Positions 1-35,647 of a stretch of 35,647 nucleotides of DNA are shown here, in pieces; the stretch's first letter is position 1; the number at the start of each line of letters is the position of its first letter. The stretch covers positions 1 to 35,647 of IMG/VR virus record IMGVR_UViG_3300021963_010580; one strand, written 5' to 3'. The DNA comes from a virus. The notes beneath the pieces were generated by a model that worked only from the letters and a program-made list of their open reading frames with translations, searched no databases and was not told the DNA's origin. Position numbers and translations under genes: made by a program.

Positions 1-564
1 ATGAAGGGCATGAGCGAGCGCCAATATGCAGCCCATGTCGGGCTGTCTCGCGGCGCGATCCAGAAGGCAAGGCTCGCGGGACGGCTGGTTCTGCTGCCTG
101 ATGGATCGATCGACGCGGCAGCCAGCGACGCGCGTCGCGCCGCCATGACCGATCCCTCGAAGCAGCGTTCCACTCCGAGCGCCACGAAGCTCAGGCCGGT
201 CCCTGATACCGCCCTGTCCGCTGTCGGCGACACGCTGCGGGAGAATGGTATCGCCGCCCCGCCCAACGGCGGTGGGACGACGTTCCTGCAAGCCAAGACC
301 GCCAACGAGGTGCTCAAGGCCCAGGAGCGTCGCCTCAGGCTTCAGAAGATGAAGAACGAAGTCGTCGACCGTTCGCGGGCGACGGCGCTGGTATTCCGGC
401 TTGCGCGCGAGGAGCGCGACACATGGGTCAATTGGCCAGCGCGCATCGCAGCCCTGATGGCGGCTGAACTCGGCGTCGAAGCGCATCCGATGCAAAAGGT
501 TCTTGAGACGCATGTCCGCGCCCATCTCGCCGAGCTTGCCGAGATCCGACCTGAGTTCCGTTGA
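1..564 (+). CDS. Terminase small subunit (Nu1-like)
   Basis: Probable small terminase subunit, which recognises phage DNA and recruits the large subunit for packaging. The 187-residue product starts with a short helix-turn-helix-like segment (about residues 5-35, containing YAAHVGLSRGAIQKARLAG). A low-complexity Ala/Pro linker follows, then a charged helical region (about 100-165) of the kind that mediates oligomerisation. Its position immediately before, and overlapping, a GpA-type large terminase is the strongest support. The first ATG coincides with base 1 of the window; a second Met lies at residue 4, and a start further upstream cannot be excluded. Known from family: small subunits of this size with an N-terminal winged helix are typical of lambda-like phages. 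Confidence 0.8.
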   Translation: MKGMSERQYAAHVGLSRGAIQKARLAGRLVLLPDGSIDAAASDARRAAMTDPSKQRSTPSATKLRPVPDTALSAVGDTLRENGIAAPPNGGGTTFLQAKTANEVLKAQERRLRLQKMKNEVVDRSRATALVFRLAREERDTWVNWPARIAALMAAELGVEAHPMQKVLETHVRAHLAELAEIRPEFR

Positions 565-2533
565 TGCTTTCGCCTTTGAAGGCGCAGACGAACTCTGGAG
601 ATCCTGGCGCGACGGGCTCACGCCCGACCCACTGCTTACCGTCTCGGAATGGGCCGATCGTCATCGCTTCTTGAGCCCACGCGCCTCGGCCGAGCCCGGG
701 CGCTACAGAACGGATCGCACGCCCTACATGCGCGCGATCATGGACGCGCTATCGCCGTCGCATCCAGTCCGGCGCATCGTCTTCATGAAGGCGGCGCAGG
801 TTGGCGCAACGGAAGCTGGAAACAACTGGATCGGCTATGTGATTCACCATGCGCCGGGGCCGATGCTTTCGGTTCAGCCGACAGTGGAGCTTGCCAAGCG
901 GTTCTCGCGTCAACGCATCGAGCCGCTGATCGCTGAGAGCCCGAGCTTGCGCGAGCGGGTCAAGCCGTCCCGGGCGCGGGACGCCGGTAACACGGTCCTG
1001 TCGAAGGAGTTTCCGGCAGGGCTTCTGGTCATCACCGGGGCGAACAGCGCGGTGGGGCTGCGCTCAATGCCGGCGCGCTATTTGTTTCTGGACGAGGTCG
1101 ATGCTTATCCGCCCTCGGCCGACGAGGAAGGCGATCCGGTCGCGCTTGCTGAAGCGCGCACTAGGACCTTCTCTTGGCGGTCGAAGGTGTTCCTCGCGTC
1201 GACGCCGACAATCCATGGCGTGTCGCGGATCGAACGCGAATTCGAAGCGTCCGACCAGCAGCGTTTCTTCGTGCCATGCCCGCATTGCCAACACCGCCAG
1301 TGGCTGCGCTTCGAGAGGCTCCGCTGGGACAAGGGCAAGCCGGAGACGGCGCACTACATCTGCGACGCCTGTGATACCCCGATCGAAGAGCATCACAAGA
1401 TCGCAATGCTCGAAGACGGCGAATGGCGCGCCACCGCCGAGGCGAGGGATCCCGGCACGATTGGGTTCCACCTCTCGGCGCTCTACTCCCCGGTCGGGTG
1501 GATGAGTTGGGCCATGATCGCCCGGATGTGGGAAACATCCCAGTCGAGCGATGAAGCCAAGCGCAGCTTCAAGAACAGCGTTCTGGGCGAGACCTGGATC
1601 GAGACTGGCGATGCGCCGGACTGGCAGCGGATTTATGACCGGCGCGAAGATTGGCAGATCGGTACCGTACCAAGCGGCGGCCTGTTTCTGACGGCCGGCG
1701 CCGATGTGCAGAAGGACCGGATCGAAGTCTCGATCTGGGCATGGGGACGCGATCTTACGAGCTGGCTCGTCGACCACATCGTCATCGATGGCGGACCCGA
1801 TAATCCAGAGTGCTGGTCGGAACTGGGGTCTCTGCTCAATCGCACCTGGCCGCACGCTCATGGCGCAAGGCTCGGCCTCGCCAAGCTCGGGATCGACACG
1901 GGCTATGAGGCAGCCGCCGTCTATTCATGGGCGCGCGCCATGGGGCATGCGCAAGTCGCGCCGCTCAAAGGCGTCGAGGGCTTCAATCGCGCCGCGCCGG
2001 TCGTCGGTCCAACCTTCGTGGATGTGACGGAGGGGGGCAAAAGACTGCGCCGTGGCGCCAGGCTCTGGACCGTCGCGGTCGCGACTTTCAAGAGCGAGAC
2101 CTATCGCTATCTGCGCCTTGTGCGGCCGACTGATGAGGACATTCTCGATGGGGCGCGCCATCCCGCCGGATATGTGCACTTGCCGCGCGGGCTTGAGGCG
2201 GAATGGGTCAAGCAGCTGGTTGCAGAGCAGCTGATCAGCGTGAAGACCCGCCGTGGGTTTCAGAAGCTCGAATGGCAGAAGCTCAGAGAACGCAACGAGG
2301 TGCTCGACTGCCGGGTCTACGCCCGTGCGGCGGCATGGATCGCGGGCGTTGATCGCTGGACCGATGAGAAGTGGCGCGACCTGGAGGATCAGGTCGGGCC
2401 CATGCCCGAACACATGCTGGATGTGAAACCCGACGCCTCGATTGCAGCCGGTGTGTTGGCGCGTGCTCCCGCGATTGGAGGCAAACGCCGCTCTGACTGG
2501 CTCTCGGGCGTCGACAAAGGATGGCTGCGATGA
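512..2533 (+). CDS. Terminase large subunit, GpA family
   Basis: ATP-driven DNA packaging motor with C-terminal endonuclease. From the chosen ATG at 512, a Walker A-like loop (KAAQVGAT) lies at residues 93-100 and a Walker B (LFLDEVDAYP) near 191-200. A zinc-ribbon-like pair follows (CPHC, then CDAC), a common feature of GpA proteins. The C-terminal nuclease part contains acidic stretches such as AGADVQKDRIEV and GIDTGYEAA. The length (673 aa) matches the family. The frame is open from a TTG at 503, but ATG 512 is preferred; both overlap the end of the small subunit gene, as expected for translational coupling. The stop overlaps the next start (ATGA at 2530). Confidence 0.95.
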   Translation: MSAPISPSLPRSDLSSVDAFAFEGADELWRSWRDGLTPDPLLTVSEWADRHRFLSPRASAEPGRYRTDRTPYMRAIMDALSPSHPVRRIVFMKAAQVGATEAGNNWIGYVIHHAPGPMLSVQPTVELAKRFSRQRIEPLIAESPSLRERVKPSRARDAGNTVLSKEFPAGLLVITGANSAVGLRSMPARYLFLDEVDAYPPSADEEGDPVALAEARTRTFSWRSKVFLASTPTIHGVSRIEREFEASDQQRFFVPCPHCQHRQWLRFERLRWDKGKPETAHYICDACDTPIEEHHKIAMLEDGEWRATAEARDPGTIGFHLSALYSPVGWMSWAMIARMWETSQSSDEAKRSFKNSVLGETWIETGDAPDWQRIYDRREDWQIGTVPSGGLFLTAGADVQKDRIEVSIWAWGRDLTSWLVDHIVIDGGPDNPECWSELGSLLNRTWPHAHGARLGLAKLGIDTGYEAAAVYSWARAMGHAQVAPLKGVEGFNRAAPVVGPTFVDVTEGGKRLRRGARLWTVAVATFKSETYRYLRLVRPTDEDILDGARHPAGYVHLPRGLEAEWVKQLVAEQLISVKTRRGFQKLEWQKLRERNEVLDCRVYARAAAWIAGVDRWTDEKWRDLEDQVGPMPEHMLDVKPDASIAAGVLARAPAIGGKRRSDWLSGVDKGWLR

Positions 2534-2739
2534 GCTGGACGACCGCTGAACTCGAAGCCCTGCGACGTGCCTACGCATCCGGCACGCTGCGGGTCAGCTA
2601 CGAGGGCAAGACCGTCGAATACGGGTCTGCATCCGACCTGCTGTCGCGGATCCGCACAGTCGAGCGCGAATTGATCGGGAATTCTGCCGGCCGTGCTCCG
2701 GTCGCCGGCCTTGCCGGTTTTGCACGCGGGGATCGCTGA
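2530..2739 (+). CDS. gpW-like head-tail joining protein
   Basis: Small (69 aa) protein resembling the lambda gpW family, which plugs the portal and allows tail attachment. Visible features are MSWTTAELEALRRAYASG at the N-terminus, a VxYxGKxVEYGSASDLLSRI segment typical of gpW, and a Gly/Ala-rich end. The ATG at 2530 overlaps the large terminase stop as ATGA; an in-frame ATG at 2521 is also possible. The stop overlaps the portal start (TGATG at 2737-2741). Position between terminase and portal is exactly that of lambda W. Confidence 0.85.
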   Translation: MSWTTAELEALRRAYASGTLRVSYEGKTVEYGSASDLLSRIRTVERELIGNSAGRAPVAGLAGFARGDR

Positions 2740-4223
2740 TGGGCCGCGTGACCTGGCTTGATCGCGCTATAGGCTCGGTCGCGCCACGCACGGCGCTCAG
2801 ACGGGTCCAAGCGCGCGACCATCTGGATGCCCTGGCCCGCGGCTATGATGGCGCGGCCAAGGGACGACGGACCGATGGCTGGCGTAGCGCCGGCACATCC
2901 GCCGACAGCGAGATAGGGACCGCCGGCGCCCTGCTGCGGGATCGTATGCGCGATCTGGTCCGCAACAACCCGCACGCCGCCAAGGCAGTGTCGGTTCTCG
3001 TGAACAACATCATCGGCTCGGGCATCATTGCCCGCGCGGCAAGCGGCAACGAGAAGCTCGATGCACAGACCACGGCCCTCTGGGAGGCATGGTCGGTCCG
3101 CTGTGATGCTGATGGTCAGCTGGATTTCCTGGGAATCCAGACGCTCGCCTGTCGGCAGATGGTCGAAGCGGGCGAGGTGCTGATCCGGCGCAGACCTCGT
3201 CGGGCGAGTGATGGGCTCGACGTACCGCTGCAATTGCAGCTGCTCGAAGCCGATATGCTGGACGCCAGCCGCAACGGTGACCTTGTCGATGGCGGACGGA
3301 TCGTCCAAGGAGTCGAGTTTAACGGCATCGGCCAACGACGCGCCTATTGGCTCTTTGCGCAGCATCCGGGCGATACGGTCGTCTCGACGCGCCGGCGCCT
3401 CGATAGCCTGGCGATCCCGGCCAGCGACATTGCCCATCTCTACGAGAAGCAGCGAACCCAAGCGCGTGGGGTGCCATGGGGTACGCCGGTGATGCGAGCC
3501 CTGCGCGATCTCGACGATTGGACGCAGGCCGAGTTGGTTCGCAAGAAGACAGAAGCCTGCGTCGTCGGGATCGTGCTCGGCGCCGATGAAGGTGAACAAG
3601 GTATCGCACCCTCAATCGTCGATGCGGATGGCAACCGCGTCGAGCAATTCGAACCGGGCCTCATCGCCTATGCGCGCGGCGGCAAGGACATCCGCTTCAA
3701 CCAGCCGGCGACCACAGCCGGGGTCTCCGAATGGCTCAGGGCGCAGCTGCATATCGTGGCGGCCGGCTTTCGCATGCCCTACGAGCTACTGACCGGCGAC
3801 CTTAGTCAGGTCAACTATTCCTCCATTCGCGCCGGGCTCGTTGAGTTCCGACGGCTGATCGATGCGGTGCAATGGCAGATCATCATCCCGATGCTTTGCC
3901 AACCCACTTGGGACTGGTTCACCGAACAGGCTTGGGCGGCAGGCAAGCTGCAGCGACCGCGCATCCCGGTCGAATGGTCGCCCCCTCGCTTCGAGGCCGT
4001 TGATCCCCTGAAAGACGCCATGGCGGATCTGCTCGCCATGCGGTCGGGCACCATGACGCTGGCGCAGGCTATCGCGCGGCAAGGCCATAACCCTGACGCA
4101 GTACTCGCTGAGATCGCCGCCATGAACGCCAAGCTCGATACGCTTGAGCTCGTTCTCGATAGCGATCCGCGCCGCGTCACCAAGACCGGCGTGATGCAAT
4201 CGCCGTCAGCGTTCCAAGAATAG
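2739..4223 (+). CDS. Portal protein, lambda B family
   Basis: Portal protein (494 aa), forming the dodecameric ring at the capsid vertex through which DNA enters and leaves. Typical lambda-portal elements are visible: RDLVRNNPHAAKAVSVLVNNIIGSG near residues 70-95, a Trp-containing helical segment (TTALWEAWSVRCDADG), and the motif GDLSQVNYSSIRAGLVEFRR in the C-terminal half, which is characteristic of the family. It is translationally coupled to gpW. Its 3' end is followed immediately by a minus-strand mazEF-like cassette instead of the protease/capsid gene, so the cassette sits precisely between two structural genes. Confidence 0.95.
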   Translation: MGRVTWLDRAIGSVAPRTALRRVQARDHLDALARGYDGAAKGRRTDGWRSAGTSADSEIGTAGALLRDRMRDLVRNNPHAAKAVSVLVNNIIGSGIIARAASGNEKLDAQTTALWEAWSVRCDADGQLDFLGIQTLACRQMVEAGEVLIRRRPRRASDGLDVPLQLQLLEADMLDASRNGDLVDGGRIVQGVEFNGIGQRRAYWLFAQHPGDTVVSTRRRLDSLAIPASDIAHLYEKQRTQARGVPWGTPVMRALRDLDDWTQAELVRKKTEACVVGIVLGADEGEQGIAPSIVDADGNRVEQFEPGLIAYARGGKDIRFNQPATTAGVSEWLRAQLHIVAAGFRMPYELLTGDLSQVNYSSIRAGLVEFRRLIDAVQWQIIIPMLCQPTWDWFTEQAWAAGKLQRPRIPVEWSPPRFEAVDPLKDAMADLLAMRSGTMTLAQAIARQGHNPDAVLAEIAAMNAKLDTLELVLDSDPRRVTKTGVMQSPSAFQE

Positions 4224-4229
4224 TAACGG

Positions 4230-4559
4230 TCAGTCGGCAAGACCAAGGAAAACGATCAATGCACGGTTGACGCGTACGATATCTGCAGCGGCAAGTTGTC
4301 CGATCCGGTCTCCAAGCTTTGTCTTGGGGATAGTGCTTACCTTGTCGACCATGATCCGCGACGTGGCACGCAAGCCATTTGCGCCGCTAGGCACTACGTC
4401 AAGACGAAATAGCGGCAACTCGGTTGGATCCGTGGTGAAAGGGCAGACCGTGACCGAGTCCAGAACCTCAAAGGCTTCACTCTGGACAATGACAACAGGA
4501 CGAGGTTTGCCGGCGTAATCAGGACCGCCCGAGACGGTCCAGATTTCACCGCGCTTCAT
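4230..4559 (-). CDS. MazF/PemK-type toxin
   Basis: Type II toxin of the MazF/PemK mRNA interferase family, expected to cleave RNA and block translation when the antitoxin is lost. From ATG 4559 the product has 109 residues, beginning MKRGEIWTVSGGPDYAGKPRPVVIVQ. This is the family signature (GEIW near the start, then GKPRPVVIVQ); VCPFTTDP follows. A conserved C-terminal segment (DKVSTIPKTKLGDRIGQL) is also present. The frame extends further upstream but only as a shadow of the antitoxin gene; ATG 4565 is a minor alternative. It overlaps the antitoxin 3' end, indicating one bicistronic unit, and it ends 7 bp from the portal stop. Confidence 0.9.
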   Translation of the reverse strand: MKRGEIWTVSGGPDYAGKPRPVVIVQSEAFEVLDSVTVCPFTTDPTELPLFRLDVVPSGANGLRATSRIMVDKVSTIPKTKLGDRIGQLAAADIVRVNRALIVFLGLAD

Positions 4560-4791
4560 CGCCATTGAACCATGAGATTGAGTCGATGAAGGCCTGATCG
4601 CTCTCTGCGTGCGGGCTCGCATTGGCCAGAAGGCATTGCCGGCGCACCTCATCCGCAAAGCCAGGCGCACGAGTATCCGGGACCCAGATTTGGATCGGCC
4701 GTAGTCCCTGGGCACGTAGCCGGTCTCGGTGCGCGCCAACACGCTCCCTCACGGGCCCACTGCTTTTTGAACGCTTGGTTGAGGATACCAT
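4546..4791 (-). CDS. MazE-family antitoxin (DUF3018-like)
   Basis: 81-residue antitoxin paired with the MazF-like toxin. The product is basic and short, with RVGAHRDRLRAQGLRPIQIWVPDTRAPGF followed by an acidic, aromatic C-terminus (FIDSISWFNGDE). This matches the DUF3018-type antitoxin family that accompanies MazF in many proteobacteria. The N-terminal half probably binds the operator, and the acidic C-terminus probably wraps the toxin. ATG 4791 is preceded by GGAGAGG. Antitoxin comes first and overlaps the toxin gene, the usual order. An upstream perfect palindrome (4803-4816) is the likely autoregulatory site. Confidence 0.85.
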   Translation of the reverse strand: MVSSTKRSKSSGPVRERVGAHRDRLRAQGLRPIQIWVPDTRAPGFADEVRRQCLLANASPHAESDQAFIDSISWFNGDEAR

Positions 4792-4802
4792 GGGCCTCTC
4801 CT

Positions 4803-4841
4803 TGTTACATGTAACATACTCTGATCCATGGGTTTCTACAA
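4803..4841 (-). promoter_or_regulatory. Promoter and palindromic operator of the mazEF-like cassette
   Basis: On the minus strand, TTGTAG (4836-4841) and TATGTT (4813-4818) are separated by exactly 17 bp, a plausible sigma70-type promoter. The -10 overlaps a perfect 14-bp palindrome, TGTTACATGTAACA (4803-4816), just upstream of the ribosome binding site of the antitoxin. A palindrome covering the -10 region is the arrangement used for autorepression by toxin-antitoxin complexes; that role is inference. Confidence 0.6.
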
Positions 4842-4856
4842 GAGGGAAATTCCCAG

Positions 4857-6815
4857 ATGCACGGAACCATCGAACTGCCGGCCTTGCGCCGCGCAGCCGA
4901 CCTATTGCCGGCCACGATCGATGAGCAGGATCGCTCAATCGAAGTGGTCTGGTCGACGGGCGCTAGGGTCAGAAGGCAACCGCTTTTTGGCGAGCCCTTC
5001 GACGAAGAGCTAAGTATGGAGCCCACTAGTGTTCGCCTGGACCGGTTGAATGCAGGTGGGCCGCTGCTCAAGGTTCACGACACTCGTACGCTTGATGCCG
5101 TCATCGGCTCAGTGGTTCCTGGGACCGCCCGGATAGATCAGGGACGTGGCGTTGCGCGTGTTCGTTTTAGTGAGCGTGATGATGTGGAGCCCATCTGGGC
5201 AGATGTCCGCGCTGGGCATTTGAGGGCTGTGTCCATTGGTTATCAGGTCCACCGGTTTGACGTGACTCGCTCGGCGAATGGTCCAGAAATTTGGCGGGCA
5301 GTTGATTGGACACCCTTTGAGATTTCCGCGGTCCCGGTCGGGGCCGATCCGGCGGCCGGCTTCCGTTCGGTTGACCCGCTAAGCCCCTGCGTCGTGGACC
5401 GGGACGACGCCCCTACCGCAGAGAGAATTTTTATGGACGAAACCATTACGGCCGCCGCGCCCGCGACTCCTATCGCTGCCACGCCCGAAACCGCCAATCA
5501 TACGCCTGAACCATCGACTGATATGCAAAGGCTCATCAATCAGGCACAGACAGCCGAGCGGGAACGGGTTGGGACAATCTATGATTTGGCTGGTCGTCTA
5601 GGCCTAGAACGGGGCCTAGCAGAGGACCTAATCACCAAGGGCATAGCGATTGATGAGGCACGACGCATTATCCTCGACAAAGTTGCCGATGAAGCCGATC
5701 AGAAACGTACATTTGCACAAGTATCAACCCCACTTGGAGGTCTGGATGAACGCCAGACCCGCCGCGAGGCTGTAACGAACGCCCTGCTTCATCGATATAG
5801 CCCCACACTGTTTCCACTAAATGAACCAGCGCGGGATTATCGGGGCATGACGTTGCTCGAGCTATCACGCGAATTTCTCGCATCATCTGGGGTCAATGTG
5901 CGCGGAATGTCCCGCGATGAGATCGCAACCCGCGCGCTACATTCGACTTCAGATTTTCCTGAAATTCTTGCTGCAGTGACTAATAAGACCCTTCGCCAAG
6001 CCTATGACGCCTATCCGCAGACCTTCAAACCTTTCTGTCGTCAGGTACAGGCCTCTGATTTTCGGGATATCACTAGGGTCCAGCTTGGAGAAGCACCCCA
6101 ACTGCAAAAGGTAAACGAGTCCGGCGAATTCAAGCGTGGAACCATTGGGGAAGCCCGCGAGCGTTACAGGGTTGAGACTTATGGCCGCGTTGTTGGCATC
6201 ACCCGACAAACCATCATCAATGATGATTTAGATGCCTTCACAAGGCTTCCTGCCATGTATGGCACTGCCATTGCCACACTTGAAAGTGATGTGGTTTGGG
6301 GAATCCTCACCACTAACGCCGCGATGGGTGATGGAGTGGCCCTCTTTCATGCCACGCATAAAAATCTCGCCTCAAGTGGTTCTGCGCTTTCGACCTCCAG
6401 CATTGGCGAGGCGCGCGCTTCTATGGCAAAGCAGACCGGTATCGACAAGAAAACTGTTCTAAATATTCGCCCGACTTATCTATTAGTACCGGTGTCCCTT
6501 GAATTAGCTGCAGAGCAATTACTTGCACAAAATCTCACCCCGACCAAAACAGCGGATGTAGTACCTCAGTCCATTCGTAGCCTTGCGGTAATCGCAGAAC
6601 CGCGCCTGGATGCTACCAGTCAGACCAGCTGGTTTTTGACCGCTAGCCCAGCACAGATCGACACGATCGAATACGCCTACCTCGAAGGCCAGCAAGGTGC
6701 CTACATTGAGACACGGAACGGCTTCGATATCGATGGAGTCGAGATCAAGTGCCGCCTCGATTTCGGCGCCAAGGCTATCGACTGGCGTGGCCTCTACAAG
6801 AATAACGGCGCCTGA
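4857..6815 (+). CDS. Prohead protease / major capsid protein fusion
   Basis: 652-residue polyprotein. Roughly residues 1-180 resemble an HK97-type prohead protease: VGPLL-like GGPLLKVHD with a possible catalytic His, then AVSIGYQVHRF with the family Ser, then WTPFEISAVPVGADP. A Pro/Thr/Ala-rich linker and a charged helical segment (about 215-285) look like a scaffold or delta region. Residues about 300-652 resemble a major capsid protein, with VVGITRQTIINDDLDAFTRLPAMYG and GVALFHATHKNL. Such fusions are known in phages. The mature capsid would be released by the protease part. ATG 4857 follows AGAGGGA at 9-10 bp. The DNA is visibly more AT-rich than its neighbours (many TTA, ATA and AAT codons), suggesting module exchange. 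Confidence 0.9.
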   Translation: MHGTIELPALRRAADLLPATIDEQDRSIEVVWSTGARVRRQPLFGEPFDEELSMEPTSVRLDRLNAGGPLLKVHDTRTLDAVIGSVVPGTARIDQGRGVARVRFSERDDVEPIWADVRAGHLRAVSIGYQVHRFDVTRSANGPEIWRAVDWTPFEISAVPVGADPAAGFRSVDPLSPCVVDRDDAPTAERIFMDETITAAAPATPIAATPETANHTPEPSTDMQRLINQAQTAERERVGTIYDLAGRLGLERGLAEDLITKGIAIDEARRIILDKVADEADQKRTFAQVSTPLGGLDERQTRREAVTNALLHRYSPTLFPLNEPARDYRGMTLLELSREFLASSGVNVRGMSRDEIATRALHSTSDFPEILAAVTNKTLRQAYDAYPQTFKPFCRQVQASDFRDITRVQLGEAPQLQKVNESGEFKRGTIGEARERYRVETYGRVVGITRQTIINDDLDAFTRLPAMYGTAIATLESDVVWGILTTNAAMGDGVALFHATHKNLASSGSALSTSSIGEARASMAKQTGIDKKTVLNIRPTYLLVPVSLELAAEQLLAQNLTPTKTADVVPQSIRSLAVIAEPRLDATSQTSWFLTASPAQIDTIEYAYLEGQQGAYIETRNGFDIDGVEIKCRLDFGAKAIDWRGLYKNNGA

Positions 6816-6890
6816 CGCCTATCCCAATCAACATCCGGACAAGAGTGGGCGGCCTATGGCCGCCCTTCGTCTTTTGGAGAGGAGTTTTCC

Positions 6891-7226
6891 ATGAAGAACT
6901 ATGTGCAGCCGGGCAAAACGATCACTCTTGCGGCGCCCTATGCCGTGTCACCGGGCGATGGCCTATTGGTAGGCGCCCTCTTCGGTATAGCGAGCGGAAC
7001 TGGCATTATTGGCGAGGCAGTCGAGGTGGCTCTAGTCGGCGTCTTTGATCTTAAGAAGACGGCCTCCCAGGCCTGGGCGGTCGGAGATAAAGTCTACTGG
7101 GACAATACCGCAAAGGAGACCACCAAGACCGCTACCGGCAACACGGCTATAGGTGTGGCGGTTGAAGCTGTAGGTAACGGCGCAAGCGAAACCACTGGCC
7201 GCTTGCGGCTAAACGGCAGCTACTAA
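6891..7226 (+). CDS. DUF2190-family capsid-associated protein
   Basis: 111-residue protein resembling DUF2190 proteins, which are often encoded just after the major capsid gene and are thought to decorate or stabilise the head. Visible features are KNYVQPGKTITLAAPYAVSPGDGLLVGALFGIA, the core AWAVGDKVYWDNTAKETTKT, and GNTAIGVAVEAVGNG near the C-terminus, all typical of this beta-rich family. ATG 6891 is preceded by GGAGAGG. Its base composition continues the more AT-rich character of the capsid gene, so the two probably moved together. Confidence 0.85.
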   Translation: MKNYVQPGKTITLAAPYAVSPGDGLLVGALFGIASGTGIIGEAVEVALVGVFDLKKTASQAWAVGDKVYWDNTAKETTKTATGNTAIGVAVEAVGNGASETTGRLRLNGSY

Positions 7227-7248
7227 GCAATCGCGACGCAGTTAAATC

Positions 7249-7551
7249 ATGGCATCCCCTGAAGAAGGCGATCCTCCGGAGGTGCACTGGACGATCGATC
7301 GCCGCATTCCTCTAGCGCTCATCACAACGTTGCTTGTGCAGTTCGGGGGCTTTGTCTGGTGGTTCTCATCAGTCGAATCCCGTCTCACCGTGAAGGAGCA
7401 GCGTCTGGCACGCGTGGAGCAGCGTCTCGATGAAGACCAGCGTGCGATTTCGGCGATCGTCGAGCGCCTGGCGCGCATCGAGGAACGAGCGAACGCGCAA
7501 CTGGAGCTGCTGCGTCGGATCGATGGTCGGCTGCAGGAGCGTCGGCAATGA
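7249..7551 (+). CDS. Small membrane/coiled-coil phage protein
   Basis: 100-residue protein of unknown function. One hydrophobic segment (about residues 20-41, IPLALITTLLVQFGGFVWWF) is followed by an extended heptad-like coiled coil (residues 48-95), rich in Arg, Glu and Gln. The architecture is N-in with a long cytoplasmic or periplasmic coil. The gene lies between the capsid module and the head-tail joining gene and overlaps the latter (ATGA at 7548). Proteins of this kind occur in many prophage head regions, without assigned role; a holin/antiholin-like or scaffold role cannot be excluded. Confidence 0.6.
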   Translation: MASPEEGDPPEVHWTIDRRIPLALITTLLVQFGGFVWWFSSVESRLTVKEQRLARVEQRLDEDQRAISAIVERLARIEERANAQLELLRRIDGRLQERRQ

Positions 7552-7862
7552 CGGTTTTCGACACAGCACTCGGGAGCCTCTTTGCCGACGGCAATCTGGC
7601 TCAGTCCGGGATCTGGCGTAGTGGGGGTCAGGGACCGGGGTGCCCAGTGCGGCTCCAGCGTGTGCAACCGCAACCGGTCTTTGAGGTCAGCGGAGCCAGG
7701 CTCGTACAGGACGCCACGCTCTTCGATATCCGCGCTGAGGAAGCGGCAGGCATTGTAGAGGGTGACACGCTGGAAGTATCGGGCGTGATCCATCGTGTAC
7801 AAGCGCCGCCGACTTCCATGATGGATGGCCGCATCCTGCGGCTCGATGTGATCGCGCTATGA
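7548..7862 (+). CDS. Probable head-tail joining protein (FII-like)
   Basis: 104-residue protein, beta-rich in appearance, with the pattern FDIRAEEAAGIVEGDTLEVSGVIHRVQAPP followed by GRILRLDVIAL. This resembles the head-tail attachment proteins of the lambda FII type, where a short beta-barrel protein forms the ring under the portal. Assignment rests on that pattern and on position (after the capsid genes, before the Z-like gene). Start and stop overlap both neighbours as ATGA, so translation is coupled. Confidence 0.6.
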   Translation: MTVFDTALGSLFADGNLAQSGIWRSGGQGPGCPVRLQRVQPQPVFEVSGARLVQDATLFDIRAEEAAGIVEGDTLEVSGVIHRVQAPPTSMMDGRILRLDVIAL

Positions 7863-8560
7863 AACTTGACCTCCAGATCGAGGGGGATCTGAACAAGATC
7901 CTCGTCGGTGAAGCACGTGTTGCAGAGGCGGCTGTTACGGCGGCTGTCCGCAAAGCGGGAGAGAGCCTGAAGAGCGAACTGCGGGCGCAGGTTGCTGGCG
8001 CTGGTCTTGGCAGACGCCTCGCGAATGCTGTGCGCTGCAACGTCTATCCCGAACGTGGCGAGAGCCTCAGCACGGCAGCGTGGGTCTTTGCCCGCCCCGG
8101 CAAGGGTGGGCGCGGCGGAGCGGCGGATATCCTCTCGGCGTTCGAAGAAGGCACGCTGATCCGCCGCAGCGGCGGACGCTATCTCGCTATCCCCACCGAA
8201 AACGTACCCATGAAGGACGGTGGTCGCCGAATGACCCCGAACGACATGCAGAGCGGGACGAAGTTTGGCGGTTTCGGTCGAGACCTCGAAGTCGTTCCGA
8301 CAAATCGCCCCGGCGTGCTGCTGCTTGTCCTGCCAGTCGTTCGCGCCACGAACGGCCGCACGCTACGGCCGGCAACAGGTCGCCGCGTCAAGGCGGGACG
8401 CAATGTCGAATGGGTGCCGATGTTCATACTGGTGCGGCAGGTTCAGATGCCACGCCTGCTGGACTGGCGTGGGCCGGCGGAAGCTTACGCGAACCGTCTG
8501 CCGGATCAGGTTGTGCGGGAGTGGGAGGCGCGCGATCGCGCGAGCCGGGATGCCCAGTAA
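7859..8560 (+). CDS. DUF6441-like tail completion protein (Z position)
   Basis: 233-residue protein resembling the DUF6441 family found in the minor-tail-protein Z position of many alphaproteobacterial prophages. Visible elements are an N-terminal helix (ALGEARVAEAAV type), AWVFARPGKGGRGGAADILSAFEEGTLIRRSGGRYLAIPTE, and a C-terminal YANRLPDQVVREWEARDRA. Lambda gpZ helps complete the head end of the tail. The function here is inferred from gene order. It overlaps the next gene by 11 bp. Confidence 0.65.
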   Translation: MKLDLQIEGDLNKILVGEARVAEAAVTAAVRKAGESLKSELRAQVAGAGLGRRLANAVRCNVYPERGESLSTAAWVFARPGKGGRGGAADILSAFEEGTLIRRSGGRYLAIPTENVPMKDGGRRMTPNDMQSGTKFGGFGRDLEVVPTNRPGVLLLVLPVVRATNGRTLRPATGRRVKAGRNVEWVPMFILVRQVQMPRLLDWRGPAEAYANRLPDQVVREWEARDRASRDAQ

Positions 8561-8972
8561 ACGCGAACTCGTGCTCCAGGCCCTTCACGCCCGATTGACG
8601 GGCGTTCCTCTCGCCAAGGTTGAACGCAACCGTCTGCGACCGGAGCGGATCCCGCCCGAGGGCTTGATCATTTTGCGTGATGGCGAAATCGGCGAAGCTG
8701 AGGTTCTGCTTTCGCCGCTGAGCTACGTCTGGACGCATGCAGCGCGCATCGAGGTGTTCTCGGCATCGGGGGATCCGGACGCACATCTCGACACGCTCCT
8801 CACGTCTATCGCCACCATCCTCGGCGTTGATCCCGCCTTGGGCGGGCAGATCGATCAGATGGAGATCGGAGCGCCGGACTTCGATGGCGCAGCCCCTGAG
8901 GGTGGACCGGACATTAAGGCCGCCATCGTGCCAGTGCGGCTCATCTACGAGACTGCGCATCCACTGAATTGA
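8550..8972 (+). CDS. Probable tail terminator protein (gpU-like)
   Basis: 140-residue protein from ATG 8550. The pattern REELVLQALHARLTG at the start, PEGLIILRDGEIGEAEVLLSPLSYVWTHAARIEVF in the middle and VPVRLIYETAHPLN at the end matches the tail-terminator or neck proteins encoded between Z-like and tail tube genes. It would cap the tail tube and connect it to the head. An in-frame start far upstream (8265) lies within the previous gene and is rejected. The operon is broken after this gene by a minus-strand RES-Xre cassette. Confidence 0.65.
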   Translation: MPSKRELVLQALHARLTGVPLAKVERNRLRPERIPPEGLIILRDGEIGEAEVLLSPLSYVWTHAARIEVFSASGDPDAHLDTLLTSIATILGVDPALGGQIDQMEIGAPDFDGAAPEGGPDIKAAIVPVRLIYETAHPLN

Positions 8973-8984
8973 GGCTAGTCTCGA

Positions 8985-9018
8985 GAACCCACTCCCAAGA
9001 GATGGATCAGGTGGGTTC
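8985..9018. terminator. Hairpin between tail terminator gene and RES gene
   Basis: GAACCCAC (8985-8992) and GTGGGTTC (9011-9018) form a perfect 8-bp stem with an 18-nt loop, spanning the end of the convergent RES toxin gene. A T-run is not evident on either side, so factor-independent termination is only possible, not certain. Confidence 0.35.
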
Positions 9019-9693
9019 GACCTTCGGATCTGCCCCACCGTCGAACGTAAAGCGCAGAGTTCGATCTTTCCGAACATTGCCAACAACTGGCGGGCGGAAA
9101 CACGCAATGCAGGTGCCGCCGTGATGGCGAACACTCGGATAGACGAGCCCCAGGGAGTTTTCGCCGAGCAGCTGTTGCGATAGCCGTTGGGATTCGATGT
9201 AGCTTTCCGGATTGAGGCAGGCGACAAAAGCGGCTGCTCCCCGAAGATCGTGAAAACTACCGGTGAAATCGGCAAGATAATCGTCGTAGGTCACTGACAC
9301 GGGCTTTGTCCAAGAGACCTCGGCAAGCTCGATCCGTTTGTGAAAGCCGACTTCTGCGATCGATGTTTCGATCACGAAGCCGCCATACCAGGCACCTCGA
9401 TCGGGGCCGTTGAAACGGCTGCCATGAGGATGGGCATGACAGAATGCCGCATTGATAATACGATAGTAGGGAACACCAAAGACAAGCTCTCCAAGACCGA
9501 TGCCAGGGAGACGATCATTCTCGGCCAAAAGGCGATCGTTCGTCGCGTGATCGAGATCGAAAATATCTTTGAGGTGTGCATCGTCGTCAGCAATGCGCGT
9601 GAGCACGCTGTCATTATTGTCGCTGTATTTCGACGGTATCAGTCGATGCGTGTCGAATTGGCGGACGAGCGAAAGCGGCGGGGAGACCGTCAA
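9007..9693 (-). CDS. RES-domain toxin (NAD+-targeting family)
   Basis: Toxin of the RES family, members of which degrade or phosphorolyse NAD+. Characteristic segments are visible: GSRFNGPDRGAWYGGF with the conserved Arg (about residue 93 from the chosen start), ETSIAEVGFH with the conserved Glu, and the Ser-containing YPSVRHHGGTCIACFRPP. The start is taken as TTG 9693, which overlaps the antitoxin stop (TTGA) and gives the usual family N-terminus (PPLSLVRQFDTHRLIPSKY). An in-frame ATG at 9735 would add 14 residues that merely shadow the antitoxin end. It forms a two-gene unit with the upstream Xre-type antitoxin. Confidence 0.88.
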   Translation of the reverse strand: MTVSPPLSLVRQFDTHRLIPSKYSDNNDSVLTRIADDDAHLKDIFDLDHATNDRLLAENDRLPGIGLGELVFGVPYYRIINAAFCHAHPHGSRFNGPDRGAWYGGFVIETSIAEVGFHKRIELAEVSWTKPVSVTYDDYLADFTGSFHDLRGAAAFVACLNPESYIESQRLSQQLLGENSLGLVYPSVRHHGGTCIACFRPPVVGNVRKDRTLRFTFDGGADPKVEPT

Positions 9694-10127
9694 TGTCCAC
9701 CCCGCCGTGCATCGACCAAGCGTCGGACAGTCCACATAGCGGCTAGGCCGCCCTGGATCATATAAGACAAGGGCGTTCCGCCACCAAAGAGGCGGTTCTT
9801 GTTCGGCAGCGTGACCCAGGCATCAGCCAGATCTTCAGGGTAGAGGATATTGAGGCTCTTGAAGATGCCGATGAGCAGCGAAATCCGTGCGAGCCGATCC
9901 GTGTCAAGGACCCTATTTGGGTCCTTTTTCATCTCGTAGAATACGCCGTTCGAAACGCCGCCCAACAGATCGCGAGCATCGCCGTCCTTGATCGACCAGT
10001 TCTCCATGATGTTGAAGAAGGCTTTGATGGCGGACGGGCTCAAACGCTCCCGCTCCGTCTGATCATTCAGGTTGATCAGCGGCGAAGGCTCGTAACCTGA
10101 CTTTGGATAGGCGAGTTGGGCATGCAT
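9690..10127 (-). CDS. Xre/MbcA/ParS-type antitoxin of the RES toxin
   Basis: 145-residue antitoxin. The central helical part (SPSAIKAFFNIMENWSIKDGDARDLLGGVS) is a Cro/Xre-like DNA-binding region. The C-terminal part (LLIGIFKSLNILYPEDLADAWVTLPNKNRLFGGGTPLSYMIQGG) is the MbcA/ParS toxin-binding domain, with the diagnostic NKNRLFGG...PL. ATG 10127 is preceded by AGGAGAGG (minus strand 10138-10131). Further upstream codons in frame are non-coding promoter sequence. The gene precedes and touches the RES toxin gene, the standard order for this family. Confidence 0.88.
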   Translation of the reverse strand: MHAQLAYPKSGYEPSPLINLNDQTERERLSPSAIKAFFNIMENWSIKDGDARDLLGGVSNGVFYEMKKDPNRVLDTDRLARISLLIGIFKSLNILYPEDLADAWVTLPNKNRLFGGGTPLSYMIQGGLAAMWTVRRLVDARRGGH

Positions 10128-10149
10128 GGTCCTCTCCTTTTTTGGATAG

Positions 10150-10177
10150 AAATTACTCCGATTTCGGAGAATTGCAA
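10150..10177 (-). promoter_or_regulatory. Promoter with palindromic operator for RES-Xre cassette
   Basis: On the minus strand, TTGCAA (10172-10177) and TAATTT (10150-10155) are separated by 16 bp. The spacer contains the near-perfect palindrome CTCCGATTTCGGAG (10156-10169), with 6-bp arms around TT. Position is 23-50 bp upstream of the antitoxin ATG. Autorepression by the antitoxin or complex is the expected use, by analogy with related systems; binding is not shown. Confidence 0.55.
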
Positions 10178-10225
10178 GGGTCGATAACGAGTAGTTCGTC
10201 CCCCGCCAGGCCACATCCCAGCGAC

Positions 10226-10271
10226 AACTAAAAAATACATAAAATCAGGATCTTATGCTGGATTTTTAGTT
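10226..10271. repeat. AT-rich nested inverted repeat before tail tube gene
   Basis: Outer arms AACTAAAAAAT (10226-10236) and ATTTTTAGTT (10262-10271), inner arms CATAA (10238-10242) and TTATG (10253-10257). It lies in the 220-bp space between the divergent antitoxin start and the tail tube start. It could be a leftover terminator from the original operon or a processing/attenuation site; nothing else is recognisable there. Confidence 0.35.
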
Positions 10272-10347
10272 CGCAACGACGTTCCCCGGCATTCGGTTGC
10301 GCGGAATACCTGCCCCATACCCTTCAAACTGAGAAAGGAGACCCGGC

Positions 10348-11298
10348 ATGGCGCTTGGTTTCGGTGCAAATGCACGCCTGATGGCGGCCTATGAGACGAG
10401 CTACGGGACACCGCCGTCCGATGGTTATCACCGGGTGGGCTTTTCTCGGTACGGGCTATCCGCCCGCCAGCCACTACTCGACAACGATCTGCTAGGAGAA
10501 GGCCGCGATCCGGCGCCTGCGGTGCTCGGCGCACTCACCTGCGACGGTGAAGTCGCAGTGCCCTGCGATGCCCGCCAGATCGGCTTCTGGCTCAAGGCGT
10601 TGCTGGGTGAGCCGACAACGACGGGCACGACGAATTTCACCCATAGCTTCCAATCCGGCGGCGCCACCATCCCAAGCCTGTCGCTTCAGGCGGTCAACCC
10701 GGACGTCCCGTTGCGGCGCACGCATTTCGGTGCTCGCGTCGATAGCTTCACGCTGCCGCTTCGTCGCGACGGCCTGACCAGCGCCACCCTCTCCCTCATT
10801 GCGCAGGGAGAGAGCACGGACAATGTCGACCGCGATCTGACCCCTGTGAGCTACAACGCGCTGCGCTTCGGCTCCTTCCAGGGAACGATCCGACGCAATG
10901 GCGCCGCTATGGGGCGCGTCGTCTCCGCCGAGATCGTCTATCGCAATGGCCTTGATCGCATCGAGACGATACGCGCCGATGGGCTGATCGATAGCGCTGA
11001 GCCGACCGTCGCCGCCTGCACCGGCAACATCGTCGTCCGCGTTGACGGGACGACATTGATCGAAGCCGCGACAGCAGGCACGCCAATGGAACTCGATTTC
11101 GGCTATGTGCGCGACACCAATACGAGCCTGATTTTTACCGTGCACGAGGCGGTGCTCTCGCGCCCCTCCGTGCCGATCGAAGGGCCATCGGGCATTCAGG
11201 TCACCTTCGAGTTTCGTGGGGCCAAAGACCCGACGCTTGGCCGCATGCTGACTGCCGTCCTCAAGAATGATGTCGCCGCCTACGGAGCCACGCCATGA
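10348..11298 (+). CDS. Major tail tube protein
   Basis: 316-residue tail tube protein, corresponding to lambda gpV. Visible family features are the N-terminal MALGFGANARLMAAYETSYGTPP, a long beta-rich body, and the C-terminal segment SIPIEGPSGIQVTFEFRGA-like, followed by MLTAVLKND, typical of phage_tail_tube proteins of alphaproteobacterial prophages. ATG 10348 follows GAAAGGAG. It is the first phage gene after the RES-Xre cassette and precedes the chaperone genes, matching lambda V-G-T-H order. It overlaps the next gene as ATGA (11295). Confidence 0.85.
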   Translation: MALGFGANARLMAAYETSYGTPPSDGYHRVGFSRYGLSARQPLLDNDLLGEGRDPAPAVLGALTCDGEVAVPCDARQIGFWLKALLGEPTTTGTTNFTHSFQSGGATIPSLSLQAVNPDVPLRRTHFGARVDSFTLPLRRDGLTSATLSLIAQGESTDNVDRDLTPVSYNALRFGSFQGTIRRNGAAMGRVVSAEIVYRNGLDRIETIRADGLIDSAEPTVAACTGNIVVRVDGTTLIEAATAGTPMELDFGYVRDTNTSLIFTVHEAVLSRPSVPIEGPSGIQVTFEFRGAKDPTLGRMLTAVLKNDVAAYGATP

Positions 11299-11657
11299 TT
11301 CGCCTTGGTCTCAAAGCCGAGCCCTATTGGCTCGATCTGCTGCCCGGTGTGCGGCTCAAGGTCCGCCCCTTCGGGACGGCGCTATTCTTCGCTGCGCAAT
11401 CAGCCATGGTTCGTGTCGACACCGAGGGCGAGACGGCCAGCGAAGTCATCGACGCCCTGCGCGGTGTGGCCTTCATCAAGGCGCTTGCGCGGCTCTCCAT
11501 TATCGATTGGGAGGGCATCGCCGACGATAAGGGCGCCCCGGCGCCGGTCACTCCTAAGGCTGTCGAAGCCCTGATGGAGATCTGGCAGGCGGCAGCTGCT
11601 TTCGAGAGGATCTACGCGCGCCCGATTGCGGAGATCGAAGCCGAAAAAAACGCCTGA
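11295..11657 (+). CDS. Tail assembly chaperone (gpG-like)
   Basis: 120-residue protein in the lambda G position between tail tube and tape measure. The N-terminus (MIRLGLKAEPYWLDLLPGVRLKVRPF) and helical body (VIDALRGVAFIKALARLSIIDWEGI) are typical of short tail-assembly chaperones in this phage group. The gene ends in a run of A's (GAAAAAAAC) just before TGA. This contains the slippery heptamer A AAA AAC in phase, so a fraction of ribosomes should shift to -1 and make a longer protein, as with lambda G/GT. Confidence 0.8.
   Translation: MIRLGLKAEPYWLDLLPGVRLKVRPFGTALFFAAQSAMVRVDTEGETASEVIDALRGVAFIKALARLSIIDWEGIADDKGAPAPVTPKAVEALMEIWQAAAAFERIYARPIAEIEAEKNA
11645..11651 (+). promoter_or_regulatory. 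Putative -1 programmed ribosomal frameshift site (A AAA AAC)
   Basis: In the frame of the preceding gene the codons read GAA AAA AAC GCC TGA, so bases 11645-11651 are A AAA AAC, a classical -1 slippery heptamer. It lies just 3 nt before the TGA stop (11655-11657). The -1 frame is open from there to the TAA at 11978-11980 and encodes a coherent protein. A GC-rich segment follows directly (AGCGCCCGCGCCG and further inverted-repeat-rich sequence), which could form a stimulatory structure. Confidence 0.75.
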
Positions 11658-11980
11658 GCGCCCGCGCCGAATGGCATTTCGGCGGCGGGCCGGCCTATTG
11701 CGCGGCCTGTCCCGGACGCTGCCCCGAATGTCCCTACGAACGCGACCAACCAGCGACCGCTGAGGGCTGGGAAGTCTGGGACCTTTTGGAGCGTTGCGCG
11801 GGGCAACTTCGGATGGGGCCATCTGGCCCTGTTGGGCTCGATTTCGGGGCTGTGTTTCTCATGGGTGATGCGCTCGGCGTGAGCCGACCGGCGCTCGCCG
11901 AACTCCTGCCCGCGGCCGAAACCGGCCTCATGCGCGGCATCATCAAGCGAAACGACAAGAGCGAGGATGGCGAACCGTAA
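11651..11980 (+). CDS. Tail assembly chaperone C-terminal part (gpT-like, frameshift product)
   Basis: This -1-frame segment encodes about 109 residues that extend the gpG-like protein to a fusion of about 228 residues. It has a Cys motif (YCAACPGRCPECPY; C-x2-C-x3-C-x2-C), then GWEVWDLLERCAGQLRMGPSG, VGLDFGAVFLMGDALGV and a basic C-terminus. This resembles the small DUF1799-like proteins that occupy the lambda T position. There is no ATG or GTG start in frame between the slippery site and 11786, where only a TTG lies inside the conserved part, so expression most likely depends on frameshifting. It overlaps the tape measure start by 14 bp. Confidence 0.7.
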   Translation, partial: RLSARAEWHFGGGPAYCAACPGRCPECPYERDQPATAEGWEVWDLLERCAGQLRMGPSGPVGLDFGAVFLMGDALGVSRPALAELLPAAETGLMRGIIKRNDKSEDGEP

Positions 11981-14900
11981 CATCTCGGTCCGACTGCAGG
12001 TCGATGGCGGACGCTTCAAGGCCGAACTGGTCGAAGCGGGTCGCACCGGCCAGCAGGCGCTCAAGACCATCGAGACGGCGGCGCGCGATGCGGGCAACGC
12101 TCTGGAGCGGACCGGCGCCTCCGCGCAAAAGGCCGACCGAGAGCAGGAAAAGCTCGCCCGTTCCGCCGAGCGCCTGAAGCGTCAATATGCCGAAGGCTAC
12201 CAAGCGGCCCAGGAACAGGGCCGCGCAAGCGCCCTACTCGGCAAAGGGCTCCTGACGCAGGGCGAGTATGCCAGTGTCGTTGAGGGCATCGGGCGCAAAT
12301 TCGCCGCCGCCGGCTCACAGGCGCGGAGCTTCGGCCAGGCTGTCGAGACGCAGGGCCAGCAGGCTCGCATCACTGCTCGCCAGTTGGCCCAGCTGCAGCC
12401 GCAGCTGAACGATATCTTCACGACACTGACGACGGGCATGAGCCCGTTGACGGTGGCGCTCCAACAGGGTCCGCAGATCACCCAGATCTTCGGCGGGATT
12501 GGGGCGACATTCCGGGCGATCCCGCCAGTAGCGCTCGGCGCCGCAGCCGCCTTGGCAGCCGTCGGCATTCCTCTCGCGATCATTCTGTCTCGCGCCAGCG
12601 ATCTTGCAGCGGAAAGCCGGACCTTCAACGTCGCGCTTGCCGCCATGGGGCGCCAGGGTCAGACCACAGCGGGGCAGCTGAACGAACTCGTCGAGAAGCT
12701 TCGCGATGTCGGCGTCGCGCGTGATGAAGCGCGTTCGGCGATCTCGACCCTTGTTCGCACGCCGAACCTTCCGGGCTCTGAGATCCCGCGTCTGGCGAGC
12801 ATGGCGCCCGATCTGGCGGCTGCGATGGGGTCCAGCACCAGCGACGCGGCTCGCCAGCTCGCTGAATTCGCGACCGGCGGCTACGACGCCATCATCAAGC
12901 TGGATCGGGCGCTCAATAGCTTTCTGAACCCGTCCCAGCGGGAGAACATCCGCCTCCTCGCTGAGCAAGGCGAGAAGTCGCGCGCCTATGGCATCGCTAT
13001 CGCGGCGCTGCAGGAACGCATCCGGGGACTGAACGAGCAGTCGCTGTCGCCGACAGAGAAGTCGATCAACGACATCAGCCGGGCGTGGGATCGCCTTGTC
13101 GATAACCTGGCGCGCGGCGCGATCGGTCGGATCACGCTACAGGTCGTCGAAGGCGCGATCTCCGGCGCGGCCAATCTGCTTGGTCCATCCCAGCCGCGTG
13201 TGCGCGATCCCCTCGCTGAGGCCGAGGATGCACTGCAGATGGCGGTTGAGCGCCTTGACCGCTTCAACCGCGAGACCCGGCTCTACAGAGACCCTAATGC
13301 GGAAGTGGTCATCCCTGGCTTTGGCTATGGGTCGCCCACCGCTGTGCGGCTTCAGGTCCAGGAGCAGGTCGAGGCCGCACGAGCGGAGTACGAGCGGCTC
13401 CGGCAAGGGACTGAACAAGCGCAAGCCCGTGCTCAGGCCCAAGCTCAATTACCGGTGGTTGCGAATTCTTCAGTCGGTGGCCCCCAGCCCCTGGCGATCG
13501 GCGAAGAGACCGCGCGCCAGATCGCTGACCTCGAACGACGCCAACGGATCTACAATGCAGCGCCCGCCCGCCGCCCTCTTGTGGAGGCGGAGGTCCAAGC
13601 AGAGATCACCGCGCGCGAACGGAACCTCAATGCGTTGGAGGCCGAGGCCCTCAAGCGTCGCATGGTTGCAGACGCGGCGGCCCAGCAGCGTCAACAATAC
13701 CAAGACCAGACGCGTGAACTTGAGATCCAGAGCCGCGCGACGCTCGCTGTGGCGGACGCCTATGGGCAGGGCCAATCGGCCGTCATCCGCGCCGAAGCGG
13801 CCCGGCAAGCGGCGATCGAAGGCTACCGCAACGGGATCAACGAGACGGCGCGAACGGAGGAAATCCTCCGCACCCGCGTCCTCGAAACTGTCGAAGCGCA
13901 GGCGCGTGCCGCATTTCAGGCCGAACTGTCGGCTCAAAGTGCGCGCAGGCTCGCGGAAGCAGAGGCGCAAGGAACTGCCGCCGTCCAGCGCGCCGAGGTG
14001 GCTGAGCGATCCTTGGCGGCAACCCGTGACGCGCGTGCAGCCCTCTCCCTCGCTACGGGTGCAGCAGAAGAAAGGCTACGCGCCTCCATCGAGGCGACAA
14101 CCCGCGCGATCGAAGCACAGGCCGCTGCCGAACGCACCCGCATGCTGGCCCGCGAGCGACGCACATCGACCAATGATCGCGACATTGCCGAACGGGAGGC
14201 GCAAGCTGCGCGTCTGAGCGATCCTGCCGAGCGACGGGCTGCTGAACTTGCCATCGAACGTGAGCGTCGCATGCAGAGCATGCGTGAACGTCTCGGTGGC
14301 GTGGATGAACAAATTCTCCAGGCGCAGGATGCTGCAGCGGCGTTTCGCGAGCAGGTTCGCTACTTCAACGACATCCGTGATCAGGCAAAGAGCCTGTCGA
14401 GCGACATATCGAACTTCCTGGTCGATGGCTTCGCCAATGCCGGCAAAGCTGGAAAGAGCGTCTTTGGAAACCTCGCCGAAGGCGCGGTGGGCTTGTTCCG
14501 GCGTATGGCAGCTCGTATCGCTGCAACGCTCATCGAACAAAAATTCATCCTGCCGATCACCACACAAATCGTGGGGGCATTCCCGAGCCTCTTTGGTGTG
14601 GTGGCGCCACAAGCCGCTGCGCAGGCTGGGGCAAGCGCTACGGGGACAGCCGCTGCGACTTCAGGCTCGGGCTTTTTTGAGGGCATCGGAAATTGGTTCT
14701 CAGGGCTATTCGGAGCCGCGCATGCCGGTGGATTAGTCGGCATAGCGCCATCCCACACCAGGCTGGTGGCACTGGGCGCCTTTGCAGGGGCTGAGCGTTT
14801 CCATGCAGGCGGCATGCTAGGTTTGCGGCCGGATGAGGTGCCTTTTGTCGGTTTGCGTGGCGAGGAAGTTCTGACACGCACCGACCCGCGCCATCGGTGG

Positions 14901-15146
14901 AATGCGGAGCGTCTCGATCGCATGCGCATGCCGGCGCCGGCGAATGATGTGCAGGTCAATGTCTACGACATGCGTATTGGTCGCGATCAGCCGCCTGCGC
15001 GCACCGAACAGCGACGTGGCGCCGATGGCAAACGCGAGATCGCTGTCTTCATCGAGGACAAGATCGACGAAGCTATCCGAAGCGGGCGCCTCGATCGGGC
15101 ACAGGGTGAAACCTATGGCTCGCGCCGTTTGACCAAGCGGGTTTGA
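11967..15146 (+). CDS. Tail length tape measure protein
   Basis: 1059-residue tape measure, corresponding to lambda gpH, which sets tail length and is ejected with the DNA. N-terminal ISVRLQVDGGRFKAELVEAGRTGQQALKTIE is the usual family start. A hydrophobic segment (about residues 172-210) is followed by long Ala/Gln/Glu/Arg-rich helical stretches to about residue 860. The C-terminus has a Gly-rich part (FHAGGMLGLRPDEVPFVGLRGEEVL) typical of these proteins. With about 0.15 nm per residue as in lambda, a tail near 150-160 nm would be predicted. The last 183 bp are repeated downstream at 16422-16604, on the other side of fic. Confidence 0.95.
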   Translation: MANRNISVRLQVDGGRFKAELVEAGRTGQQALKTIETAARDAGNALERTGASAQKADREQEKLARSAERLKRQYAEGYQAAQEQGRASALLGKGLLTQGEYASVVEGIGRKFAAAGSQARSFGQAVETQGQQARITARQLAQLQPQLNDIFTTLTTGMSPLTVALQQGPQITQIFGGIGATFRAIPPVALGAAAALAAVGIPLAIILSRASDLAAESRTFNVALAAMGRQGQTTAGQLNELVEKLRDVGVARDEARSAISTLVRTPNLPGSEIPRLASMAPDLAAAMGSSTSDAARQLAEFATGGYDAIIKLDRALNSFLNPSQRENIRLLAEQGEKSRAYGIAIAALQERIRGLNEQSLSPTEKSINDISRAWDRLVDNLARGAIGRITLQVVEGAISGAANLLGPSQPRVRDPLAEAEDALQMAVERLDRFNRETRLYRDPNAEVVIPGFGYGSPTAVRLQVQEQVEAARAEYERLRQGTEQAQARAQAQAQLPVVANSSVGGPQPLAIGEETARQIADLERRQRIYNAAPARRPLVEAEVQAEITARERNLNALEAEALKRRMVADAAAQQRQQYQDQTRELEIQSRATLAVADAYGQGQSAVIRAEAARQAAIEGYRNGINETARTEEILRTRVLETVEAQARAAFQAELSAQSARRLAEAEAQGTAAVQRAEVAERSLAATRDARAALSLATGAAEERLRASIEATTRAIEAQAAAERTRMLARERRTSTNDRDIAEREAQAARLSDPAERRAAELAIERERRMQSMRERLGGVDEQILQAQDAAAAFREQVRYFNDIRDQAKSLSSDISNFLVDGFANAGKAGKSVFGNLAEGAVGLFRRMAARIAATLIEQKFILPITTQIVGAFPSLFGVVAPQAAAQAGASATGTAAATSGSGFFEGIGNWFSGLFGAAHAGGLVGIAPSHTRLVALGAFAGAERFHAGGMLGLRPDEVPFVGLRGEEVLTRTDPRHRWNAERLDRMRMPAPANDVQVNVYDMRIGRDQPPARTEQRRGADGKREIAVFIEDKIDEAIRSGRLDRAQGETYGSRRLTKRV
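14964..15146 (+). repeat. Direct repeat copy 1: 3' end of tape measure gene
   Basis: These 183 bp match 16422-16604 with 15 differences by eye (about 92 percent) and no gaps. Most differences are silent; only four amino acids change. The repeat pair brackets the minus-strand fic gene. Confidence 0.9.
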
Positions 15147-15148
15147 TC

Positions 15149-15194
15149 GAGAAACCACTCAAGCCTATCAGAGGCTATGCTGAATGGTTTTCTC
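15149..15194. terminator. Hairpin between convergent tape measure and fic genes
   Basis: GAGAAACCACTCA (15149-15161) pairs imperfectly with TGAATGGTTTTCTC (15181-15194), and within the loop AGCCT (15162-15166) pairs with AGGCT (15172-15176). The plus strand continues ATTCTATTTTTG. The hairpin lies between two convergent stops, so it may terminate either or both transcripts. Confidence 0.55.
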
Positions 15195-15197
15195 ATT

Positions 15198-16280
15198 CTA
15201 TTTTTGTGTCAGTAGACGCAGAAAGGCCGGGTTGATGAACAGCTTTTCGCGGCCGACTTTACGTTCTTCGAGGACGCCAATTTCACAAAGTCGCTTCAAA
15301 TAAATCGAAGCGGACTGCCTCTGCGCGATACCAGCGTCGACGAGATTGCCAATCCGGCAATAGGGTTGCACGAAGATCATCTCAGCCAGTTCGCGAGAGG
15401 AGATCTTGGCAGCGTCGCGACGAACGGTTTCGGCAGTCATGTCGAGCAATTGGCGGATCGCTTTGATCTTGGCTGTCGTCCATTGCGCGGTCTCGGCTAC
15501 GGCCTTGAGCATGTAGAGGATCCACTCCTCCCAGGTCGCGTCTGTCGTTACTTTGAGCAGGAGCCGGTAATAGTCCGCCTTGTGCTGAATGATGTACTGG
15601 CTGAGATAGAGAACCGGAATGCTCAAGAGGCCTTTTTCGACGAGAAATAAAAGATTGAGCACGCGGCCGGTACGGCCATTGCCGTCCGTGAACGGGTGGA
15701 TCGCCTCGAACTGGTAGTGCATGACGGCCATGCGGATCAAAGGATCGATATCTTCAGCTTCATGAATGTAGCGCTCCCAATTCGCAAGTTTGTCGCGCAG
15801 TAGCGTGCTGCCCTCAGGTGGCGTGTAGATCACGGATCCCGTCATCTCATTAACTAGGGCGGTTCCCGGCGTCGTACGGATGTCCAGATCAACGCCCTTT
15901 ATGGTTCGGCAGATCTGCACCGCCGTGGCTGTTGTCAGCGGCTTCTGGCTGAGTTGCCCGAAGCCCTCATAAAGGGCGGTACGATAGCGAAGAGCTTCCT
16001 TGGTCGCGGCGTCAGCCTGATTGTCAGTCTCGTTGGCAAAACGGAAAAGACGGTCAGTGGTGGTGACGATGTTTTCGATCTCGGAACTGGCCTGCGCTTC
16101 GAGCAGCGGGATGCTGTTGATTAGCACCGCCTGATTTGGGATCAGTTCACCGGCTACCTTCAGCTCGGCGAGGGCCGCACGAGCCTCGATGCAGGCCTTG
16201 AGAATGGCGCGGGTCTCCACGTCCGCCCTTGGAGGCAGGAGCGGTAGCTCGTTGTAGGCCTGGTCTGGACGGAAGAGCAT
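15198..16280 (-). CDS. Fic-family AMPylase-type protein
   Basis: Fic-domain protein, expected to transfer AMP (or another nucleotide part) onto a protein target. From ATG 16280 it has 360 residues. The N-terminal Fic_N-like region starts YNELPLLPPRADVETRAILKA. The inhibitory motif SSEIEN (residues 65-70) fits (S/T)xxxE(G/N), placing it in the class with a built-in N-terminal inhibitory helix. The catalytic motif HPFTDGNGRTGR (195-206) is complete. A C-terminal winged-helix-like part (IAQRQSASIYLKRLCEIGVLEERKVGREKLF) may bind DNA or a partner. The frame is open to ATG 16388, but that stretch looks like AT-rich regulatory DNA. No separate antitoxin is seen. It is cargo inserted between two copies of the tape measure 3' end. 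Confidence 0.88.
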   Translation of the reverse strand: MLFRPDQAYNELPLLPPRADVETRAILKACIEARAALAELKVAGELIPNQAVLINSIPLLEAQASSEIENIVTTTDRLFRFANETDNQADAATKEALRYRTALYEGFGQLSQKPLTTATAVQICRTIKGVDLDIRTTPGTALVNEMTGSVIYTPPEGSTLLRDKLANWERYIHEAEDIDPLIRMAVMHYQFEAIHPFTDGNGRTGRVLNLLFLVEKGLLSIPVLYLSQYIIQHKADYYRLLLKVTTDATWEEWILYMLKAVAETAQWTTAKIKAIRQLLDMTAETVRRDAAKISSRELAEMIFVQPYCRIGNLVDAGIAQRQSASIYLKRLCEIGVLEERKVGREKLFINPAFLRLLTQK

Positions 16281-16281
16281 G

Positions 16282-16378
16282 TGTCGACAGTTTTCCGATT
16301 CTTCGACGCGTTCTGGCGACGTGTCGCTGTGATCGACATATTGGCATGACGTGTCGATAAAAACAATATATTTCGACA
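16282..16378 (-). promoter_or_regulatory. Upstream region of fic with four TGTCGA/TCGACA boxes
   Basis: Boxes occur at 16282-16289 (TGTCGACA), 16333-16338 (TCGACA), 16352-16357 (TGTCGA) and 16373-16378 (TCGACA). The last three have centres 19 and 21 bp apart, about two helical turns, with alternating orientation. On the minus strand TTGTTT and CAATAT with a 17-bp spacer lie among them, a weak promoter candidate. The arrangement looks like an operator array for fic. Confidence 0.45.
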
Positions 16379-16421
16379 TATGAGCCATTCGCTCAAATAA
16401 GCTTCATAAGGCAATGGGTGA

Positions 16422-16604
16422 TACGACATGCGTATTAGTCGCCATCAGCCGCCCGCACGCACCGAACAGCGACGTGGCGCTGATGGCAAACGCGAGATCG
16501 CTGTCTTTATCGAGGACAAGATCGACGAAGCGATCCGAAGCGGACGCCTCGATTGGGCGCAGGGCGAGAGCTATGGCTCGCGCCGTCTGACCAAGCGGGT
16601 GTGA
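16422..16604 (+). repeat. Direct repeat copy 2: duplicated tape measure 3' end
   Basis: Second copy of the last 183 bp of the tape measure gene, diverged by 15 mostly silent differences from 14964-15146. It ends with the same KRV plus TGA. Confidence 0.9.
16428..16604 (+). pseudogene. Tape measure C-terminal fragment (orphan duplicate)
   Basis: A 58-codon open frame starting at an in-frame ATG (the ATG inside the repeat) and ending at TGA. It reproduces the last 58 residues of the tape measure protein with four substitutions (G to S, D to H, R to W, T to S). No ribosome binding site of note precedes it. It is best read as the remnant of the original tape measure 3' end after the fic cassette arrived, although a free C-terminal fragment cannot be excluded. 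Confidence 0.8.
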
Positions 16605-16642
16605 CCTTGGATCGCCGAGGGGATGGCTTCACTACGGTCTTA

Positions 16643-17002
16643 TTAACTGGGCTCGCTATAGCGCAAAAGACGAATCAGCATTTGGCGGACATGGTCCTGA
16701 CCGCCGAAAAAAATCGCGAGGATGCGAACTCTCTTTGCTGGCTCGTCGACATCGAACCAGTAGATAGCGCGGTCAATGGTAAGATATCGTACGCCTGGAA
16801 GAATATCGTCGCGTGCGGTACCACGGATTGGAAAAGCCGTCAGCCGGTCGGCTGCCTTTCGGATACCCATAATCCGCTGCGCAGCGTGCTCGAGCGCCTC
16901 CTCGGGACTTTCGCCGAAGCCGGAATAGCTTGCAAAAAGGTAGTCAAAGATCAGCTCGAAATCGCGCTCGCTCTCGGCCGAGAATTCAACCGCGAACGAC
17001 AT
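16643..17002 (-). CDS. RelE/ParE-family toxin
   Basis: 119-residue toxin of the RelE/ParE superfamily. Typical features are VEFSAESERDFELIFDYL at the N-terminus, AADRLTAFPIRGTARDDILPGVRYLTIDRAIYWFDVDE in the middle, and the closing strand VRILAIFFGGQDHVRQML, where ParE proteins have xRILAIxFGGxDH. ParE members poison DNA gyrase, but subfamily cannot be settled here. The start ATG 17002 overlaps the antitoxin 3' end by 17 bp, indicating a bicistronic unit. Confidence 0.88.
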   Translation of the reverse strand: MSFAVEFSAESERDFELIFDYLFASYSGFGESPEEALEHAAQRIMGIRKAADRLTAFPIRGTARDDILPGVRYLTIDRAIYWFDVDEPAKRVRILAIFFGGQDHVRQMLIRLLRYSEPS

Positions 17003-17261
17003 GCGTCTGGCGCTTACGGGTCAGCATAGGGGTTAGACGGTCGTCCATCTTCGCGCCTGAGATGAACTTGCCCGCTCGGCGCTGCGTCAGTACCTCAGCC
17101 AGAGCGGCCCGTTCTTGCGCCTCGTTCTCCATCTGCTGCCGCAAGAGCTCGACGCCCTGTTGCAAGACTGCACTGACGCTCGCGAAGCGGCCGGCATCGA
17201 CTAAGGTCTTGGCGAAGGAATGTTGATCATCGGTCAGAGAGATCGAGGATTTAACAGTCAT
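16986..17261 (-). CDS. ParD-family antitoxin
   Basis: 91-residue ParD-like antitoxin from ATG 17261, preceded by GGGAG. The N-terminal ribbon-helix-helix (VKSSISLTDDQHSFAKTLVDAGRFASVSAVLQQGVELL) is diagnostic: ParD proteins show a strand, then GxFxSxSxVxxxGxxLL. The C-terminal part (EVLTQRRAGKFISG) binds the toxin in family members. It forms one operon with the RelE/ParE toxin and is placed between the duplicated tape measure end and the gpM-like gene. Confidence 0.88.
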   Translation of the reverse strand: MTVKSSISLTDDQHSFAKTLVDAGRFASVSAVLQQGVELLRQQMENEAQERAALAEVLTQRRAGKFISGAKMDDRLTPMLTRKRQTHVVRG

Positions 17262-17291
17262 GGCGCTCCCTCGAGACATTGAACAAGAATC

Positions 17292-17320
17292 ACGGTAGCA
17301 CCCAGTACCACCACCGTCAA
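17292..17320 (-). promoter_or_regulatory. Promoter of the parDE-like cassette
   Basis: On the minus strand TTGACG (17315-17320) and TACCGT (17292-17297) are separated by exactly 17 bp, about 30 bp upstream of the antitoxin ATG. The -35 is near consensus; the -10 is weak. ParD normally represses its own promoter. Confidence 0.5.
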
Positions 17321-17373
17321 TTACAACTTATGGCCACCGCCCCTTAACCCTGGTGGCTCAGGGATAACTGATT

Positions 17374-17730
17374 ATGTCGAGCCTAGTCTGGCCTTCGAGC
17401 CTGCCGCAGCGTCCCACTGTCGGCGGCTACCAGGAGCGCTTTGCCGACACGGTCTTGCGCACGGCCATGGAGGCTGGGGCCGCCAAGACCCGGCGCCGCT
17501 TCACGGCAGCGCCACGCCATATCGAGGTGACCTTCCGCGTCAACGCGGCACAGGCCGCAATCTTCAAGAGCTTCTTCGAGGAAACCACCGCCGGCGGCGC
17601 CCTGCCCTTCGACTGGGTTCACCCGCGCGAGGGCGCGGCCGCCGAGTTCCGTTTTGTCGAAGCGCCTCGCGTGTCGGCCGTCACCGGAACGCTGTTCTCG
17701 GTCGCGGTCAAATTGGAGCAGATGCCGTGA
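17374..17730 (+). CDS. Minor tail protein (gpM-like)
   Basis: 118-residue tail tip protein in the position of lambda M. Features include VWPSSLPQRPTVGGYQERFADTVLRTAMEAGAAKTRRRFTAAP, a motif common in phage minor tail proteins of this group, then VTFRVNAAQAAIFKSFFEETTAGGALPFDWVHP and a closing beta strand. The gene overlaps the next (GTG at 17727). AGGGATA lies upstream of ATG 17374. In lambda gpM joins the tail tip assembly after the tape measure. Confidence 0.75.
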   Translation: MSSLVWPSSLPQRPTVGGYQERFADTVLRTAMEAGAAKTRRRFTAAPRHIEVTFRVNAAQAAIFKSFFEETTAGGALPFDWVHPREGAAAEFRFVEAPRVSAVTGTLFSVAVKLEQMP

Positions 17731-18194
17731 GGACGATATCGCCCGAAGCACGGTCAGCGGCGCACGCCGAAGCGTCCGACAAGGTCTGGCTGGTCCTACT
17801 CGAAATCTCGGCGACAGGTCTCTCAACGCCCATTCGCGTCGCCAATGACAACGTCGATGTCATCCACCAGGGCTGGACCTTCATTGGCTATCCCTTCGAG
17901 GTGGAACTGCCGCCCGAAAGTCAGGACCGCCCGATGATCGCGCGCATCCGCATCGACAATACGGAGCGGCTGATCGTCGATGAAGTGCGCAACATCAGCG
18001 AGCCACCGAGCGTGACACTCCGGGTGGTCCTGGCGGACCAGCCCGATGTGATCGAGGTCGAGTATGCCGGTATGCGGCTTCGCAACGTGACCTGGGACGC
18101 CGGCGAGACCTCTGGCGACCTTGTCTATGAGGACATCCTTTCCGAACCCGTCTGCGAGCAGATGACCCCGGCGCGTTTTCCGGGAGCGTTTTAG
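17727..18194 (+). CDS. DUF1833-like minor tail protein (gpL position)
   Basis: 155-residue protein, GTG start at 17727 overlapping the preceding stop. The pattern VWLVLLEISATGLSTPIRVANDNVDVIHQGWTFIGYPFEVELPPESQDRPMIARIRIDNTERLIVDEVRNI resembles the DUF1833 family, which takes the lambda L place in the tail tip. Its last bases overlap the end of the minus-strand higA-like gene (18191-18194), showing how closely the HigBA cassette is fitted to the phage gene. Confidence 0.75.
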   Translation: MRTISPEARSAAHAEASDKVWLVLLEISATGLSTPIRVANDNVDVIHQGWTFIGYPFEVELPPESQDRPMIARIRIDNTERLIVDEVRNISEPPSVTLRVVLADQPDVIEVEYAGMRLRNVTWDAGETSGDLVYEDILSEPVCEQMTPARFPGAF

Positions 18195-18511
18195 GCCGCT
18201 TCGTGCGTTGGGATCGCGGCGATCGCATCGACAAGCTTCTGCTTGGCGTGCCAGAGGTCATAATCGCGCTGCAGGGCGATCCACAGATGCGGGTCGTTGC
18301 CGCACCACTTGCCCAATCGCACGGCCATCTCTGCGGAAACCGGAAGCTTCTCGGACAGAATGCCGTGCAGCAACTGACGCGACACGCCCAACTCGCGCGC
18401 GGCCTGAACCACGGAGATATCGAGCGTCGGCAGAACATCGAGGCGCAGAATCGATCCCGGGTGCGGGGGGCGCATCTTCGGCGCGGTGCGAACCTTGTAC
18501 TCGCGGGGCAT
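18191..18511 (-). CDS. HigA-type Xre antitoxin
   Basis: 106-residue antitoxin of the HigA family. The HTH is clear: HPGSILRLDVLPTLDISVVQAARELGVSRQLLHGILSEKLPVSAEMAVRLGKWCGNDPHLWIALQRDYDLWHA. HPGxxL near the start and W-x-LQ-x-DLW at the end are diagnostic for HigA. ATG 18511 is preceded by GGAGACGG. The gene lies 11 bp after the toxin gene, in the toxin-first order typical of higBA. It would bind the promoter upstream of higB. Confidence 0.9.
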   Translation of the reverse strand: MPREYKVRTAPKMRPPHPGSILRLDVLPTLDISVVQAARELGVSRQLLHGILSEKLPVSAEMAVRLGKWCGNDPHLWIALQRDYDLWHAKQKLVDAIAAIPTHEAA

Positions 18512-18522
18512 AAGCCGTCTCC

Positions 18523-18798
18523 TCAGTGATACTGCTCCAGATCGACGCGAGCCGCGTCCGATCCGATCCATTCGAACGTAATCCGCCACGGGCCATTGAC
18601 GGCAATTGCGTGGCGCTTTGGCTTGCCTTGCAGCATGTGCAACCGCCATCCGGGAAGACGCAAATCGTCCAGCGTCTTTGCCCGATGGAGTGCCTGTAGG
18701 CGCCCGCGAACCCGCTCAACCAGATCCGGGCGAATGCCGCTCGGGTCGTCGTCGAGAAAGAAGTCACGCAGGGCATTGCTGCGAAAGCTGACGATCAT
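18523..18798 (-). CDS. HigB/RelE-type toxin
   Basis: 91-residue toxin of the HigB family, a ribosome-dependent mRNA nuclease in characterised members. Diagnostic elements are the start MIVSFRSNALRDFF, the helical part RVRGRLQALHRAKTLDDLRLPGWRLHMLQGKPKRHAIAVNGPWRITFEW and the C-terminal ARVDLEQYH (family: xxVxxxDYH). The ATG sits only 7 bp from the predicted -10 hexamer, leaving almost no leader. Confidence 0.9.
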   Translation of the reverse strand: MIVSFRSNALRDFFLDDDPSGIRPDLVERVRGRLQALHRAKTLDDLRLPGWRLHMLQGKPKRHAIAVNGPWRITFEWIGSDAARVDLEQYH

Positions 18799-18804
18799 CG
18801 GAAG

Positions 18805-18833
18805 TGTGTAAAGCGATATTGGTCACATGTCAA
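18805..18833 (-). promoter_or_regulatory. Promoter of the higBA-like cassette
   Basis: On the minus strand a perfect TTGACA (18828-18833) and TACACA (18805-18810) are separated by 17 bp. The -35 overlaps the start codon region of the plus-strand NlpC/P60 gene (ATG 18827). The predicted start of transcription is at or next to the higB ATG (18798), so the messenger may be leaderless. Confidence 0.6.
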
Positions 18834-19270
18834 GCATCATTGGACAGATCGGCGCGGCGGAGCTTCCAGATTGGGCAGGCATGTATGTCGGCCTGCCCTT
18901 CAAGGAGGGTGGCCGTCATCGGGACGGGCTTGATTGCTACGGGCTGCTGCGGCTCGTCATCAACGAGCGCTTCGGCGGCACCGTGCCGGAATACGAAGGC
19001 ATTGCCTACCGTCCCGGTGAGGACAGGGGCCTCCTGGCCGCGCTGATGGATGAACGGATCCGCCTGTGGCGTCCGATCGCCAAGGGGGATGAGCAGCCCG
19101 GCGACGGCGTTCTGCTCCGCGTCATGGGCCGGCCTATCCATGTCGGTGTCGTCGTGGCGCCCGGGTTCATGCTGCACATCGAAAAGAACTGCGACAGCGT
19201 TCTTGAACGCTTTACGGCCAGCTCCCGCTGGGAACGGCGCGTCCTTGGGTTCTACCGTCATGCCGCTTGA
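18827..19270 (+). CDS. NlpC/P60-type tail tip peptidase (gpK-like)
   Basis: 147-residue cysteine peptidase of the NlpC/P60 family. The catalytic Cys is in GLDCYGLLRLV (C37); the His is likely in IHVGVV (H105), with a further His at 117 (LHIEK). The N-terminal W-x2-YVGLPFKEGGR motif supports the start at 18827. No good ribosome binding site is visible, perhaps because the higBA cassette cut it off. In lambda, gpK acts in tail assembly and the domain may digest peptidoglycan during entry. It overlaps the following TipJ gene (ATG 19260). Confidence 0.85.
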   Translation: MSSIIGQIGAAELPDWAGMYVGLPFKEGGRHRDGLDCYGLLRLVINERFGGTVPEYEGIAYRPGEDRGLLAALMDERIRLWRPIAKGDEQPGDGVLLRVMGRPIHVGVVVAPGFMLHIEKNCDSVLERFTASSRWERRVLGFYRHAA

Positions 19271-22200
19271 TGCCACGCAGTTCGAGACGCAGCTGCGCTG
19301 GACGCTAGTCGCGCGCCCCTTCTCGACCGAACGGGAGGAGCGGTTTGCGCCTGTAGGTCTCAGCCTTACGCAGATGCTGGAAGCCTCAGACCTGCCGGAG
19401 CGCTACTGGCCCTACCTGCAGGTCTTTGTCGATGACGAGGAAGTGCCGCGCGGCTGGTGGGCCAAAGTGCGCCCCAAGCCAAATGCGCGGCTTTTTGTAC
19501 GGGTCAACGCAATGGGCGGCGGCGGTGGCGGAGGCAAGAACCCCCTCGCCATCATCGGCGCGATTGCCGTCATCGCCTTTGCGGCATGGGCAGCCCCAGC
19601 GCTCACGGCGGCCCTCTTTGGCGTCAACGTCGCTGCCGTCAACGCGGCCGGCGTCTTTACCGCGATGGGGCTCACCAAGCTCGTCATCGCGGGCGCCATC
19701 ACCATGGTCGGGTCGTTACTGATCAATGCGATCGCCCCGACGCCCGCTCAATCCTTGCGCGGGAATGATGCTGGACTGTCGACGCCCACCTACGCCATCA
19801 CGGGAACGACCAATCGCCTCAACCCCTATGGTCCAATTCCGCGCGTCTATGGCACGCGACGGCTTTTCCCTATCCTTGCCGCAAAGCCCTACACCGAGAC
19901 GATCGGCAATGAGCGCTACATGCGCCTGCTATTGCTGGTGGGTTATGGCCCCCTGAAGATCGACGATATCCGGATCGGCTCGACCCCACTCTCAGCTTTC
20001 GATGGCGCCGAAGTGGAGATCCGGGAGGGCTGGCCAAGCGATCAGCCGATCACGCTCTACACCCAGCGTATCGACGAGGACGCTCTCTCGATCGCACTGA
20101 CTGCCTCAGGCGGCTGGCGCACCATCACCTCAAGGCCTGATGCGCGCGAGATCAATCTCGATCTCTCCTTCGATCGTGGTCTCGCCTTTTTCAACGACCA
20201 GGGCGGACGTTCCAACGCAACGGTCGAATTCGAGGCTGAATATCGCGAGGTTGGCGCCGCGACCTGGCAGCCAATCCCATGGAAAGCGGGTGGCGATGCG
20301 GGCTTTGAGACCGCCGGCAAGATCACAATTACGGATTCCTCCTCCTCGCCGGTTCGGCGCGGTGGGCGCTTCGACACGCCTGAGACCGGCCAGTTTGAAA
20401 TCCGTCTTCGCCGGACGACGGCGGACGCCACCAATCCGCGGCTGATCGATACCGTCACGCTCTCGGCGCTGCGCACCATCACGAACGATGCACCCGTCAC
20501 CATGACGGGCCTTGCCATGGTCGCACTCCGCCTCAAGGCCTATGAGCAGATCAACAACCAGCTGCAGCAGATAAGCTGCCTTGCGAGCTCTTACCTGGAG
20601 GTATGGAACGGCTCGACCTGGTCCTGGCAACTGACCCGTAATCCCGCCTGGGCCTATTGCGACGTGCTGCGTCGGCGGGGCAACACGCGGCTTATCGGCG
20701 ATGAGCGGATTGATCTGCCTGCCATCCGTGCCTGGGCGGAGGCTTGTGATACGCCAGGGCAGGACGGACAGCCGAAATGGAGTTTTGACGGCATTGTCGA
20801 AGGTGGCTCCGTCGTCGAGGCGCTACGCGACATCGCCTCCCATGCCCGTGCACGTTACGGCATTCGCGACGGAAAGCATTCCGTGGTGCGCGACGTTCCG
20901 CAGACAGTGCCGGTACTGCACATCACGCCGCGCAATTCCTTCAACTATGTCGGCCGCAAGCAGTTCATTGATCTGCCACATGCGCTGAAGGTCCGCTTTA
21001 TCAATCCGGACAAGGATTGGCAGGAGGACGAGCGGATCGTCTACGCCGATGGCTACAGCGCCGAGAATGCGTCGCGCTTCGAGACGGTCGACATGATGGC
21101 CTGCACGCGCGCCGAACAGGCCTGGCGCGAGGGGCGCTATCATCTGGCTGTCGGGCGCCTTCGGCCTGAGACCCATGAGGTCTACCAGGACGTCGAGGCG
21201 CTGCGCGCCACAGATGGCGACCTCGTCATGTTCGCCCATGACGTAATCCTGGTCGGGCTGGCAAGCGGGCGGATCAAGGCGCGGATCCTGACGGACGGGT
21301 TGGTCGCGGGACTGCTGCTGGATGAGCCCGCTCCCATGGAAATGGGCAAAAGCTACGCGCTGCGTGTGCGGCGCGCGGACGGAGCGAGCCAAGTGCTCCC
21401 GCTGGTAACGGTGCCGGGTGATGCACGTAGCGTCACGCTGGCCACGCACCTTCCCGAGGCTTTGGCGCCTGAACCCGGCGATCTCTTTCAGTTCGGCGAG
21501 GCTGGGCGCGAGGCGGCGCCAATGCTGGTCAAAGGGATCGAGCCGGGGCCGAACCTCTCCGCCAAGCTGATCCTGATCCCCGCGGCACCCGGGGTTCACC
21601 AGGCCGATACAGGTCCGATCCCGGCATTCGATAGCTACATCACTCGGCCGGCACAGATCGAACTGGCGCGCCCGGCGACGCCAGTGGTTTGGACGATAAT
21701 TTCCGACGAGACCGTGCTGGTGCGCGGGCCCGACGGCAGGTCCACCCCGCGCATTCTGGTCCGCCTCTATCCCCCCGGCTCCGATGCCGCCAATGCACCT
21801 GACGGGATCGAAATCCGCTACCGGGAGACGGGCAGCGCCGGTCCATGGGCGTCAGTACCGACGCAGCCTGCCGATACCCTGACCATCGCCATCCAGCCGG
21901 TCGAAGATGGCAAAAGCTACGATTTGCGACTGCGCTTTGTAACGCGGAACGGAATTGCCTCTGACTGGACGGAGGTGCTGGCGCACCAAGTCGTGGGACG
22001 CACCACGCCGCCTGCAGATGTCCTCGGTTTCGCTGCAGAGCGCCGAGCAGACGGTGTCCAGCTGTCCTGGGGGCCGGTCTCAGCGCTTGATCTCGTCGGC
22101 TACGAAATCCGGATGGGCGCATCCTGGGATGCCGGGACGCTTGTCACCACCCGCCATCGCGGCACGACACTCTTTGTCGCCCTGGCCGACGCGGGAGAGC

Positions 22201-23381
22201 GGGTGTTTCACATCAAGGCCGTCGATGAAATCGGCCTTGTGAGCCTTGCCGCCAGCAGCGTCGCGGCAGCAGTAGCACCTCCCGCCAACGTGGCGGCCTT
22301 CGATGTCATCCCGCAGGGCGATCACGTCCGAGCGTCCTGGGACCCTGTCGACGGAACGGGTGTCGAATACGAGCTGCGCGCAGGAACGACCTGGGGCACC
22401 GGACGCTTCGTCGGACGCGCCGCAGGCAACCACCTTGTTGCCCTTTGGCCGATCCGCGAAGCGACGGATGAGACCTTCTGGCTCAAGGCCATCTCCTCGG
22501 CCGGGCTCTATAGCGAGGGCGCCGCCTATGCGACCACGCGACTAGCGCCACTGACCGGACGCAACGCCGTCCTGGTCAGCGACCGCCAAGCGCTGGGGTG
22601 GCCCGGGGTCACCCAGGGGATGGAGGTCATCGGCGGCAATCTGCTGGCACTTGCGCGCAGCGGATCGACGACCATCGCGCGCGGCGAATATGTCTTTCCG
22701 GTCTCCTTTGGACGGACATGGCGTGCTCGAAACTGGATCGAGGCACATGTCGGCACGACGCCGGCTGACGACCTGGTTTGGGATACCGCGAGCTTCGCTT
22801 GGCAGGATCCGGAGGCCTCCTCCGCTTGGTTGCCGCTTGGCGATGTGGACGGCGCGACGCTTCGCAGCCAGATCGCAGTCGAGGCGCCACTTGCCAATGA
22901 CCTGATCGAAGGTTTCCGGCTGGCAGGCGCCCTGACAGGCATGCGCGGGCAGAACCCGTCGCAGGCACAGAACCTGACCTATGCGCCGGCGCGCTTCGAT
23001 CAGGGTTTGAAGGTGGGCGGTGGCACCAAAGCCGGCTGGTTGATCGCCATCCCCTCGGAATTCTCCACCACCTTTGACGTCCGGCTTGATCAGGTCCTTG
23101 ATGAGCCGACCGTCTATCTCGCGCTCACCGGCAATGCCGGCACGCTGCGGCTGATCTGGTCGCCAGAGAATAGCGCCTTTGCGCTTGAGGATGACCACGG
23201 CCAGCGCGTGACCGCCGCTCTGCTGCGGCGCTCGGGCGACATCATCACCTTCGGCATCTGCCAAACACCGACGACGCGCAGGCTCTTTGTCGCCTCTGCC
23301 CAGACTGGACTGACCGCATCGGGCGCGGCGCCACTCGCACCGCTCGGCGCCTTCACCGGCGCACAGCTACATCCCGCATAG
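19260..23381 (+). CDS. Central tail tip / host specificity protein, TipJ-like (gpJ)
   Basis: 1373-residue tail tip hub protein. Residues 1-84 look like a ubiquitin/beta-grasp type N-terminus. A Gly run (85-92) and a long hydrophobic stretch (about 95-165) follow, as in lambda gpI. The gpJ-like body begins near residue 170 with LNPYGPIPRVYGTRRLFPILAAKPYTE. Phage tail protein domains cover about 180-800, and FN3-like repeats (PPADVLGFAAERRADGVQLSWGPV; PPANVAAFDVIPQGDHVRASWDPV) lie near 915-1080. The C-terminal part is a receptor-binding or carbohydrate-like module. The ATG overlaps the NlpC/P60 gene; the open frame further upstream is a shadow of it. Confidence 0.9.
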   Translation: MPLDATQFETQLRWTLVARPFSTEREERFAPVGLSLTQMLEASDLPERYWPYLQVFVDDEEVPRGWWAKVRPKPNARLFVRVNAMGGGGGGGKNPLAIIGAIAVIAFAAWAAPALTAALFGVNVAAVNAAGVFTAMGLTKLVIAGAITMVGSLLINAIAPTPAQSLRGNDAGLSTPTYAITGTTNRLNPYGPIPRVYGTRRLFPILAAKPYTETIGNERYMRLLLLVGYGPLKIDDIRIGSTPLSAFDGAEVEIREGWPSDQPITLYTQRIDEDALSIALTASGGWRTITSRPDAREINLDLSFDRGLAFFNDQGGRSNATVEFEAEYREVGAATWQPIPWKAGGDAGFETAGKITITDSSSSPVRRGGRFDTPETGQFEIRLRRTTADATNPRLIDTVTLSALRTITNDAPVTMTGLAMVALRLKAYEQINNQLQQISCLASSYLEVWNGSTWSWQLTRNPAWAYCDVLRRRGNTRLIGDERIDLPAIRAWAEACDTPGQDGQPKWSFDGIVEGGSVVEALRDIASHARARYGIRDGKHSVVRDVPQTVPVLHITPRNSFNYVGRKQFIDLPHALKVRFINPDKDWQEDERIVYADGYSAENASRFETVDMMACTRAEQAWREGRYHLAVGRLRPETHEVYQDVEALRATDGDLVMFAHDVILVGLASGRIKARILTDGLVAGLLLDEPAPMEMGKSYALRVRRADGASQVLPLVTVPGDARSVTLATHLPEALAPEPGDLFQFGEAGREAAPMLVKGIEPGPNLSAKLILIPAAPGVHQADTGPIPAFDSYITRPAQIELARPATPVVWTIISDETVLVRGPDGRSTPRILVRLYPPGSDAANAPDGIEIRYRETGSAGPWASVPTQPADTLTIAIQPVEDGKSYDLRLRFVTRNGIASDWTEVLAHQVVGRTTPPADVLGFAAERRADGVQLSWGPVSALDLVGYEIRMGASWDAGTLVTTRHRGTTLFVALADAGERVFHIKAVDEIGLVSLAASSVAAAVAPPANVAAFDVIPQGDHVRASWDPVDGTGVEYELRAGTTWGTGRFVGRAAGNHLVALWPIREATDETFWLKAISSAGLYSEGAAYATTRLAPLTGRNAVLVSDRQALGWPGVTQGMEVIGGNLLALARSGSTTIARGEYVFPVSFGRTWRARNWIEAHVGTTPADDLVWDTASFAWQDPEASSAWLPLGDVDGATLRSQIAVEAPLANDLIEGFRLAGALTGMRGQNPSQAQNLTYAPARFDQGLKVGGGTKAGWLIAIPSEFSTTFDVRLDQVLDEPTVYLALTGNAGTLRLIWSPENSAFALEDDHGQRVTAALLRRSGDIITFGICQTPTTRRLFVASAQTGLTASGAAPLAPLGAFTGAQLHPA

Positions 23382-23390
23382 GAGATCATC

Positions 23391-23882
23391 ATGAAGATCG
23401 GCTTTGCCGAGCTTCTGGCCCGTCTGGGCCGGAAAGCCGGAACGGAGGGCTTTTGCCTGCATGGACGCCTGGAGGCACGGCTCATCAAACCCGACGGCTC
23501 CGTCATCGTCCGGGTCAAAGACAACCTCATCGTCAATACCGGTTTTAGCTTTATCGCGCAGGCGGTCGGGCTCTCCACGGGTCGCCCGGGCGTGATGAGC
23601 CATATCGCGGTGGGCACGGGAACAACGGCGGCCGCTGCTGCAAACACCGCTCTGGTAACAGAGCTGGCGCGCAAGGCAGCCACCTTCAGCCATACTGCAG
23701 GCACCAAGGTGTTTCAGTTCGAGGCGACCTTCAATGCAGGTGAGGCAACCGGCGCCATCACCGAGGCCGGGGTCTTCAACGCGGCCAGCGCGGGAACCAT
23801 GCTGGATCGCGTCGTTTTCGCGGTCATCAACAAGGGCGCCGACGACACGCTGACCCAGCGCTTTACCTTTACCATGAGCTGA
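23391..23882 (+). CDS. Tail fibre-associated protein
   Basis: 163-residue protein downstream of the TipJ gene. The pattern RLIKPDGSVIVRVKDNLIVNTGFSFIAQAV, then MSHIAVGTGTTAAAAANTALVTELARKA and GEATGAITEAGVFNAASAGTMLDRVVFAVINKGADDTLTQRFTFT, is common in small phage proteins that sit on the tail tip and carry fibres. ATG 23391 follows AGGAGATCATC. The next gene starts 3 bp after its stop. Function in detail is unknown. Confidence 0.6.
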   Translation: MKIGFAELLARLGRKAGTEGFCLHGRLEARLIKPDGSVIVRVKDNLIVNTGFSFIAQAVGLSTGRPGVMSHIAVGTGTTAAAAANTALVTELARKAATFSHTAGTKVFQFEATFNAGEATGAITEAGVFNAASAGTMLDRVVFAVINKGADDTLTQRFTFTMS

Positions 23883-23885
23883 CGC

Positions 23886-25067
23886 GTGCCAGTCACGATC
23901 ACCACAACACCCGGCACGGCCTATGTCTGGGGTAACGCTGCCTTTAGCTGGAACGCGACCGAGGCCGGTAAGGCTTGGCAGGACGCGAGCGCCACGAGCT
24001 TTCTTGCCGAAGAAAGCGATGGCCTCCTGCTTGCGCCGGTTGAAGCGCGTCTGCCGATTGTCAATGACAGCGAGAGCCTTGGACTCGCCGATGCGGACGC
24101 TTTCGCCGCGACAGCAAGCGCAGCGGAGGCCCTGTCACTTGCTGAGACCTACATTGATCTCATCGCGTTCATTCTGACCGCTGCTGAGTCGATCGGCATC
24201 GGCGAAATTGCGCTGCGCCAAATGACCCAGTCGCCCTTTGCAGAGATGCTGGGGCTGATCGACAGCGTGTCAAAGAACCCCCTCACTGTCACCAATGAAG
24301 CATGGAGCACACTCGAACAGGACGCTGCCAGTATCGGGCAAGCCATCGCTGAGAACACGGCATTCACCGAACAATCCACGCGCGATGCCGTTACACCCCG
24401 CAATAGCACGTTCACTCTCGGAGACATTCGTGCAGCTGTATCCATTCAGAGCAGCCTTCGGAGCCTTGCCTTCGCGGAGACCTACACTGATCTGATTTCA
24501 TTCCTCGCGCAGATCGCCGAACAGATCTCAATTGCAGATGCGCGAGGCAATGCCGTCACCAAGCCGTCGTTCGAACAGCTAGCTCTGCTGGATCGGATCC
24601 TCCGCGCATCAGAGGCCGTCATCGCAGACCTCGCTTTCCGGACGACTGCGCTGGATGACGAGGGATTTGCGGCGCTGATTGCCGAGGCGCGTCCACTTGG
24701 CTTTAGCGCCTTCCGAGACCTGACGCCTGGCGATTACGAATACGCGAATGCGCTTATTCGTTTGGCGCTCGCAGCGCCAAGCACATCAACCAGCAGGATC
24801 GCGCTGACCGATGCCAAGCTCATCGTGGACGTTCCGGACGTCCGGGATCGCGGCACGGTTGCGGTTCCTGTCGGCGGACTGACGGTCGCTTTCAGCCAGC
24901 CATTCAATGCGCCGCCGGAAGTCCAGGCGACGTTCAAGGGCGGCGCGACGATCGCCGTGCCGCAGATCGGCACGATCACGACGAGCGGGTTCCAGCTGAC
25001 CCTCATCAACCCCGCAACCCAAGCATCCGTGGCCGGCAACGCCAGCTGGGCCGCTGAAGGCTACTGA
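23886..25067 (+). CDS. Tail fibre/receptor-binding type protein with internal repeats and lectin-like C-terminus
   Basis: 393-residue protein, GTG start at 23886. Most of it is alpha-helical with two related segments of about 45 residues: AETYIDLIAFILTAAESIGI (from about residue 86) and AETYTDLISFLAQIAEQISI (from about 197). The C-terminal 90 residues are beta-rich (TVAFSQPFNAPPEVQATFKGG, then TSGFQLTLIN, ending WAAEGY) and resemble H-type lectin domains, so a carbohydrate receptor-binding role is likely but unproven. It belongs to the tail fibre block. Confidence 0.55.
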   Translation: MPVTITTTPGTAYVWGNAAFSWNATEAGKAWQDASATSFLAEESDGLLLAPVEARLPIVNDSESLGLADADAFAATASAAEALSLAETYIDLIAFILTAAESIGIGEIALRQMTQSPFAEMLGLIDSVSKNPLTVTNEAWSTLEQDAASIGQAIAENTAFTEQSTRDAVTPRNSTFTLGDIRAAVSIQSSLRSLAFAETYTDLISFLAQIAEQISIADARGNAVTKPSFEQLALLDRILRASEAVIADLAFRTTALDDEGFAALIAEARPLGFSAFRDLTPGDYEYANALIRLALAAPSTSTSRIALTDAKLIVDVPDVRDRGTVAVPVGGLTVAFSQPFNAPPEVQATFKGGATIAVPQIGTITTSGFQLTLINPATQASVAGNASWAAEGY

Positions 25068-25078
25068 CCGAGGACCGC

Positions 25079-26143
25079 ATGGCCCAGACCTATCCCGATA
25101 TCCCATCGACCAAGGCGGTCCGCGATAGCCGGCAGGATATCCTCGATCGTGACGAGGCAATCCGCTCGGCTTTCTCGGGCACGACCTTCCCAAGCACCAA
25201 TCTGGTCGCCGGCATGCTCTGCTTTCGGACCGATCTGGGCCAGCTCTATCAGCTGACCATTGCCTCGCCCGTCACATGGACACGCGTCCCGCTCGGTGTC
25301 CCTGTTCCGATTTCGCAGGGCGGCACAAATGCAACAGACGCTGCGACAGCTCGCAGCAATCTCGGCTTGGCGGCGCTTGCTGTCAAAAATACCGTCGCAG
25401 CTTCCGACATCGATAATGCTGCGGTCCAGACCGCCAAGGTCCAAGACGGCGCCGTTACGACGGCAAAGATCGGCGACGCGCAGGTCACAACGGCCAAGAT
25501 CGCTGATGCGCAGGTGACGACCGGAAAACTCGCTGATGGCGCCATCACCAGCGCAAAGATCGCGGATGGCACGATCGCGACAGGTGATCTTGCAAGCCAG
25601 ACCATCGCCGACATTCGTGCCGGTGTTGATCTCGGAAGCCGTGTCGCCAAGTCCGGCGATACGATGACCGGAACGCTGACGGCGCCGGGACTGGTCTCGA
25701 CCGGCTCCGTGCGTTCCGGCGGAACCGGTGACAATGCGCGCGCCACAGGGTTCGTGATCGCCGACGGGACGGATATCGGCGAACTCAATCGAAGCAATCA
25801 GTACTACGACGACCGCGTCAACAACTGCTCCGGCTACCTCCCGAACGGGAATTGCCTCGGCAATGGGCTGTGGACGCCACCCAATGGGAATTGGTGGACC
25901 TGGGGCTTGGGATTCGGTCCGGGAAATCCGAGCGGCTTCGATTTCGCCGGCGGTTCGAGCGTCAGCTACCAGCCGGTGTCCGTCGGCTTCGTCTATGCGG
26001 GGTACAACCTGGCTGCGGACGAAATCGGCGGCGGTGAGTATCGACGGAACTTCAACAACTGCAATTGCGGCGGCTTCAACTGCTACTCGAACTGCAATTG
26101 CAACTGCAATTGCGATTGCAACTGCGCCTGCGGTGACGGCTGA
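25079..26143 (+). CDS. Tail fibre protein with Asn-Cys-rich C-terminal tract (candidate modified substrate)
   Basis: 354-residue protein. The N-terminal half is ordinary phage tail fibre: GGTNATDAATARSNLGLA, several 10-11 residue TAKIxDAQVT-like repeats (about residues 117-180) and SGDTMTGTLTAPG. From about residue 235 it is Gly/Asn/Trp-rich (LWTPPNGNWWTWGLGFGPG). Its last 27 residues contain 10 Cys (328, 330, 335, 339, 341, 343, 345, 347, 349, 351); nine follow Asn or Asp directly. Cys 250 and 259 also follow Asn. Two radical SAM/SPASM genes lie downstream, so the tail resembles a RiPP-like core fused to a fibre. Alternatives are metal binding or disulfide locking. A GAGGAGG ribosome site for the next gene overlaps its stop. 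Confidence 0.75.
   Translation: MAQTYPDIPSTKAVRDSRQDILDRDEAIRSAFSGTTFPSTNLVAGMLCFRTDLGQLYQLTIASPVTWTRVPLGVPVPISQGGTNATDAATARSNLGLAALAVKNTVAASDIDNAAVQTAKVQDGAVTTAKIGDAQVTTAKIADAQVTTGKLADGAITSAKIADGTIATGDLASQTIADIRAGVDLGSRVAKSGDTMTGTLTAPGLVSTGSVRSGGTGDNARATGFVIADGTDIGELNRSNQYYDDRVNNCSGYLPNGNCLGNGLWTPPNGNWWTWGLGFGPGNPSGFDFAGGSSVSYQPVSVGFVYAGYNLAADEIGGGEYRRNFNNCNCGGFNCYSNCNCNCNCDCNCACGDG
26057..26125 (+). repeat. Tandem AACTGCAATTGC repeats in the Asn-Cys tract
   Basis: The 12-bp unit AACTGCAATTGC (Asn-Cys-Asn-Cys) occurs at 26057-26068, 26090-26101 and 26102-26113, the last two in direct tandem. GATTGC and AACTGC follow. Repeat slippage by 6 or 12 bp would add or remove Asn-Cys pairs in frame. 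Confidence 0.85.
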
Positions 26144-26154
26144 GGAGGCAGATC

Positions 26155-27039
26155 ATGATCAAGCCATTCACCCGGCACTTCTTCGATCTGCCGTTGCCGA
26201 TCCTCGTGCTCGTGCGTCGCGATAGGCGCAAGGTAACCTGCCGGACATTCCGAGAGCTTCCCGCCGATGTAGAGCACGCCAATCCAATCATGCGACTGGA
26301 AGCCGAGCGCTTGCTCAAGGAGCACGCGGATGCGTGGCCGAGCACCATGTTCCGCCGCCGTCCGATCCCCGGACTCATGCTTGCAGCGGCACTCGATGGA
26401 CGCATCTTTGAGGAACTCGGCAGCGTCTGCCTCGACCTTGATGGCATGCTCGGCAAAGGCGAATGGTCCGACCGCGCGACTTGGCTGTTTCCGCTCGATC
26501 ACGCCGGGACACCGCAGGTGCCGTTCAATCGCTTCGTGATGACACGCGAGACCAAGGCCAGGACGCCGAGGCTGCTGGCGACAGCGGGCAGAAACTGCGC
26601 GCTGCAGATCTATGTCCCCTTTGCAAGTTGCAATTTCGACGACTGCAGTTTCAGCGTCGCGCTACATCGCGATTTTGGATTGGTCGGCAATCTCGATCCT
26701 GGCGTCGAGGTCACCTATGCGGACGTGCTTCAGGGCGCTCAGAAGCCGTTTGCCGAGATTGCGTTATCGACCGACACCCTTGATCTGGCGCCCGATGCCT
26801 ACGGCACGGTGACAGCGCAGCTCGTCGATGGTGCAGGAAAAACCATCAAGGATGCAGAGGCCGAGATCTACATCGAAGCTACCGGCGGGTACCTCCCGCA
26901 GCAACGGGCGATGACAATCAAGGGAAAGACGCAGTTCCGCATCGGAGCGCTCGGGCTCGACGCCGGCGAGAGCTTTCGGGTCAAGGTCGGCTTCCGGCAC
27001 TTCAGCAGCGTTGCCGAGGTGAAGGTTCGGGTGGTTTGA
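26155..27039 (+). CDS. Unknown protein with Ig-like C-terminus, between fibre and radical SAM genes
   Basis: 294-residue protein I do not recognise. The N-terminal 110 residues are mixed and basic, with IPGLMLAAALDGRIFEELGSVCLDLDGMLG. The middle contains several cysteines (CALQIYVPFASCNFDDCSF). The last 80 residues, beginning IALSTDTLDLAPDAYGTVTAQLVDGAGKTI, read like a bacterial Ig-like domain (VTAQLVDGAGKxIxxAEAEI, ending VKVGFRHFSSVAEVKV). It has a strong ribosome site, GAGGAGG. No transporter or peptidase motif is seen. It lies between the fibre and the first radical SAM gene (spacing 11 and 3 bp), so a role as fibre partner, carrier for the maturases, or virion protein is plausible. None is shown. 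Confidence 0.6.
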   Translation: MIKPFTRHFFDLPLPILVLVRRDRRKVTCRTFRELPADVEHANPIMRLEAERLLKEHADAWPSTMFRRRPIPGLMLAAALDGRIFEELGSVCLDLDGMLGKGEWSDRATWLFPLDHAGTPQVPFNRFVMTRETKARTPRLLATAGRNCALQIYVPFASCNFDDCSFSVALHRDFGLVGNLDPGVEVTYADVLQGAQKPFAEIALSTDTLDLAPDAYGTVTAQLVDGAGKTIKDAEAEIYIEATGGYLPQQRAMTIKGKTQFRIGALGLDAGESFRVKVGFRHFSSVAEVKVRVV

Positions 27040-27042
27040 GCC

Positions 27043-28065
27043 GTGCTCAACATCTTCCTCGGCTATGCCTGCAATTTCTCATGCAGCTACTGTCTTCAGG
27101 AACTCGATGCGCCCGACGCCGTGCGGCGGCGCCACCCCGTCGAGCCGTTCATTGAGCGCGTCGTCCCGTTCGTCCGGGAGAGAGGGATCAAGCGGATCGA
27201 CTATTGGGGTGGTGAGCCGCTGCTCTACTGGAGCGAAATCAGCGCAATTCATACGGCCTTCGAGCGCGCTGGGCTGGCCTTTGACTTCGTGCGCATCACG
27301 ACCAACGGCAGCCTGCTGGCGCCGGATTTCGTAGGGCCGATGAACGACTGGAACTTCTACGTCGTCGTCAGTGATCACGGCGAGTTCGGTCAACCGGCAT
27401 GGGACATGGTGCGCAGGCTCAAGCGGTCGAGCATTTCCTTTCTGTTCACCGCCGAGAACACGGTCATTTGGCCGCTGTTCGAAAAGCTCGACCGTCTCGA
27501 AGCGGAGTACGGTCGGCCGTTCTGGCCCTATGCCCATTGGGTTCGCACGACCAGGGGATGCGCACCACGATACTGGTTCACGCCCGAGAGTCTCGACCGC
27601 CATATCGAGCATCTCTGGGAGCTAGCGCGGATGCGTCTTGCGGGCCATCGACATGCCAGCCTGTTCTTTGACGGCCATCTCGACGAATGGCGGCGCGGCT
27701 TGGTGCGCGCGGCGGCTCCAGTCGAGCCGCTCTGCCACAGCGCCAGCCACCTGTCGGTCGATCTCGCCGGCAACCGCTATGCCTGCCACCACAGTGTGAA
27801 ACGCAGCTTCCGGACGGGGCATCTCTTCGACGAGACCGGGCCGCGCGATCAGGGCGAACAAGAAGCTCTCGATCACTCCTGGCGCTGGGTGAGAAGCGCC
27901 GAGTGCCAGGCCTGCCCGGTGCGCTCCTGGTGCCGCGGCAATTGCCATCTGTCGCAGACCCACGAACTCGACTGCAGGCTGTCCCGCGAGAAGCATCGGG
28001 TTTTTGCCTGGCTCGACCAACAAGAGAACGGCGCGCTCGCGCGCAATCAGATCAAGGTGCCCTGA
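27043..28065 (+). CDS. Radical SAM/SPASM maturase, short form
   Basis: 340-residue radical SAM enzyme, GTG start. The SAM cluster motif CNFSCSYC (C10, C14, C17) lies almost at the N-terminus, so no leader-binding domain precedes it. IDYWGGEPLLYW gives the GGE SAM-binding motif. The C-terminus has a SPASM-like domain: C-x11-G-x4-C (CHSASHLSVDLAGNRYAC), then CQACPVRSWCRGNC and a final Cys after HLSQTHELD (C-x2-C-x5-C-x3-C-x9-C), suited to auxiliary iron-sulfur clusters. SPASM enzymes modify peptides (thioether crosslinks, other C-X bonds or formylglycine). Substrate here is inferred to be the fibre's Asn-Cys tail. Confidence 0.88.
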   Translation: MLNIFLGYACNFSCSYCLQELDAPDAVRRRHPVEPFIERVVPFVRERGIKRIDYWGGEPLLYWSEISAIHTAFERAGLAFDFVRITTNGSLLAPDFVGPMNDWNFYVVVSDHGEFGQPAWDMVRRLKRSSISFLFTAENTVIWPLFEKLDRLEAEYGRPFWPYAHWVRTTRGCAPRYWFTPESLDRHIEHLWELARMRLAGHRHASLFFDGHLDEWRRGLVRAAAPVEPLCHSASHLSVDLAGNRYACHHSVKRSFRTGHLFDETGPRDQGEQEALDHSWRWVRSAECQACPVRSWCRGNCHLSQTHELDCRLSREKHRVFAWLDQQENGALARNQIKVP

Positions 28066-28066
28066 A

Positions 28067-29440
28067 ATGACCGAAACCCTCGAATACCGGCTCGCGATGG
28101 CGGGCCGGAACGGATACGCACGCGCGCTGCTCTACCGCCCGCACAGCTCAGAACTTCGTTGGGAAGATACCGGCGAGCCCGTCGATCTGCGGGCGGTCGG
28201 CACAAATTACGATCCATCGCCACCCGACTGGACGCCTGCGGAGCCCGTGTCTCCAGCCAATCCGGGTCGCAAAAGCCGCGATATCCGCGTGCTGAAGATC
28301 CAGATGGGGCTCAAGTGCAACTACGCCTGCACCTACTGCAATCAGGCGTCCCAGCCCCATGAAATCCAGGGTGACATGGGCGACGTCCAATCCTTCCTGC
28401 GCCGCCTCCCGACCTGGTTTGACGGCGGCAAGGAAGGCGATGGCAGCGGCGTGCGCATCGAGTTCTGGGGCGGCGAGCCTCTGGTGTACTGGAAGACGTT
28501 CCGCGTCCTCGCTGGCGCGCTGCGATCGGCCTATCCCAAGGCTCGCTTCAATGTCATCACCAACGGCGCGCTTATCGACGACGACAAGATCGAGTTCTTG
28601 GACAAGCTCGGCTTCGGCGTCGGCATCAGCCATGACGGCCCGGCCATGCGCTATCGCGGGCCGGACCCGCTCGACGATCCGGACCAGCGCGCCGGGATCC
28701 GCAAGCTCTACGACCGTCTGCGCCCCTGGGGTCGGATCGGGTTCAACTGCGTGCTGCACAAGCACAACATGTCGCTGGTCGCAGTGCGGCGCCACATTGC
28801 CGAGCGCTTGGGCGTGCCGGTCGACGACATTCCGCTCTCCACCGAGGAAATACTGCTGCCCTACGATCAGGGCGGTATCGCTCTCTCGCCTCAGACCGAG
28901 AGCGAGCATCGCGCCTATTTGGAGGCGGTGTTCTGGGAAGCTGTACGCGGTGAGAGCATGCCGATCTCGACCCTACGTTCGAAGATCGACGAGTTCTTTC
29001 GCTCCATCGCACAGGCACGCCCCGCATCGTCTCTTGGCCAGAAATGCGGCATGGACCGGCCGACCGATCTGGCCGTCGATCTCAAGGGCAATGCCCTGAC
29101 CTGTCAGAATACGAGTGCGGCCACCAAGCACCGGATCGGTTCGATCGAGGCGTTCGAGGACATCCGTCTTACAATGGCCCACCACTGGTCGACGCGCGTC
29201 GAATGCCGGAGCTGCCCGGTGCTGCAGCTTTGCCAAGGCGCCTGCCTCTTCCTCGAAGACGGCCTGTGGCGGCAGGCCTGCGACAACAGCCTCACCCACA
29301 ATCTCGCGGTCCTTGCGGCATCCCTCTACTGGCTCACCCGACTCGTCCTCGTTGAAATCGAGGGGCCGGTCATGCGCCGTGACGGTCTGCCGAACCGTAT
29401 CCCCGTGATCACGCTGCCGGCGGAACTCGCCGCAGCCTGA
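28067..29440 (+). CDS. Radical SAM/SPASM maturase, long form
   Basis: 457-residue radical SAM enzyme from ATG 28067, one base after the stop of the first maturase. The open frame begins earlier (28004), inside that gene. An N-terminal extension of about 75 residues without recognised family precedes CNYACTYC (C84, C88, C91). It could hold a substrate-binding function. FWGGEPLVYW is the GGE motif. The SPASM part has C-x13-G-x4-C (CGMDRPTDLAVDLKGNALTC), then CRSCPVLQLCQGAC with a final Cys 11 residues on. Both enzymes keep full cysteine sets, arguing for two active catalysts. Known family: peptide-modifying SPASM proteins. Confidence 0.9.
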   Translation: MTETLEYRLAMAGRNGYARALLYRPHSSELRWEDTGEPVDLRAVGTNYDPSPPDWTPAEPVSPANPGRKSRDIRVLKIQMGLKCNYACTYCNQASQPHEIQGDMGDVQSFLRRLPTWFDGGKEGDGSGVRIEFWGGEPLVYWKTFRVLAGALRSAYPKARFNVITNGALIDDDKIEFLDKLGFGVGISHDGPAMRYRGPDPLDDPDQRAGIRKLYDRLRPWGRIGFNCVLHKHNMSLVAVRRHIAERLGVPVDDIPLSTEEILLPYDQGGIALSPQTESEHRAYLEAVFWEAVRGESMPISTLRSKIDEFFRSIAQARPASSLGQKCGMDRPTDLAVDLKGNALTCQNTSAATKHRIGSIEAFEDIRLTMAHHWSTRVECRSCPVLQLCQGACLFLEDGLWRQACDNSLTHNLAVLAASLYWLTRLVLVEIEGPVMRRDGLPNRIPVITLPAELAAA

Positions 29441-29482
29441 CCTCGCCGCCATTGCTGCGGCATTCATCCCAGGAGAACGACC

Positions 29483-30148
29483 ATGACTGCCTCGATCGCT
29501 CGAGGCCGCGCGCTTCCGCGCGGCATTCGCAACCACAATCCCGGCAATCTGCGTCGGTCGGCTGATCCTTGGCAGGGGCTGGCTGCAACCCAGCCCGACG
29601 CGGAGTTCTTCCGGTTCATATCGGCCAAGTGGGGCATCAGGGCGCTCGCCCGAACCCTCATCGCCTACCAGGACCGGGTCGGGCTGCGGAACATCAAGCA
29701 GATGATCGGTCGCTGGGCCCCACCCGTCGAAAACGACACAGGCGCCTACGTCCGCGTCGTAGCAGCGGCCGTCGGGGTCGGCGCAGAAGAGCGGATCGAC
29801 GTGCATGACTACGCTGTCCTCCGACCATTGGTCCTGGCCATCATCAAGCACGAGAACGGACAGCAGCCCTACACGGATGCCGTGATCGATGCAGGGTTGG
29901 TTCTGGCAGGTGTCGAGCCGCCGCAGCGTCCGCTGGCAAAGACGCGCACCGTCCAGGGCGGCCAGGTAGCGGCAGGCGCCACGGTCCTCGGACTAACGGC
30001 TGAGGCCGTCCGGCAGGTTGAACCCGCAATCCCCTTGCTGCAGTCGCTGCTTCAGGTGGCGCCGTGGGTAGTTGGCGCCGCCGCGCTGGCGGGTATCGCC
30101 TACATGATCTGGGCCCGGATCGACGATCGACGCAGGGGGCTCCGATGA
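29483..30148 (+). CDS. Endolysin-like / virion muralytic protein with C-terminal membrane segment
   Basis: 221-residue protein of the family with an N-terminal RGIRNHNPGNLRR motif (usual form RGIRNNNPGN), typical of phage proteins described as lytic transglycosylase-like or virion structural proteins. FFRFISAKWGIRALARTLIAYQDRVGLRNIKQMIGRWAPPVENDTGAYV follows, as in muralytic enzymes. Residues about 195-212 (VVGAAALAGIAYMIWA) form a membrane segment with a basic tail, so it may be membrane-tethered. A holin gene is not seen, and this segment may serve in release. ATG 29483 is preceded by AGGAGAACGACC. It overlaps the next gene as ATGA. Confidence 0.7.
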   Translation: MTASIARGRALPRGIRNHNPGNLRRSADPWQGLAATQPDAEFFRFISAKWGIRALARTLIAYQDRVGLRNIKQMIGRWAPPVENDTGAYVRVVAAAVGVGAEERIDVHDYAVLRPLVLAIIKHENGQQPYTDAVIDAGLVLAGVEPPQRPLAKTRTVQGGQVAAGATVLGLTAEAVRQVEPAIPLLQSLLQVAPWVVGAAALAGIAYMIWARIDDRRRGLR

Positions 30149-30384
30149 TCGCGATCCTCGGCCGACTACTCGCTCCCTATGCCCTCAAGCTCGCGGGACT
30201 CTTCGCAATCATCGGGGCCGTCACCGCGATCCTGCTCGGGGCGCGCCAGGCCGGGCGCAACGCGGAGCGTGTCGAGCGGATGCGCAGAACTATTGAGGTG
30301 CAACGTGAACAACTGGATGCCGCGTCTCGCCGTCCTCGTGATCGCGACGAGCTTGCTCGCCGGGTGCGCGACGGCTCGTTCTGA
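30145..30384 (+). CDS. Rz-like inner-membrane spanin
   Basis: 79-residue protein from ATG 30145, overlapping the endolysin-like stop. A membrane segment near the N-terminus (about residues 12-33, LAPYALKLAGLFAIIGAVTAILL) is followed by a charged helical, coiled-coil prone tail rich in Arg, Glu and Gln. This is the Rz architecture (inner-membrane spanin). It overlaps an Rz1-type lipoprotein gene in another frame, the classical nested spanin arrangement that disrupts the outer membrane at lysis. Confidence 0.75.
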   Translation: MIAILGRLLAPYALKLAGLFAIIGAVTAILLGARQAGRNAERVERMRRTIEVQREQLDAASRRPRDRDELARRVRDGSF

Positions 30385-30544
30385 TGGCGGAGCGTGCCTG
30401 CTAGTGCCGGCCTACAGCCGAGAGTTCCTGGCTAGGGCGGCGGTGGAACTGGAGGGGCTGCCGCGCGGGGCGGCGGTTGAGCAGATGCTGGCCGACTACC
30501 AGGTCATGCGCGATCAGGCTCGGGCGTGTATCCGACTGCGGTGA
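30305..30544 (+). CDS. Rz1-like outer-membrane lipoprotein spanin
   Basis: 79-residue protein in the +1 frame relative to the Rz-like gene. From GTG 30305, with GAGG at 30295-30298, it starts VNNWMPRLAVLVIATSLLAGCATA: a short signal with the lipobox LLAGC (Cys 21), so it should be a lipoprotein. The remainder is short and rather polar, with QMLADYQVMRDQARACIRLR at the end. ATG 30317 is an alternative start. Its overlap with Rz (80 bp) matches Rz/Rz1 pairs. Confidence 0.75.
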   Translation: MNNWMPRLAVLVIATSLLAGCATARSDGGACLLVPAYSREFLARAAVELEGLPRGAAVEQMLADYQVMRDQARACIRLR

Positions 30545-30577
30545 TGCCGTTCAACTATTTCGCTGCGCTGCCTTGCG

Positions 30578-30673
30578 CTATTTCAAAAAAATCGGACTGG
30601 TCAAGGGGAGATAGTCATCGGGCAACCCGATGTTCGGCCAGTCCAGAGTCCCCGGATACTTCGCCTTGGTAAT
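30578..30673 (-). pseudogene. 3' remnant of an unidentified gene abutting the IS5 element
   Basis: Reading leftward from the edge of the IS, an open frame of 31 codons runs to TAG (30578-30580) and ends YPGTLDWPNIGLPDDYLPLT followed by SPIFLK. Codon choice looks coding-like. The upstream part is missing, cut at the IS boundary. The family is not recognised. It might be a host or phage gene end broken by the IS. Confidence 0.4.
30594..30644. repeat. Nested inverted repeat after the spanin genes
   Basis: GGACTGG (30594-30600) pairs with CCAGTCC (30638-30644), enclosing CATCGGG (30616-30622) and CCCGATG (30626-30632), a 7-bp stem with a 3-nt loop. It lies within the gene remnant, 50 bp after the Rz1 stop, and may be a terminator-like or recombination site. 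Confidence 0.45.
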
Positions 30674-31968
30674 TGGACACCTCCAGAAACCCTTTGGCGG
30701 CCGCCTATGAGGTCTGCACGGGGCTGCTGTAGGGGCGACGAGCGAGCGGAGGCGATGCGGCGGCGCTTGGCCTGGGGCCGCTGGTTGGATCAGCGGCTGG
30801 CTTGGGCCTTTGCTACGCTGGTGCGGGCCTACCGCTGAGCCAGACGAGGCGCTTGATGTTGTAGGCGAGATTGGCGAGGCCGATCTTCACCCTCGCCCTG
30901 GCGATGCCGATGGTACGCACCATCAAGCCCATCGGCCCCTTCTGCCGGGCAAAGACATGTTCGACCGCCGAGCGCACGGCGGATTTGCGAGCATTGGCCT
31001 GCCGCGTCCGCGCCGGCATAGGCCGCCCCGCCGGCTTCTTGCGGTGGATGCGCGAGACAAGGCCGCGCGAGGCCAGCCATGCCTCGTTCTTCGCCGAGCG
31101 ATAGGCGGTGTCGGCCCAGATATCGCCGGCGGTGTTGTTGGCATCGACCACCTCCGCCAGCCTCGCCCCGTCATGGGCGGCGGCGTGGCTCGCGGTCCAG
31201 CCGCGGATCAGCCCGTGCCGGCGATCGATCGCGACATGGTTTTTGTAGCCAAAGGCCGGCACGGCGAGATCGACCTGCGGCGTGCCATCCTCGCGCGGCT
31301 TGGCCTTGGAGAACTTCACCGTCCAGCGCGCGTCGCGGTCCTTCTGGCGGAGCTTGGCAGGCTTCTCCGCCCAGCCTTCGGGGATCTGCCCGGCCTTGAT
31401 CGCCGCCCGCTCGGCCTCTGTGTTGCGCTGCTTCGGCGCGGCGACGATGGTCGCATCCACGATCTGCCCGCCCATCGCCAGGTAGCCGGCAGCGCGTAGC
31501 GTGGCGTCGAACTGCGCGAACAGCCGCTCCACCGCCCCGGCCCGCTTCAACGCCTCGCGGAACGCCCAGATCGTGTTGGCGTCCGGCACCGGATCGGCCA
31601 GCCCAAGGCCGAGAAAGCGCATGAACGACAAGCGATCCTTGATCAGATACTCGCAGCGCTCGTCCGACAGCCCGTGCATGGCCTGCAGCAGCAGGATCTT
31701 GAACATCAGCACATGATCGAAGGCAGGCCGGCCGCCCTTCGTGCCGTCGGCGCGCGGCACGGCGCGTTCCAACTCCGGCCGGAACAGAGCGAAATCCACC
31801 AACGCCGCGATCCGTTCGAGGTCGTCGCCCTTCGCCGACAATTCCCGCAGCCGGTCCTCCACATCGAAGAACCCAGCCTGCCGAACCATCGCCTGCCCCC
31901 CCCGCGCCGATCCGCGTCAGTGAATCAGCCTGCGGTCAGCGTGACGAGAGGGTTTCTGGAGGTGTCCA
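30674..31968 (-). mobile_element. Complete IS5-family insertion sequence (1295 bp)
   Basis: Perfect 20-bp terminal inverted repeats TGGACACCTCCAGAAACCCT at 30674-30693 and its reverse complement at 31949-31968 enclose one intact transposase gene. No target duplication is seen: the flanks are GGTAAT to the left and GCTTGC to the right. The right end interrupts an IS3-type orfA (31969-32137), but the remainder of that element is absent on the left, so a deletion or rearrangement followed insertion. Confidence 0.85.
30813..31889 (-). CDS. IS5-family transposase
   Basis: 358-residue DDE transposase. An N-terminal region (GKGGRPAFDHVLMFKILLLQAMHGLSDERCEYLIKDRLSFMRFLGL-like) is typical of IS5 family members. 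Catalytic candidates are the first Asp in GGQIVDATIVAAP, the second in GDIWADTAYRS and the Glu in AVEHVFARQKGPMG with the conserved R/K after it. The reading frame is intact and the element has full ends, so it may be active. ATG 31889 is followed by an uninterrupted frame to 30813. Confidence 0.92.
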   Translation of the reverse strand: MVRQAGFFDVEDRLRELSAKGDDLERIAALVDFALFRPELERAVPRADGTKGGRPAFDHVLMFKILLLQAMHGLSDERCEYLIKDRLSFMRFLGLGLADPVPDANTIWAFREALKRAGAVERLFAQFDATLRAAGYLAMGGQIVDATIVAAPKQRNTEAERAAIKAGQIPEGWAEKPAKLRQKDRDARWTVKFSKAKPREDGTPQVDLAVPAFGYKNHVAIDRRHGLIRGWTASHAAAHDGARLAEVVDANNTAGDIWADTAYRSAKNEAWLASRGLVSRIHRKKPAGRPMPARTRQANARKSAVRSAVEHVFARQKGPMGLMVRTIGIARARVKIGLANLAYNIKRLVWLSGRPAPA

Positions 31969-32137
31969 GCTTGCGGGCGTCCGACACCTCCATGCCCCCG
32001 TACTTCGACCGCCAGGCGTAGAACGTCGCCTCGCTGATCCCGTGCTTGCGGCACAGCTCCGGCGCCGTCGCGCCCGCTTGGTGCTCCTTCAGCACCCCAA
32101 TGATCTGCTCCTGCGTGAACCTCGATCGCTTCATCAT
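31967..32137 (-). pseudogene. Truncated IS3-family orfA
   Basis: The first 57 codons of an IS3-type orfA remain: MMKRSRFTQEQIIGVLKEHQ, then ATAPELCRKHGISEATFYAWRSKYGGM and EVSDARKL. This HTH start (CRKHGISxATFYxWRSKYGGM) is diagnostic. After Leu the frame enters the IS5 terminal repeat and soon stops. The usual leucine-zipper part and orfB are absent. A second in-frame ATG is at 32134. Confidence 0.88.
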
Positions 32138-32194
32138 CCGTCTCCCTACGACGGACCCTAGCTCATTCCGGGGGCATCCAAGGGGGCAAGGTCA
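31969..32194 (-). mobile_element. Left-end remnant of an IS3-family element
   Basis: Holds the truncated orfA and its leader. The outer end is probably TGACCTTGCCCCC (minus strand, 32194-32182), which resembles the CCCC-containing ends of IS407-like elements. The element was cut by the IS5 insertion, and its remaining 1 kb or so is missing. Confidence 0.6.
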
Positions 32195-32218
32195 CTTGCA
32201 TTCGGCTGGGCGATCGAG

Positions 32219-35200
32219 TCAAAAATTGTAGGTTACCTTATCAATCATATCCGCCACCACAGACGTTTGGCTGTTTCCGGCGTGCACATACTCCAAACTC
32301 AGTAGCACACTTTTGTCGGCCCTATTAGCAGCTGACACGTTCGATAGATCGACATCCAAAATCAAGTCAGTCGTCAGCTTGCCGCTGGTGCCCCGCTCGC
32401 AGTAGTCGTGCACCAGTTCGCCGTCTGCATACACCTTCACATGGTCACCCAGCACCATGCCCGGCCCGTTCTCGCGGTCAAGCACCAGTTGCAGCGTCAG
32501 GTCGTTGGAGCCCGCGGTGCCTGCGGTGCTGGCGCTGGAGGTGGCCGACACATCGCCGCCGCCGGATTGCCAGGTCAGCTGCTGGAAAGCCACCGGATCG
32601 ATGCGGTAAATGGCGGCATTCTGGATGTCCGCCGTTGTCGGCGTAGAAGCTCCTCCATGCAGCGCCGATAGACTTGCAACGAGGCCACTCAGGTCTGCCA
32701 GGTGACCATTTGGCCCTGTTTCAAACACGTGGTTCCACTGATCAAAGATAGAGCTCACATTCTCCGGGGCGACCTGACCGCTCAGGATGGCCTTGAGCTG
32801 CGCCAGCGCCGCATCCATGCTGCCCATGTCGGCATCACCGCCCGAGAGCAGTGCCAAGATCTGGCCCATGTGTTCGGCCCTGCTGACCCCATCAGCCTCG
32901 TTGTAATTGGCCGAGGTGACCGTCACGACATCTCCGTTCAGGTCGTCAACATGGAAGAAGTTTTGCACCGCCAGCACAGCCTCCTTGGCGGTTTGCTGGG
33001 TCATTGACCGAGCCGCGCTGGTCGCCAGCCGAACGGCAAGCTCGGTCAATGGGCTCACCGTGACATGCGTGCCCCCATCGAGTTCTGCAACGGACGCGAA
33101 ACCTCGCAGGTTGATGGCCAGGTCCAGCATTTGCCCGGTCGCCTCGTCCAAGTAATCCACCGCGGCGCCATTGCTGTCCGTGGCTGTGACCAGGAACAAA
33201 TCATCCAAAGCATAGTCCGCAACACTGGTGAAGTCGGTCGTCGAATCTTCTAGCGCAATCTGAGACAGTGCAACGTCTGGGCTGGACGCGAAATCACCAG
33301 CCACCACCGTGAACTGATTGCCAGCAGTGAAGTTCGCCAATGGCACGCTGATGAGCTTGATATTGCCGTAGACGTCCGTCACGCGGATTTGAAGCGGCTG
33401 GCTCGCCGCTGTGTAAAGCGGTGCGTAAAACAGTGGTGTCGTGGACGCATAAGATGACATTAATGCGTCTGATTGCCAGCCAGGTGTACTGAAGGTCCCG
33501 CTTCCGAGGCTGAGAGGGGAGTTGAAATTGGAGCTCCCGCCCTCCGCTACTCCGGTCGCAGTGACGTTGCCTCCCATCATTTCGATAAGCTGGTTAGTCA
33601 AATTCCGGTAGGTTACGCCATCGTAAACAGTCCATTTGTTGAGCCCGCTGGTCCCTGTATTGGTCAACTGGACAGCGGCCAATGGAACGCTGAATGTGTA
33701 TTCCCGCAGAGGAAATTCACTGGGCAGCAGCTTGGTGTCATAAGCTGCCGAAGTGAGGCCGCTGGTGATGTCGCCACCCACAAACACCTTGAGCTCCCGG
33801 TTGCTGCCTGAGACAGCGCCGAGGCTGAAGCCCACCGTGTAAACATCAGCCGCAGCAATGCCATTGCTGAAAGCGCCCGTTGTCGTCAAGGTGGTGCTGG
33901 TGCTGTCACCGTCTTTTCGGTAGACGATTTTGATGTCTGCGGCGACGCGGTAAATCGCAAAGCCGGCCAGAGCCACCCCGTCATTGGTTGCGTTCCCAGT
34001 GGCGGTCTTCACGACGCTGTACAACATCTTGTTATCGGAGTTGTTATTGGCGCCAGCCGTAATAACTCCCATGGCCGATAGGTCTGCGGCACCAGTCACG
34101 TCTGCGTTAAGTGGACGGTCGGTTTGCTTGGTGGTGCTGTAGTTTGTCGAAAACAGGTTCGGCGAAATTGAGAGAGCCTGCCCCAGCGGAACGAATGCAG
34201 ACAGGTTGGCGGTGGGTATCGCCGTCCACTTGCTCGCATTCGCCGAACTGTAGTCCCAATACTCGTAAGTGGCGCCGGCCAGGGGGGTCGTGATGCCAAA
34301 GTTGGCCGTGTTGAGGCTTTGCTCGACCACGGTGGTGGGCACGTTGATATTGGTGCCAGGCAAGGACGAGGCGGCCGTTGTAATTGACGGCACAGAACCT
34401 CCGATGGTGATGTCGGAGAACGTCAAGCTCTGTCCCGCCGCCATCTGCAAGGAACTGATCGCTTCATTGCCTGTGGGCAATGTGAACGAGTACAAGAGGC
34501 CCTGCGCGTCCTTGCCGGCGTAGTTCGCCACCCAAGTGTTGCCGGCTTGATCAACCAGATTGATGGCGGTGGCTGCGGCGCCCGAGCCCAGCGTCACATC
34601 GCCATAGGTTTTGAGCCGAACCGTGACGGTGTTGCTCGGATCGTCGAACACGACATAAGAATCCAGCGTATTCGCAATGCGAGTCGGGTGGATGGCGATG
34701 GTCTGACTGGCCATTTTGTACACGCCGGCCTCGTCCTTGACAATGACCGCATAGGATCCGTTACTCAAACTCGCCAGGTCGGTGGGCGTTTTCTGAAGGC
34801 TTACAGGATTGTTTGAAGTGACTGTGACGGTTTCTGACTTCCAGGTGTCTACTGGTTTTCCGCTCAAGGCAGCGACAATGTCTTTCGCTGCCGTGCCAGC
34901 CGTGTATTGGTCCGTACGAACGTAATAAAGGCTCAGTGTCTGCGAAGTTCCCACTTTGCTGGAAAGCATGGTGGGCGTGAGCGTCAGACCGATGACGTCG
35001 CTCGCATCGTCACGATAGCTGGTTGCATCGGTCACCGTGATATCGGCTGGGGTTCCATCCCATTCAAAGGCTTTGACCTGAGTGAAGCTACCCAGATTGC
35101 CGGCGCGATCCGAGAACGCGGCCTCTACTGTGTACGCCCCCTGGGCCAGGCTGTTGAAGTTGACTCCGAAGGATTCTTCTACGGCAATGGTGACCCGCGC

Positions 35201-35647
35201 TCCACTTGAATATGTGTACGGGTAGCCGCCACCACTGTAGGCTGTATCGAAATCTGCTGTAGACGTTTGAACAACGGTGCCGTTGGCATCTTTTACCCGC
35301 AAGGCCATGCCGTAATGGTAATTAGACGAGACCAGTCGAACGTTTCCGGTGAGGCCGAGCGTCGTGTTGGTGACACCCCCGAGAGCGTACATCAGATTCA
35401 AGCTCAATCCCGTTCCGACTGACAGGGAATCAGGTGTGAATACGCTGGGCTGGGTGGTATAGTAGGTTGTGGCATTGACCACCCCGTAAGCGGCGTCGTT
35501 GACATCAACCGTGCTGTTGCCGGTCGCTTCTATTGAAATCACTGCAGTGTAGGTACCTACCTTATCTGCCGTTCCCCAGTAGAAATTGGCGGCATTGACT
35601 GTGTCGCCCGGAGCCGAATTGTCCACAAACAGGGCTTTCGGGCCCAT
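32219..35647 (-). CDS. Large Ig-like repeat surface protein, 3' part (runs off the right edge)
   Basis: C-terminal 1142 residues of a large extracellular-type protein; the ATG at the last base of the window may be internal. The sequence is Ser/Thr/Asn/Gly-rich, with successive bacterial Ig-like modules (for example GAYTVEAAFSDRAGNLGSF, and SNGSYAVIVKDEAGVYKMASQTI). A conserved block near the C-terminus (YLDEATGQMLDLAINLRGF, VTVSPLTELAVRLA) occurs in large adhesin-like repeat proteins. No membrane anchor or transporter signal can be seen at the end. Base composition and codon use (more AT-rich, many AAT and ACC/ACA alternations) differ from the phage part, so it likely belongs to another replicon or a different lineage. 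Confidence 0.7.
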   Translation of the reverse strand: MGPKALFVDNSAPGDTVNAANFYWGTADKVGTYTAVISIEATGNSTVDVNDAAYGVVNATTYYTTQPSVFTPDSLSVGTGLSLNLMYALGGVTNTTLGLTGNVRLVSSNYHYGMALRVKDANGTVVQTSTADFDTAYSGGGYPYTYSSGARVTIAVEESFGVNFNSLAQGAYTVEAAFSDRAGNLGSFTQVKAFEWDGTPADITVTDATSYRDDASDVIGLTLTPTMLSSKVGTSQTLSLYYVRTDQYTAGTAAKDIVAALSGKPVDTWKSETVTVTSNNPVSLQKTPTDLASLSNGSYAVIVKDEAGVYKMASQTIAIHPTRIANTLDSYVVFDDPSNTVTVRLKTYGDVTLGSGAAATAINLVDQAGNTWVANYAGKDAQGLLYSFTLPTGNEAISSLQMAAGQSLTFSDITIGGSVPSITTAASSLPGTNINVPTTVVEQSLNTANFGITTPLAGATYEYWDYSSANASKWTAIPTANLSAFVPLGQALSISPNLFSTNYSTTKQTDRPLNADVTGAADLSAMGVITAGANNNSDNKMLYSVVKTATGNATNDGVALAGFAIYRVAADIKIVYRKDGDSTSTTLTTTGAFSNGIAAADVYTVGFSLGAVSGSNRELKVFVGGDITSGLTSAAYDTKLLPSEFPLREYTFSVPLAAVQLTNTGTSGLNKWTVYDGVTYRNLTNQLIEMMGGNVTATGVAEGGSSNFNSPLSLGSGTFSTPGWQSDALMSSYASTTPLFYAPLYTAASQPLQIRVTDVYGNIKLISVPLANFTAGNQFTVVAGDFASSPDVALSQIALEDSTTDFTSVADYALDDLFLVTATDSNGAAVDYLDEATGQMLDLAINLRGFASVAELDGGTHVTVSPLTELAVRLATSAARSMTQQTAKEAVLAVQNFFHVDDLNGDVVTVTSANYNEADGVSRAEHMGQILALLSGGDADMGSMDAALAQLKAILSGQVAPENVSSIFDQWNHVFETGPNGHLADLSGLVASLSALHGGASTPTTADIQNAAIYRIDPVAFQQLTWQSGGGDVSATSSASTAGTAGSNDLTLQLVLDRENGPGMVLGDHVKVYADGELVHDYCERGTSGKLTTDLILDVDLSNVSAANRADKSVLLSLEYVHAGNSQTSVVADMIDKVTYNF

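Follow-up and report, generated by a model that had tools for sequence, protein, structure and literature searches.

Repeated DNA at the end of a tail fibre gene raises the question of whether it acts as a slippage switch or simply encodes a repeated peptide. The gene considered here lies in one IMG/VR virus record of 35,647 bases, the whole of which was analysed and is called the window (Table 1). The original prediction was that three copies of the 12-bp unit AACTGCAATTGC, two of them in tandem, encode an Asn-Cys run and that slips of 6 or 12 bp would change the number of modification sites, which would give a variable receptor tip. The three copies are present and encode that run as described. 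We assume that the fibre tip is the receptor-binding part. The fibre ORF ends in NCNCGGFNCYSNCNCNCNCDCNCACGDG, and the tract stretch at this end translates in frame as NCNCGGFNCYS-NCNCNCNCDCNCAC-GDG. AF2 modelled the fibre tip poorly (pLDDT 56.8), and the model was unfit for structure search.

Table 1. Positions of the fibre gene, its tract and the downstream genes in the window, and of the tract genes in two Achromobacter phages.
Feature	Position	Strand	Evidence
Tail fibre protein, 354 aa, C-terminal Cys tract	25079..26143	+	PHROG tail fiber families, best E 2.3e-14
Cys tract: core NCNCGGFNCYSNCNCNC, then variable end NCDCNCAC	26057..26131	+	Codon reading; invariant Asn/Cys columns, 40-row alignment
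AACTGCAATTGC, copy 1	26057..26068	+	
AACTGCAATTGC, copy 2, in tandem with copy 3	26090..26101	+	
AACTGCAATTGC, copy 3	26102..26113	+	
Terminal X-Cys run, 7 dipeptide units	26090..26131	+	
Partner protein, 294 aa; C-terminal domain read as Ig-like, about residues 199-294	26155..27039	+	
Radical SAM/SPASM protein 1 (rSAM1), 340 aa	27043..28065	+	PF04055 33.6 bits vs cut-off 29.5; TIGR04085 39.5 vs 27
Radical SAM/SPASM protein 2 (rSAM2), 457 aa	28067..29440	+	PF04055 39.0 bits; TIGR04085 32.9; phrog_1802 E 7.5e-52
Asn-Cys tract protein with Hint domain, phage JWF	L272:4835-6286		
Asn-Cys tract protein with Hint domain, phage 2-1	L275:1844-3286		

Some other features of the window can be described briefly. 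Directly 5' of the fibre gene, positions 23886-25067 encode a protein of 393 aa that weakly matches H-type lectin towards its C-terminus (E 0.009, below the cut-off). The right part of the record holds an IS5-family transposase gene on the minus strand at 30813-31889 (NF033581, 223.6 bits against a cut-off of 140). A large minus-strand ORF of 1142 aa at 32219-35647 runs to the window end and has no Pfam or NCBIfam match at E 0.1. The right end of the window may be host DNA.

The tract combines a conserved core, NCNC[GS]..NC..NCNCNC, with a looser distal end. The window is among 108 tract loci that have the fibre C-terminal domain, and in an alignment of 40 domain rows chosen from these loci, residues N154, C155, N156, C157, G158, N161, C162, N167, C168, C170, C172, and C174 were invariant. 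The full core motif was kept in 51 of the 58 tracts that start with NCNC[GS]. The residue preceding Cys was mostly Asn, Ala, or Asp (963, 152, and 87 of 1,263 X-Cys pairs in 147 tracts, or 1,202 together). At one locus (L009), Tyr replaces one core Cys (SNYNC), a natural loss of a tract Cys.

Downstream of the fibre gene, a partner protein and two enzymes are encoded, and both enzymes score over the curated cut-offs of Radical_SAM (PF04055, 29.5) and SPASM (TIGR04085, 27). For rSAM2, the ATG at 28067 was chosen as the start instead of a TTG at 28004, since the alignments of most relatives with the longer frame begin only at residue 20 or beyond; the query used in the NCBIfam, Pfam, PHROG, start-site, and cultured-phage searches carried the 21 extra N-terminal residues of the TTG start. 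The AF2 model of the partner has a mean pLDDT of 94.9. Its residues 199-294 structurally match domains of intimin, GH2 enzymes, pilus chaperones, and S-layer proteins (Z up to 12.6, 94 residues, 2.4 A), and we read this part of the model as an Ig-like fold. The N-terminal part had no informative PDB match, which is not proof of a new fold, and the best whole-length structural matches were phage proteins without a named function.

The relatives, mostly metagenomic contigs, were used to examine how regularly the tract and the enzyme occur together. Of the loci retrieved via rSAM2, 116 include 2.5 kb or more of upstream DNA, and in 102 of these an X-Cys tract was found upstream of rSAM2; the reverse strand of the same upstream DNA held a tract in 0 of 116, and DNA downstream of rSAM2 in 1 of 90. 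When all 149 rSAM2-fetched loci were counted, a tract was present in 113. Another 22 hold no more than 2.5 kb of upstream DNA, and the remaining 14 comprise 5 with a shorter or irregular Cys tail and 9 with none. Two loci found by the tract pattern (L163 and L168) also lack an upstream Cys tail of the kind seen in these proteins, although long upstream DNA is present. Starting from the tract, a scan with its DNA pattern gave, among the matches listed, an rSAM2-family ORF in 78 of 118 loci, and a strong rSAM2 ORF within 6.5 kb after the tract in 63. By our reading, 23 of the other 40 are not C-terminal tracts and 2 lie on contigs with a known rSAM2. A further 7 reach the contig end no more than 1.3 kb from the tract; one of these, also searched with the profile, had no Radical_SAM match. 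The full records of the last 8 contain a Radical_SAM match (over the cut-off in 7), which by coordinates is on the strand of the tract and about 5 kb or less downstream of it.

In 108 of 179 tract-and-rSAM loci, the tract gene and rSAM2 are separated by a partner gene. This tally, like 113/149 and 63/118, counts loci, so that a contig fetched twice counts twice. The fibre-domain search is not independent evidence, because its patterns include the tract. In cultured phages the rSAM2 family is rare, with matches in 25 of 50,697 records. At least 80% of the query was covered in only three, namely the two records of phage JWF and that of phage 2-1, and both phages bear a tract. Thus, most examined relatives have a conserved tract upstream of a radical SAM/SPASM gene, often with the partner gene between them. 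No description of a Cys-tract tail protein paired with a radical SAM enzyme was found among the matches listed from open-licence PMC papers, and the available text of PMC10783043 contains nothing on such a pairing.

Several known systems resemble parts of this arrangement. According to excerpts of PMC9062424, the bacterial SSN Cluster 59 combines a radical SAM enzyme with Asp-Cys repeats whose number varies with the organism and reaches six. It shares with the window a repeated Cys-dipeptide motif in a cluster with such an enzyme. The Cluster 59 substrate is a peptide from a three-gene cluster with a recombinase, whereas the tract in the window is a fibre C-terminus, mostly Asn-Cys, often accompanied by a partner protein. 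The Hxs system (HxsB/HxsC with HxsA) likewise pairs a repeat motif with radical SAM enzymes (PMC9062424, excerpts); in contrast, the tract has no His-Xaa-Ser repeat, and the two window enzymes scored 18.3 and 38.9 bits with HxsB (TIGR03978), under its cut-off of 370. PapB-family ranthipeptide maturases have Cys-containing substrates (PMC9413430, excerpts) and, like the window enzymes, combine radical SAM with SPASM. Their motifs are CX3D rather than alternating X-Cys. The PapB family (NF047865) was the best NCBIfam match of rSAM1 and the second best of rSAM2. Among the best 25 NCBIfam rows for each rSAM protein, no maturase family was over its cut-off. In addition, two similar pelagimyophages differ in region HRC by cassettes related to radical SAM proteins, for which the text examined in PMC7029224 proposes no role.

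The pairing, the conservation of the tract, and known SPASM chemistry suggest that the radical SAM/SPASM enzymes modify the X-Cys tract after translation. In other words, the tract would be enzymatically finished by enzymes encoded downstream of it. The modification would most likely join Cys sulphur to neighbouring residues; this chemistry is a guess, because rSAM1 and rSAM2 scored 49.8 and 58.9 bits with PapB, whose cut-off is 340. A tract modified in this way might form a compact and stable fibre tip.

Metal ions are naturally coordinated by Cys-X-Cys repeats, and metal binding occurs at several phage tips; the tip of the T4 long tail fibre contains iron-binding HxH. The tract could accordingly be a metal- or Fe-S-binding tip, with its length scaling with the number of ions, while the radical SAM genes act elsewhere. 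This alternative accounts for the Cys residues and leaves the pairing of the tract with rSAM2 unexplained. In the 40 rows, most core Cys residues are preceded by an invariant Asn, and the X residue is mostly Asn, Ala, or Asp, which is stricter than metal binding should need. We regard a purely metal-binding tip as unlikely and modification of the tract as the better reading.

In some relatives, the tract is followed by further sequence. Hint-like sequence was recognised by eye right after the tract in JWF, 2-1, L020, L031, L043, L100, L101, L103, and L104. The JWF match to PF05203 is over the cut-off (E 3e-12). In a Pfam scan of four contig proteins with a Hint-like end, L020, L043, and L100 were below the cut-off and L031 had no match. 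The fibre protein of the window has no Pfam Hint match and stops 3 residues past the tract. Hint domains cleave themselves. In relatives with a Hint-like domain, self-cleavage may leave the tract as the mature C-terminus.

Both Achromobacter phages, JWF (NC_029075) and 2-1 (OQ974181), resemble the window in that the Asn-Cys tract protein is encoded shortly after the central tail fibre gene and is followed by a radical SAM gene. The order is tract gene, one hypothetical gene, radical SAM gene (annotated as phrog_1802 in 2-1), one small gene, and endolysin. They differ from the window in their shorter tract and the Hint domain after it. The two tracts are one NC unit (6 bp) apart, and the rSAM genes are 83% identical.

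Whether the DNA of the tract is itself a source of variation depends on how repetitive it is. Replication slippage on the 12-bp repeats would give a rapidly variable number of Cys sites and a tunable or phase-variable receptor tip. In its favour, the tract has two exact tandem copies of AACTGCAATTGC plus degenerate ones, and Tandem Repeats Finder also marks the stretch, with periods of 6, 12, and 18. The two copies (24 bp) are the sole exact tandem of this unit, and a search of both strands of the whole window found no fourth copy. When synonymous codons were shuffled inside the tract, 14% of trials produced at least 3 copies of one NCNC 12-mer, and 60% produced a self-overlap that was exact over 12 bp or more. 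Asn and Cys codons drawn from the phage's own usage, in which AAC makes up 53% of Asn and TGC 89% of Cys codons, gave 13% and 46%, respectively. Tandem repetition in excess of coding need, a mark of a simple-sequence contingency locus, was thus not found (p 0.13-0.60), and the tract DNA is no more repetitive than an (Asn-Cys)n protein and the codon usage of the phage demand. Within the tandem copies, the 20 bp at 26094-26113 are at the same time an inverted repeat, with arms of 9 bp (GCAATTGCA..TGCAATTGC) on either side of a 2-base spacer.

Recent one-unit slippage should leave identical neighbouring units, and the absence of such a sign counts against fast slippage. In 155 tracts, 156 of 480 adjacent same-residue units had identical DNA, against 179.2 +- 8.0 in shuffles, and in 99 rSAM-linked tracts the units were again less alike than shuffled ones (88 of 321 against 107.6 +- 6.9). 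Selection against repeats is not claimed, because in stricter non-redundant sets (60 and 30 tracts) the avoidance of identical neighbours weakens to a trend (p about 0.1). In the same sets, units two apart were identical slightly more often than in shuffles (51 of 137 against 44.1 +- 4.6, and 26 of 67 against 21.1 +- 3.2; p about 0.1), which hints weakly at a 12-bp period.

Comparison of the repeat number among relatives, which the original prediction had proposed as a check, shows that it is not fixed. Relatives have 4 to 11 X-Cys units, 4 being the search minimum. In a tree built from the rSAM2 proteins with FastTree (161 rows, 152 with a unit number), at least 39 changes in unit number and at least 6 changes in the presence of more than 40 residues past the tract (Hint-like where inspected) were counted; both counts may be inflated by recombination between fibre and rSAM2. 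Among 153 pairs of fibres whose preceding domains are 85% or more identical, tract length differed in 39: 26 of 48 at 85-92%, 9 of 52 at 92-97%, and 4 of 53 at 97-100% protein identity. The preceding domain itself had an indel in 1 of the 153 pairs. Differences were multiples of 2 codons in 33 of the 39. A 6-bp difference separates L057 from L058 and L076 from L078, the latter pair with a substituted X residue too. L076 and L078 have radical SAM genes that are 100% identical over 1,422 bases, yet their fibre genes and tracts differ, which suggests recombination around the fibre. The unit number is therefore variable over evolution, and in frame. The frequent length differences and 6-bp steps favour slippage, although 6-bp steps are also expected from selection for the X-Cys pattern.

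A different picture is obtained from close relatives. In 39 contig pairs whose upstream DNA is at least 97% identical (23 at 99% or more, 16 at 97-99%), tract length never differed, and the tract DNA was identical in 20 of them; some of these pairs may be one phage sequenced repeatedly. A repeat number that differs between near-identical isolates, as at a slippage locus, was thus not found in this set. At 90-97% upstream nucleotide identity, 6 of 59 pairs differed; among these, the L007/L008 difference is confined to a Gly tail, and in L120/L155 and L120/L183 tracts of unrelated types are paired through a short alignment. Seven units are shared by the window and the two relatives nearest to it by rSAM2, and some clades hold one tract length across about 15% rSAM divergence. 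Tract length is stable on short time scales and changes slowly beyond them.

Two other protein ends served as controls, and they split. The non-repetitive C-terminus of rSAM2 (last 32 columns) had indels in 32 of 120 of the same pairs (9 of 38, 8 of 41, and 15 of 41 by identity bin) and is about as indel-prone as the tract; this control is weakened by the greater average divergence of rSAM2 compared with the fibre domain (mean identity 83, 88, and 91% in the three bins). The partner C-terminus is not, with indels in only 2 of 53 pairs (1 of 16, 1 of 20, and 0 of 17), a point in favour of slippage. Pairs in the length and control-end comparisons are not independent. For the protein-identity pairs and control ends, rows that shared both domain end and tract DNA were collapsed into one, and loci with more than 40 residues past the tract were left out of the pair and control-end analyses and of the unit-identity analysis of the 99 tracts and stricter sets. 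A hand-made list of 13 loci that duplicate a contig or the window was excluded from the nucleotide pairs, that unit-identity analysis, the tree, and the controls, and retained in the tract-pattern rSAM2 count (78/118) and the nearest-relative comparison. The distal tract is thus labile as some protein ends are; a special slippage mechanism is possible and unneeded.

The part of the original prediction that concerned length variation by 6- or 12-bp steps stands in so far as the number varies among relatives. A rapidly slipping tip is not supported: tract lengths differ between many relatives, with some 6-bp steps, but in none of the 39 closest pairs, so the variation looks slow, with no sign of a fast switch. 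The shuffles, the non-homogenised units, the seven units in the nearest relatives, the single-length clades, and the indels at the plain rSAM2 end (found at lower identity) all argue in the same direction. Slippage as a source of rapid variation is quite improbable, and it is kept as a possible slow source of length changes.

That the radical SAM module modifies phage DNA and adjoins tail genes by chance, as DNA modification was proposed for the modules of Thermus phages Cumys and phiMa from DUF483 and deazapurine contexts (PMC11437467, excerpts), is very improbable, since the module follows Cys-tract tail genes in 102 of 116 loci, the gene before the Cumys rSAM gene looks like a peptide substrate too, and the Cumys enzyme is related to rSAM2 only distantly (26.6% identity over 71% of the query). 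In Cumys, the ORF at L273:4997-6028, which is flanked by tail-collar genes and the rSAM gene, is made up mostly of His-X-Asp repeats and is a second kind of repeat protein beside a phage radical SAM gene. In our view, this neighbour fits a peptide substrate at least as well as DNA modification.

Taken as a whole, we consider it probable, with moderate confidence, that the repeat DNA results from encoding a conserved Asn-Cys fibre C-terminus with TGC-rich codons, that the enzymes modify the tract, and that its length drifts slowly. Distal X-Cys units would be gained and lost over evolution, probably via ordinary in-frame indels or recombination between short repeats, and slippage may still supply slow changes. 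Repetitive codons under a repeated peptide need not signal a slippage switch, and the length result corrects an easy misreading.

A wider proposal is more tentative. A large family of tailed phages could possibly finish its fibre tips in a RiPP-like manner, with radical SAM/SPASM enzymes, often together with an Ig-like partner, cross-linking an X-Cys tract that is sometimes bared by Hint cleavage, and with distal units that vary under selection and tune the contact surface. As JWF and 2-1 are sequenced isolates, the modification idea is directly testable. If the tract is cross-linked, RiPP-type radical SAM chemistry would be used in building a virus particle, and this would be a route to very stable and evolvable binding tips.
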